Shown here: in pieces, positions 1 to 64,000 of the stretch
How positions within the stretch are numbered: position 1 is the stretch's first letter
Layout of the letters: each line of letters opens with the position of its first letter
Assembly: GCA_015956445.1 (NCBI GenBank)
Contig: WIUZ02000001.1
Coordinates: 4,154,001-4,218,000 of the forward strand
Source: Thelephora terrestris
Taxonomy: Eukaryota > Basidiomycota > Agaricomycetes > Thelephorales > Thelephoraceae
Direction of reading: 5' to 3'
DNA length: 64,000 nt
Notes under the pieces: model-generated
Told to the model about the DNA's origin: nothing
The model's database searches: none
What the model saw: the letters and a program-made list of their open reading frames with translations, nothing else
Program-made: the position numbers and the translations under genes

Positions 1-542
1 GAGGCATTTGTTCCCGGATCGTGTCCCAAACCCCGTTCAGCGGTCTATGGCTCGGAACATAGACGTCAAGTGGGGCGCTCCGCGAGCGCTCGATGCTAAT
101 GAGAGCAGCAGGGAGGTTGTCCAGCGACACCGTCGACCAGAGGGTTGCGAACGCGAGGGCTGACTCACGCCAGTATCGACAGACCCTCGTAACGGCAGTC
201 CATCTGTAAAAGTCTTCCCTTGGTCCATCGTTCGGTCCAAAGAAGTTATTGAGAACGTATTGGAAGATAATCGCGAGTATCTCTGGTGGAAGAGCGTGCG
301 CCGGGCTAAGTGTGTTCCGGGCGAAACGGACTTGGGCAAGAACACGGGATGCCTTGACATCAAGTTTCTGAAGCTATGGAAACCTCACGTGTAAAAAGGA
401 TGCTAAGAGTAGAAAGTTAACCCGCGACTGAACATACCTCTGACCTCGGACAGTTTCTTGCGCTCCTTGCTTCCTCAGGAATTCTCAGGAGGATGAGGTC
501 GAGTAAGGCATCGATGGTCATTCCAGACGTCTCGAACGACAT
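1..542 (-). CDS. F-box protein, partial (3' end beyond window)
   Basis: The start codon is at 542-540. Exon 1 is 438-542 and exon 2 runs from 373 to the window edge, with a 64-nt GT-AG intron (374-437) in phase 0. The spliced product begins MSFETSGMTID. In exon 2 it reads LPPEILAIIFQYVLNN, then WTAVTRVCRYWRESA and LDNLPAALISIERS. This is the standard Agaricomycete F-box opening: an LPPEIL F-box helix, then V-C-x-x-W-R, then a stretch describing social or residence-like beta/LRR units. F-box proteins bind Skp1 and present substrates to SCF ubiquitin ligases; the substrate cannot be guessed. The C-terminal part is outside the window, so it is unknown whether the gene is intact. It is not closely similar to the paralog pair at 2459-4392 and 8874-10828. 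Confidence 0.8.
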
Positions 543-1344
543 GGCGTGGTTGTAGTGAAAAGTTAAGGACAGGAAGCGGGGGGTTTTTTATGGCGAGAAC
601 CTTGAGAAGATGAAGATGGAGGCTTTATACAGACCTAAGAAATGCAGTAACGACAAGAGATCCACAATAGAGCTTGAAACATGTCGCTAACACCGCAGAC
701 GCTCTCGGGAATAACAATCATGCGTGAACGTGGTCACGTTGCACAATCGCTAACAGGAATTCAAGTCGAGCCCGACAAACTCTCAGTGTTTGGCGGTGGT
801 GAAAGAGCGTGTAGTCCAGTGGGCGATCGAGATCAACAGCATCTGAATGATGTGAGACCTCGCACTGCTCTAAACCTCCGACGTTGTCTTGCACTGACAG
901 CTTATGGGATTCGACCGCTCTTTCCGGTCAGGATCGGCGGGCGTAGTGGTAGCTTGAAAGCTGTGAATGATGCCCGGGTCTTAAGCTTAAAGAGCAGTCC
1001 AGACTGACTCGAGATGTAGACGTTGTCTTTGCTTTCGTCTCTCCCTGGTCTTTCCGCGTTCAAAGCATAGAACCGACGGGAATGATGTGATATTATCAGC
1101 ATTGCCCTGCAAGGCACGTCATGAAGTTTACCGCGATGCCTAATGTTGGGGGTTGACGCTGGGCACCCAGCGCTGAGTAGGATGATCCTTGGATGATCCG
1201 ACGAAATTGGCGTGCATCATCTCTCACACATCCGCGACGATAGAATTCGCATGTTTCAGATGGTGTGGGCCAAAAAAAACGTTGTACCGAGTAAGTGCCC
1301 GAGTCCAGCACGCTGTGATTATTGGTGCTGAAGAGACAAAAAGG
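543..1344. other. Intergenic, no gene recognised
   Basis: This lies between the F-box start and the tRNA. Open frames on both strands are short, lack splice-compatible extensions and resemble no family I know. I see no repeat or RNA gene. Confidence 0.5.
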
Positions 1345-1427
1345 AGGTCCATCCCGGGTTCGAACCGGGGTTGCTGGAAGGTGCTCGTGATCAAAATCCA
1401 GAGTGATAACCACTACACTAATGAACC
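1345..1427 (-). tRNA. tRNA-Gln (anticodon TTG) with an 11-nt intron
   Basis: Read on the minus strand, the acceptor stem GGTTCAT pairs with ATGGACC, with one T-G wobble. The D arm contains GTGTAGTGGTTATCAC. The anticodon stem CTGGA/TCCAG encloses loop TTTTGAT with anticodon TTG. The T arm CCCGG-TTCGAAC-CCGGG is perfect. An 11-nt insertion, TCACGAGCACC, sits at the canonical 37/38 intron position. The discriminator base is T. A run of five T residues (plus-strand A at 1338-1342) follows the 3' end within a few bases and fits a polymerase III terminator. Decodes CAA glutamine codons. Confidence 0.93.
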
Positions 1428-2458
1428 ATCACCTCGGAATTGTTTTAAAAATTAATAAACAAAAAGAGCTCATACAGTGAGCACAACCCAACATTGTTCT
1501 CCACACAATTATCGTGACAATACAGTTTGGAGCGAATATCACGAGAAGCGCACCTGCCAAAACCCCGTACCAAATTAAAGTTGGCCCATGTCACTGGTAG
1601 GCTGCGCACTGAGGTTGTACGGTTTCGCTACAAGACCTGCCTTTTGTTCCTAAACTTGGTCCGCGCCGACCCTCAATCACAATCCCACTACTTACTCCGA
1701 CGCTGGAGAACATCAGAGAAAACTCCACCTTGACGTGGTAAAATCTTCTCGAATGGATCTCAAGACTCATTGTACTCACCCCTATTGCGGTCCAACGATC
1801 ATGCGAAATAACGGCGAATGATAGTTCCATTGGTAGCAAACGTAGTCTTTGCGGGCCCTCACATCACGCAGGGCGCTTCCAAGCACGATAAAAAAGGAGC
1901 GAGTATTGATTTCTCCCTATTTCTGTACGGGATGGCAAGCCGGCGTTCTATCGCCTCAATCGAGAATAGAATACCCCCCGTTACGGTCGAGGAGGTCCAG
2001 CCGGTGATGGCTTCGGTGCTGAGAAAATAGTCGGTTCTGATCCCAGACGAGGGGTGTGGTGATGTATGACCAAGTTATAATGGCTTGTACCCGGCGTATT
2101 GGTCTCCAGGGTCGCCTTGTGCCTACTACCCCGAGCTGATGATCACGACCGCCTAAGGGGAGGCAACCAGGAAACGAGAGCTCCCCTCTCCTCAAAGGAG
2201 AATAAGAATTTGTTCATCACGAAAGTCGCGTGGCGAGTAGCGAAAGATGAGAGATACGCCCCTAGGTGCGGGTGAAGGTTGGGAGAGAGTGATTGTCCGA
2301 TCATCGACCCCGCGATGATTTCATCTAAACCTGAAGATGGCTCTTAGGCTTGCATCGGATCCAAGGGCTTCGGCTTATCTGTGCGAATCTGAAACAGTGG
2401 GCGCCTCCCTGAATACCATGCTCACCGTCTGGACGACCTAGGTTAAACGGCGACCACG
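1428..2458. other. Intergenic, nothing recognised
   Basis: This stretch of about 1 kb separates the tRNA from the first F-box-like paralog. Short open frames on both strands show no known motif and no matching splice junctions. The last part presumably holds the promoter of the gene starting at 2459. Confidence 0.45.
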
Positions 2459-4392
2459 ATGGCTGCCACTCTCAACGAAGATGTCCTCACTCTCATCTTC
2501 TCCCACACCTTCGATTTCGATGTCTTACGCACCACGGCCGCCGCCATCGGAACCAGAAATCAGCACCCGCTCCATAGGGTCGTTCTCCGCAGATTTCTGC
2601 AGTTGCCACTTTGTCTGTCGAGCGAAAACTTGGAGGACTCCGAGGCGCTCATCAATCATTTCGTCCACAATGCTGAACACGCACATCTCGTTCGGGATAT
2701 CGTCATCGTCCTCGGGCCCTCGCGAAAGTATATCGCTGAACATCGAGAACTTCGCAACGCTCATCTCCCAGAGGATTCGAAGCAACCGGAGAGGGCGGAA
2801 GCACTCGTTAAGCTGCTTCCAGAGCTACTAAAGCACACAAAAAACCTTCAGTACCTTGATTGGTCCAAATCCCCCCCTCCTAACAGAGAAACCTTTGAAG
2901 AGCTTACTGAGCACTCTTCCATTACCCATTTATCGCTCGATTGCTCTGAGAAATCTGTGGACTTCCCAGACCCAGGAGAATCTCGCACGGGGGCCAAGTA
3001 ATTGTTTTGTGCTGTTGCCCATTGAATGGTGGACTGATGCGCGCAATTAAAGCATTAAAATCCTCTTCTCATCCATCGGTCCCAAAGTACCATCCCTGGA
3101 TCTACGTAACGTAGATGAAGAAGTCTTCAAGGTGATCGAACGAGAACTTCCACCTTTGAAGACTGTTCGAAACTTAAAACTCGATCTCACTTGTGGGGTA
3201 TGGGATTGGGACGGTTTTGGTTCTCCACAGCAGGGACCCACCGAGCACTACAGGTTTCCTCGCATCTCAGGTCACGTTCAAGAGTTTGATCTCAAAATCG
3301 CCGATCTCCTCGCCCGCCAACAGAAGGGACCGGTGGAGTTGGTTGACACCAAGAGGCTCAAGAAACTCAAAGTTGAGGTTGTTCCTTGGTGAGAGTTTTG
3401 ATTGACTGAGAGATCGCTTCGTGAGCTGATTATGTCTCAGCTTCGGCTGGACTTGCATTGAATTTGTTCGCTTGTTCTCGGGCTTCACGTCTGCGGATTT
3501 CTCGTCCCTCACTCACCTCGTTATCGATGATTTCATCCGAGATACCAGGAGGTGGACTATTGGTGGCGAGGCCGGTTGGGAGGAGGGGGGTCGGGCCTAT
3601 GTGGGAATTCATGAACTAACCGCAAGTTTGCCTCAATTGCGTCACCTTTGGGTCAACGAGCGCGTCCTCGCAGTTCCCTCCTTCGATAACCGAGATAATC
3701 ACTGGGATGCCAACCCATTTGAATGGCAATCTCAGGATACAATCATGTCGCGCACTGTCAACAGTCCGCGTTGGGAGCTTTTGGGACGCACGTTCGAGAA
3801 ATTGGAGTCTCTGAGGGTTGGGTTCGGCCAATTGAACGCGACCTGGGTCGCTCAAGTTCTCTCCCATTGTGATCACACTAGGCTCAGGGCTTTCGGGTTC
3901 GATTGGGAATGGCAGTCTATCGAGCCGGTTCGAGCGTCTTTTGTCTCTACGCATTTACTAGCATACTGAGCGGAATTGTAGGGCGCGGTTTCCGAGTTGA
4001 TCGCGACCCTTTCGAGGTTCGAGTCGTTGACCGACCTCCACATCCTTCACCCATATCCAGCGCTGTCCGCCACCACCGATTACACCGATTATGACGTTAC
4101 TCGACTCGCCATACTCCACATTCACGAGAGCGAAGAGGTCAAAGGTCTGGTGAAGGAACTCCTCTCTGGGTTGCCTGGCTTGTACAGAGTTGGGATTGGT
4201 CGAAGTTCAGTGTGGGAACGGCAAACGCGGTGGAAGGAGGGCGAGAGCGACGAGCTTCACGTTCAAAGGCTCCATAAAGCCGAAGTTCCACCCTTCTACA
4301 ATGCCGGTTCTTCCCATCCCTCCATAGATCTAGGAGAACGTGACGGGTATCCAGCGATAAAAGACGTGTTGAGGTTATTGGAAGACTTGTGA
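2459..4392 (+). CDS. F-box-like/LRR protein, copy A of an inverted pair
   Basis: The proposed exons are 2459-2997, 3053-3388, 3441-3927 and 3982-4392, giving 590 aa. The frames and phases (2, 2, 0) agree with the paralog at 8874-10828. The N-terminus, with the LNEDVLTLIF motif, looks like a divergent F-box helix. The rest has weak leucine-rich segments such as LRHLWVNERVL, LESLRVGFGQL and LTDLHILHP. Such proteins are numerous in mushrooms and probably act as SCF substrate receptors. The clear paralog in opposite orientation 4.5 kb away aligns along the full length. Both copies keep intact frames and splice sites, so both may be active. The function is inferred only from the family; the domain assignment is moderate. 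Confidence 0.72.
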
Positions 4393-5183
4393 GATCGTTA
4401 TTTGTTCTTTAGGTGACGCAACCGCTCACCGTGTATATTAGGAGGTAACGTAGGGATGCATTGCAACTATGTCGAAGTCTTTGGGTTATATGGATGCCGA
4501 TTTGCGTTCTCAAGGTGCTCAGCACCAAGGAGTCGTCACGGTAGGCCTTGATTCGGGTAAGATATGGTGGCGACGCTTCAAAACCGTGTTCGGCTCGTTG
4601 TGGCTGGTATTATCGTATCATTCATTTAACTACCTTGCTCTCACTTTTCTGGATTCCAAGGCTGAGATAAATTGCGACCCGCTCGTTGAGCGAAGGGTAA
4701 TAGTCGACGACATTACGATGGGAGAAATTTTAGCAACAGGCACACGGTTGAATGACTGTAAGTTCGGCTGGATAAGTAGCGTGGGGAAGGGCCCATTTAC
4801 ATGAACACACGATAGTGTCAGCAACGTTCATTCTAGGCTCTACGGTCGACCGCTTCAAGATTGCCTAAACGGTCGAAGTGACGCTGAGTTAAATAGAGAG
4901 GAGCGTTTGTCATCCGATCGCGGGTGCCTGATTGGCTGGTTGTCCGTCCTCCGTGGTGTTTTTGCCGTTCCTGGCAATAATCCGGCGGTCATGCACTTCT
5001 TTGATCGACTCCTTGGCCTGGGTGCATCTCCATAAGCAACGTTGTGCAAGTCATGCAAATTGTGGCTGCTGCACGACTTTCTGGATATAAAAGGGCCATC
5101 GGAAGGTCCACGGAATTCTCCCAACCAAGTTCTACCAAACTCAATATCACATCCACAGCTTTCTTGCACCTGCTGCTTTCGAA
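4393..5183. other. Intergenic region upstream of the OYE gene
   Basis: An open frame at 4469-4804 (+) lacks any recognisable motif and I treat it as chance. The right end contains the TATA box listed separately. Nothing else is recognised. Confidence 0.45.
5086..5093 (+). promoter_or_regulatory. TATA box of the OYE gene
   Basis: TATAAAAG lies 91 bases before the start codon at 5184. That is a suitable distance for a core promoter with a 5' UTR of roughly 60 bases. It is the only such motif in the 300 bases upstream. Confidence 0.5.
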
Positions 5184-6485
5184 ATGTCTGTGTCCAAACT
5201 CTTCCAACCGGTTCGTGTCGGTCGCATGAACCTCCAGAACCGGATCGTTCTCAGTCCGATGACGAGGATTCGGGCGAACAAGGATCATGTTCATGGTGAC
5301 CTTGGCCTTGAGTTTTACACTCAGCGGGCCAGCACCCCTGGTACTTTGCTCATCTCCGAAGGCACCATTATTCACCCCCATGCTGGCGGCCTGGCCCACG
5401 TCCCTTACATCTACACTGACGAACAAATAAATGCTTGGAAACGGGTGCGCTCTCCTTTTCTTCCCTTCAACAAACTTCCGACCTCGTTGGCTGATCTATC
5501 GTTCGGTGAAGATCACGGATGCCGTTCACAAAAAGGGTTCATTTATCTACGTTCAGCTCTGGGCCATCGGTCCAACTGCCAACCCTGAAGTTCTCGCAGC
5601 CGAGAGCCCAGACCAGAACGTCGTCCCGGTCGGTCCATCTGCCGTTAAACTAGCTGGGGCAAGCGTCGTCCCTCGACCTCTCGCTATCCCTGAGATCAAG
5701 GAGTACGTTCAATGGTTCAAGAGGGCAGCTGAGGCAGCCGTGAACCAGGCCGGGTTCGATGGTGTTATGATCCACGGCGCCAATGGATATTTGATTGACC
5801 AGTTCTTGCAAGACGTGTCGAACGAGAGGACGGACGAGTACGGGGGGTCGGTTGAGAACAGGGCGAGGTTCGCTTTGGAGATAGTCGAAGCGGTCACCAA
5901 AGCTATCGGCGAGGATAGAACTTCCATTCGAGTCGCTCCTTGGGCTACTATGTACGGTAAGCTCGATCTTTTCTTTGGAATCCCCCTTTCACTGCGGTCA
6001 GAAGCTGAATATCTCCGATAGGGATGAGGATGGACGATCCCAAGCCAACATTTTCCTACCTCGCTAAAAGAATAAAGGAACTCTACCCGAACTTCGCCTT
6101 CTTTGACGCGGTCGAGGTCGAACGCTCACGGGACGGAAAGGAGTCGAACGAGTTCCTTCGTGAAATTTGGGCCCCCAAAGTCTTCATGAGCAACAGCGGG
6201 TATGACCGTAAGAAAGGCATGGAGCTTGCGGACAGGACAGGTGGACTGGTCGGCTACGGAAAATCCTTCTTGGCCAACGTGGGTTCTTGTTATCTCAACC
6301 TTTCCTTGCGTCGTTCCTGATAATGAGGATCGCAGCCCGATCTGCCATACAAGTTGAAAGAGGACCTCCCGCTCAACGTGGCTAACCGCGAGAGCTTCTA
6401 CTCCGTTGAAGATCCCAAGGGCTACATCGATTGGCCCTTCGCGGAGAAGAGCGCTGACAAGACCGTGAACGGAGTCATGAACTGA
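5184..6485 (+). CDS. Old yellow enzyme family NADPH oxidoreductase
   Basis: The exons 5184-5444, 5512-5956, 6022-6278 and 6336-6485 give 370 aa. The protein is an FMN-dependent (beta/alpha)8-barrel ene-reductase that reduces activated C=C bonds of unsaturated aldehydes, ketones or similar compounds. The N-terminal FMN-contact segment NRIVLSPMTR is present. The substrate-binding pair and catalytic acid lie in HGANGYLIDQFL (His174, Asn177, Tyr179), with the same spacing as His191/Asn194/Tyr196 of yeast OYE1. The family signature DEYGGSVENRARF follows. The C-terminal part, around GYGKSFLAN/PDLPYKL, carries the phosphate-binding loop and is split by the last intron. The length is normal for OYE. 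A TATA box at 5086 fits an inducible gene. The physiological substrate is unknown; oxidative stress or secondary metabolism are possible roles. Confidence 0.95.
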
Positions 6486-6577
6486 TACACATAACCCGTG
6501 TATTAATACAGTATCGTACAAATCATGCTAAGTTCTCATATGAACTCTCCGCCGAGAGCGAGAGACACGGGGATAAG

Positions 6578-7668
6578 TTAGAAGTTGACGACCTTTTTCT
6601 CTTTCGGGGTTCGGACTTGATTTTTGAGTCTCGACTTCTGAACCCTCTCCGCTACCTTCTGCTCCTTATCGACCTCCGCCGATTTTCGCTTGAAGGTATG
6701 GAAGTCGTCTTCGTCAGCGCCTGCTTCTACGCCAGTCCCCAAGAACGCTGTATTGTTTACCACAGCTGGAGTGAACTCCGTATAAATTCCTGTGAACGAT
6801 GAACGGTAACGTGTTGACTGCACCTTTATCCCTCAATTTGCAATTCCTCGCCAAGTGGTCAGTTTCTCCACACAGCTTGCAGCTCCCGCCATTGGGGTAA
6901 ACCCCTTTCTCCTGGTTCTTCGGGCATCGAGAGGCAAGGTGTCCGTTTCCATTGCAAACGAAGCAGGAAGCGAAAGGAAGAGGGTCTGAGGGATCAGAGA
7001 CCTTCTCACGACAAGCTGACAGCCGGTGTTTTCGTGACCCGCAGCGATAGCAGATCCCCACCACTCCGGTCGCGCTGAACCCGCTTTGATTTTCTGGCGG
7101 TTTGATGGATCCGTCGGCGATCTTGGGGCAATCCTGTACGGCGTGGCCCTTCTCTCGACAGGCGAAACAGGTGGTGTTGACGTTACGTTCGGCTATTCGC
7201 CTCCGACGCCGTTTTTCTGAGGCTTCTTTGCGGTCTAAGGGGGGGCCCAGGTAAACTTTCGAGTGAGGGTGAAGGTTGAGAGGTGAGAGACGAACCTTGT
7301 AGGGCCCTTGATTTACCCTTGTTCTTCCCACCATTTTTCTGAGAGGGCTCTTTTGTATTCTTTCCCGCTCCCTCATGGTTGATATCCCCTTTCTCCCCAC
7401 CCTCTTCACCTTCACCGCAAGTCCCGTTCGCTACCTTCACGCCAGCCTTTTTACGTGGTCCCCTCTTCCTCTTCTTCTTGGGGGGTTGCCCGTCAGCACC
7501 GCGGCCATCCTCAGCGACTTCTACGGCCTTGGCATTCGTTACGGCAACAGAACAATCGCCCGCATCCTCCAGCGACGGCCCCGCATCATGGTCCGGGTCT
7601 GCCTCGTGGTAGTTGAAGGTCGCTTCAACGTGCGTCCGCTTCCTGCCAAGGCTCGTTATCCGGGTCAT
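6578..7668 (-). CDS. ZCCHC9-like CCHC zinc-knuckle protein
   Basis: The exons on the minus strand are 7296-7668, 6824-7255 and 6578-6789 (338 aa). The introns are very short: 40 and 34 nt. The N-terminal third is charged and low in complexity, with PPKKKRKRGPRKK as a likely nuclear or nucleolar signal. Four CX2CX3-4HX4C knuckles follow: CFACREKGHAVQDC, CYRCGSRKHRLSAC, CFVCNGNGHLASRC and CKLCGETDHLARNC. The tail, with DDFHTFKRKSAEVDKE, matches the conserved end of ZCCHC9 and fungal relatives. Proteins of this type bind RNA or single-stranded nucleic acid and have been tied to nucleolar RNA surveillance. The gene is convergent with the OYE gene, with a 92-base gap. The four knuckles plus this tail argue against a retroelement gag origin. 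Confidence 0.88.
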
Positions 7669-8060
7669 GAAGAGATCGTGTGAATACGATAAAACCCTGG
7701 AAGGTATGCAGGGCCAATGATGTGGGGAGCGGAAGGATAATTTTCGATCATTAATGATCGGATTTCGGAACGGTCATCGCTACGAGGCACTTCACGTCCC
7801 AGTGATAAAGAGGCTGGAAGTTACCTTTCTTGCAAGGCTTCTTCGCGCCCCCTAGGCGGTGTCTTCGTTCAAAAGAGTTGGGCATTGACGACAGATTACG
7901 CAGTGAAGGTAAGGTTGATCGTACAAGTAAGAAATAAGTTCCTTGCCGCCTTCTCTGATGCACCCGGACGTGTTTTGGAAGAACGACGACACTATCACAA
8001 CTCAAGGGGTCATAAACCTCTTGGAAGTGTCACTATCTCCGACTCTCGCTCTTGGGAAAC
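7669..8060. other. Intergenic, nothing recognised
   Basis: This is the upstream region of the ZCCHC9-like gene and the downstream flank of the pseudogene at 8061-8583. No coding frame or RNA gene is supported. Confidence 0.45.
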
Positions 8061-8583
8061 CTACAAATTCTGCACCATGGCCTTGACCGTGGCCACAACT
8101 TCCCTCAGTTTGGCCTCTCCTTCATCACTCAGGAGATCGAAAGCCCATCTGTTCTCTGGCGCGACGTCGTTGACGATGTCAGCATCCGGCGCAATGAGTC
8201 TCGGTGGTGAGAGTGTAAACACAGAATTGGGTCCCGAAAGAGCTGATGCCAATGAGTTTTGACGTAGGAATGGGACCGGACAAGAGTTCGCGGAAGCGGT
8301 CACGCATCTGATCGTCGGCGATGGCTCAGGTGGAGAGGTTCTTCAGAGAGCCATACGTTTTGAGCTCAACGAACGAGACTGGCGCGCGTCTTTGCGGGTG
8401 GTGAAATGGACAGTGAAGTCTTGAAATCCTTTGACACGTTTGTGTTGGGGTATTATTTGGTAGTGCTCCGCAGGGGGGAAGAGCTCGAACAGGAGTGTTG
8501 AACCGCCCATATCAGTCCTCTCTTCTGTGGTGAAGCGATCCACAAGAGAGAACTGTTCCGTGATGGCTTCAGATAAAGGCATG
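8061..8583 (-). pseudogene. Broken member of an Agaricomycete-specific hypothetical family
   Basis: Read on the minus strand, the frame opening MPLSEAITEQFS leads to LFELFPPAEHYQIIPQHKRV and then DFTVHFTTRKDARQS. The next conserved segment, FVELKTYGSLKNLST, is in another frame. It is followed by a stop (TGA at 8328-8326) and then AIADDQMRDRFRELL, GISSFGTQFCVYTL. The last segment, VNDVAPENRWAFDLL with VKAMVQNL, is again in a shifted frame. The order of segments matches a family common in mushrooms, possibly nuclease-fold-like and of unknown role. At least two frameshifts and one stop are visible, with no introns to explain them. I infer a decayed host gene whose 5' part is missing or unrecognisable. 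Confidence 0.62.
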
Positions 8584-8873
8584 TTCGTGTACCATCCACT
8601 CAGCAAAGGGGAGTGCTGAGGTGAAAAGAGTACAATACTCGGGAGGGATGCTGGAGCTAAGTGGTGATGAGGATTGGAAGTCTCGGCACGATCGGAGCCA
8701 GAATCAAAAAGGCAAAAGGCACGATCGAAGCAAAGAGAGTTGAAAGCGACATGCCTAACGGACGGCCATCGCCCTTTCCACGCAGCATTCTTATTTTGAG
8801 AACACAAATTAGCATTTATACAACCCGAAGATTTTGGCATAATTGTAAGGTATCTAACGAACAAATAACGAAC
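8584..8873. other. Spacer between pseudogene and F-box copy B
   Basis: No gene is recognised. The short stretch just after the stop of copy B (around 8850-8873) still resembles the sequence after the stop of copy A, then similarity ends. This suggests the duplication covered little more than the gene itself. Confidence 0.4.
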
Positions 8874-10828
8874 TCACAACTCTTCCAATAACTTCAACAC
8901 GTCTTTTATCGCTGTACACCCTTGACCTTTTCCTAGAGGTATGAAGGGATGGCAAGAACCCGCATCGTAGAAGGGTGGGGCTTCGGCTTCATGAAGCTTT
9001 TGAACGTGGAACTCGTCGCTGTCGCCTTCCTTCCACCGCGTTTGCCGCTCCCACACTGAATTTCGACCAATCCCTACTCTGTACAAACCGGGCAACCCCG
9101 AGAGGAGTTCCTTCACCAGACCCTCGATCTCTTCGCTTTCGTGAATACGCAGTATGGCGAGTCGGGCCTCATCATAATTGCGGTAATCGGTTGGAGTAGG
9201 AAGCGCCGGGGATGGGTGAAGGATGTGGAGGTCGGTCAACGACTCGAACCTCGAAATGGTCGCGATCAACTCGGAAACCGCGCCCTAAACTGCCGCTCAG
9301 CATGCTTGTCAAAACGCACAGATAAAGACAAGGCTCGAACCGGCTCGTTAGACTGCCATTCCCAATCGAACCCGAAAGCCCTGAGCCGAGTGTGATCACA
9401 ATGGGAGAGAACTCTGGCGACCCATTTCGCGTTCAATTGGCCGAACCCAACCCTCAGAGTCTCCAAATTTTCGAATGCGCGCACCAAAGATTCCCAGTGC
9501 GGGCTGTTAACAGTGTGTAGCATGATCGTATCCTGAGATTCCCCTTCAAAGGGTTTTAAATCCCAGACATCAACTTCGTTATCGGTGGAGGGGACTGCGA
9601 GTACACGCTCGTTGACCCAAAGGTGACGCAGTTGAGGTAGACTTGCGATCAGTTCGTGGATCCCCACGTAGATACGCCCACCCTCATGCCAATCCGCCGG
9701 CCACAGTTCGCCACTAATAGACCACCTCTTGGCATCTCGGATGAAGTCATCGATAACAAGGTGAGTGAGGGAGGGGAAGTTCGCGGACGTCAAATCCGAG
9801 AACAGGCGGACGAGGGTGATGCAAGTCCAGGAGAAGCTACAACACAATCAGACCACGGAGCGATCTCTTGAACAAAAACACTCACCAAGGAACGATTTCA
9901 ACTGCGAGCTTCCTCAGCTTCTTGGAGTCGACCAACTCAAGCGGCCCCTTCTTTTGGCGGGCAAGGAGATCCGTGAGTCTGAGGTCTAGCTCTTGGACGT
10001 GGTCTGATGCACGAGAAAACCTGTAGTGCTCGCTGGGACCCTGCTGTGGGGAACCTGAACCGTCCCAATCCCATACTCCACAAGTGAGATCGAGTTTCAA
10101 GTTTCGAACGTTCTTCAAGGGAGGAAGTTCTTGTTCGATCACCTTGAAGGCTTCTTCATCTACGTTACGTAGATCCAGGGATGGTACTTTTGGACCGACG
10201 GTTGAGAGGAGGGTTCTAATGCTTCAATTGGGGCACGTCAATTCGTGATCCAATCGATAATAACATAGAAGCCCTACCCGGTTGCCGTGCCAGGCACCCC
10301 CACTGGTTTGGATGGGTCTGGCAAGTGGAAAGATTCCGCAGAGCAATCAAGCGATAGATGGGTAAAGGCGGAGTTCTTGGAAAGTTCTTCAACGGTTTCT
10401 CTGTTGGGAGGGGGGGAATCGGACCAGTCAAGGTGCCAAACGTTTGTAGTCTGCTTCAGCAGCTCGGGAATCGATTCTACGAGCGCTTCCGCCCTCTCTG
10501 CTTGTTTCAAATCCTCTGCGAGGCGAGCGTTGTGAAATTCTTGACGTTCAGCGATATACTTTCGCGAGGGCCCGAGAACAATGGCAATATCTCGAACGAG
10601 CTGTGCGCGCCCCACATTGTGAACGAGATTTTTGATCAGTGCCTTTGAGTCCTCCAAGTTTTCGCTCGACAGGCGAAGCGGCAACTGGAGAAGTCTGCGG
10701 AGAACGACACTACGGAGCGGGTGCTGATTGCTGTTTTTGATGGCTACGGCTGCTGTGCGTAAAACCGCGAAATCGAAGATGTGGGCGAAGATAAGAGTGA
10801 GGATATCTTCGTTGAGAATGGCGGTCAT
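8874..10828 (-). CDS. F-box-like/LRR protein, copy B of an inverted pair
   Basis: The exons on the minus strand are 10278-10828, 9886-10221, 9341-9836 and 8874-9284, giving 597 aa. Exons 2 and 4 have exactly the same lengths as in copy A (336 and 411 nt), and all intron phases match. The start MTAILNEDILTLIF aligns with copy A. An in-frame upstream ATG is possible but is not shared with copy A. Shared blocks include DLRNVDEEAFKVIE, LTCGVWDWDGSGSPQQGP and LESLRVGFGQL-like repeats. The frame is intact. The role is inferred as for copy A: an F-box-type adaptor with leucine-rich repeats. The main differences lie in the linker after exon 1 and at the start of exon 3. Confidence 0.75.
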
Positions 10829-11175
10829 CGTGGTTGTTGTGCAGGCTTGAATATTTTTTTCCGGGAAAGTATCAACCCTGACCATTCAGGCCAGGGTACT
10901 TCCCGCGGCAGTTCGCAGCGGGGAGAGTCAAGGCTATGGATCACGTCAAACTCGGGTACTTTACTTTACAAGACATTCTGGACGGTACGGGAGTGTCCAT
11001 GTGTGGGCAGGATAAATTCTGATTTGGAGAAGTTCTGATGAGGGACAGCGTTCAAAATAATCGGAGGGGGTCTGAACAGTTTTAGTGATCTTGCCCAGTG
11101 GTCGTACAAAAGCGAGTACATAAAGGGGAACATGCTAATAGCACAACACCTAACACAATGTCTGCGGTCATCTAA
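10829..11175. other. Intergenic, nothing recognised
   Basis: This 347-base spacer holds the promoter side of F-box copy B and the 3' flank of RAD23. No gene or repeat is visible. Confidence 0.4.
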
Positions 11176-12580
11176 CTATTGCTCAAAAGTACTCTGATCA
11201 AACAGGTAGTTGGCTGCCATCTCTTCATTCTTATCACACGCAAAGTAAGCCTCGATAGCCTGTTGCTGGGAGAATCCAAGGGCTTCCAGCTATCATTGAG
11301 TAGAATTTGTAAGATCGAGGATTTTTTGCAACAATACAAGAAACGTACTCTCGCAATTGCAGCCCTTTCCTCCGGGGTAACGCTCAACACGTGGGCGCCT
11401 GGTGGAACGGGACCCTCATCATCGCCCTCCGCAGGTTCATCACCAGCCGATTGGAGAATTTCACGGATGACTTCTTCAGGATGTGCCCCAAGTTGCTGCA
11501 ACAGCGCGGGATTTGTCGCAGCGATCTGTTGTATCAACGCCTGTGTCATCGCAGGATTCTGAGCCATGACCTGACGCATATTTGCCAGCTGGCCCGGGGA
11601 AAGCTGGGGCATTCCTCCGCCTGCCCCACCGAATCCCCCAGGGCCCTGTTGCCGTTGCTGCTGTTGTTGTTGAGCGAGTTGGAAGAGGTTGGCGGGAGCG
11701 GCTTGTTGGAGCGGTTGCTGAGCGGGAGCCGGATCACTGGTAGGTTGCTGGGGTTGTGCTGGTTGGCTGGCGGGCTGTTCGTTGGGTCGTGGAGCCAGCT
11801 CGGCTTGAACATGGTCAGGGATCCCCTGATCCACCATGAGATGAGCATACACGCGCAAGCGATTCGAACGGCGAGTTTGCTCACAGTCATGAGATATTCC
11901 ACGGCACGATCTGGGTTGTTGAAACTGGCTCGCATCGCCCTCTGGGCTTCCTCACGAGCAAAACCCATCTCGACCATGTTGTCGATCGCAGCCGCGAGAG
12001 CAGAGCCGGTTAAGAAACCACTACCTGTACCACTGACTGTCGGGGATTGGGTGGGTTGTTCTGTTGGTGATTGAGTTGGTTGAGGAGCGGGTTCAGTCGG
12101 AGGTTGGGCGGGTGGAGCTGGTTGGGTTGGTAGGGCAGGCTGAACTGGCTGCGCAGGGGCGGTACTGGAGGAAGCAGCCGGCGTGGCCTTCGGCTGTGAG
12201 AAGGGTTTTGATGAGCCTCTGGACATCGGTTGGAGGGGGTTTTATCACCTTTGAGACCATCAACACCAGGAAGTCTTTCTCTCGAATCTCGCAAGACTCT
12301 ACGGTCTTCTCGTCCGGTAGGACTTTACCTAAATGTAGGTAGTGAGGTGATTGACTGAGCGTAAATCAAAAGATTTTGCTGCTCCTAACCGGAATAGATG
12401 AGCTTCTGATTGGCTACAGCGTGACCATGGATGTCCTCGATCCGTTTCTTTACGTCTGCAACTGTATCTTCCCCCTCTGCATCAACCTGTGTTCCGAGGT
12501 GAACAAGAGATCGGAGAGGGGATCTAAAAACGAGATACCTGGAAGATTTTCTGCTGAAGTGTTTTGATCGTGATCTTCAT
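11176..12580 (-). CDS. RAD23: RAD23-type UBL-UBA proteasome shuttle
   Basis: The six exons on the minus strand are 12539-12580, 12390-12486, 12249-12328, 11885-12193, 11349-11825 and 11176-11289 (372 aa, phases consistent throughout). Residues 1-73 form the ubiquitin-like domain, starting [20 protein letters not shown] and including [16 protein letters not shown] Pro/Gln/Ala-rich linker follows. UBA1 lies near 135-175, ending in EYLMTGIPDHVQ. The XPC-binding (STI1-like) segment lies near 240-300, around [18 protein letters not shown]2 occupies 335-372 ([20 protein letters not shown]). RAD23 carries ubiquitylated cargo to the proteasome through its UBL and stabilises XPC/Rad4 in nucleotide excision repair. 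The gene shares a 195-base divergent promoter with the LRR gene at 12776. Confidence 0.97.
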
Positions 12581-12775
12581 CTCTAATGAGCGTACAAGAT
12601 GGTGGTAGAAAAGAAAGAAGACAATGAACAAGAGTTGACGCAAGCGTGCGACTATTGACCCGATCAGGCTGAGTCTGTTGATAGCCTAAGCCGCCCCGCC
12701 TGGCGCCATCCTGCTTGAACCAGCAAGCACCATCTCTCATCGCACCCCACGACATCACCGACGACGCCGAACACC
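12581..12775. promoter_or_regulatory. Shared divergent promoter of RAD23 and the LRR gene
   Basis: Only 195 bases separate the two start codons (12580 minus, 12776 plus), so both promoters and 5' UTRs must lie here. I see no clear TATA box. Co-regulation is possible but not shown. Confidence 0.6.
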
Positions 12776-14926
12776 ATGGAGGCAGAGGCCGGAGATGACT
12801 ACCTCCGACGTGTTTCCCGGTTCATCAGAGCCAACGCACTGAGTTTGGCGGAAGGCGGATTTGGCCACCGACGTTACGCGCCTCGACGTCAAGACTCGGG
12901 CAACGTATACAATCCACTTTACTGGGTCGGTCTCGACGGCTCTTCCCAGCAGCAAGCAGGGCAAGCGAAACCTATAACCTTTACCATCGATACCCACCAC
13001 CTCTCCTATATCCTCATTCGTTTGGAGGCTCTCGGCATCAATGTCGGCACACTCGACGTCAAACTAGAGAACCCCTCTCGTCCGACGAGCTACATCAACT
13101 TCGCTCCATCCGATAAGACAGACACCCTCTCCTTGTCGTCTTTTCGTTCGTCTCTTTCTGCGGTTTCGAACCTTTCTTTAGGTCCGAGCTGGTGGAGCAA
13201 GCCAGCGCCACCCAACATCGACGTGGAACTTAAGTACATTTACAGCAGCTTCACAAAACTTCCTGCACTCTCTGTACGTTCCCCGGGCCCCAAGTTCATC
13301 AGCGAGCTCAAGAACGATCCGCCCAACGATTGCGCGATTCCGCTGGATTCATTCAAAAACCTACAATCCTTGGAATGCGTTGATGTTGATCCACGTGTTC
13401 TTCTTGGCTGGGACAGGGTGGCAGAAGGCGTGCGGAGCTTAACGATAAAGCGTGGGGGTATGGAAGACGTATCCGATGTGTTCATTGGACTCGTGCTCGA
13501 TGATCAGGCCACCCGAGAGGGTCAGCGGACCACGCTCAGGAGGAAGCGAGTTTCCTCCAGACCATCACGTCAAGAGTCCTTCCACGGCACCCGATTACCG
13601 GATTCCGTCCCTGAAGTCTCAGAAGATGCGCATACAGACGAGGAGCCTGCAGATGCTCCGAAATTACCTTCTTGGAAGTGGGGCTGTTTGAAACATCTCT
13701 CCCTTGCCGATAACTCCCTCACCCTTTTCCCGACCACCCCGCTTCCTTATCTCACTTCCGTTACTCACCTTGATCTCTCCTCCAACCTACTGGTGTCGAT
13801 TCCTCCCGGATTATCCGCGTTGTACAACCTCCTCTCACTCAATCTGTCTGATAATATGATTGATTCTGTGCTGGGGATCTATCAACGACTTGGCTCTATC
13901 ACCTCCATTAACCTGTCCAAAAACCGGTTAGAATCTATTTGTGGGCTTGAGCGGTTGGTCGCGTTAGAGCGCGTCGATATTCGGTACAACATCCTGGAAG
14001 AGAGCGCCGAGGTCGGTCGACTAGCTCTCCTTCCAAATATCAAGGAGATTTGGGTTGAGGGTAATCCCTTGACCGAGATCGAGGAGGGCCACAGGATACG
14101 GTGTTTCGATTACTTTTGGAAGGAGGCAAAGACTATCACTCTCGATGGCGCTCCGCCGAGCTTCTACGAGAAACGCCATCTCACAGAACCGATACCCGAG
14201 CAAATGAGGTCTTCACGCCCGGTCTCGACGACCATCAGCTCACCCCCTATCATCGCTGTCGGAAACGCCCAACTTGACGCGAAGAAGCCGAGTCCTACAA
14301 TTTCCCCAAGTCCCTCTACCCCCGGTTCCCAGAACGCGAGTCCTGCTCTAGGACCCTCGGTTGTTCAACCCCGCGGACGACGGAAGAAGAACAAGCGGAT
14401 CGTCAATCTTAATGGGGATGCTGATGACACTGGAGAAAGCATCCGAGCTCGCAGCCCTTCAACGGTTGGCATAAAGTCGGAAGGAAAAGCTGTAGCCAAA
14501 CCGCACACGGAAGGACCTTCCTCACCGCCCGTTTCTCCTCCGATGAACGGACCAATAAATCCTAAACGAGCCGTCCCACAACCGCCGGACCATCTCGTGG
14601 TCTGTTCACCTCCAAAGAAGGGCTCGCGCCACACCCGGGGGAGGACAGAGGGCAGTTCAACCGTGGAGGATATTGGAGAGCTTCCTCCGCTCTCCTCCCT
14701 TTCTCTTGCTACCGTGGGATCGTTGAAACTCAAATCCAAGGCAGCGATCCGAAGGGCCCGGGCCACCGCATCCACGTTTGACCCACCAGGAGGCGCGGGC
14801 GACCCAGGCCAGAGCCCTGAAGCGTTCAGGGCGAAGATTGAGGCACTGCGGTCGGATATGGGTGACGGGTGGCTCAAAGTGCTGAATCAGAGTCATCTGG
14901 GATCACCGGGAGTCGCTTCTGGATAG
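12776..14926 (+). CDS. Leucine-rich repeat protein resembling STK11IP
   Basis: A single uninterrupted frame of 716 aa. An N-terminal helical/beta region (1-290) precedes a run of canonical LRRs at about 300-440: LKHLSLADNSLTLFP, VTHLDLSSNLLVSIP, LLSLNLSDNMIDSV, ITSINLSKNRLESI and VERVDIRYN-like. The LRR cap has IWVEGNPL and then RCFDYFWKEAKTITLDG. The C-terminal 270 residues are disordered, rich in Ser/Pro and basic patches. The order (long N-terminal region, LRRs, E-GNPL cap, disordered tail) recalls human STK11IP/LIP1 and related fungal LRR proteins. That is a resemblance, not proven orthology. Lack of introns is unusual next to its many-exon neighbours. Probably a cytoplasmic scaffold. Confidence 0.8.
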   Translation: MEAEAGDDYLRRVSRFIRANALSLAEGGFGHRRYAPRRQDSGNVYNPLYWVGLDGSSQQQAGQAKPITFTIDTHHLSYILIRLEALGINVGTLDVKLENPSRPTSYINFAPSDKTDTLSLSSFRSSLSAVSNLSLGPSWWSKPAPPNIDVELKYIYSSFTKLPALSVRSPGPKFISELKNDPPNDCAIPLDSFKNLQSLECVDVDPRVLLGWDRVAEGVRSLTIKRGGMEDVSDVFIGLVLDDQATREGQRTTLRRKRVSSRPSRQESFHGTRLPDSVPEVSEDAHTDEEPADAPKLPSWKWGCLKHLSLADNSLTLFPTTPLPYLTSVTHLDLSSNLLVSIPPGLSALYNLLSLNLSDNMIDSVLGIYQRLGSITSINLSKNRLESICGLERLVALERVDIRYNILEESAEVGRLALLPNIKEIWVEGNPLTEIEEGHRIRCFDYFWKEAKTITLDGAPPSFYEKRHLTEPIPEQMRSSRPVSTTISSPPIIAVGNAQLDAKKPSPTISPSPSTPGSQNASPALGPSVVQPRGRRKKNKRIVNLNGDADDTGESIRARSPSTVGIKSEGKAVAKPHTEGPSSPPVSPPMNGPINPKRAVPQPPDHLVVCSPPKKGSRHTRGRTEGSSTVEDIGELPPLSSLSLATVGSLKLKSKAAIRRARATASTFDPPGGAGDPGQSPEAFRAKIEALRSDMGDGWLKVLNQSHLGSPGVASG

Positions 14927-15248
14927 GTATTGTGGATCTCAGATACCTGGAAAACTTGTCTCTGAAGCTCTCCTGCAGATGTTGTTCTTCATGCTTTTCT
15001 TGTCTTCATTTTTCTATGCTGGAGGATTTTGCTCGTATTTAGCTTTGATAAGTATCTGTCAGAACGTTACACTTGTGCTTAGGTAATCGACGGGCGAATT
15101 ACCGAAAAGAGATTTGCACCACGGCCCTCTTCCTTACTCGCCTCCCTGAGCCGCTTGAGCTGCCACCACCCAAACACACCACCTCCGTCGGTCCTTACTT
15201 TCCTTTATAACCCCCCCTCTCTATACACGTACGCGCATAAATCCAACC
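14927..15248. other. Intergenic, ARF6 promoter region
   Basis: This 322-base spacer is pyrimidine-rich near its right end, with TTTATAAC at about 15204-15211 before the start at 15249. This is a possible weak TATA element. No gene is seen. Confidence 0.4.
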
Positions 15249-16193
<945 letters not shown>

Positions 16194-17542
16194 GCGACAG
16201 TCCCTTCGTCGCCCTCGGGTTGAGCGCATCGCCGTGTTGTGTTTGTTCATTTGTGTCCTATTGATATCTCCGTCCACACCCTCCGCTTCCTGTTTATGAT
16301 ACCCTCGTCTCTTCCTTCTCGCACCCAATCTATTCTTGATTGATTGCAAGCCCCCACAACATCCCTTTTTCGCTAATCGCGCCCCATGCCCACCGATTAC
16401 TCTTTGATCATATGACGCATGCAATGCCCTGAACGAACCCGTCATCCTGGATTCTCCGCTTTCCACTGGTCCCCTCTAGCGTCTCTCCCCCCCCCCTCTG
16501 TGCACATTTTCTGCGACTGGCCCTCAAACAAATCCCATCATGGCATCTTTTTGCTGCTCATTAAACGCTTAATAGAACGATGGGAAATTCCGTTTCATCT
16601 TTTCCGTTCCCCGATCTTTGTGCCTTTTCTCTCTCTTCTCTCCTATATTTTCTCATCTTGAGTACGTAGCTTTGTAGCAAATCTCGTCTAGGTCTCTCCA
16701 ATCTTCCCCTTTGTGAAGGCTCCGAGAGTGGGATGGTTTACCGTGTCACGAAATCCGAATAGTGCTTTGCATTGAGATCAAAGAATGAGCTTGAGGTCAG
16801 CCGCTCGGGTCGTGCTCAAACTGGGGAAAGGCTATTAACCGGCATTGTTGTGACTGGTTAAACTGGAATCAACCTCGAAGTCGGGCTCGGAGGGAGGACC
16901 GTCGCATCAACCTTCATCAAGGCGGTGGGTCCTATGGCTACCCTCACGCAAGGCTGGCAACATTTGGAACTGGAAGCCTGACGACCTACGAGAACCATCG
17001 ATTAACTTGCAAGTATGCTGAGGATTCGAATACTCTGAATTTGAGGCTGGATTCTAGCCTAGATTTGACGTTCAACTGCCTAAGCGCGAGATACCCAAAT
17101 GCCTTGAAGAATTGAAGGCAATCGTATGTATATGACTGGGTTCGACCGGCATACACATGTCTTTCCTTGGTTTCTCGAGATAGCTGTGGCGACCCCTCCA
17201 GGTTGGGCCCAAGCCGCACCGAACGTCCCGTGTCTTGGGGGATTCATGTCTAGCTAGATGAGAGTGATCGGATTTCGAACTGTTCCGAGCTCTCTAGATA
17301 GTACTTACATCCGCACTACTCTACTGTATACCCTATTTACTCTTATCCCTCCTCCCCTACTCCAGACGGACGGATTGAAACACAGCAGACGCAGATGCAG
17401 CCGCTGGCCGAGCGATCAAATGTTCTTACGTATCGAATCGCCTCATCATTGCGTCTTTCAAATTTGTAAATCAATGCATCGCCTATCCTGTATTCTGACC
17501 AGCGCCAGCGTGCCCCCACGACCTTTAACTTCAACGCCCAAG
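16194..17542. other. Intergenic, nothing recognised
   Basis: This 1.35 kb spacer between ARF6 and cysteine synthase has pyrimidine-rich stretches near 16440-16640. It has no coding frame with family resemblance, no RNA gene and no repeat that I can support. Confidence 0.45.
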
Positions 17543-18957
17543 ATGTTGGTGTCGGTTCGAACCCTTACCGCACGAAATTCACAGAGTCTTCGGCTGCAAC
17601 TTTGCCGGTCGTTTACTTCTGGAACCGTTGACGGCTTCACAGGTGCTATCGGGAACACCCCCTTGGTGAGTGTCGGACAGGCGCGGTTGTATGCGCACGT
17701 TATTCCTCTCCTTCGCCTGGCCTATACTTCGAGGAGGGAAGAAAGCGTTCTAAACGGTCTGGGTTGCTGATACGTGTGGTTTCACTAGATTTATCTCAAA
17801 AAGTTGTCTGAGAAGACTGGATGTAAGATTTACGGAAAAGCCGAGTTTCAAAACCCTGGAGGCAGCGTCAAGGATCGGGCGGCTCTGGGGATCATCAAGG
17901 ACGCTGAAGCTTCCGGGAGGTCCGTTTCTCATGATCTGCGCAACACTGTTCTGGCATCTTTAGGTCTCACGTCGTGACATTGGAAGGTTAAAACCCGGAG
18001 GCACGGTAGTCGAGGGAACGGCTGGGAACACCGGGATCGGTCTCGCACACGTGTGTAGAGCTAGGGGGTACCGATGCATCATTTTCATGCCAAACACTCA
18101 AGTACGGCCATTCGTGCCCAAACACTTCACTGTCCTGACCTTCAATTTTCCTTTCGCCAGAGTCAGGAAAAAATCGACCTCCTCAAAATGCTCGGAGCTG
18201 AGGTATACCCAGTACCTGCGGTGGCTTACGAGCACCCGAGAAACTACAATCACCAGGCGAAAGAATTTGCCGAACAACTTCCCAATGCCGTATGGACGGA
18301 TCAATTCGATAACGTCGCGAACGCCAGGGCGCACTACGAAACCACGGGTCCGGAGATCTGGGAGCAGACTGGAGGGACGCTGGACGCTTTCACTTGCGCT
18401 ACGGGTACGGGTGGAACACTCGCGGGTGTCGGCAAGTTTTTGAAGGAGAAGAGCGGTGGGAAGACGCAGGTCTGGTTGGCTGATCCTCCTGGGAGCGTGT
18501 TGCATTCGTATGTGCAGAGTGGGGGGAAGTTGAAAGAGAGGGCTGGCGGATCGATCACAGAAGGTCCTTCCTCGTTTTTTTCTTCTTCCATCGCGTCTGG
18601 CGCATGGCTGAATTGAATTGTATCTTAGGTATCGGTCAAGGACGTATCACGAACAACCTCGGGACGTTCGTCACAGACGTCGACGGATCTCTGCACATCC
18701 CGGACGAAGAGTCCATCGAGATGGTGTATGATGTCCTTGACACCGAAGGCCTGTACCTCGGCGCGAGCTCCGCGTTGAACGTCGTAGCTGCATACAAGCT
18801 AGCTCAGGAACTCGGCCCTGGCAAGACCATCGCGACGATCCTTTGCGATGGCGCTTATAGGTACCAGAGCAGACTCTTCTCGAAGAAGTGGTTGGAGGCT
18901 AAGGGTTTGGTGGGTGCCATTCCTGAACATTTGAAGAAGTACGCTGTGTTGGATTAG
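17543..18957 (+). CDS. Cysteine synthase-like PLP enzyme, mitochondrial type
   Basis: The exons 17543-17665, 17789-17919, 17987-18101, 18161-18563 and 18629-18957 give 366 aa. The first 30 residues are Arg/Ser-rich without acids ([20 protein letters not shown]), a likely mitochondrial presequence. The fold type II PLP family features follow: GAIGNTPL, then [10 protein letters not shown] with the Schiff-base Lys69, and [13 protein letters not shown] for phosphate and substrate. [12 protein letters not shown] is the PLP-phosphate loop. Overall wording is closest to the Mcy1/YGR012W branch of fungal cysteine synthases. These make cysteine from O-acetylserine and sulfide or have related beta-substitution activity. 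A broken partial copy of exons 1-2, with intron 1, sits at 34485-34766. Confidence 0.93.
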
Positions 18958-19403
18958 CTCATACGCAAGTGTCCCCCTATCACTGCTCGGTGGAGAAATT
19001 TGTGTGCCGATCAGTTTGTGCGACAACGCCGAAGAGTCCATATCTTCTGATCACGATGGCCCACCTCCGAGAGGTTGAAGAGGGCGCTTACGCTGGGCCC
19101 TTGCATCTACCGTGCGTCACCTTCGAACAAGGTCTTTGCCGGGGCAATAGAACAAATATCGGTTAGCTCAATCAGAGGGAGTCAGGTCACCGAAAGCAGG
19201 TTGCGTACGGAAGATCATACTGAGTATCTTAGAAACTGCTTTTGGGGACGGAAACACGAAGAATGACAGGCCCCGTTTCGTGGTAATTAAAGCAAGGGGA
19301 AGTAAGGTACCGTTATTAGAAGGGTGAGATGATGCAAAGAACGTGTGCGCGAATAAATACAATAATTCACGTGGTGGTGGAGGGGATGGGGTTCGAGATA
19401 GGC
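18958..19403. other. 3' region between convergent genes
   Basis: This 446-base spacer separates the stops of cysteine synthase (+) and the AlkB-like gene (-). It presumably holds both 3' UTRs. No gene is seen. Confidence 0.45.
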
Positions 19404-22400
19404 TCATCGCCAGGCTCCTTGAGTCCAGTTTTCGGGTCTAATTTCGCGGGCGGTCACCGCGATTCTGAATCCAATGGGACACACGGTATGCCTGCAAAAC
19501 GACGATAAGACAGTAAGCGGGACCTTGGCCTGTGTAGCAAAGTACTTACTCATAAACTGCCTGAATTCTAGCCCCTTCCATGACGACGACACTAAGTAAC
19601 CATGCGTCACGAAAATCTTACAGGGCTCAAAATGTTTGCAACTTACTCTCCCTACACACAATCGAGATGAATTGCCGCCCGAAATAGTTAAGAATAGAAA
19701 GACGTACGTGACGCAGAACGAGGGTCAAAACGACCGTCTTTTTGTCTTCCAGCGTGCGAAACTTCATGATCGCGGGGCTTCCCATACTCAGCGACGCAAC
19801 TATAGGGCCGAGACCGCGTTCTCCATCCGTGTGGAACCCCATGGATTGTTTTTCCATGTATGCAGCTGTGAGGAGCTCGTTGAAGGGCGGTCGTTCACCT
19901 AACATGATTGCAGCGCGAGTGCGTATGAGTTCAAGTGCTTGGAGCACGCAAGGTGGGCACTGATCAAATGGCAGCGTCTTGTCTGCTGCCCCGACGTACT
20001 ACAAGCCGTGGGTATAGAGGGCTAGAAAGAACAGATTCCAACAAACCTGGTATGGTTCTCCAGCTTTGCAACACAAAGTCAGGACGTCTGAAGGCAGTAA
20101 TTTTTCCGGGACTCACAGTTCTGAGAGAAGTAGTTCGTAAGGAACTCTCCTCGACCTTTACAGAACCCATCAGGGGTTCAGGATATGTGAGGATCAAATG
20201 AAGGACTCACAGACGTGCGCCTTCATGGGGAACCTGCGGAAAGGTAGGTTACCATTGTTGGCGTGCTCCTGGAATCTCTTGAATATGTGGTTGGTTTCTG
20301 TGTTGTATCTCGCGCTGCCTGTGATCAAGTGAATCTTGCCGCTGCATGCATTTGATGAGTTGGGGGACGAATTTTCATGGCAATAGGCTTACCGGTTATG
20401 GGGAAAGATGAAAGTGAAAGCCCCGAGCTGATCACGAATACCCGCGATCTTGGTGATTCCTGTTTGAATGATCGTTGAGCCATTGCCTTTCGTGAAGAAC
20501 GAGACGAGATATGGAACCTGAAACTGGATTCACATCGCAGGTCTCGAAAGGTTGGTTCGGAGAGAGACCCCAGAACTCCCTGTGGTCTCGTATCTTACCC
20601 TTAACAGGTAGTATCACCTGCGAACCGCGAGTTAGCCAGGCGAGCAACGGTGGGACACAACAAGCACACCCCGCACGAAGAACATTCCCACTGTTCCCAC
20701 TTGGTCCTAATTGGAGTCTGAATCTACTCTCCCTCTTCACCACCCGTTACGGTTCACTCACCGACACGATAGCCGCCCACAACGCCGGCAGTGCCACCCG
20801 TGGTGAAAGAGTGGAGTGGTGACGATGCCATTCTTGGCCTCCAAGACAGGTTCGGGGATACGCACAGCCGGTCTCTTCGTCTTTGGGTTGGGTCGGGCCG
20901 CCAAGAAGGCTTCAGTATACGTCAGAAGCGCGGTGGTCGCATCGCTATCGCACAGCTGGAAATGGAACTCGCAAGTGGGCCAAAGGCACATCCAACCTTG
21001 CTCGTAGATTCGGGGGGAGGTTTTCCCGCAGGAAAAACATGACATATCGTGAACGTTCTGGAACCCTTTTCCGATGTCAGCCCTCCAGATAGGAGACTCG
21101 TTCCCTGTCGCCCTTCGTACCATTAGTCGCCGGAGGTGGCATAATTGCCGCTGGAAGCAATTCAGCCACGGAACACGGAAATGGGGGGAAGAGAACTCAC
21201 ACGGAAACCCAACGCACTTGACCCACCAAGGATCACCCTCCCCACAATATTGGAACGCAAACTTGAAGCGTACGGCGCACCCCTCTGCGTTGTCTGCGGG
21301 ATGTTTCTCGGCTGAAAATTCTGTCAGTGTTATACTATCACTCTCTAAGTGGAAAGAACCGACCCCAAAAATTGCGAATAAAGTAGTACCCCAGCACTAC
21401 GTAGGCGTAACCCCTTCCACCGTCTCGTCCTTTTGTGAGATCGAACGGGAAGTGTTCGTACTTGTCATCTGCAATCAAAACGAGCGGTTCCTTCGTTTGC
21501 CAGTTTTTGACAAGTGCTCTGACCGAGAAATCCTTGAACGACTGGTGGTCCGCTTCCAATTCTTTCGAAGCTGCCTTTCCACCACTGAAGAGCAGTCAAC
21601 GTCGTGATAATAAGCGCATTATCTGACCGCACCCATGTGATATGATGAGCCTACCCCCATCCTGCCATATATCCCGCCTTTAATCGAGTCAGAAAAACAC
21701 GGGAACGGGTCTTCATCAAGGGCTCACATGGCACCAAAACAGGACAAGAGGTACCCCTTCGCATAGCCATTACTATAGTAAACGCCGCCCTGGTACGACT
21801 TGAAGAAGTCACAGGTTTCGCAAAGCTCCTGACGTGACTGATCGCCGGTCAGAACCCGGCATACACAAACAACAGATGTGACAACCTTACCTGTGCCCAG
21901 ATGGGAGGATTGCTGGGAAGAGGGGGACGAAATGATCCGGGGACTGCAGCCACAGGAGTGTTACTGAGGTTTTCCAAACTGGTTGGCAAGGTGTCAACGT
22001 TTGGCGCTGGAGCGGAAGTTACGTTGGTGTATGCGGTTGATAAAGGCACCCTAATTTCTGGGGCAATGGGAGGCACAAGTGCGATCGAGGTCTCGGGAGT
22101 GGGCGGAGCTAATGGCTCGAGCAAGGGTATGAGAGGTTCGCTCAGGAAGATGTCCTGATGAACGGGTTCTGCAATCGGCGGTTCCGGCTCAGGGCCCGGG
22201 TCACCAACGGTGGGGGTGTCGACGGCCATTGGGCTGTACTCAGTTTCTTCAGCGGGTTCCTCCATCTTCCGCTTTGAAGGTTTTCCCTTCGCGTAATAAT
22301 TGTTCCTTTTCCTCGTTTTTCTGCGTGGGCCCGAAGAAGAGGGCGGGACGGGGGCGGATAACGATTTCGGGCTGTTGGGCCCGGTAACTGATAGCATTGG

Positions 22401-23265
22401 CTCTGTCTCAGATCGCAAACGCGCGGCGGACGCAGACGCGCCATCCATAGGGTCATCGACGCTCCCATGAACTAATACCTCGGTGAGAGAATCACAAGAG
22501 ATCTCCGGTTCGGGATTGAGCGGGTCGATGAGGGCGTCAATATCCAGGGGTGGAGTAGGGGGAGGCTCATCCGCGGTGCCCATATGTACTTTGTGTGAAG
22601 GATGGTTATCGGGGACACTTTGGTCGGTACTCCCGAGAGAGTGGCCATTCGACGGCAGAATATCGTCTTCACCCTTCGACGACTGTGGCGGTGCCAACGT
22701 GGGGTCGGAAAAGTGGCGATATCCTGCAGACTTCCGGCGGGGCAAAGATTTTTGTCTGTTCACTGGCTTCGGCGTAGGGATACAGCCGGTAGATTTACGC
22801 GCAGATGCGCGCACAGAACGTCTGCGCGCAGGTTGGAAGTCACTCGCAGGTCGAGGGCCACGCTGGTACTCCAGATTGAAGTCTATCCAGAGGCTCTGAT
22901 GCCCAAGTTTCTTCTGCCATGTGCCTATTAAGGCATTCGAAGCCGTTGTCTCATTCCGAGAGAGTAGGTGGTGATAATCGACGTAGAATGAGATGATTTC
23001 TCTGTCTGCTTTGCTATTGTTGAGCGCATTAAATCTGCGCTTTCTCTCGACGCTGCAGACAAAGTTGTAGAATTTTAAAGCCCTGTCAGGCTGAGCGAAA
23101 TGTTTAGGTTACGATGTGTCTGAGGTGCAATGAAGCACGCACCCCATCCTGTACGGCTTGGATGATGTCGACTGCAATTTCCATCTTGTATTCCCGGCAT
23201 GTTCTCGAATCCAGTACCGCGAAAGCCTCCCGAAGCGGTGGCCAATTGAGGAAGCGGTAGGTCAT
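19404..23265 (-). CDS. Large Agaricomycete AlkB-like 2-oxoglutarate/Fe(II) oxygenase
   Basis: The 16-exon model (minus strand) is 23143-23265, 21891-23090, 21755-21837, 21633-21677, 21364-21584, 20762-21311, 20670-20706, 20518-20617, 20393-20486, 20211-20341, 20117-20155, 20047-20063, 19708-19998, 19647-19651, 19550-19591 and 19404-19491. It encodes 1021 aa with all phases closing. The N-terminus starts MTYRFLNWPPLREAF. It is followed by a long disordered Pro/Ser region, then Cys motifs CFSCGKTSPRIYEQGWMC and CRRCGRLSCR with WEQWECSSCG (zinc-ribbon-like). The C-terminal AlkB domain has NYFSQN, the HxD iron ligand in FHTDGERGLGP, and HTVCPIGFRIAVTAR carrying the distal His and 2OG-binding Arg. 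Such enzymes demethylate nucleic acids; the target here is unknown. Exon 14 is only 5 nt. The 31-nt intron 8 and the uninterrupted exon 6 are the least certain parts. Confidence 0.85.
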
Positions 23266-23427
23266 GGCCGTCCAGGAGGAACCTGTGACCGGATTAAGAC
23301 CGGAATCCTGTTCCGTTCCGCTATTTCTCCATGCCCGAGATACACACGCAGTGATCGAGTTCGTAGAATAAACTTTAAGCGTCGCAAAGAGAAAACACGC
23401 TTGTCCCTAAGTATAGTGTATGGTAGT

Positions 23428-24109
23428 CTATTTAGTGGCGACGGCATGTTGAAGAGCCTCGTAAAACTCAAGCTCGATACGAGCCTCAGCCTTCTGTTCC
23501 TCCGTACCGTTTCCAGCGGTGATCCTTTGAGCTTCGGCGAGGTTGGTTCGGATGGCCTGTGGAAAAGGGTGACGTCAGGTTTGGTCCAAATGAGCGCGGT
23601 GAGACCGGCTAACCTCAGCGGAGAAGGCTTCAAGTGGAGCAGCCTCGACCGCGTTGATCGTCAGCTTGTTGTTGGGGTGAACGGTAGCGAAACCTCCCGA
23701 AACTTGATTTGAAGTATCCAGCGAGTTAAAAACAGCACTGAAGGGATATAGGGGTGCATTATTCTTACCGAACCACTTCTTTGAAGCATTTCCGGACTCA
23801 ATGACCTCAACAATTCCAGGCCGCAGGGGTTCGATTGAAGGGACGTGGTTGGCGAGAATACCCATGTCTCCGGTAGCAGCTGCGATATTAACCTGAGTTA
23901 CGTCCGCGGAAGTGAAGATTGCCTGCATTCTACTTCAGAGACCCTTGACACGAAATAAATGGAGGTCGAGAAAAGTCAACGCGAACCTGGTGGGGCAGAA
24001 CGAGCGACAGTTTTATCTTGTCTGCGACCTCCGCATAGCCACGGCGTCCTAGTGGGATAGATTTTGGTGTGCGCCGAGCAGCTGAGGAAAGGAGTCGGAG
24101 GGCGGACAT
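23428..24109 (-). CDS. ATP16: Mitochondrial F1 ATP synthase delta subunit
   Basis: The exons on the minus strand are 23987-24109, 23769-23922, 23614-23702 and 23428-23556, giving 164 aa. The start MSALRLLSSAARRTPK is a clear mitochondrial targeting peptide. The mature part reads KLSLVLPHQAIF, then VNIAAATGDMGILANHVPSI, then FVSGGFATVHPNNKLTINAV. That is the beta-sandwich of the bacterial epsilon/mitochondrial delta subunit. A C-terminal helical hairpin includes AIRTNLAEAQ and ELEFYEALQ. The subunit sits in the central stalk with gamma and couples rotation to ATP synthesis. The gene ends 162 bases upstream of the AlkB-like start and is divergent from RPS0. The length is usual. Confidence 0.96.
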
Positions 24110-24921
24110 TATTGGTGGTGGAGGGCAACTTTCGGGAACGTCCGGATGTCACCGCGCGCGCCTTTGCCGCTCTTTGCCGTGGCCCGTGGGTGCGAGATTC
24201 AACAGGATTCAACAGTTGCCAGTCGTTCCTCAGAGGATTTTATGAAATCGTTAAGAGGACCAAATTTCCAGGCCTTCAGGGTGTTGAAATACTGGCCACA
24301 TTTCCTTCCAGTGTTACGGTCGAGGAGCAATCCTTGCGCCCTCCCCCCGGTACACCGAGTAATTCTCGGACAATAATTTATAAAGCAAAGGGTAAAAATA
24401 TCACTCGAAGAGTGGGCGGCAAGAGGCGGCAAGGTATCAATATATTCGAACGAAGATGCAGCCCCCGCCCACGATTTTTTGACGAGCATCCCCTTGCTCG
24501 TGTAGTACCTTGTGATCCTGTGGGGGAAAATAAACGGAAATGGTTCGCACAGTCTCTGTTATAGTTCAAACTCCACAAACGTACTGCCACCAGGCTATGA
24601 GGGCCCCTGGAAATCGACACCAGAGGCACGAGGGCTGGGCGAAAAACATACAACGGTGCCGTATTACCGTATTAGGAAGGCGTTGTAAACGTGGGAGAAT
24701 TTTTGCCGTAACTGTAAGCTCCCCATCCACGCCGTCGCCCCCCATCCACAAAATCGCGAACGACGAGCAGCCCAACGCTCAGCTCTAGTCCCCGACGGTA
24801 AGCGTCCCTAATCGTGCTGTCACGTATTCCAGCACTCTCTGTAACCCTGGATTATCGGGTTTACCGATGGATGCGATCTGGTGACTTTGGATGGGCTCGA
24901 TGCTGACATTGGTCATCGCAG
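24110..24921. promoter_or_regulatory. Divergent promoter region of ATP16 and RPS0
   Basis: These 812 bases separate two start codons on opposite strands. The sequence CATCGCAG directly before the RPS0 ATG looks like a splice acceptor, so RPS0 may have a 5' UTR intron, as many ribosomal protein genes do. I cannot place the donor. No other gene is seen. Confidence 0.45.
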
Positions 24922-25978
24922 ATGTCTTCAAAACTCCCCTCCGTCCTGAGTGCAACAGATGAGGAGATTCGGCTTCTGCTGGCCGCTCAATGTCACATTG
25001 GTGGCAAGAACTGCGATAAACAAATGCAGCCCTATGTCTGGAAACGAAGGAACGATGGTGTGTGCATCTTGGTATTCGGAGTGGGTTCCCGGCGTAAACT
25101 CCCTGCCTAGGTATCCACATCATCAACATCGGAAAGACTTGGGAGAAACTCGTCTTCGCTGCTCGTATCATCGCCGCTGTAGAAAACCCAAATGACGTCT
25201 GCGTGATATCGTCAAGAACTTACGGTCACCGTGCTGTTCTCAAATTCGCTGCCAACACCGGCGCCCAGGCCATCGCTGGCCGGTTCACCCCTGGTAACTT
25301 CACCAACTACATCACTCGCTCCTTTAAGGAACCGCGCTTGATCGTTGTAACCGACCCACGCTTCGACCATCAAGCCATCCGAGAAGCTTCATACGTCAAC
25401 ATCCCCGTCATTGCTTTTTGCGACACGGACTCCTCCCTGAAATTCGTTGATGTTGCTATCCCCACCAACAACAAGGCCCGACACTCCGTTGGCCTTATCT
25501 GGTGGCTCCTTGCCCGTGAAGTCCTCCGTCTACGTGGAACGGTCCCCAGGACACCCGACGGCTGGAACGTGATGGTTGACATGTTCTTCTACCGTGACCC
25601 TGAGGAAGTCGAGAGACAACAGCAAGAGGAAGCTCAGTCCAAGGCTCAGGCTCCGGGCATCGAACCACAGGAAAACCTTGGCCCCACAGTTTGGGACACT
25701 ACCTCCGCTCCCCAAGTTGGGGGTATCGACCCTGGTTTGGTCGCCCAAGAAGGCGGTGAGTGCTCCCTATCTTTCCACGAGGCCAGGTCTGACTCTCTCT
25801 CCCAGGTGCTCTCGACTGGGCCGCGGATACTGGCGCTGCTGGACCAACCGACTGGTCAGCAGACCAGGGAGCTGGCAGCTGGGGAGGAGGTGAGCCACCG
25901 GCTCCGGCTGGCGGCGACTGGGCAGGGAATCAGGGGGGTACTAGCTGGGGTGCTGACGCTGGGGGAGACTGGGCGTAG
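24922..25978 (+). CDS. RPS0: 40S ribosomal protein S0 (uS2, RPSA/laminin-receptor type)
   Basis: The exons 24922-25057, 25111-25755 and 25806-25978 give 317 aa. Conserved uS2 segments are present: [76 protein letters not shown] and [20 protein letters not shown]. The C-terminal tail is the eukaryotic acidic Trp-rich extension, with repeated GGDW-like units and the end GGDWA. S0 is needed for late 40S maturation and sits on the solvent side of the head. The tail is longer than in yeast, giving 317 aa against about 250, as is common in basidiomycetes. The frame reads straight through the tail, with no need for a further intron. Confidence 0.97.
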
Positions 25979-26145
25979 TAATCCTGGGGAGAAGTTTTTA
26001 TGCGAGCATCATGTTCCCCTGTGTTTTATCTACTACCTGTTTGTTGCACTGGCGGTACGAGTACAAGTATATGCATGTAGCTCTACATCAGCGACTTGAA
26101 GCTGAGTCGCGCGATCAGGAGTCCTTGTCTGACACCTGCCACCAG

Positions 26146-27563
26146 ATGAAAACGATCAACGGGTCTGACATTATCATCCTCGATGGTGGGCTGGTGGGTA
26201 ACGACATCTTGATTCAGTGGGCGAGGTCTGGCCTCACCCGTGTTCAAGGGCTCTACAATTGAAGACACCTACAAGCAAGATATCACACGCACACCGCTCT
26301 GGTCTGCTAAACCCATACAAGAAAACCCAGAGTTGGTAGTCGATGCCCATCTAGCCTTCTTAAGGGCCGGTGCTGAGATTATCTTGACTTCCACGTACGT
26401 ATATAAAAAACGGTCAACGTCGCTATGGGGGGGAGGAACCCTCTAAATAAGGACCATCCAGGTATCAATGTTCGCGGGAGACGTTCGAGCAGTCCGGGTA
26501 CACCCCCGAAGAGGGCGCCCAGATCATGCAGAGATCCGTGAAGCTGGCCGACGACGCTCGCAACGCTTTCCTAGACGAAAGAGGAAAGGAGACAGTGGGT
26601 TCTGCTGGGAAGAGCGAGGTCTTCGTCGCGTTATCGTTTGGACCGTTCGGATCCACCCTCCAACCGCCCCAAGATTTCGACGGGTTCTACCCCCCACCGT
26701 TCGGCCCAACCGCGCCTTCTTCTTCTTCACCTTCACCCTCACCCGACTCCCGTGACCACGGGAACACCCGGTTGTTCTCCTCCGATCCTACCACGAACGC
26801 GGGGGAGGAGACCGCGGCGATCGAGGCGTTGGCGGGGTTCCATCTGTGGAGGTTACGAGCCGTACGGTCGAACGATGAGGCGTGGGACGCGGTGGACTAC
26901 GTCGCGTTCGAGACCGTCCCGCATCTTCGCGAGGTTCGGGCTATCAAGGTGGCGATGGCCAGGTTCTTCGCTGACCTCTTACCATCCACCACCACCACCA
27001 CCACCACCACCACTGGAGGGTCAAACAAGCCATTAAAAGGGTGGTGGATCAGCCTAGTCTTTCCAAACGGGGCGGAATCCACCCAATGGGGCTCCAAAGA
27101 GCGCCACCACCAAACCCAAAGCTTACTAGGTCCAGAGTGCCCACCAACCGAGGAGGGAGACATCCTAACCGTCCTTCTGGACGAAACGCTGGGAGCGGTC
27201 CCAACCGGGTTCGGCATAAACTGCACGAGGATCGACAGCTACCCTTCCATCCTCTCCTCTATAATCTCAAACTCCAAGTTCGCTTCGAGCGAGGCCGGTC
27301 CCGACGGGCGTCCGGTCCCGCTCACGTTGGTCGTGTACCCCAACGGCGGGAGACTCGGAGACACCTTTGACGGTCTCACCCATCGATGGGTCAGCGACGG
27401 AAAACGACGGGCTGACGGCAGGAATATCACTTGGGAGGAGGAAGTCGTCGAGATTGTTCAAAAGTGCCGTGGTGATTGGAAGGACGTCATCGTTGGAGGG
27501 TGCTGCAGAGTGTACCCTCCTCAAATAAAGACGCTGAGAGAGAAGGTAAAAGAAGCGTTATGA
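26146..27563 (+). CDS. Homocysteine S-methyltransferase
   Basis: The exons 26146-26193, 26249-26394 and 26462-27563 give 431 aa. The enzyme transfers a methyl group from S-methylmethionine or S-adenosylmethionine to homocysteine to make methionine (MHT1/SAM4 family). The start reads GSDIIILDGGLGSTIED and is followed by TPLWSAKPIQENPE. The zinc-binding cysteines are in FGINCTR and in GGCCRVYPPQI, the family hallmark. The C-terminal helix runs to KVKEAL. Two insertions lengthen it: a Ser/Pro loop near residues 150-180, and a nine-Thr run coded by ACC repeats at about 26989-27015. The latter may vary in length between strains. An independent gene, 167 bases after RPS0. Confidence 0.92.
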
Positions 27564-28198
27564 ACGGACATTTGTACGTATATATGCGCGTCCAGTGGGT
27601 GACTATCCATAAGGTTTACATGGTACACTCGGATCCAGACCAATATTTATGGACTTATAAAGAAGGCGACAGGACCCTGACCGCTCCGTAAGGTCGGGCA
27701 CACCGCGAAACCCGGCAACTTGCACCCTTCCACAACGGATATGATGATAAGTAGTAGATGACCATCACACGCGGTTCCGAGGCAATATACAAAATATGAT
27801 TTATGGACATGGCAACAGATTGTGAAAACAGTAGAATACAAGATTACATTACTGGCAGGAGAAGAGGAAGGAGTTGTGAAACGCCCGTTGTGTGGGGTCA
27901 AGAAAGCCAGAGGGAACATGATTAGGGAGCGGGGGAAAAGGGGGGGATATCAACACGAAGATTGATTTGGAGAACGAATATGGGACGTCAAGTAGAACCA
28001 AGGGAATGATGGGACATGTGCATGTGGACAAGCAGGTATGGAAAGAGCGATGCAAGGAAGAGTGATTAATGCAGAGTTTCTAGTGTATTAAAGAGGGGGA
28101 TTTCGTGATATCTTGAATTCAGTGTTGAAGAGCGAGAAAGGGAGAAAATGCAAGCGGACGCCTTTCGCTGTCAAAGCAAAGGGGATTCAGTCCCTCGC
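27564..28198. other. 3' region between convergent genes
   Basis: This spacer lies between the stops of the methyltransferase (+) and RSP5 (-). It is AT-rich in places. No gene or repeat is recognised. Confidence 0.45.
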
Positions 28199-30944
28199 CT
28201 ACTCTTGTCCAAATCCTTCAGTTTCTCTACGGGTGATCGTCAGAAATGTCGCGCAGGGCAAATATGAGAGATACATACTCGATAGCCAGCCTCAACTTGT
28301 CCTCCAAAGTCTTGATATCCTCATAAGGTGGCAGGTCCAGTCTATTGAAGCAGGTGTGGCTTCGTGGTAACTTGCTCGAGTCTCCGTACTTTTCGATGGT
28401 AAACCTCCTCGGGCCATCGGAACCTTGAAGGTCCTTGAAACCGTTGACAGGAATCCTAGAGGTTCCGGTGGTGAACTGGAGAAGGCGGGCCTTTTGCTCT
28501 GGGGGCCAAGAGCGAAGGATCTGCCAGAACCAGGAGATGACCGGGTCCTCCTTGTCGTAGCCACGATAGTCGGTGAACTTGGACCAATCGTCCCTGGGAA
28601 GGATGTTAGCCGAGTAGGGAAAAGAAAAAATCAGCGCACGCACATGTCAATATCGGTCATTCCACCGATCAAGAGCTCTAGTTCTCTCTCGTCGAACACG
28701 GAGATGAGGGCCTTGGGAATGACCTCGAAGAAACCGTCGGTAAAAGAGTCGAATTGTTCCTTGACGCGGCCAATGATCCTGTAGTGAACGGCAAGGTCTA
28801 CGTATTCGTGTTTGTTCTCTTCGGTGACCGGTATTTCTGAACCACCGAGTTTGAGGTCGACGGTGAGGAGTTCACCAAACCTGTCTTCGGTGACGGAGAA
28901 GGTCTCGTCGAGGACACCCGTGATGTCGTTCTCACTGAATAGGAAAAAGCGGTGAGCACACAAAAGGGGTAAATGTAGAAACAAACGAACAGCATCCAAG
29001 CCAGGCCCCTGTGCAGTGCCTCGTCGACACCCTCAAGATCGGCGATAGTGACCTTTTTGCCGAGAATCATCTTGTAGAAACAGGGGACAAAGAAAGCGTC
29101 AAGGAAGCGCCGATGGAAAATGGCCATGCCGACAACGCGTCCGATAAACTTGAAGTAGGAGAGATGCTCGGGGTTGACATAAGAAGAGGGGTTGATTTGG
29201 AGAGTATAGCTATCCATGGTCGAGTAAGTGAATAGCCCGTATGATGGATCGAACATGTCGTGGGATAGTAGGAAGAACCATTCCCTAGGAAGAAGAGGAT
29301 GAGGACAATAGGAAAAGGGCGAGATTAAGGGGGAACAGACCTGGATACACCGCCATAATCTAAACCGTCTTCGCCATCAAACCTGATCATGAGCCTCCTG
29401 CGCATATCTTCTCGGCTGCATCTCATGACTGCGGCGAAGCTGTCTTCAAAGGCCATACCTCTCCTGATTTTGATGTCACACTTTCCCGGGACCTCGCGCA
29501 TGCCCGGCTGACTCCGGAAGTAGACGACTTTCCTACGATAATCACGCTTGTATTGTGGAGCGGAAGGATCGTTTGAGGGCATGCGGGGATCATCCCAAGT
29601 CGTTGTTCTGGTGTTGTGGTCGACAAAATAGATCCTTCCGGAAGAAGTCATGCGCATCTCCCATCCTGAGGGAAGAGTGCCGAGGTTGAGGGCGGTCTGA
29701 GTGGTGGCAGAAGCGAAAACGGATGGGGGAGCGTCAGCGACACGGGGGTCGAGCCATGTGGTCGTTCTGCTATTGTGATCAACAAAGTATGCGCGGCCAT
29801 CTGGAGTTTGACGTTCCTCCCAGCCCTGCGGAAGGGGGATGGTGTCTGAAGATGGAGAGGTGGAAACGGGAGGAGGAAAAGTGGAAGTTGGAGAGGAAGT
29901 TGCAGTCGGTGAGGAAATGGGAGGGGGCTGAGGACGAGCGGGAAGGGCGTTTTGACGGCGGGGGTGGACCCAGGTGGTGGTGCGGGTTGCATGATCGACG
30001 TAGTAAGGGCGACCTTCTGAAGTAAAACGCCTTTCCCAGTTGGAAGGGAGGTCGGATTCTGGGGGAGGGAGCGGTGGCATGGACTGTCTGGGTGGATTTG
30101 GCAGCGGAAGGGAGTGGGAGGATGGTGATCGAAAAGGAAGTGAACCTGAATTTCGTATTGGTTCATTCTCCGCCTCAGCCACATCCGTTTCCTCTTCTTC
30201 CTCCTCCTCCTCCTCTTCCGCCTCTTCAATCTCTCTCGCATGCTGTTCCTCCTCCGCATCTATCACATCCACAATTGACGTCGAGGCAATTCCATCAGTC
30301 GAGACAGACATCATCAACCTTCCGTTCACCGAATCAGAATCGTTCGTCCCGTTCTTTAGATCATTCGTAATTATTTCTAGAAAAATAAATGTAAATAAAA
30401 TAATTCAAGATTTTGAAAAAGAGCGACGCTCACCGTGACCACCAGCGGCCAGGTCCAAGGTATCTGATACCGAAATCTTGAGCGTTCCGAAAGAACTGTC
30501 GGGGTCCCGTCGTCCTGGTCGTCGTTGGTCAAAGACTTCCACCATGACTGTGGAGGAGGTGCGTAACGTGCTACACGACCGCTTTGAGTGAAGCGACGGC
30601 GAAGAGAGAACGAGGGGACTCACACATCAAAGTGTTGATTCCAGAACGGGTTGAGAGACCTCTTGACGGTGGTAGACGCAAACTTCTCGACCCCGTCAAT
30701 AGACACCACTACGAACGGATCGGGGAGTCGGAACAGGTTTCGCTTCGGTAGCCCACTCGCACTCAAGACTGGCGGTGGCAAACAAGCGAGATGAGAACCT
30801 AGATTCGCACAGGCAAAAGCAACTCACTCGTAATCCTCACTCTTCTTCGCACGATTTCCGGGTTGCTTCTGCGAAACGAACGGTCAGTGGTCAACATTGA
30901 CGCGGTGTGGGGCGGACGTACGAGGAGGACGCGGTGTCTGCCAT
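28199..30944 (-). CDS. RSP5: RSP5/NEDD4-family HECT ubiquitin ligase
   Basis: The nine exons on the minus strand are 30922-30944, 30828-30868, 30624-30768, 30434-30570, 29341-30376, 28991-29284, 28644-28934, 28279-28593 and 28199-28226. They encode 769 aa in consistent phase. The C2 domain (about 12-115) has [19 protein letters not shown] and VFDQRR. A linker with a long Glu run follows. Three WW domains lie at about 225-257, 296-328 and 351-383, each ending in TTTW-x-(D/H)P. The HECT domain occupies about 410-769. It has [34 protein letters not shown] and [16 protein letters not shown], with catalytic Cys737, and ends GFGQE as in Rsp5. It ubiquitylates PY-motif cargo in endocytosis, sorting and transcription control. 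The last coding exon is only 28 nt. Confidence 0.97.
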
Positions 30945-33112
30945 CGTCTGATTTCCTTGTGGCGGGGAGAGAGAGAGTGGACCGGGCTTGTGTGAGAAGG
31001 TGGAGGTGGAAGCTCGGAGGGAGGAACGTCGGATGACGCTGGCTGATATGCAAACACCGCCGGGGGAATCCAAACCTCTCCATCCATACAAATATGACAT
31101 TTACATCCATCAATCCTTCTCACGCTTTTCTCATTTACTCCCCCACTCTCGAAATGGAAATCTACTTCCCGAACGACACCCAGGCGTAACTACCCGACAC
31201 AACGATCGTGACCCGCGACGACTTTGAAGATCGATTTTGGGACTGAGCCTTCCCCGCCGTTTTTTCGGCATCCAAGCCCACTCAATTGTTGGCGCTGAGA
31301 ATTTACCAAAAACGGTTTGGCGCGGATCGATCTCCTCGTTTATCATTTCCGGCCAAGTGAACCCGAGCGAATGACGGGTAGTAACCAATCTCAGGTCCCA
31401 CCAATATCCGCAACGTGGAGTCAATCTCGCATCTTCCCTCTCCTTCCTGAGCTTTGTCCATCGGGAAACTGCCAGCGACTCTCAATCTCCGCAACTGTAG
31501 ATGACCGGGCTAAGCGCCACACCCCATGAAACACCTATCTGTTGCTATCCCCCACTCTGTATTGGGTGGGTCAAGTTGCCGACGCTGCGGTTTGCCCACC
31601 CGGTAAGTGGATCTACAATTGTTTCCCTCTCCCTTACGTCGCGGTGCTTTGTGGGGTCTCTATCTCAGGTTAATCACGCGTCTCTTCCTGAACGTGTTCT
31701 CGAAACAGTGCCCCCGTTCAACCGAACAAGCGTATCTGTGTTTTGGTTCTCCAAGACGTGTAATGTGACTGTCGGTTTCGGGGTATCACAGCCTCCCGCT
31801 GCTGATATACCTCGGCTTGTGCTGTACGCGGCACGTTCATGGCGACCTGTTGACTTGGCCTACACTGAGACCTGAAACCAGAATATGGAATGCGAACACT
31901 TCGTCTACATAATACGCAGCTCTGGTTCACAACTTCACAAACAGCACTCTCTCACCCCCTTTCATCCGCATCGGAATCCAGCCCTTCCTTCAACCAGCGG
32001 TTTGCTCCAGGTAGCGCCACCAGCCACCGGGAAACCCTACGAAGCCCGCGAACCGAGCAGGATGCACCACCATCATGCGGAGTTGCTTCTCAGGACCGTC
32101 CTCGTCGGAGAGGATTGGGCATACTGCCAGTCTTCCATTCACCTGTCCTCGTAGCGTCTACGAGGCACGAACCCACATGGTTTTTTGTTTTGAACCGGTT
32201 GTTCTGTTTTTCCACTTCCCGCTCCCTCCCACACACCCATACGCTGCGATGATCTCACCCTATACTCGCGCGCGGGGTTATCGTGATCGCCCGAACCATA
32301 ATCACAATTTAGATGCGTCGGCTTGCGGCGGGTGCGCGCGTGACGTTGATATGGAAACTAACTAGCGTTGCGGTACGGTGGGCCGTAGAGAAGAGGCTTT
32401 GGTTGTGGCACTTGCAGAATAATTCAGGGACGGCGATTTAGGTTTGCCGGGGACCGGACCCGCCCAAGTTATCTGCGATCCCTGACTTTCGTTGCCATGG
32501 ATGCCGACGAACCTGACCTTAAAATCTCGATCGCCATCTTCATTTTCCAGGCTCGGGCCGGACGCTGTTTGACTGCACGGGTGGGATAGTCAGTAGGATC
32601 TTCAGGGGGAGGTGGTTCTTAGTTGATTTGAGTCGGCTTTCCCACAGCTGGACTTGTTGTTCATTGGGAGCCCGTTCGGAGTTCTGCCCGTTTTCATGTT
32701 CTATGCAAGCGCTCTCACGGAAAGTGTTTGAGGGACACATCAATCCCATCAAGCTATGTTGAACCGAAGATGTAAGATGGGCTCCAAAATTCCTCCCAAT
32801 GATCTTCAACGCTGCTCCCGAGAGATAAGAGGTGGGGCGGAAAGTCTGGAACCTGGTACACTGTGGGGGGCATGTTCTCCAAGTTAGCGCCCACGGGGAC
32901 ACCCTCATGCCCCGATCGACGGGATTGAAGTGACGTCGCGGGAGGTGTGTCCAGTGCTCCTCGGTATCTTCCCCTCGCTCCCTTCTAAGATACGCCCCGG
33001 GTCAGAGGTGTGCGAAACCAGAGATCAAAAATTCACCGGCAACGCTCGAAAGCTTCAAGGTCCACCTCGCCGCACTCATCGTGAACGACGGCGATCGATT
33101 GTAACCAGCGCC
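30945..33112. other. Long intergenic region between divergent genes
   Basis: These 2.2 kb lie between the starts of RSP5 (-) and the small Cys-rich gene (+). I checked both strands and found only short frames without family resemblance or coherent splice sites. It probably holds promoters and 5' UTRs; a short non-coding RNA cannot be excluded. Confidence 0.4.
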
Positions 33113-33713
33113 ATGTCTGACGATTCTGTAATCGCCAACTGTTGTGCAGCTGCTTGGGGGATCTGCTGTGAGCGCTTTCTCTTCAACGTCTCCCCCCGTC
33201 AACAAAGAGAGTACTCTCTCTCATCCTTTGACTTTCGATCCTTCGACTCCGGACCTTGAAACGGCTTCTCTCCGTCATCAATGAATAAATGAAAAATGTC
33301 GCCGGGTATAACGCGTCGTTCTCAATCTAAGGTCTGGCCTGTTGCGAGTCTATCCTCGTCTCTCTCAATTTCAGTACGTAACCCCCCTCTCCTCCTCTCT
33401 GTGGTACCTAAAACCTAACCCGATCCTCGTAGAGAAACCTGGGTCACGCCCTGGGTCGACTCAACGAGGATGCTGCAGAAACCTCGGCGAATCTACCGAA
33501 GACGACGAATTCGAAGAAGGCGCACGGAGAGAACGACTCGCGAAATCCTCCAATAAAAAGCGCAAGAATCGTGATAAGAATCCGGACGGGGGAAACGAGG
33601 AGAAGAACGCGAAGGAGAATGAAGGGGGAGGTGATAGGCCGGTTGACGAGCAACCTGGCGCTTCCCCGGAAATGAGCGCAGATACGGCCGACGCTACGAC
33701 GAAAACAACCTGA
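33113..33713 (+). CDS. Small Cys-rich, probably membrane-associated protein
   Basis: The exons 33113-33167, 33332-33373 and 33433-33713 give 125 aa. The N-terminus MSDDSVIANCCAAAWGICC continues through LACCESILVSLNF across the first junction. CC pairs and a hydrophobic stretch suggest palmitoylation or a membrane hairpin. A further CC pair (RGCCRNLGESTEDDEFEEG) precedes a highly charged, disordered tail rich in Lys, Asn, Glu and Gly. Mushroom genomes carry similar short proteins with an N-terminal CC-rich hydrophobic patch, a GCC motif and then an acidic DEDEF-like segment. I know no function. The 164-nt first intron is long for this window, but the phases (1, 1) close perfectly. Confidence 0.65.
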
Positions 33714-34484
33714 AGAGAGGGGGGGCACTCGCAATCTAGATTCGTTCTGGAGGGCTCGGTTTTCCACGTTTGGTGTGCTCCCAAATCATCCGTTTCGTGT
33801 TTGTTTTTCCCTGACGCCTCTCTCTCTGTGTTTATCTTCCAGTCTCATCTCCCAGTCTCGGATACAAGATACTACACCCAACTTCCAATCACGCTCGTCC
33901 GTACTCGCTCCCCATCTCATGTCTTCCTTTTTCCAAGGACTGCATATACCCCCTATGCTACCATATGAAAAACCCGCTGCATCTCCGAGTGGACCGCTTC
34001 CGCAACACACTCTCAATGAAAAAAACCCCAAGATCGCAAAGCCGCCGCGAAAGTCCCATAAGAGAAGTTACATCTGTGGCCCCCCCCCCATCTGACGATT
34101 TGTACGGATCGTTCTCCCTGGAACAACCAGAGCACATCCTTCCTTTTCTTTCGGAAATTGGGAGGTGATGATGCTGCAGCTTCCCAGCTTGATGAGGCGT
34201 GAATGGGTATCGGTATCGACCCTGAATGTTTAATGATGGGTAGGCTCCCCCCTCACCCTCCTTGTGGCGCTATTGCGCCTTCGTCTTCCCTGTTGCGGGC
34301 TGTTGGGGAAGGGCTTGGAACTCAATGGCTCCGAGCGGACGACCTAGCGACCCTTGCTTCTGCGCTTTTGTGCGTCGACTGTATACTTCATCGCGCCGTG
34401 CGTTTTTTTTTTTTTTTTGGGGGGGGGGTTTCAAAAGCCCGACGCGAAGTATATATTCGGCCCTTCACCCGGAGTGATGATTTC
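33714..34484. other. Intergenic, nothing recognised except a homopolymer tract
   Basis: No coding frame with family resemblance was found. It contains the T16-G10 tract listed separately and borders the cysteine synthase fragment. Confidence 0.4.
34403..34428. repeat. T16-G10 double homopolymer
   Basis: Sixteen T residues (34403-34418) are followed directly by ten G residues (34419-34428). It lies about 57 bases before the decayed cysteine synthase fragment. Its length may vary or be imprecise in sequencing. Confidence 0.85.
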
Positions 34485-34766
34485 ACAGGGGGTATCAGGT
34501 ATACCCCCTTGGTGGGTGTGGCGTAGGCACGGTTGTATGCACATTTTTCGCCTGGTCTGCTCCTCGAGAAGGAGATAGAGCCTGATAGAGCGTGGTGAAC
34601 GGTCTGGGTTGTTGGTACACGTGCTCTCGCCGTGTTTATCTCGACAGTTTTTCCAAGAAATCTGGGTGAAAGAGTTATGGAAGCGACGAGATTAAGAACA
34701 CTCGTGGAAGTGCCAGGGATCGTGCGGCTCTGGGATCCTGAAGCTTCCGGAAGGTCCTTTAGGGCT
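34485..34766 (+). pseudogene. Decayed partial copy of the cysteine synthase gene
   Basis: The stretch matches the cysteine synthase gene from the end of exon 1 (17640) through intron 1 to the end of exon 2 (17920). Shared strings include ACCCCCTTGGTG, CACGGTTGTATGC versus GCGCGGTTGTATGC, ACGGTCTGGGTTG, CGTGCGGCTCTGGG-like and TGAAGCTTCCGG-AGGTCC. Small indels and substitutions destroy the frame, and the PLP-lysine region is partly lost. Because intron 1 is included, the copy arose from genomic DNA and not from mRNA. Only about 280 bases are present, so it cannot make an enzyme. The rest of the gene is absent nearby. Confidence 0.82.
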
Positions 34767-34886
34767 GAGTTGAGGGTCCGTTTCACGTGGTCTACCGAAG
34801 AAAGGTTGTCACTGTTGATTTGATGAAGTTCGGAGTACTTAGTAACTTAGCAGTGATCGACATCATCTTCTTTCGCGATCTCCGAC

Positions 34887-35778
34887 ATGGCTGACCTCAT
34901 TCGCCCCGCCAAGTCCGGCAACAACTGGACGTTCTACGACCTGGAATCATATCACATTAGCCTCAATCCAGTGGACCCCCTCCAGTTCTTCGGCTTAAAG
35001 GTAGGTTGAGGATTTGACTATAGCCCCTTACCGACCTTTCCTATCACAGGAGCTTCCCCACCCCTCTGTTGACCAAGAGCTGCTCGACAACCTCGAAGCT
35101 GCCGCTATGCAAGAAGACCGCCACGCGGAATTGATCAACTTACACAATCTCACCAAAATTCCTGACGACGATGAGACCGCGGTGACAGATTTCACCGTCA
35201 AGCTGTTTGACGTGCTGGGTTACACTCGCCGAGACCGGGTGGCGCGCACCCAGATGAACCTCGATCTGTTCGTCTGTGGCGAGACCAAGCCTACGAAAAC
35301 CGACGTCTGCGTCGTCGATTTCCCCTGGAATCAAGTCATTCTCCTCGTCCAGGCGGACAGGAGACTGGAGAATGCGAGTGCCACCAAACCTTACGCTCAG
35401 CTTGTAGCGAAGGCCGTCGCGGCCTTTGACCGTAATAACCAGTTCAGGCGGTGGGGTACTGGGCTCCCTCGGTTGACAGAAACAGTGAGCAGTTTGCAAG
35501 CCACCGTTGACCAAGCGCCTGCCATTCCCCCCTCTTAGATCATTCCCGGCATTGTGATGGTCGGAACTTCACCCGTGTTCTTCAAAATCCCTGTCACCGA
35601 GACGCTGTGGACCCATATTCGCCATGGGAGCTACCCCCCGGAGGAAACTCGTGTGATTTATTGTTATCCGCCCGTCCCTCATCCTCCCTGTAGCTGGAGT
35701 GAAGGGATGATGCCCTTGGAAAACAGACGCGAGATACTCGAGTGCTTCGAAGCGTTCAAGGCGCTCGTGGGTATATGA
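34887..35778 (+). CDS. Agaricomycete hypothetical protein
   Basis: The exons 34887-35000, 35050-35484 and 35539-35778 give 262 aa, with both introns in phase 0. The protein opens MADLIRPAKSGNNWTFYDLE. It continues with FFGLK, then TDFTVKLFDVLGY, MNLDLFVCGETKPTKTDVCV and ILLVQADRR. It ends with PGIVMVGTSPVFFKIPVT and LENRREILECFEAFKAL. This pattern belongs to a family that is widespread in mushrooms and otherwise uncharacterised. The middle, with LFVCGETKPTKTDVCV and LLVQADR, has the look of a restriction-endonuclease-like core (acidic and Lys/Gln residues on adjacent strands). That is inference only. The frame is intact and the gene appears functional. Confidence 0.75.
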
Positions 35779-36432
35779 CCCCTCGTTTGACCGATATGCA
35801 CGCAAACTTGACCGAGCTATCAACGAGCTATCCAAAACGACCCTCTGTATCTTTCTCGCAATCGTGTGATGTCGCTTATGTATCTTGTATTTTAACGTAG
35901 CGTAATTCAAAGCCACCTCTGTCAACCCCCACCCATACCGGAGCGAATAGTCACAGGGTCCGGTTTCGTACGTAGGCCGAACGACAGGAAACTTTCAGCG
36001 ATTCCCATACGACTATAAATCCCTATAGCGAGCGTCGATGTCGCCTTGAACTGGCCGAAGTGCCTGGGAGACTTTGTGCGGCGACCCGGGGTCCAAACCG
36101 ACGCCAACATTGTGGGCGTTGAAACTGGGGGTTGGTGGACTTACTGGCAGCGGTAGTTTACAGAGAAGAGAGGATATGGCTGCTCTACTGGTGATTCCAT
36201 GTTTTATTAATCTAGGGAGTTCAACACAAACATAGTTTGGTGCACCAGAAGTCGAACTAAATGTGTAACGGTATTAAAATTTGGCAAAGAGTCGCCAATC
36301 TATCATAAGGTTGGTTTACAAATCCTCATACTTCGAAATAGTACATAAGGCTACAGCATGATGAAAACGAGGAAAGGGTTCGGGTGTGATCTATGGGAAC
36401 GGGGGGAGAAATATCAGTGGATAATATCGTGA
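35779..36432. other. 3' region between convergent genes
   Basis: No gene is recognised between the stops of the two hypothetical genes. The sequence is AT-rich around 36200-36350. Confidence 0.4.
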
Positions 36433-37921
36433 TCATGACCCAAGTCCAGCCAAAACAGAAAACACGTCGTTCTGACGCTCCCTGAAAGCTTTGAGCCTCG
36501 TAGTTCCCAAAGCGAGAGCGTTGATTCTGTTAGCAAGGGTAAGAGCTCTCCCTCGCACGCTCCTCCGATTCGCATTTCTTTCCTCACCACCCCGCTGCCT
36601 TCGAAGATCATACCCAACCCCGTTCTCTAGCACCTTTTTGGTCCGCTCCATCCTCGGCTCAAGAGGCATACCTCCCTTCGAAACCATATCAATGGCATCC
36701 GCGTCGTCTTCAGCTTCACAGTCCTTCACAGCGGATCCGATCGACACGAGCTCTGTCAGGAACGGTTTTAATTCCCGAGGCGACATTGCCAATGTCAGCT
36801 GTTGACCCATCACCCCGCGAATCGCTCCGTCGGGCGTGATGGCCGTCGTAGCAACGTCCAAGATCGCGAACCCGACGGCGGCGAAGTAGGCTCTGGGGGG
36901 ATCGGTTTTCATCATCCGTCGAATGGAAGGGGAGCGCTCGATGACGTCAGCGAGTGCTGCGTATAGTGTCTCCCTAATGATCGCGATTGCGGGAGTGGAG
37001 GGGTCTGACAGGTAGGATGGAGAGGGTGGGGCGGAGGAGACTGGAGAGTGAGGCTGTAGGGATGGGGACGGAGGGGAGAGGGTGAGTTCCAGTTGCCTAG
37101 GAGGGTCTTTTGGGGGTACGGGAGGCGGAACTTCAAGATGTTTTCGTCGGCGAGGAGGAGACTTGGGGTCTCGAGATGGGCGTGGACGTCCAGGCAGCTG
37201 GGGTGGGGAAGAAACCAAGGATTGGTAAGAGGGACTAGGTGGAGAATACGGGGGAGAGACTGGAGGAGGGTGCGAGGGTGCGAGGTCGTAGGCGGGTGGT
37301 GGAACAAAGGCGGCGGTGACGCGCAGACCGTCGGACTCTCTCCCAGCATCTATGGCAGCCTGGAGGTCTTCGGCGTATCGATCCTGGAAGGTTCGGCGCT
37401 GACTGATCTCAATTGCTACCGCACGGAGATCCGCAGCAATACCGTTCAGAGCTGGGTTTGGGGAAGATATTGGATTGAGCCCGCAGATGATACGAGCGAG
37501 ATCGTGTTGGTGTTCAGGTATGAGACCCTGGATTTGGGGAACGCTATCGACCCATACCCGGAGGAAGGAGAGGAAGGTGATAGGACAATTGGTCTCGGAT
37601 AGCTCGGTTACCATACCGGCTTGGCTGGCTTTGCTCCGCCTTGGAAGAGGGACAGATGGCGGGTTGGTCGTGCATCTTAGAGCTGCAAAATACAAGCACA
37701 GTGCAGGACCTAGTAGAAAGCGTGGATCCGTTGAGTGCCACGATCCTGCGGACACGGATGAACGTACCGGTTATCATAAGGTCCGCTTCTGCGCTGCCGA
37801 GCAGCTCAGCGTTGACCAACCGCTCTACCTTGGCCTGGGTGAGAGATGACTTGAGGTATGAGTGGAAGCAATCCTGAACGAATCCTTCCGATAGACGTAG
37901 GTCTACAGGGGTGGCAGTCAT
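36433..37921 (-). CDS. Hypothetical proline-rich protein
   Basis: The exons on the minus strand are 37768-37921 and 36433-37682, giving 467 aa; the 85-nt intron is in phase 1. The N-terminal 150 residues look helical (VQDCFHSYLKSSLTQAKVER, FLSFLRVWVDSVPQIQGL). The centre (about 160-270) is a Pro/Ser-rich disordered segment with polyproline motifs such as PPPVPPKDP that could bind SH3 domains. A second helical part, with IIRETLYAALADVIERSPS and AAVGFAILDVATTAI, precedes a basic tail. I do not recognise the family. An alternative start within the long second exon is possible, but the exon 1 junction is clean and the start at 37921 gives a coherent protein. Confidence 0.7.
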
Positions 37922-39168
37922 GGATAAAGAGATGTGGTCGGGTATATTATCTCATCCAGCCGAGACCCGGAAACCAAAAGATCCCAAGTCTCCCACGGTG
38001 AACACAGGAAACCGGTGCACCACGAGGGTTGGGCGATAGAGAAACTTGCTCAGGCACTCCTTCATCGACGATGTCGACCATAGCGATCTCGTAGCCCGCC
38101 CGCTCGTTGGAACCCGATGGGCGGAACCCTGTCACCGGAGGCTATGGTGAAGCGGACGCTCTCCATTCACGGCCGCGCCCCAACGAGATCTCCGACGCTG
38201 GCGTGCTAGCCTAGTCGCACAGCTATTCAACAATCGTAAATCGCATGCGCGCCCTCAAAATTGACCTGTACCGCCGCAATGGGATGGGTAACGCACTTTG
38301 AGCCTGTCGATGTCCTCCTCCAACCTCAAATCCCCACGGTCGTCCCTCTATCGGCATTCGGTCGTTAAGCTCGAATATTTTTTAGAGGTGGCGTCTTTTT
38401 CCTTTTATTCCTCTCTCCCACCTCTCAACCACAAGCAGGACGGTCGACCATACGATGGCCACCCACATCAGATGGCTACCACGACCCCACGAAGCTAGCC
38501 AAGTTCCAAACTATTCGGTATATCCTCATTGACTCAGAAATGCCACGAGCTCCGGTTGGGATGATGCTATCCCCCATTGGATCTGCGCCGAACTTTCAGC
38601 AATCTCGTTCGAATATGTTTAGACGGAAGTCGTTGAGACCTTAGGCTAGCCGAGTCGGAATTCAATGGCGCAACAAGGTGTAAGTAGGAGGAGTCACGGT
38701 CACCTTTGAGTTTCTCACAAACCCGGTTTGCCCAGGCATGAAGTTTATGTCCAAGTTCAGACCGTTCGGCGTTATGATTTTACGAAGCCGTGCGGTGGGG
38801 AAAGCCGTTTCTCGTGGCTAGGGTTGGGTGCTAAGGCCCAAGGCCTCTATTTACCCGTAGTTTTTGCAGTTTTTGCTTAGTCTGTCTTGTGACCCCTCTC
38901 GGATATCCTGTGTTGCGGCGCAGAGCCAGAGGCCAGTATTACGAATCAGATCACTTCCACCGCTCTTGGCATTCGGCGGCCCACTCACATCCGCCATCAG
39001 ACCATCGTCTACACCTCTGTCCCGAACCATCCCCTCCCTCAACCTACCAGGCCCAGACCTTCAGGAATCGGCAACGACACACCCTTCATAGTTGCCACCG
39101 ACGACAGTGACGACCCCTGACATTTCCACATCCCGGGGCGCTTACCAGCCGTCCCAACCCTGGTGTTC
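37922..39168. other. Divergent intergenic region
   Basis: These 1.25 kb lie between two divergent start codons. Short frames on both strands have no support. It presumably holds two promoters. Confidence 0.4.
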
Positions 39169-41646
39169 ATGTCGGCACTATCAGCCCGTTCGGACAGTAC
39201 CACAACCGCTTCGTCCAATTCAAGTCTCAAAATCGTCGGCATAGTCTTGGCTATCCTCAGTGGTTTCCTCATTGGGTCTTCTTTCGTCTTCAAGAAGAAG
39301 GGTCTGCTGCGCTCTCAAGCCGGTGGACCCGCGGGTGAAGGTGTCGCGTATCTCAAATCGGTGCGTCCTCCCGAGAACGATCTCACCCTTGCTCTCATTC
39401 ACTATATTCACGTTCGCTTTCAGGTACTATGGTGGTGCGGGATGATAAGTTCGTGTTCCTCTCCTTCCCTGGCTAAACCCTTCTCGTGACATTCTGATCG
39501 GGAAGCAGTGATGATACTCGGCGAGTTGTGTAACTTTGCTGGTCCGTATCTCTCGAAGTCTCTGGCCCGAATCTCCAGCTTACCGTTGCCATAGCATATG
39601 CCTTCGTCGAAGCGATCGTCGTCGTCAGTCCACTTTCGCCCCTGTCCCAGGCCCCATATCCACTCACTGACCTCGGCATTCCTCAGACTCCTCTGGGAGC
39701 GCTCTCCGTCGTCATCTCCGCCGTCCTATCTTCCATTTTTCTCAAGGAGAAACTCACATTTTTTGGCTGGCTGGGATGTGGGCTGTGCATTGTACGTTAT
39801 CGAGCCTGGAACATTTTCTTCCTCCTAGGTGCGCAGCATTGACCGTGTCCCTATTTCAAGCTCGGCTCCACGATCATCGCCCTCAATGGACCAACGGAAT
39901 CTTCCGTTGGTCAGATACGAGAGTTTCAAAAGTTGTTCCTCGCTGTGGGATTCGTGGTGTTTGGGAGCGTTATGATTGTGGCTTCCATCGTCATTGCTGT
40001 CTTTGTTGCCCCTAGGTGAGAGTATGAAAGCCTTGACCACGCTTTGCGTTTTCTCTGACCTCTTGAAAACGAAGATGGGGAAAGAAGAACATGATCTGGT
40101 ATCTCCTCATCTGCAGTATGATCGGTGGGCTCAGTGTCAGCGTCACGACCGGTCTTGGTTCCGCAATCGTTACATCCTTCAAAGGCGACAATCAGGTCCG
40201 TACACACGTGCTTCGTGAAACTGATTATCAGCCTTACGTATGCTTCACGCAGTTCAAGTATTGGTTCACCTATTTTTTGCTCGGTTTTGTTGTAGTCACA
40301 CTGCGTAAGTTAACCACGAGCTCTTCCTGCGTGAATCTATCACAAATACTTCCTAGTCACGGAAATATATTATCTCAACGTTGCGTTGGCGCTGTTTAAC
40401 ACCGGTGAGTCTTTCGTTGATTAACCAGTTACAGACAACTGATTAGTTCACAGCGATGGGTGAGCCCTCTCGATTCCCTTTCGATAGTCAGTCAACTGAA
40501 TTGCCATAAAGTCACCCCAACATACTATGTCATCTGTGCGTTGCGCCCTAATTCCTCAAATGAATGACAACTGATCCCGCCCTAGTTACCTTCTGTTCAA
40601 TTTTGTCCACGATTGTAATGGAATTGATATCTTCTGGGTGTCGCATCTATCTGACGGTTTTACCATAGGTCCTATTCCAGGGTTTGGAAGCACCCGTAAA
40701 ACAAATCATCACCCTCGTCATGGGTTTCCTGGTCATTTGCGTCGGGATAACGATCCTCCAGTTGTCCAAAGTCGATCCCAACCAGTTCAAGGGGCTCGAT
40801 CGAAAGTCCACCATTCTATTACAGGCCACGCGTGCAAAGACCGAAGGCGTTGGGGAAGACAGCGAAAAAGGCCTTTATGCTCTGGAAGACCCTGGCGTGG
40901 ATAGCATTCGGGGATCCTTTGGTGCTGTCGGAAGCATTATCAGAGCTCGGACGGTTCGGAAGATGAGCATGAACTCCGGCTTAGGGCGCTCGACGGATGC
41001 TGAACTCAGGGCGAGGCTGTCGCGTGGTCACCAACCAAACACCGACTCCATGGATGCCACACCCCATCTGGCTGCGGAACCGGTATCTAGCCACTTCGGA
41101 GGGCTGAAGCGACACCAGTTGTACGATCCCCCCGTGTCGTCGTCTGCTTCCGTTCTCGAGCCACCCGAAGCTCTTGGCCTGGTCGAAGGTTCGCCATCGA
41201 AACGACAGCAGACAATAAAGTTCGGAGACCGGGACGTTGTGCACTCTTACGCCAGGGTTGGAGTTAACGACCATAGGAGTCCTGTACACGAGTATCGGGA
41301 CTCGAACGTACCTCTGCCGAATGTCGCACCTCCTTTCAGGCTGGACGATCCCTTCGCCTCGACGAGCAGGTTACCGATGACCGCCGGTTTACCCCTGAGC
41401 CTTTCCTCTCCAGAAGAGCTCCATGCTGCTGATTCCCCTCGTGAAGAACACAGAAAGACAGGCTCGGGTACCCAGCACCTTCGGGGCTCAAGCGCGAAAA
41501 ACTACCCAAAGGGGGACGACGAGGACGACGAAGAGGAGAGCGAGGCCCTTTGGAACAGGGGCGTGAACCAGAGCGACGAGGAGAGCGAGATGGCGCTCGA
41601 GGAATCACTGAAGGGTATTCGGCTGGTCACACAATCCAAGGCGTGA
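39169..41646 (+). CDS. NIPA-type magnesium transporter
   Basis: The thirteen exons (598 aa) are 39169-39360, 39424-39448, 39509-39541, 39595-39623, 39687-39791, 39861-40015, 40075-40195, 40253-40304, 40357-40404, 40454-40459, 40512-40535, 40586-40614 and 40669-41646. All phases close. The first 330 residues hold about nine membrane helices of the NIPA/DMT fold. The first includes IVGIVLAILSGFLIGSSFVF. Family segments GELCNFAAYAF, VVTPLGALSVVISA, GLGSAIVTSFKG and ALFNTAMVTPTYYVIF are present. The C-terminal 260 residues are a cytosolic disordered tail with a DDEDDEEES acidic run. NIPA proteins move Mg2+ in plasma membrane or endosomes. Exon 10 is only 6 nt. The first four introns of the transporter core separate exons of 25-33 nt. 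Confidence 0.93.
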
Positions 41647-42382
41647 AGTTTTGACCTCTCGCCCATTAGCTCCGGTGTCATCCGCCTGACGACCCTCCAC
41701 GATCCTCGGCGGACTTTGTGTGTGTGTTTGTGTATTTGGTTGCTGCGTTTTGCTTCGCCCGCGCGTCTCTTCTGTAGCTCCTGTTTGCAGGATCCCAGCC
41801 TGTTCGACTGCCGCGTATCTACATTCGATCTTCGTTTTTGTTTCTCGCTCATCCGGACACGTATCTTTATTCCTTTCTGTAGTGTCTCCTTGTGCAATGT
41901 ACACGAGTACCATACACTTCCATAGGTTCTGAGTAGAAAACAATAAGACCGTTATTCCAGCCTTGGTATGGCAGTTTTTGTGCATTTCTTCGCTGTCCGT
42001 CTTTTGTGTCGTGTTGTCCTAGCGCACGGACCTCAAAGAACGAAGCTGGTGTGTTACTTGAGCCCCCGCTTAGCGACGTGCGACGCTCCGGTGAATAAAA
42101 GTGGCCCAAACGATCGAATAATTCGGGAGACAGGAAAAATTACAACAGATTGATGAGCAATGGAAGGCATAGGGATGATCAAGTACAACATAGACAAACG
42201 AGGAGGGGTGGAAATACAGAAAAATGCGCAGTTCCTGGAAGTAAAGCAACAGGATAGAGAGAGATTCACGTTCAGGGGTCATAAAAACGAGGGTGAAAGG
42301 GACCACGTTTAGGACCGAGATACTACATAATTGGGATCATAGAGAAGTACTAGACGATGCACCGGGGGCTAGGAAAGGAGAA
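41647..42382. other. 3' region between convergent genes
   Basis: This 736-base spacer lies between NIPA (+) and the first NLR (-), with a short TG-rich run near 41718-41735. No gene is recognised. Confidence 0.4.
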
Positions 42383-45144
42383 TTAACGGGTGCGAGGGAC
42401 GCGGTCATTGCCGAGCTCACCATTGGTGTCTGGTTCAACGGAGGGAGTGAGACTTTCCGTTGCTTCCTCAATCTCCCGAAGGAGAAGTTTGCAATTCTCG
42501 ATATCCTCCAGATTCCCCATCTTCTCGAAGATCCCTTGGGCACGTAGAGCCTCGGATGCTGCATCTTCGAGTCTGCCTTGTCGATACCAAATCGAGGCCT
42601 GCAAAAGGACTGCGTGACCAAGTTGATATGAGTCATCGAGTGCGTGCGATTTGGCTTGTCCGATGTGAAGGCATGCATTGTCGAATCGGCCTTCATCGAG
42701 AAAAAGCACCGCCAAGGACAAATGGGTCCCAAACAGGGTATAACGGTTGCCGAGAGTGGATGCGATTCCGAGAGCCAGCTTGTAATGGGAAATCGCCTTC
42801 TCTATCTCGCCCTTGGAACAATATATATGACCAAGGGTTTGATGTAATTGCCGGACCCGATCTTCTTGGCCTTTCTCCGGGAGAAGTTTGAACACTTCGA
42901 CTATTGCTTCTTCCGCCGCATCAAGCTGTCCAGCTGCATGTAATAACTGAGCAAGGGTACCCAAACACCCCACACGTGCCATCGTTTCACCGAGCTGCTC
43001 GTAAATTTCCATTGCTTCCCTCGCCTGATCTATCCCTTCCTCGGGACTGCCTAGAAGCAGATTTGAACGGGATAGGGCCTGCAATATTGTAGCAACTCCG
43101 TAGTCGTTCCCCCGTTCTCGCACAAGCTTCAAGGCGTGCCTGAGAAACAATGCACTCTCTGTGGGATTTCCGATTGCTCCATACAAACATGCAAGATCGA
43201 GCAAGCATAGAGGCTTGGAGGGATGATGATCAGGAAGTTTCTCAATCCTCTTCCTCAGCACGGTCAGCCGTGGTTTGTGGCACCAGAGGTGATCCATAAA
43301 TTTGGCGCAGGCATACCAGACATCGTCTGAATTGGGATCAGCAGAGGCGAAGACATCGAGTAAGTGCTCGACATTCAAGTCCTCTGACACGATCCACCGC
43401 CCCTCTTCAGATTTAACAAGATCATGGTTGGTCGACATCCGGGCGAAGTAACATTCCTTGGTCGTGCACAGGAGTGGAGATGTCATTGGGTCTTTGGGGC
43501 GGAGATGGTCTCGGAGTGGGGCGAGCATAGTGATGAACCCATTGCTGCGGTACGCTAGGGAAAGCATGCAAAGCGTGTCAAAGATGTGGGTCCTGTCCGA
43601 GACCGTGGGGAACAACCACTCGAGGTTCTTCTCGTCGATACCTTGCGGGTAGAAGGCGATGACTCCCAGAATTCCTCGGGCGTCGGGTCCGAGCCCTTGG
43701 AACATCGGAGAGTCGAGGGACAGTTGGATCGTGGCAGCGAGGCTCGTCCGATGCGCCGTCCGCAGAGTGTCCGTTCGCCGTCCCTGCCATTCCTTGACCA
43801 ATCGTTCGACGTCCCACCTGTTCTGTTGTGCGACTGTGGCGAGCAGGGTGACTGAGAGGGGATGGAACTCCAGTTGCACAAGGATGTCGTCCACCAAATC
43901 CGACCGCCCCCACCTCTTGTATCTTTGATAAAACACGTCCCGGGCGGCCTCCATCGATAGCGTTGGTATGTCGAGCGGCTCGCAATCGGGTGGGACGGTG
44001 GATATTCGGGATGTGATGCAGATACATATCGTCTTCAATTGGCATAGCTCCTCCACGCAGTCATATATTTCCAGAGCTTCTGTACCCTGTGGGTCGAGGA
44101 TTGATTCTGCATTGTCAAGAACTACGAACATCTCCTTTGAGGATAGGAATGGGAGCAGAGAAGCCAAATCGTTGGGGTTATCGATCCCTGCCCCGGTGAC
44201 CTCGGAGAGCCGACCGAGGAAATGCGGGAGTGTGGCTTGGAGCTGGTCGCACCGAATAAAACGAAGGTTATCGCCAAAATGTTGCTTAATCCGATCGTCA
44301 TGGAGGACCGCCAATGCGATGGAAGTCTTGCCGATCCCTCCAGCACCAATCAGGGCCATCGGTTCCAGCTTCTCAGCGAGGCCAACAATCTTCTCGATCT
44401 CCTCATCGCGACCGAAGCATGCCCTCAGCGCTGGAGGAGGTAATTCACCGGGCGCGTTGGCCGCAACCATGACAGACTGGATTGTGGATTAGATCAGTTA
44501 CACAGTTCAACCATTGACACTCACCTGGCAATCGGTGACGGCGTTTAGGATGTTGTTCATGAGTTCAGACACAACCTTGCCATCCTCGTGGTTCCCCATG
44601 CATCCCATGATCTCGAGTCGATCAGACGCATCCTTGAGCTTGTCCTTGATCTGTTCCAGGGAACTAAGGAAGATTAAATGCAGGTTTGAATGAAGAGGTT
44701 CAAAACCGCTGACATGAGCAGAGTGTCATTTCGTATCAGTTGGGGTTTATGAGCCGTATCCCCATCGTCCATTCCTAGACCCAACCTATCCAGAGCTTTC
44801 AGCAAGACGTCAAACTTCTCCTTTGTCGCAGATGACTCCTAATAGCCGGTCAGGTGGACACCTAACAACGAGAGCCACTAATCATACCTCTTGCTGTTGA
44901 GTCAGGAACGCATCGAAGGTCGACTTGTGTCATCGAACGATTCGTCAGCCCAGATGATATAGAAAAGGGGAAGGATAGGTAGCCTCACGGTCAGTTTTCT
45001 GATGTGAATAGCCGTCAATTGCTCTGGGGATAGCTGTGTCGACGCCGACTGGGATGCTGTATAGTTCCCGCCTGGTAGCTGAGGAGGAGGCTGCGGTCCG
45101 AGGTGGCCGCTAGGGCCTGAAGTACCTCGAGGGAGGGTAGACAT
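42383..45144 (-). CDS. NLR-like STAND protein, NB-ARC plus TPR (NLR1)
   Basis: The exons on the minus strand are 44989-45144, 44888-44923, 44714-44838, 44525-44663 and 42383-44476, giving 849 aa. Residues 1-150 form a disordered then helical N-terminus (FDAFLTQQQEE, LEQIKDKLKDASDRLEIMG) of unknown type. The nucleotide-binding domain starts at CFGRDEEIEKIVGL. It has Walker A GAGGIGKTS, Walker B MFVVLDNAES and the sensor CITSR. A winged-helix-like part includes GVIAFYPQGIDEKNLEWL and LRDHLRP. C-terminal TPR-like helices fill about 560-820 (DAAEEAIVEVFKLLP, GEIEKAISHYKLAL, GRLEDAASEALRAQ). NLRs of fungi are sensors in allorecognition, defence and cell death. It is a tandem paralog of the next gene upstream, but with a different N-terminus. 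Confidence 0.88.
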
Positions 45145-45780
45145 GATTTCCTGACGGCAGTAGACCACGATGGGAAGGTGAAAGAAGGAGGCCGCCACAC
45201 TGCGCCCAAATACCGCCGGACTGAGCGCCAGTTGTCACAGCATACGAAACTTCCCGCGCTAGTACGCGACCGAGCTGGCGTTGTGGAGCGACCGGCAATG
45301 TTTATTGCAGGGAAAGTTCACCAAAGACGAAGGACTGGAACAGGAGTGGTATCCAAAAAAGAGCGATTTCTCGTTGGTAGACGGTGGTCGATCCAGAAAG
45401 GTGCCTGCGATCAAGTCTTCCACCTCCGTCTTACCTTTCGCTCTGGCATCCCTCCACAACGCTGTTTTCTTTTGCCACTCCGCGCCCGACGAAGCCACCG
45501 TACCTTGGGGCTGGCGACCACACATTCATTGGCACAAATTTCACCACGCAATTTCTTGCACGCTATTCGGTTGGGTCGCCGGTAATTCGAATGGCAGACC
45601 TGGTCGATCCTGAGGAATTTTTGCCTGAGGCAATTACAGAGACGTTGAAAATACATACAAACGTGGCATCATAACTAAGAAGGGTGTAGTACATACAAGC
45701 GCACCTAACTTATTGATGGGGATTACATGAGGTAAACCAGTAGGATAGTTCAGGAATGAAACGATCGTTCAGAGGTGTAA
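45145..45780. other. Promoter region of NLR1 and 3' flank of NLR2
   Basis: This 636-base spacer lies between the two tandem genes. Overlapping short frames on both strands lack family resemblance. No RNA gene is seen. Confidence 0.4.
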
Positions 45781-48750
45781 TCAAAAATCACGAAGAGTAT
45801 TCGCCGAGATGTGGAACCGTTTCCGGTAGGCTAAGTTGAAAGGGGAGTCAACGGGTGCGGGGCCCCTGGTTTTCTCTGGTAACTCACCATTGGGATCTGA
45901 TCCACCGAAGGGAGAAAGACTTTCCGTTGCTTCTTTGATCTGCTGGAGGAGAGCTCTGCACGTCTCGAGATACATGCGATTCCCTAGCTTCTCGAACGTT
46001 TTTCGGGCGCGTAGAGCCTCGGATGCTGCATCTTCGAGCCTGCGTTGTTGATACCAAATCGAGGCCTGCAGAAGGGCTGCGCGACCGAGGTTGTATGCGT
46101 TATCGAGTGCGTACGGCTTCGCTCGCTCGATGTGGAACTGTGCCCCGCCGAACTCGCCTTGATCGAGGAAAAGCGCCGCGAGGGAATACTGGACCCAAAA
46201 CAGCGTAGGACGCCAGTCGAAGGCGTATGCGATCTTGAGCGCTCTTTCAAAATGGTGGATAGCCTTGTCTCTCTCGCCCTTGGAACGATATAGATCGCCA
46301 AGGGTTTTATGAGACACGCAGACCTGATCTTCTTGGCCTTTCTCTGGGAGAAGTTTCATCGACTCGACCAGGGCTTCTTCTGCAGCATCGAGCTGTCCGT
46401 CGTCTTGCAGTAACCGAGCAAGAGCCCTCAAACACCCCGCACGCTCCAACGCTGCATCAAGCCGCTCGTGGATTTTCAACGCCTCCCTTGCCTGATCTAT
46501 CCCTTCCTTGTAGCGGCCCAGCGTCCGGTTTGCGTTGGATAGGTCCTTCAATACGCGAGCAACTCGCACGTCGTTCCCCCGCTCTCTCTCGAGCTTCAAG
46601 GAATGGTTGAGGAGCGATCTCTCTTCTGCGCAACTTCCGATTACTCTGGACAACGACGCAAGCCGAGACAAGCACCGAGACTTGAAGCGATGATTATCAG
46701 GAAGCCCCATGATCTTTCTCTTCAGCACAGTCCTCCGTGGTTTGTGCCATAAGAGGTGTTGCAGAAAGTTGATACAGGCATCCCAGGTGTCGTCCGAGTT
46801 CGGATCGACGGACGTGAAGACGTCGAGCAAGTGTTCGACATTCGTGTCCTCTGACAAGATCCATCGCGTGTCCCCGGACCCAGGTAGGTTTGGATTGACC
46901 TTGGCTGACATTCGGGTGAAATACCGTTCCTTGGTCACACACAGGAGTGAGGATGACATCGGGTTCTTGGGACGAAGGTGGTCTCGGAGCGGGGCGGGGA
47001 CCGTGATGAACCCAAGGTTGTTTCGGTTCGTGAGGGAAAGAAGGCGGAGCTGATCGAAGATGCGGGTTCTGTTGGGAATGGTAGGCAATAGCCAGTCGAG
47101 GTTCTTCTCGTCAATGCCTTGCGGGTAGAAGGCGATGACTCCCAGAAGCTCTCGGGCGTCGGGTCCAAGCTGCTTGAACATCGGGGAAGCAAGAGAGAGT
47201 TCGATCGTGGCCGCGAGGCTTGTCTTGTGCTGTAGTACCCCAGTCTTGTGTTCCTCCCACCCCCTGACCAACCGATCACTGTTCCACATGTTTTGATGCG
47301 CGACGGTTGCTAGTAAGGCGACCGATTGGGGGTGAAAATTGAGTTGCTTCAGGATATTGTTGAGGGGATCTGGCCGTCCGTCGTATTTGTAGATGTTATT
47401 GAACGTGAGATATGCGGCATCGGTCGATAGTGTCGGAATTTCGAGGGTTTCGCAATTCGAAGGGATAATGGAGATGCGGGATGTGATCACAAGACAGATG
47501 TTACTAAACTGGTTTAGTTCCCCCACCAAACGATAAACCTCCTGTCCATTGGCCCCATGTAGGTCGAGAATTGATTCGGCATTGTCGAGGACTATCAACA
47601 TCTCCTTGGAAGACAGAAACGGTCGAAGGGAATTCAAATCCTCAGGGTGTTCGACACCCGCACCGATGGCCTCGGACAGTCGAGCGAGGAAATGGGCACG
47701 GGAGGCCGAGAATTCATCGCAACGGATGAATCGTCGGTGACGGCCAAACCGTTTCTTCATGCGATCCTGGTGGAGAACTACCAACGCAACTGACGTTTTC
47801 CCCATACCACCCGCACCGACGAGAGCGATTGAAGTGAGGGATTCTGCAAGGCCGACAATCTTCTCGACCAACTCGTCGCGTCCAAAACAGGCACTCGGTG
47901 GAGGAGGAGGGGATTCTCCGGGTGTGCTGGATAAAACTATAAGCTACTGGATCAATTCGTAGTTGAGATCGCAAACCTCGTAAGAGTCTAGGAAACGGTT
48001 AGAGTGTATTCATTGATTGATAGAGCAAAACAAGTTCTTACCAACGGATTCCAATCATCAGCCGCTTGCTCCACCGTGGTTCGATGGATTCCTGGAGAAA
48101 TATTGTGTGTGTTGGAGACCGCCACACGGGTATTGGTTTCAAGTTCGGTCTGCAAACAGTTAGTCAGCGGTGTGAAAGAGGAAGCGATGAGACGCACGTT
48201 AAACACGTCAAGAATCACGTTGAGGTCCGACATCCAGGCGGCGATCATGTCTCTGTCATTCTTCGTGCGGAAAAGTCGAGAGATGACACTTCGTTTGGCT
48301 AGCTTGCCGACGGACCTCTGGATCTCTACCACAATCCTGCGATGAAAGCCGGCGTGGTGAGCAACTTAAGCACAGCATCCATATCCGCTGGTCCAACTCA
48401 CGTAGCCAACCGTTCAATCGCCTCGAACACAGACTGATTTAATTGGTCCGCTCGTCGGCCATCCGTCCCCCGGTCGAGGGATTTACAGACGCCAGCACAG
48501 GCTAGCCCTAGTTCAACATAATCCGTTCTGTTGACCATCGAGTCCTGTTCAGATCAGCCAGCGGTCGGCCAAAACGAGCTGTGAGAAAGCTTACTCTAAT
48601 CATGGCGAGAAGGTCACTGGTAGAGCCAAAAAGGACCTTGGCCAGTATGATGCTGGAGGTCCACCTCCCACGGTCCAGGGCTTCGATGGCCATGTTCAAC
48701 TTTGAAAGGATCTCATCCTGCCCATTTGGTCGCTGGGAGGTTGCATTCAT
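45781..48750 (-). CDS. NLR-like protein with MLKL-NTD/HeLo-like domain, NB-ARC and TPR (NLR2)
   Basis: The exons on the minus strand are 48595-48750, 48402-48544, 48198-48336, 48042-48149 and 45781-47943, giving 902 aa. Residues 1-146 form a helical domain with MVNRTDYVELGLACAGVC, TIVVEIQRSVGKLAKRS and IAAWMSDLNVILDVFN. This resembles the MLKL N-terminal/HeLo-like group of fungal executors. The STAND core begins at CFGRDELVEKIVGL, with Walker A GAGGMGKTS, Walker B MLIVLDNAES and VITSR. TPR-like repeats follow (DAAEEALVESMKLLPEKG, GERDKAIHHFERALKI). It aligns with NLR1 across the whole NB-ARC/TPR part. The N-terminal module matches the kinase gene at 49922-53617 exon by exon. A role in regulated cell death is inferred. 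The acceptor of the last intron (CAGTAG) was chosen because CAG would leave a stop in frame. Confidence 0.87.
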
Positions 48751-49921
48751 GGTCGATAGTTGTGGTTGCTGGGGGGGTGACGTGGTACAAAAGCAAGAAG
48801 CTGAACCCTAACCCAGATGACCAGTCACTTTGTCCTGACTCGCCTCGTGTAAATGGCATGACCCTCTGATGGAGGCAATTTGACACCCCGCGCCTCGAAG
48901 GGTCCGTGCTCGCGTGCGATGGGCCAATCCCCTGGATTCTTCGCCTCCAAGTTCGTGTCGTCGGTACCAGGGTGAATTTTGGGCAGGTGAAGTTATTGTG
49001 ATCACCGTTTGGTTCTCGTTGGAGCTAGGATTTGCGTTTTAGCTAGGACCGTGACTTCAAGTAGTATCTGGAGCGGTGCCGCGACGAAGTGGCACAAAGG
49101 GATTGCCTGGGACCCAGCCCGGTGACCCGAACGGGATGAATAGGCATCAGGTCTCTATTTGTACAAGGATCAGGGCCACATAGGGATGGATCCGGAACTG
49201 TACTCACAGTAATTTCTCGACGGAAGATTTGATGTTTGGCGCATCCCCAGAGAAACCCTCGAGCTTTTCGGAAAATCCACCGTTGAGAAAATGCGACATT
49301 TCGGCACCGAAATCAAGTCACGATAGCCCTTGAGCCTGATGAATGATCGCGAGGGCGCGGTCACGAACAGCGACCATACTCGACAGAGACAACTCTTTGC
49401 ACGCATTCAGGTATAACCATCTCACACAGGTTGGCCATCTTGCAGCTGCAGGTGTTCGCCGATGCCGCATTGTGCTCGTCACAATGTCACTGTCACGCCC
49501 TCGCCTGCCGTCGCTCGGGAACGGCGGGCCGCCTGGCCATTTTTCCACGTCCCTCAGGCTGCCAGTGGCCCCGGGCTTCGCCGTTGGTTCACGGACGATT
49601 TGAATCCTGGTATAGTCTGTGGCACTGCGCATATGTTGGTATATACCCACACAACAATTTTGACAAGTTGTGAAATGGGTGGTGCTGGGACGAGGTGGTC
49701 CATCGAAAGGGATGGTCTGAATTTGGCCTGCTTGGTGTTGTCGAAACTGCTACCGAAGAATAAGTCCCGCTACAATAGAACCTAAAGGACCTTCGACGAT
49801 TCATACTCGTCACCGCTCAAGTTCGATCACATCCCTGGTACAGGTGTATTCATAGTTAAACCTCCGCTGCCGAGTTACGGGGAGATGACCCTGGTGGATG
49901 ACTAGCATCCCAGGGGATCAT
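48751..49921. other. Intergenic, nothing recognised
   Basis: These 1.17 kb lie between NLR2 and the kinase gene. The frames on both strands are short and without motifs. It presumably contains the NLR2 promoter and the kinase 3' UTR. Confidence 0.4.
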
Positions 49922-52900
49922 TTATCCGCTGCAGTAGTCTTTTAGCGTAAAGTCCGAGATGAACCGGAGAAACGTACGATGGTAGCTCATCGTGGAACGC
50001 GAATCATTGAATTCCCTCTCGACATCTCCATTTCCACTAAGAGGCAGCGGCTTCCACGTCACCGAAAGTTGTCCCAAAATTTCAAAAACAGCCTGGACAG
50101 TGGGACGATCGACTGGCTGGGGTACCCAGCACCGTTCCAGGGTTTGCCACAGGTCATCTGTAAACCACACCCCTCTCGGTCTCTCTGGGCGTTCACCGTC
50201 AAGAACCTTTCTCATAACGATGAAGTCCTTATCACAGGCGAAGGGAGCTTGACCACCGAGCACCTCGAATATCACCATCCCCAGCGCATAACAATCCGAT
50301 CCTTTTGTTGGCCGGCTGTCCTTAAAACCAAACTGTTCTGGGTGGAGGAGCTCTGGACTCATCCACCGTGTGGTGCCACCGCCCGGGACAGAACTTAAGG
50401 GTGTGAGGTTTGTAGGATCCGAGACGATCGTGAGGAGTCCGAAGTCTGCTATACGAGCGTGACCGCTTAGGTCAATCAAGATATTAGCCTTGAGAGAGAA
50501 AATAGAGTTAGAGGAGAAAACAGTGATTCGGGTTCAAAATCGCACCCCCTTCAAATCTCCATGTATCATTTCCCGACCGTGCATGTATAGTAGCCCGTCA
50601 GTAACATCTTTGAGCTATTAGAAGGAATTATTAGAATCAAGAGTAGCATGGAGCATGGGAAAACCCTACGAGCTCGAACCGATTTACGTCTTCATTTGCC
50701 TTGATGAATTCATTGATGTTTCCATTGATCATCCACTCCGATACCATCGCAAAATGGTAATCATCCATCGTCACTCCCAGTAGTGGTAGTACGTTTGGAT
50801 GTCGAAGGCTCTTCCAAGTCACGACTTCCTTGTAGCACCTCTGTAATTGCGAGAATTATCCAACCAACAAACTTCAAGGTTTTTTTATAGAACTCGGAAA
50901 CCCACGTTCTTTATCTTCTCGAAGTCGCTCGTTGAGTAAACCCTCAACACCTTGACTGCAACTGGGTGACCATCAAGTTCGCCCTTCCAGACATCAGCGT
51001 ACCCGCCGTGATACTTCGGGGTGCCCGATCGATCATAGCAATGCGGGACATGCACGGATTTCGGAAGCAATGACTGCTGGCCGCATATCTTGCGCAAGAC
51101 ACCCAGACACTTCTTCTGGAGCCATGGTGCTAGCGTATCAAACATCTACATTGCAAGACGACAAGGTTCAACCACAAGTCAATGGTCGTATCCTCCCGAG
51201 CTCCGCGAGTAGGGAAGTACCTTGTCTATCACATCAACAAAGCACTGGGCATCGTCTCCACGTAGATGCTTAGCTGCCTCAGTTTCGTTGCTGTCGAGGA
51301 AGAGGGTTTTGACCTGGTGTGTGCGTTCATCTGCGGAAAGGGGTCTGCTAATCAAGCATTTCCATGCCGGAATATCGCTGCACGAGAGGGACTGCTCAAG
51401 CCGATGTAGACGACTGCAAGAGTTGAACCTTACAAGCTAGACAGAACTTCCAACGCTTTTGGGCGTCGTTGAGGCTCCCGATCCCAGCATCGTTGCATCA
51501 GTATCCATAACTCCTCCGTCAACATCGAGCTAGTCGGCCGCGGCGGGCGTTGACTACTGATGATTGCTGACATAGCCACGTGAGCTGGTTTGTCGCTAAA
51601 AGGTGCGGTGCTGGTGAAAGCCTTGTTAAATAAACAATGCATCAGGGAAGTTCCACAGACGTAAACACCGAAAAAGTTTTCTGTAACAGACCTCGATCAT
51701 GACACCAGCGAAGGAAAAAACATCAGCTTCCCTGCTGTGTGGCCCCAGAATGCCCAAGGTCTCCGGTGCAGCCCATTGCATGTCATACGTTGAAACATTG
51801 TGCATCGACACCAGGTCTTGCATGTCGGGAGAGATTCCAATGTCTGTGATCCGCGCACGGCCTGTGGTGTCTACGAGGACGTTTTGCTGCGTGGGTGTCA
51901 ATATAGTGGTGGGACGTGATCCAGAACAGTGGCGTACTCCCTTGAGAATCCCATGGATCACACCACAAAAGTGGAGGTAATTGAGACCTTCGGCGACATC
52001 AGATAACTGGTGATGCACGATGGGGTGAGCCCATCAAACAGTGTGACAGAGGGGATGCTTACAAGGCCAAATATATTCGCTCCTGGCTGATTTCTAATGT
52101 ATCCCGCCAGGTCTTCGTCAGACGTCCAAATCGAAATGAGCTGGAGAGGGCCGGTAGTCACACCCAGAAGGGGAACGATGTTTCGGTGTGCCAGATGTTT
52201 CCATGCTGCGACGGCCCGGTGGAAGGTCTGTGGATCTCTTCTGTGCCTTAGAATGGAAGGAAATTGGTGCTAAGGACGTACCCCTTTGACCTGCTGCAAA
52301 TCACCCCTGGCATGAGATTTTATGCGTCGAACGTACACCTTTGAACCATCGAAGGTCCCCTCATACGCACCTCTGGAAGCGGACGGGTCCAGACCAACCA
52401 CCAGAAGAGAGTCTGAAAGCATACAAGACTCGGGTAATGTCTTTTCGGTGCCGCATATCCTGCTTAGTTCACGCAAGAATTCTCGAAACGCGGGAATTGT
52501 ACAATCAGAAATACCGGGGAGAACCTGTGGCGGTGTTGAGCGCGGCGTGCAGAAGCTCATTTGGTGCCTCACATTATCCAGATACTCGGCGAGCCATGCG
52601 AAATCATGGCTTTGTAGCTCCGAGAAAACATACCTTTCCCCGCAGAGAAAATCACGGAGACGCTGGTGAAACTCCGGAGAAGCTTTGTCGAGGTCCTCAA
52701 GTTGTTTCAGTGAATCATGCAGGACCTTTGAATTTCTGGCTGAGGAGAAAACTCGGGAGTTCGCCCATTTCGTAGGTCCTGTGGAATAGACCTGGAAGCT
52801 CATGAGACTTAAGGAAGTTCCATGCGCCGCAATCAGATGGTTGCTTACCGACAGACCCCTAGATACCTCGTCCAGTTCTTTGACCGCGGTGCAGGTGAGG

Positions 52901-53617
52901 TCCGACGCGATCTCAGAGGCCTCTAAGGTACAATCAAGCACGTCCGAAACATCTCCATCGCTGTCCAAGGCATCCAATTGAATCTCGGTCGATGGAAATT
53001 TCCTCTAAAAAGAACCCCCCCTATCAGTGATGTGGATTACTAGAGACGTGGGGTGACGCACTTCAAACATACGACGGATCCTGTCGAGGTCCAACCTCCA
53101 GGCGGCAATAGTGTCTTTGTCTTTCTTCGCGTGGAGAACGCGGGAGACAGCACTTCGTTTGCCCACCTCGACGATGTTCTTCTGGATCTCCGTCGAAGTC
53201 CTGCAACCGACGCCATGGTGAGCAGCTCAGGCGTGATGTCCAAGTTCCCGCTGGTTCAAAACTCACGTCGTCAAGTGTTCAATGGCCCCAAGTACAGACC
53301 GATCGAGTTGATCCTCTCGTCGATCGGATATCGCCCGCTCGAGGGCGCTACAGACATCGACACAGGCTAGCCCTAGTTCGACATAATCCATTTTGTCAAC
53401 CATCGAGTCCTGTTCACATCAGCCAGCGGTCGACCAACACAGATTGAAGGGAGGGACCTACTCTAATCACGGGAAGAAGGTTGTTGACGGAGCCCAAAGC
53501 GACCTTGGCCGGTGTAATCCTTGTAGCCTCCTTTGCGTGATTTATGTCTCCGATGGCCAAACTTAGCTTTAAGAGAACGAGTTCCTGCGCTTTTCGACGC
53601 TGAAAAGCTGCGTCCAT
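49922..53617 (-). CDS. MLKL-like domain, pseudokinase and active TKL-type kinase in one gene
   Basis: The fourteen-exon model (minus) is 53462-53617, 53267-53409, 53062-53200, 52849-53004, 52282-52791, 52063-52227, 51938-52006, 51692-51886, 51443-51621, 51221-51413, 50906-51145, 50670-50840, 50546-50614 and 49922-50488. It encodes 983 aa. Residues 1-146 form an MLKL-NTD/HeLo-like helical domain, with MVDKMDYVELGLACVDVC and IAAWRLDLDRIRRMFE. The first kinase fold (about 325-570) looks inactive: VAVK is VYVR (Arg353) and HGDLKG is HGILKG (Ile443), while the metal-binding Asp461 stays in DIG. The second (about 670-940) keeps Lys700 in VAVK, Asp792 in HGDLKG and Asp810 in DFG. The link between exons 9 and 10 is the weak point. 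It needs a 29-nt intron (51414-51442) that avoids a stop at 51432-51430. Otherwise these are two genes, but the second would then start late, at 51145. Residues 571-635 match the usual N-terminal extension of the second kinase family. Confidence 0.75.
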
Positions 53618-54771
53618 CGTCGAAGCTCGTGGTAGCGGGGAGAAAAGGTTGCATGAAGGTTGCGAAGGGGAACCAGAACCCTTTTATAGACACGCGTTCG
53701 TTTTGTCGCAACGCGCTTCGAGCAAACATATGGAGGGAAATTCAACATCTCACAGGGTTTTATGGCGCAATCACCGGCTGAAGCGCTGATCGAGATCGCC
53801 TGTACATTCTATCCCCTCAAGCTTGTGCCACCGACACCAGAGTCAGCGTCACCGCATTTTCTTCTGTACGGGCATTACCGTATCCACTCGCTGTTTCTCG
53901 AAACGAAGTGAATCGACAGGATGGTCCATCAGCTCGGCGGCTCGGAGTCGAATGGGAGGAATTATATACATCTGGGATTCCTCATGCTCGTTATTGTCTT
54001 CAAATTCGTGTATTCCGTCGCCGAATTTTCACCATATCACTAAGTCGCCCCGCGTTCCATCCATCGCGGCTTTTCCGCTCTATGGTGTTTCTTCAGGAAA
54101 GCTGCCAACGTGTTGACGCGCCCACTGGCAAGCAAGATGCCGCCCTTGGATGGGAGTAAGAGTGGCCCAAACTTTCGGGATCCATTAGTGTCCCACCGGC
54201 CAAGGAAAAAGAGTAAACAGGCTTAGAGCACAACTTAAGTTGTTTCCGGAAGCAAAATCTTATAATCATTAGCGCCGGCAAACGGCATGGCCCACGACCT
54301 CCTGGAATCCGATTTACCACAGGTATGTAATCGCTCCCTTGCTCTTTCAATGTCAAAGCGAGAGCACTGTAGCATTCTACAGCTCCCTCGACCTGGTGTT
54401 CTCAAAGATCTGATTGGACGTCGTGTCCGGCTTGTCACTTTGAAAAATTGCGACCCAAATCGTGGATGTCATTGGGCGAGGTGTCAGCAGACAACCGTTC
54501 CTCTAGGGAGAAATAGCATCAGCTGACATCAGGGACTGAAGAACAGCTAACGCACAAATTCTGAAGCCGCGCGTCTGTTTTAACTAGCTCGCACCGTCCG
54601 TCTTCGAAACCGCAGAGGGAATTGGTTAATTCGCATATACCTTGAGCTCCTCCCTTGTGCCTTCTCGACAACACGGAGGTGTTTTGTCCCGCCCGAGCTG
54701 GGGGAGCATACTCGTATGCCGGTCGACAAAGTTAAAAAGACCAGCAACGAAAAGGGGCTGAGCGTTGTTTC
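53618..54771. other. Intergenic, nothing recognised
   Basis: This is the upstream region of the kinase gene. It has no coding frame with family resemblance, no RNA gene and no repeat that I can support. Confidence 0.4.
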
Positions 54772-55278
54772 ATGCAGGGTGGAAGACTGCAGTCGATTTG
54801 GCCTCGCAACTTGCTATCGCCCGTGGCCAGCAGAGAAGCGCCGCTTGAACGTGGCGTTGAACAATCCATCCACGCGGACAACCTCGCCGCACCATTCCTC
54901 AAAGGCTCTCCTCGTTTGATGGGCGCTCGAGGCGTCCTCACACCCGCAGTGACAACTTCACCCAGCCTCGAAGTCAGTTCAAACACTGATGGACGAATGC
55001 AAGGACGAACCGTCAACCCTTTTCCGCTTCCAAGGTGGTCACAAACGTCTGAGAGTCCACTTGGATCAAGCAAATTCCCTTCGCGGAGCAAATCGGGCAC
55101 GAACCTAACGGACACACAGGTTCATACTACCCGTCCTCCACAAGCTTTCGCCTGTCACTCCACACGGGTCTCGTTTGGGTTCCTCGAGTTTCACCCGTCT
55201 GTTTCTGAGAATCCCTATGGAGACGCCAAGCCCCTTAATCTCAGCCATTTCAATGCCAACGCTTTTGACACAACATGA
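54772..55278 (+). CDS. Possible hypothetical coding region, weak
   Basis: A 168-codon open frame has a Ser/Thr/Pro-rich translation including LMGARGVLTPAVTTSPSLEV and GTNLTDTQVHTTRPPQAF. Overlapping its end, another frame (55175-55411) reads IDSNCSLITNRIRNEQLIS, which also looks somewhat coding. A spliced gene using both is possible, but I could not find a convincing intron. I recognise no family, and the frame may be chance. Confidence 0.22.
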   Translation: MQGGRLQSIWPRNLLSPVASREAPLERGVEQSIHADNLAAPFLKGSPRLMGARGVLTPAVTTSPSLEVSSNTDGRMQGRTVNPFPLPRWSQTSESPLGSSKFPSRSKSGTNLTDTQVHTTRPPQAFACHSTRVSFGFLEFHPSVSENPYGDAKPLNLSHFNANAFDTT

Positions 55279-56510
55279 AGCAGAGCGCGTGGAGGCCAAG
55301 GTGATTTTCTCCCCACCTGTTATCGATTCAAACTGTAGTCTCATCACAAACCGTATTCGAAACGAGCAACTAATCAGCCAAATGCGAAGAATGAAAAACG
55401 AGGAGAGGTGAAACACGACGTACCATCAATGAAAACCGAACCTCTTCAATCGGCAGCAGATGGTTCAACTTCTGAGGCAGTTAGCTATCCCCCCGAGCTC
55501 CAAGACCCTACGTCACCAGGCCTCGTCAGAGTCCAAAAACCCGTGATCTAGAGTACGATAAAGTGTGGCGTAACGGTTACCTGTGCCTTTAGGGGCTGAT
55601 CCTGTGGTCCAGGCCGAACACGCATAATAAAGGGCATCACCCGAGCTAACGGCCAGACATAACTTCATTTCGGCACAGACGAGTCATAAGTCCAGGCATT
55701 TCCACTTAACTTATGATCAGCGCGCAATCAACCAACGAGGTTCCCAAATCCGCCCTGGGAGATTAATGGGTTTGCCGGTTCATCAGAGATGGCATGAGGG
55801 ACGCCGGTCGCATGCGGGAGGGAGGGGGGGGTGCGAGCAATCAGTTAATCGAGGGTGGTCCGCAGAAACGGAGTCGGGTACGTGAGACTGCCGGTCCAAG
55901 CCTCCCGAGCCCGTAGAAAACGTGGCCGTTGTGGGGGAGGACAGAAGATACAGTGTAGTACAGCGTGCGTAACGTGTGGATGTGGAGTCTGGACAGCACC
56001 GGCCACCGGCAAGATCCCAGCGAAAATCAGGAAATCGATAGCACAGCACCAAGCAGAGCCCAAGGGTGCGATCAAAACGGTGTAGACGAGAGAGAAAGTT
56101 TGAGATCGATGCTTTCGATGACTCGCACACGTACATTTTACGGCCCTACCAACGAATCCAACGCCATCGCGGTTAGGGGGCCAACGAAACGCCCACAGTT
56201 TTTGGGATACGCGATTCCCAGTACGGTTTGACCTGTCTTCGGTTCATATAGGGTGGAGAGGAGCAGGCGATGCGTCAAGCCTAAAGAGATGGAAGATATG
56301 AGAGGAACAAGAAGATGAGGCAGTTTCAAGCGCCTACCCCTATCCAATCGAGATGAGCGTCTAACCTCTCGCATCATCCCGACACTTCCCTCCGCCCAAC
56401 GGAGTCGACCAACACAACCTGCAGGCTACCGACACTACTCCCTGACGGTCCAACCCACAACCCCATCTCCACGCTCACGCCCTCACCACCAAAGATAAGG
56501 GTATCAAGAA
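55279..56510. other. Intergenic region upstream of the MRPS6 gene
   Basis: Apart from the weak frame ending at 55411, no gene is recognised. The last few hundred bases presumably hold the promoter of the gene starting at 56511. Confidence 0.4.
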
Positions 56511-57236
56511 ATGCCGTTCTACCGAATGATGTGCATCGCGGCTCACTACCCTGAATACGTGCGTCCTCCACGAGCTTCTCGCTCCCTCCTCACTGAACTC
56601 GAAACGGCGCTTTGGCTGACCGCTGTTGTCGGTGAAAAAACCAGAAACACATCAAGGACCTCGTGACGCAGTCCGCTATGCACGTGTTGGATAACGGAGG
56701 GATCGTTCGTGGTTTCCGGTATTGGGGAACGCGGACGTTACCGCAGAAAATGAGGAGGCAAAAACAGATCTTCAATTACGGAGAGTACGTTCCCCATTCT
56801 TTCTTGTTTCTCAGCAAAACCGCTGGGGTAACGCTCGCGCGCCAAACACCCAAACCCACTCATCAAATACCTCCGAGAATGACTGACCCACACCCCTTGC
56901 GATCAGTTACTGGTTCATGCACTTTGACGCGTCTCCGAAAACGCTCAAAGGCCTCCACACGCTCCTCCGAAAAGACCCTCGGGTGATCCGGTGGACAATG
57001 CTCAAAGAAGGCGAAAAGGTCCAGGACGTGGTCGAACTCAAAGACCAAACCATCGAACACTCATCTCCGTTCGATTCAGTGAGCTCGGCACCCACATCGT
57101 CGCCGGTAAGCAGCCTTTCCTCTCCGGTCACCAACAACCAGAAATGGCTAATTTTGTTGAATCTACCGTCCTGATTTGTCCCATGTATTGAAAAAATCGT
57201 ATCTAACGCGTTTAGGCCGACGATTGGAAACTCTGA
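56511..57236 (+). CDS. MRP17: Mitochondrial small-subunit ribosomal protein bS6m
   Basis: The exons 56511-56558, 56645-56784 and 56907-57105 are well supported. A last exon at 57216-57236 is tentative, giving about 135 aa. The protein reads MPFYRMMCIAAHYPEYKHI, then VLDNGGIVRGFRYWGTRTLP. Next come FNYGDYWFMHFDASPKTL and HTLLRKDPRVIRWTMLK. This is the bS6 ferredoxin-like fold, with the family features GG-I-VR near strand 2 and DPRVIR near strand 4. It matches yeast Mrp17 (131 aa) in order and length. bS6m binds bS18m and rRNA on the platform of the mitochondrial small subunit. If the last intron is not used, the frame ends at 57174 with a different tail. The gene is convergent with the HAD gene. 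Confidence 0.88.
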
Positions 57237-59233
57237 ACGTCCGACCTCGACCTGAGGACTTCATCCACCACCTCCGATAAGCCATGTACCACGGAAACGC
57301 CCGTCAAATCCTCCCCCGACTCCTTATGCTCCTCTTCACCGTCCGCGCCTGGTCTCCTCACCAAGAGTGCCTTAATTCCAACGGCCGAAGCGCCAAAATA
57401 GTCTCTGCTTATCCACAATTCGTGGGTCCATAAGCCACGTGCCCGCATGTAAAGTACAATGATCAGTAATCAAAATTGATTCCTTCGCAGGTTTTCAGCA
57501 ATCTCAATCGCTCAGGGAAGCTTCCCCAGGCCCGTTGAAAAGTCCCCAAGTGAAACATCTCCGCAACGGAGCAGGGGCATCGGCCAGAAGACAATGAATG
57601 GTGATTTGATGCCGGGAAGCCACACTCAACCTCCATACGGGCCTCGTGTGTTCGAGAGTAAGAAATGTTAATGAACGCCACCCCCGATAGATGGAGGGAG
57701 GATGATTCAGCGAACACAAGCGCCCCGGCAATGAAACATACGCAGAACCATGAAGAGTCAGAGAGAGAGAGAGAGGTGGTGAGTGACTCACGCTTGCAGT
57801 TCATCACCAACGTGAATCGTCTCCGCCGGATCGACTCGTGCCCGTTCGCAAGCGCGGAGGTAAATTTCCGCAGCGGGTTTTTCGATCCCTTCATTTCCAC
57901 TGACGAGGACCGGATTGAGGAAGGAGAGTATCTTGAGAGCGTCGAGTGCCTGGACTGTGCGGCGGGAGGGGGAAATCCTGGTTAGCTTTGGGTCGTTCCC
58001 ACGATCAGGATCCCGATGACAACGGATTATGAACTGTATAGAGCCACAAATACGCAAAAGGACACGCCGCAGCCTCGGGGATTCCTTGCGAAGAGAAGAA
58101 ACGGGCAGTGCCGTGTGATGAAGTTTTGGTTTAATTGTGGGGGAGGGTGGGAGGGAACGGGTGCAAAGCACAGGAACGGCGGTAGATCCCGCAGCATTAA
58201 CCCAAACCCACGCCAGATTTCATCAAGACCGCAGCCAGCAGCAGCCAAACCGAGCAAAGTGGGCTTGCGAGAATTGAAATTCGAAACGGTGATGTGGTTT
58301 TTGACGCTGAGGTCTGGGATTATAGCTCGGCCACTGGGACGGCGCGCGGAGGGAGATTACGGAAGTGAAAACGAATGGCGGCGCGTGTTCGTCCGAAGCA
58401 AGATTGCAGGAAGATAGTCGCTACTCACGCATTCGAGAATCGGTATTGCTCACGAGACCAATCCGTACGTTCATCTCTCTCAATCTGGTGACTGTGCGGG
58501 GTACGAAATGTCAGCCTGGGCCCAGACGAACGAGAAACGTTATAAACGTGGTGAAAATGAGGACGGATGAGATAAGATAGAAGACGGATACGTGGATTAA
58601 GATGGAATCTGTGGAAACCAGCGATGAAGCCGCGAGCACAGAGCACTACTCTAGTGAGAGAGGGTGTGGAAGTGGTACGTACGGGTCGGAATTGCGTCAT
58701 CAAACGACTTGTATCCTTCGTCCGATGAGAACCTCTTGAGCAACGTAGGCACGATCACGTGCATAGACCCCTCCACGACTGGACGAACGCAGAGGGCCGG
58801 ATCGGACGAAGGCGATCGTCCGAGGTGGAACGAACGAGCGATTACGACGGAGTTCGATGGTGGGCGGTCGACGTGGTCTCGGTCAGTATCGGGATCGAGA
58901 CCCCCTAGATAAGATTTGCTTACGGGCTGGATCCGCGCCGGCCCCGAGAGCAGTCCTAGTTATGACCTCACCCCACCATTCAGGGGCACCGCTCGAGTAG
59001 GCTGGTCTTTCGATTTGGACCTGCTTCAAAGCTATCGTGGGTGCAGTTGCACGCGTGGATGAGGGAAGCGAGGATGGAAAAAAGTTCTTACCGATTTTGA
59101 AGGAAGACTTGATCGCGTCCGGGTTGAGCTCACCGAGGTGAGGCTCAAACACGTTCGCGTACTGGAGGAATATGGGAGCTCTTGGGGTGACCAGCGTGTG
59201 CAAAGCGTCAAAAAGGACGAGTCTGATTGTCAT
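57212..59233 (-). CDS. HAD-superfamily hydrolase (HDHD3-like)
   Basis: The exons on the minus strand are 59092-59233, 58924-59031, 58683-58778, 58429-58491, 57792-57954 and 57212-57404. They encode 254 aa with closing phases. The start MTIRLVLFDALHTLVTPRAP is HAD motif I, with the nucleophile Asp in FDALHT; the second motif Asp is Leu. A helical cap follows (PEWWGEVITRTA, LLKRFSSDEGYKSFDDAIP). Motif II is VRIGLVSNTDSRM. Motif III is around GIEKPAAEIYLRACERA, and motif IV is HVGDELQADYFGAS. The end ALLVRRPG plus VVHGLSEVVDEV is typical. Loss of the second motif-I Asp, the usual acid/base, is common in the HDHD3-like branch and makes phosphatase activity doubtful. Introns 4 (474 nt) and 5 (387 nt) are far longer than the norm here. 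Its 3' end overlaps the tentative MRPS6 exon. Confidence 0.87.
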
Positions 59234-59593
59234 TATCGCGTGACAAAGATGATGATTAACTCGACGCCGACGGCCGGTGTCCAATTCGCAGAAAACAAGA
59301 AAGAGAGGCTGTGGGGCATAATAAATCTTTAGTCATCGGGGCGTCTACGAAAATTTGAACCCGCGCCGAAAGTGCCGCGGATGAGTGAGAGAGACGTGGC
59401 TTGGTGATGCGTTCACACCGGCTTGAGTCACAGCTCGCCACTTCCTCCGAACGCTGACTACTGCGCCGTTAACGCCTCAAAAAATGTTTGATTTCATATA
59501 TATATTCCTGTGTCCAATCTCTCTGGTTCCCCTCAGCTCCCCATCCTCGACTCTTCTGTCCTATCCCTTCCACCCTTGCATATCATCATAGCA
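59234..59593. other. Divergent promoter region of the HAD and cyclin genes
   Basis: 360 bases separate the two start codons. A TATATATA element at 59497-59504 lies about 90 bases before the cyclin start. No other feature is seen. Confidence 0.5.
59497..59504 (+). promoter_or_regulatory. TATA box of the cyclin gene
   Basis: TATATATA lies 90 bases upstream of the start codon at 59594, followed by a pyrimidine-rich stretch typical of fungal transcription start regions. Confidence 0.5.
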
Positions 59594-60484
59594 ATGTCTC
59601 TTCATCCAGCTTCCCTCATCTCTCCATCCGAGCACTCGATTAAGCTGCTTCAGCTTCTCGACTTGCAGATCGCCAGGGACTTGATTGGTATGTATGCGCC
59701 ACAAAAGATTTACCCTCCCCCCACTCACCTTCATCTCACAGAACACGTAGTTCAATCGACAGCCGAGGTTATCAACTTCGCCCTGGGCGCACCAACCACC
59801 TCTGCTTCCCGCGGACGCACCGTTTCCCGCACAAGCAAGTACTCAGAATTCACCCAGTTCGTATCAGACGTTATCGCACGAGCAGAGGTCACCGTCTCCG
59901 ACATCCTCGTCACCCTCGTCTACATCCAACGCGCCAGGCCTTATCTCTCCGTCCAAACAGAAGAGTGGGCTCTTCACCGCGTCTTCCTCGGCGCTCTCAT
60001 CGTCGCCTCCAAGTACACCAACGACTCTACGCTCAAAAACATCCATTGGGCTATGATCACCAACACCTTTGGCAAGAGGGATATCGGAAGGATCGAGCGC
60101 GAGTTCCTCGAAGTCCTCGATTGGGACTTGGCCGTTTCAGAAGCCGATCTACTCGTCGTCCGCGACTCGCTTCTGCACCTCCTCCCCGCCCAACACACCG
60201 CCTCAACTGTTGTTCGCTCCGAGACTGTCACAGTCTCTCCTCCCTCGTCACCAGTCACATCCGATTCCGACTCTTCAGAGTCATCACATTGGAGCGACGA
60301 AGAATCTGACTCTGATTCTCATTCGACACCTGCCACCTCTCCTGGTCCTCTCACACCATCACACGCCGCCCCATCTCCCGCCCGTTCTCGTTCCAAAAAG
60401 TCGGTCGGTTCAGTGCTGGACGCCCTCCGGCACCCATTCTGGCACGCGCCACACCACCCCCTCTCACTACAAGTCGTGGCTTAA
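59594..60484 (+). CDS. PCL/PHO80-type cyclin
   Basis: The exons 59594-59687 and 59742-60484 give 278 aa; an upstream in-frame start in the 5' region is less likely. After a helical lead (SIKLLQLLDLQIARDLIEHV), the cyclin box spans about 75-180. It has FVSDVIARAEVTVSDILVTL, VYIQRARPYL, LHRVFLGALIVASKYTND and GRIEREFLEVLDWDLAV. The order ALIVASK...F-x-x-L-x-W-x-L is that of Pho85 cyclins of the PCL1/2 group. The C-terminal 90 residues are a Ser/Asp/Pro-rich disordered tail with several SP/TP sites, then a basic SRSKK patch. It probably activates a Pho85-type CDK in morphogenesis or nutrient signalling. The partner is not in this window. Confidence 0.87.
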   Translation: MSLHPASLISPSEHSIKLLQLLDLQIARDLIGMYAPQKIYPPPTHLHLTEHVVQSTAEVINFALGAPTTSASRGRTVSRTSKYSEFTQFVSDVIARAEVTVSDILVTLVYIQRARPYLSVQTEEWALHRVFLGALIVASKYTNDSTLKNIHWAMITNTFGKRDIGRIEREFLEVLDWDLAVSEADLLVVRDSLLHLLPAQHTASTVVRSETVTVSPPSSPVTSDSDSSESSHWSDEESDSDSHSTPATSPGPLTPSHAAPSPARSRSKKSVGSVLDALRHPFWHAPHHPLSLQVVA

Positions 60485-63229
60485 CTTTCATGTCTATTAT
60501 CTCCTATTCTATCTCATGTTTGCTTATTAACTCTAATCCCCCCCTGCCATCCAAAAGTACATTGGCACACTTCATCTTGTTTCTTACCCCCTCGAGCATG
60601 CTTTTCATGTTCCTCGCCACTTCGTATATTAGCTTGTAACCATTGTACCATCATCACACTTTGTTCCACTGCACCCCCCCTTATGATCAGTACATACCAG
60701 TAATAACTAGAAATCCAAAAAGATTGGAAAACATCCCCCTCGTTTGACGATCTCGCAGCATCCATCAACGTCAGACGCTCTGAATCGTGGATTGAGCTGA
60801 ATCAAATTTTCCGGCACCGGCACCGGGCAAGGCTAAACCGCTCGTCACGTGACTTTTACAGGTCTTTGCTTAATAATCCATCTCTAAAAGAACCGACCGC
60901 GAACGGAGCCCGAAAGCCAAGTCGTAAAATTCGCCGATCGATGTCCATGACGCCTGGAAATTTTAGATATGGCTGAGTGATCATCAAGCTCACACTTACT
61001 CATCACCTAACGAGCGTGTGTATTAGAAATCTGAGCGTTCACGCGGCGACGATTGGAAGGGTAAACGGGGGGAAATGTAGCATAGTACCCAGTTCTGAGA
61101 AGGCCTCGCGGAGCGTGCTCAGTACTATGTTCTCGGCGATTTGTCCTGGACGCATCACTTTGCTTTCGGCGCGCGAGTCTCCGCCCGCGGCTCCTGACGC
61201 TTGGCACGTAAAAATCGATGACCCCTCTCGACCCCTGGACTCTGCATCCGTGCGAACCCACATTGAACGTGCGTTCTAAGGTGGTAAGTCGCGCGAACCC
61301 ACTGGTCATCCGATTCTCCGAGGATTCCTCGCACGTTTTCCGTTAGTCTCTGGTTTTTTACTATTCAGCGCCTATAGGTACTTACATAGACTTACATGCG
61401 CCGACGGATTCGTCATCTAGATGAGATGACACGTTTCCCACTGGTCGGCGTACATACATAGCTGGCGGCTATACGGGCCGGATCTATCAGGCACCCCTCC
61501 ACGAAGTTTTCTTTTTCTTTCCTTCGTTCCTGGGATCCTTGAGAAATTTTGGGCGGTGGGCTTGATTGATTTGGTTCGACCGGTTCCGAGGAGATGTATA
61601 TCATTAATTAGGTTACCGGTACCCGGCCACGGTATATCCTCGTCGGATTTGCGGAGGACAGCTTCGGTCTTTGAGAATGGAAACTCCCGGTTTGTACCGA
61701 GTGAACGTCGATCTCCCCAGCCCCCCGAGTCCCGTCTCTTCCTCTTCGTCTGTTGGTTGGTGGCCGACCGACTCAGCTATTCCATTTAACCAGTCGCAGG
61801 TGGATCAACGCGGTCGGTCTGGAGTCATATACCTGCTTTGTTGGGTGGGGAGAGCCAGGTAGCAGGAAGCCGTCGCTTTGCCTGACCGCCTTGCGCTGAC
61901 ATACCCCCTCGGCGGCCTGTACGTTGGCCATACCAATACCGGATCACACACACCATTTCGCTTGGCTGACTTTAGTCTTTCGTTATCACCCCATGGAACC
62001 CGCGCCGATCGATTTCGCGATTTTCGAGGGGGGGACCCACTCGACCCTCTCATCTTCGCGAAATCAGGTGACTCTCGCTACCCCACAGAGACTTGCTCTG
62101 TAATCAAATCAGTCAATTGATCACTTAGCGAGACGTCACGTTGACCCGTTTCTCATCCAGCGTTGTATGGGGTGCACCCACGAGCGTGTATGGGGTTATC
62201 GTGGACCGCAAGGTTGGATTATGCATCCTTGGGTGACAAACCGGGAGGGTTGAACCCACACCTATGACAGTACGTGATCCGACGGGGGACTCTTCAACAC
62301 CACTCGAGAGCGCAACCCACCACCGAACGATGTTTTGTTTCATTCACCTTCGAACCGTCGAGGAAGCGATCTACGGTGCCCGTTCCCGATCTGATCGACG
62401 CCCCACGCCAGCGTGGACTCTCCACGTATCAGGGAGGACGTAGGTTGGTGTCATGGTTTGCGACACGTACGCACACGTATGGGTGGTGAGTAGCTTCTGG
62501 GAAACGGCACTCGGCGTCCGCGATTCGATCTTGGGGCCCGGCATGACTAGCGATAGCTCCTTCCGCGTACCTGTTGCTTTTCGAGGTTATCCACTACCCG
62601 CGATTCTCCTTCCCACAACGGGCGCAATCACCGGAAAGCTGTTCACCGGACGGGCCTGCCCACTGAATCCCCAATACAACGAACGTGAGGCGATCGTATT
62701 CCCGTGAGGAGACTCCGGACACATTCGTAGCACGGGTAAAGGGTGCGAATTAAATAGCCCTTCAGCTTCATTCGTGGGGTGCACCCTAGATCAATCTGTT
62801 CTCGATGATGTCGGGCGGTGTTTAATTCGTCATCAGGAACTCAGATCCTCTCCACGGCTGGCGCAAACTTGGAGATACCTCGTTGATTTTTCCGACGCCC
62901 GCTATCCCTGGTGTTTGGGAGGAATACGGATTACGAAATCCAGGGTTTCCTTGCGCTCATCATGAGGATGAGCGGCAGCTCTTAGCGCTAAGAGTGTCTA
63001 AAGATACCACCTAGCAACGCCATATAAGTAAGTACCCCGCCATGAAGTTCTTCCAAAACTCTTTCGTGCGACGATTCCTTCCCGGCAAAAGTGACTCAGC
63101 CGTAGAGAGAGCTCAACGAGAGTGAAGTGGAAGCTGTGGCCACAAGCAACGCCATTGACACTCACACTCGTTTGCGACTGACTTTGGAACACAATACAGT
63201 TTCAAGAGAGCGTTTTAGCGCGGTTCTTA
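60485..63229. other. Gene-poor region, nothing firmly recognised
   Basis: These 2.7 kb have many short frames on both strands. The best, at 60977-61279 (+), lacks any motif. I found no tRNA, transposase signature, long terminal or inverted repeat, or splice-consistent gene. Confidence 0.4.
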
Positions 63230-63720
63230 AAAGTTCCAGTGGAAGTAGACAACCCTTCTATAACTACTCCTTCTCCGGCTTGTAGTATCACCCACTAACT
63301 TCGAGTGTTGATGTAATGAATAGGACACGGTAGTGACATCGAGGATAACTTTTGCTGTTCACGATGGGATCCACCGCCAAATCCTCTCCATACTTCTCGA
63401 AGCGAAGATCAAGTGGGTCGACCGGAATGAACGATGTGTAAGTCCATGATATTTCACACAGATTGCCTACTAAACTCATCTACCTCGATCATCGGACAAG
63501 CGTCTCCGATTGGAATAGCTAGGTGATCCGTGCTCCACTCAGTAAGCGTCCCTTGGTGTTCGGTGCAAACTTCGACGATTCCAACCATTTCATTCAACAG
63601 CCAACGCGTTTCACGACTTGTCAGGACAAAAGAGATGGCCCCATATATTGCCCGGTGGTATATTGTAACCGCATCTATCGCATGTCGCGGTGTCCTTTGG
63701 GGAAGGGCTCGTAGTACTGT
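63230..63720 (-). CDS. Possible hypothetical coding segments, weak
   Basis: On the minus strand an open frame (about 63710-63480) translates to ISFVLTSRETRWLLNEMVG and VEVCTEHQGTLTEWSTDHLA without a start codon. Directly after it a second frame (63479-63288) reads CEISWTYTSFIPVDPLDLRF. Both have a coding-like composition, but in different frames and without a clear intron between them. They overlap the end of the C2HC reading at 63611-64000, so only one of the two readings can be right there. It could be a decayed gene or an unrecognised multi-exon gene. Confidence 0.25.
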
Positions 63721-64000
63721 TCGTTACAGATTTCTTGCGCCGGACACCTTTGGTTTCCTTCCTGGGTTTTGGGAGAGTCGATAGGCCCCGTGACGCTTCG
63801 GTCTTTGCGGAGGCTGATGCAACGACTGGGGTGGATGTCGGTTGGGACGGCGGCTGCGTTGCGGGGGTGGGGGGTTGTAGTTGTGGAGTAAGGTCCTCAC
63901 TGCTCTGATGCTGCGTGTTAGGATCCGGTTGTGGGCCATCCGTCACCTTCACCAACATCCTCTGGCGACGTTGCTGAATAGACGTCTCAAGGACCAGCTC
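63611..64000 (-). CDS. Partial hypothetical protein with C2HC-like zinc motif
   Basis: The frame is open from the right window edge to a stop at 63613-63611, so the 5' part is missing. It reads LVLETSIQQRRQRMLVKVTD, then a Gln/Pro/Ser/Thr-rich disordered stretch. A basic patch KETKGVRRKKS follows, and then CDRCGYN with IWGHLFC. The spacing C-X2-C-X11-H-X3-C could bind one zinc ion. I do not recognise the family. The end of the frame conflicts with the alternative reading at 63230-63720. Confidence 0.4.
   Translation of the reverse strand, partial: ELVLETSIQQRRQRMLVKVTDGPQPDPNTQHQSSEDLTPQLQPPTPATQPPSQPTSTPVVASASAKTEASRGLSTLPKPRKETKGVRRKKSVTNSTTSPSPKDTATCDRCGYNIPPGNIWGHLFCPDKS

Follow-up and report, generated by a model that had tools for sequence, protein, structure and literature searches.

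An NLR-type gene and a pseudokinase-kinase gene with a common MLKL-like N-terminal domain at one locus of Thelephora terrestris

The window analyzed is a stretch of 64,000 nucleotides of the Thelephora terrestris assembly GCA_015956445.1 (contig WIUZ02000001.1, positions 4,154,001 to 4,218,000 of the forward strand), and the minus strand of its segment 42383-53617 carries three genes side by side, termed NLR1, NLR2 and KIN, all intact and with introns (Table 1). The spliced models give a single unbroken frame in each (849, 900 and 993 amino acids, respectively), bearing out the grouping of three minus-strand genes in a preliminary description of this DNA. Of the flanking genes named there, NIPA does adjoin NLR1, on the side away from NLR2 and KIN. 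The MRPS6-type gene, placed by a family search, lies 3 kb from KIN on the plus strand and is not its direct neighbor; a scan of eight reading frames beside KIN gave no match to it.

Table 1. Gene models and domains at the locus, numbered from the first nucleotide of the window
Feature	Positions	Strand	Basis or remarks
NIPA magnesium-transporter gene (flank)	39121..41646	+	Pfam cut-off passed by 3 of 4 pieces tested
NLR1, whole gene	42383..45144	-	STAND/NB-ARC + TPR; spliced model, Pfam
NLR1 exons	45144-44989, 44923-44888, 44838-44714, 44663-44525, 44476-42383	-	5 exons
NLR1 N-terminal region, different type ("C-type," label coined here)	44525..45144	-	16 genome loci
NLR2, whole gene	45781..48750	-	spliced model and public P0001
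NLR2 exons	48750-48595, 48544-48402, 48336-48198, 48149-48042, 47987-47977, 47926-45781	-	6 exons
NLR2 MLKL_N/BaMLKL-type N-terminal domain	48198..48750	-	residues 1-146, exons 1-3
NLR2 STAND/NB-ARC-type ATPase region	46954..47889 (approximate)	-	motifs, Pfam, structure
NLR2 TPR region	45940..46557 (approximate)	-	Pfam, structure
KIN, whole gene	49922..53617	-	13 exons; spliced model and public P0004
KIN exons 1-4	53617-53462, 53409-53267, 53200-53062, 53004-52282	-	spliced model
KIN exons 5-9	52227-52063, 52006-51938, 51886-51692, 51621-51434, 51377-51221	-	spliced model
KIN exons 10-13	51145-50906, 50840-50670, 50614-50546, 50488-49922	-	spliced model
KIN MLKL_N/BaMLKL-type N-terminal domain	53062..53617	-	residues 1-146, exons 1-3; phase-0 intron at end
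KIN K1, first kinase-like domain, pseudokinase	51434..52380 (approximate)	-	motif losses
KIN K2, second kinase domain	50078..51007	-	Pfam residues 692-942; catalytic motifs intact
Ribosomal protein S6 (MRPS6-type) exons (flank)	56639..57006	+	C1:4210639-4211006; 1 of 2 matches over cut-off

NLR1 and NLR2 both have a STAND ATPase with P-loop and ITSR motifs followed by repeats, in line with the earlier recognition of two NLR-like genes, and TPR is over the Pfam cut-off in both. AAA is just over its cut-off in NLR1 (22.1 versus 21.2 bits), and nSTAND1 in NLR2 (28.4 versus 27.1 bits) and not in NLR1. The two proteins are filed as STAND/NLR-type because their NB-ARC scores (18.6 and 19.0 bits) fall under the cut-off of 23.5 bits, which is passed by 15 of the 16 NB-ARC matches listed for the same genome. 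In NLR2 the P-loop GAGGMGKT is found at residue 223, IVLDN at 297 and ITSR at 333. The public protein P0001 (881 amino acids) equals NLR2 save for one extra intron near the 3' end. The predicted NLR2 structure has a STAND-TPR structure as its best match, and the VIA list for this model is filled by TPR proteins, the N-terminal part being hardly probed there. NLR1 is without the N-terminal domain common to NLR2 and KIN; for its own N terminus, no Pfam family scored above cut-off, and phmmer found nothing at E ≤ 1 in a set of 121 proteins.

Behind its N-terminal domain KIN has two protein-kinase stretches in Pfam (E 4.5e-72), which specifies the multi-domain kinase gene described earlier as an N-terminal domain, a degenerate K1 and an intact K2. 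In K1 the VAIK lysine is replaced by arginine (VYVRRIK, residue 369), the αC glutamate by alanine (FHRAVAAW, residue 389) and the HRD aspartate by isoleucine (HGILKG, residue 460), and DFG has become DIG (residue 478). The HRD aspartate of this stretch is retained at all six related loci (five genes) where it can be aligned. K1 is a pseudokinase that lacks the catalytic residues and lies behind a helical bundle, which is the architecture of MLKL. K2 retains the lysine (VAVK), the glutamate (CYKE), HGDLKGAN and DFG. The public protein P0004 (943 amino acids) equals KIN save for two extra introns within exon 4 and the last residues; it is fused too, with the same N-terminal domain at its start. 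An earlier KIN model with a 20-base intron has been superseded by the present model with a 56-base intron.

The N-terminal domains of NLR2 and KIN are homologous, as had been proposed, with 45% protein identity and identical intron positions and phases. Over a stretch that begins just ahead of the start codon and closes with exon 3, introns included, the DNA is 70% identical (413 of 593 columns, E 1e-67), and all nine invariant residues of the domain family are present in KIN. The proposed MLKL-NTD/HeLo-like character is upheld at the family level, where 15 of 23 members match Pfam MLKL_N at E ≤ 1 (best 3.1e-6); in whole-protein scans NLR2 falls under the MLKL_N cut-off and KIN is not listed, and PF22215 is precomputed on six of 120 listed relatives. 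All seven matches of the domain profile to the PDB are MLKL (best E 0.029). KIN was modeled for the N-terminal domain alone because the alignment used (A3) consists of 29 NLRs beside KIN; the predicted domain is a four-helix bundle like that of MLKL, on which it superposes at 1.7 Å across 100 residues. Foldseek with this model gave no match at E ≤ 0.001 (best 0.1), MLKL (6zvo) ranking 10th at 0.51. The common domain is the basidiomycete MLKL-like (BaMLKL) domain. BaMLKL-NLRs and singular BaMLKL proteins have been surveyed in Basidiomycota (Wojciechowski et al. 2022, PMC9815663), and the available sections of that survey describe, as here, a bundle resembling MLKL_NTD that has one additional helix at the N terminus and another, short one between h3 and h4; it is placed before a nucleotide-binding domain, with TPR in some. 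The ATPase named there is NACHT, whereas that of NLR1 and NLR2 scores as STAND/NB-ARC. A word search of the survey gave no Thelephora, and no BaMLKL-kinase fusion is mentioned in these sections. A literature search on Thelephora and NLR found nothing relevant.

The domain occurs at no fewer than 127 loci of the T. terrestris genome. Each genome search scored up to 150 candidates, and the totals are lower bounds drawn from the best 150 of 168 domain matches and the best 149 of 180 kinase matches. NLR sequence lies behind the domain at 117 of the at least 127 loci (at three of the 117 as short pieces only), and, among the matches listed, fucose lectins lie behind it at two loci and a kinase at one, KIN. 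For 18 unpaired domain loci, 1.2-2.3 kb was read behind most, and kinases were checked to 5 kb by the coordinates of the K2 list. With more than 100 such sensors and one such kinase found, KIN looks like a one-off fusion. A listed match to KIN's kinase family lies within 5 kb of 1 of 129 NLR matches, the KIN locus itself, and within 10 kb of 3 of 129; an even spread would give about 4.6 within 5 kb, a somewhat high expectation because some of the 149 kinase matches are two rows of one gene. A recurrent pairing of NLR and effector, as in nwd2/het-S, is thus not seen within this genome. NLR matches with equal scores form three pairs across contigs (C12/C48, C5/C18 and C12/C42); these are perhaps two haplotypes and were counted twice. 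A protein search with KIN residues 1-400, which scored 7993 candidates of a database with some T. ganbajun proteins, returned KIN itself and one NLR and nothing else, hence no T. ganbajun orthologue of KIN among the candidates scored.

NLR2 ranks 17th of 62 domains by identity to the KIN domain. In a tree of 67 domain rows KIN stands beside other NLRs, grouping on a long branch with P0042, P0014 and P0016 (support 90/69), and NLR2 with P0008, P0002 and L012 (support 95/83); NLR2 is therefore not a proven source of the KIN domain, although a joint clade of the two is not rejected (p-AU 0.275). Two rows, L014 (its first piece is from the opposite strand and a different gene) and L017 (its third piece is a spurious nine residues), were left out of this tree. 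With them included (69 rows) the joint clade has p-AU 0.473, and it was solely in this faulty tree that KIN stood, weakly supported, beside the lectin fusions, a placement that was discarded.

The reading that we consider probable is that NLR2 is an ordinary all-in-one NLR and that KIN is a lone exon-shuffled bundle-pseudokinase-kinase, a separate protein rather than a partner dedicated to NLR2. The three genes are neighboring members of expanded gene families. NLR2, with its death domain built in before the STAND/NB-ARC ATPase and the TPRs, would sense a ligand through the TPRs and oligomerize through the ATPase, and the clustered bundles may permeabilize the membrane, with death of the hyphal compartment in allorecognition or defense. 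In KIN the N-terminal module with its phase-0 intron boundary would have been joined to a tandem pseudokinase-kinase by exon shuffling; the bundle may be silenced by the pseudokinase-kinase part and released upon phosphorylation, as in MLKL, making KIN an executor in its own right. The presumed execution module common to NLR2 and KIN is also present in most T. terrestris NLRs of the family. Membrane permeabilization and cell death by the domain are inferred, and any contact between NLR2 and KIN, like the activation of KIN, is conjectural.

The preliminary description had instead proposed a pathway in which an oligomer of NLR2, perhaps together with NLR1, recruits or triggers KIN through contact of the like N-terminal domains. 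Adjacent genes with the same domain weakly indicate such a dedicated pathway, and some 2.9% of the genome is no more than 3 kb from such an NLR (a rough sum that assumes 129 separate 3-kb genes), making the adjacency mildly unlikely by chance; clusters of two or three genes are also frequent for fungal death pathways, according to a figure legend (PMC12881547, Fig. 6). With NLR sequence behind the domain at so many loci, however, the common domain does not single out NLR2 as a partner for KIN, and together with the single co-location this rules it out as a mark of partnership; the rank of NLR2 in identity points the same way, and a birth of KIN by recombination within an NLR array would account for the adjacency without function. 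The pathway is therefore not borne out and is judged unlikely. Still more speculative, and rated improbable, is a KIN that acts as a one-chain necrosome (executor bundle, pseudokinase and switching kinase, combined by exon shuffling) co-assembling with NLR resistosomes, that of NLR2 first, through the common bundle; were it true, more than 100 NLRs could have their death signals amplified or tuned by a single kinase.

Two other readings concern KIN itself. It might act in immunity as a tandem-kinase sensor or decoy in which the pseudokinase is the bait and the helical domain serves only localization or assembly, as an intact kinase beside a pseudokinase and the comparable parts described in plants for the MLKL protein Pm13 and for resistance proteins of the tandem-kinase type would allow; plant-fungal kinship is established for the kinase fold alone, however, and no pathogen or ligand is known, so that we think this rather unlikely. 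KIN might also be two genes, a decayed NLR reduced to its first exons and, behind it, an independent tandem-kinase gene, joined by gene prediction. No listed match of the KIN middle region to another locus starts before residue 202, and a single one starts before residue 220, leaving the stretch directly behind the domain with no known kinase relative. Against this, exon 3 ends at the same donor position as in NLR2, the acceptor is followed by an in-frame open exon of 723 bases, the fusion recurs in the public model (which may itself be no more than a prediction), and the invariant residues are kept in full; a two-gene origin appears improbable. The lone, exon-shuffled fusion protein remains the favored reading of KIN.

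Fungal NLRs with MLKL-like domains are already known from surveys and HELL-kinase proteins from a review. MLKL of animals and the plant MLKL proteins, Pm13 among them, resemble KIN in having a related four-helix bundle followed by a kinase or pseudokinase. In animals MLKL is activated by another protein, the kinase RIPK3. KIN differs from animal MLKL in a second, intact kinase domain and an extra N-terminal helix. HELL-domain proteins with kinase or pseudokinase domains appear in the Fig. 6 legend of PMC12881547, which names neither species nor proteins; in KIN the domain is BaMLKL-type and is followed by a pseudokinase as well as an intact kinase. FslK kinases, which lie close to the groups of tyrosine kinases and tyrosine-kinase-like enzymes, are likened to KIN by description only, as a large Agaricomycete kinase expansion (PMC3937382), and the available part of that report mentions no N-terminal bundle for them. 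For the control of MLKL-like bundles in basidiomycetes, T. terrestris provides a natural series, with the same module standing before NLR sequence, fucose lectins and a pseudokinase-kinase. The same bundle under three control types bears on whether execution domains of the MLKL type can be exchanged for one another and on whether kinase control of them arose repeatedly.

The splice sites of NLR1, NLR2 and the kinase gene KIN, three adjacent genes of the ectomycorrhizal basidiomycete Thelephora terrestris, were refined by hand, giving open models whose limits are exactly those of the preliminary description. Almost all exons of the NLR2 and KIN models agree with the public models P0001 and P0004, respectively. 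The proposed NIPA and MRPS6 flanks are also located, with NIPA adjoining NLR1 and MRPS6 lying on the opposite strand 3 kb past KIN. None of eight reading frames examined within or next to the ~3-kb gap between KIN and MRPS6 (53700-56600) matches a Pfam family at E ≤ 0.05.

Refined gene models in window positions
Gene	Coordinates	Strand	Model
NLR1	45144-42383	-	open frame after hand-refined splicing
NLR2	48750-45781	-	open frame after hand-refined splicing
KIN	53617-49922	-	open frame after hand-refined splicing

KIN contains two kinase domains, the first having the VAIK lysine replaced by arginine, the αC glutamate by alanine, the HRD aspartate by isoleucine and DFG by DIG. The HRD aspartate is retained in all six related tandem-kinase loci aligned there (L050, L056, L058, L059, L061 and L062, amounting to five genes as L050 overlaps L058), and the other losses are also present in some related tandem kinases. 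Because this domain is degenerate and the second keeps all four catalytic elements intact, the multi-domain kinase gene described earlier encodes an N-terminal MLKL-like domain, a pseudokinase and an intact kinase. The tandem-kinase family is large, with 180 genome matches for the second kinase domain (K2) and 92 for the middle region of KIN, and among the matches listed KIN is the only member found with the MLKL-like domain. The Fig. 6 legend of PMC12881547 places some HELL domains in kinase/pseudokinase proteins, making KIN a variant of a protein type to which that review already refers. KIN is not described in the open-licence titles and abstracts covered on fungal and basidiomycete MLKL-type NLRs, Thelephora NLRs, HeLo kinases and pseudokinases and the T. 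terrestris genome.

Both NLR1 and NLR2 have a P-loop STAND ATPase and TPR regions, with the NB-ARC score under its cut-off in each. The closest structure to NLR2 is a STAND-TPR protein (E 9.8e-11), and APAF-1, CED-4 and the NRC resistosomes are lower-ranking matches. The genome search with the NLR2 MLKL-like domain (150 rows among 168 matches) gives at least 122 loci; at 103 of these, an NB-ARC-region match is listed no more than 2.2 kb downstream. KIN is one of the 19 unpaired loci; of the remaining 18, 10 have NLR sequence after the domain (three as short pieces only), two have a fucose-lectin domain (PF07938; L071 and L072, E 5e-16 and 3e-18) and the other six show no NLR or kinase match within the downstream stretch read. 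The KIN-domain search contributes another five loci, of which four have an NLR, bringing the lower-bound totals to at least 127 loci, at least 117 with NLR sequence, at least one with a kinase and at least two with lectins, and seven without an assigned partner. An MLKL-like domain exon lies at G000:C59:268308-268442 with no NLR or K2-type kinase match nearby.

The fusion point in KIN is the phase-0 intron following exon 3, and the exon 3 donor position is the same in KIN, NLR2 and both lectin fusions; this common position suggests that KIN arose through exon shuffling of a portable MLKL-like module. In L071 and L072 (G000:C60, near 527702 and 601566) the domain that follows is a fungal fucose-specific lectin, apparently putting the module under lectin control. 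In the 67-domain tree, KIN is on a long branch beside P0042, P0014 and P0016 (support 90/69) and NLR2 groups with P0008, P0002 and L012 (support 95/83). A clade uniting KIN with NLR2 is not shown but not rejected either (p-AU 0.275), and by identity to the KIN domain NLR2 comes no higher than 17th among 62 domains. As a rough sum puts ~2.9% of the genome no farther than 3 kb from a member of the NLR2 family, the position of KIN next to NLR2 may reflect its birth within an NLR array.

By analogy with NLR and MLKL biology, NLR2 most likely would sense a ligand through its TPR region, undergo nucleotide-driven oligomerization and cluster its N-terminal bundles with subsequent membrane damage, an arrangement termed all-in-one in PMC12881547, and KIN would most likely work as a self-contained executor of the MLKL type, with its own kinase part in control. 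The pathway proposed earlier, in which the NLR recruits KIN, is possible but has no specific support. A kinase match lies within 5 kb of one of the 129 listed NLRs versus ~4.6 expected under an even spread, and within 10 kb of three, NLR1 and NLR2 among them, versus ~9.1; NLR and kinase matches are not generally neighbors in this genome.

At least 129 different NLR matches are present, 26 of them without an MLKL-like domain among the first-search matches; 15 of the 26 carry the NLR1-type N terminus, and four more are assigned an MLKL-like domain through the KIN-domain search. The NLR1-type N terminus (window 45144-44525), for which no Pfam family exceeds its cut-off, occurs at 16 loci, 15 besides NLR1, and 15 of the 16 precede listed matches of the NLR1/NLR2 family; it is a second N-terminal class of T. 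terrestris NLRs. L012 and L023 (G000:C17, near 380956 and 409915) have the MLKL-like domain and a short common tail, which in L012 has no Pfam family at E ≤ 0.5. The domain of L023 is interrupted by a stop codon, and the two loci may represent a free-standing executor and a decayed copy. The 129 listed NLR matches sit in a 40.6-Mb genome, with groups of >10 NLRs of the NLR1/NLR2 family across 300-500 kb on G000 contigs C2, C5, C8 and C45. NLR matches of equal score on contig pairs C12/C48, C5/C18 and C12/C42 may represent alternative haplotypes that the assembly retains.
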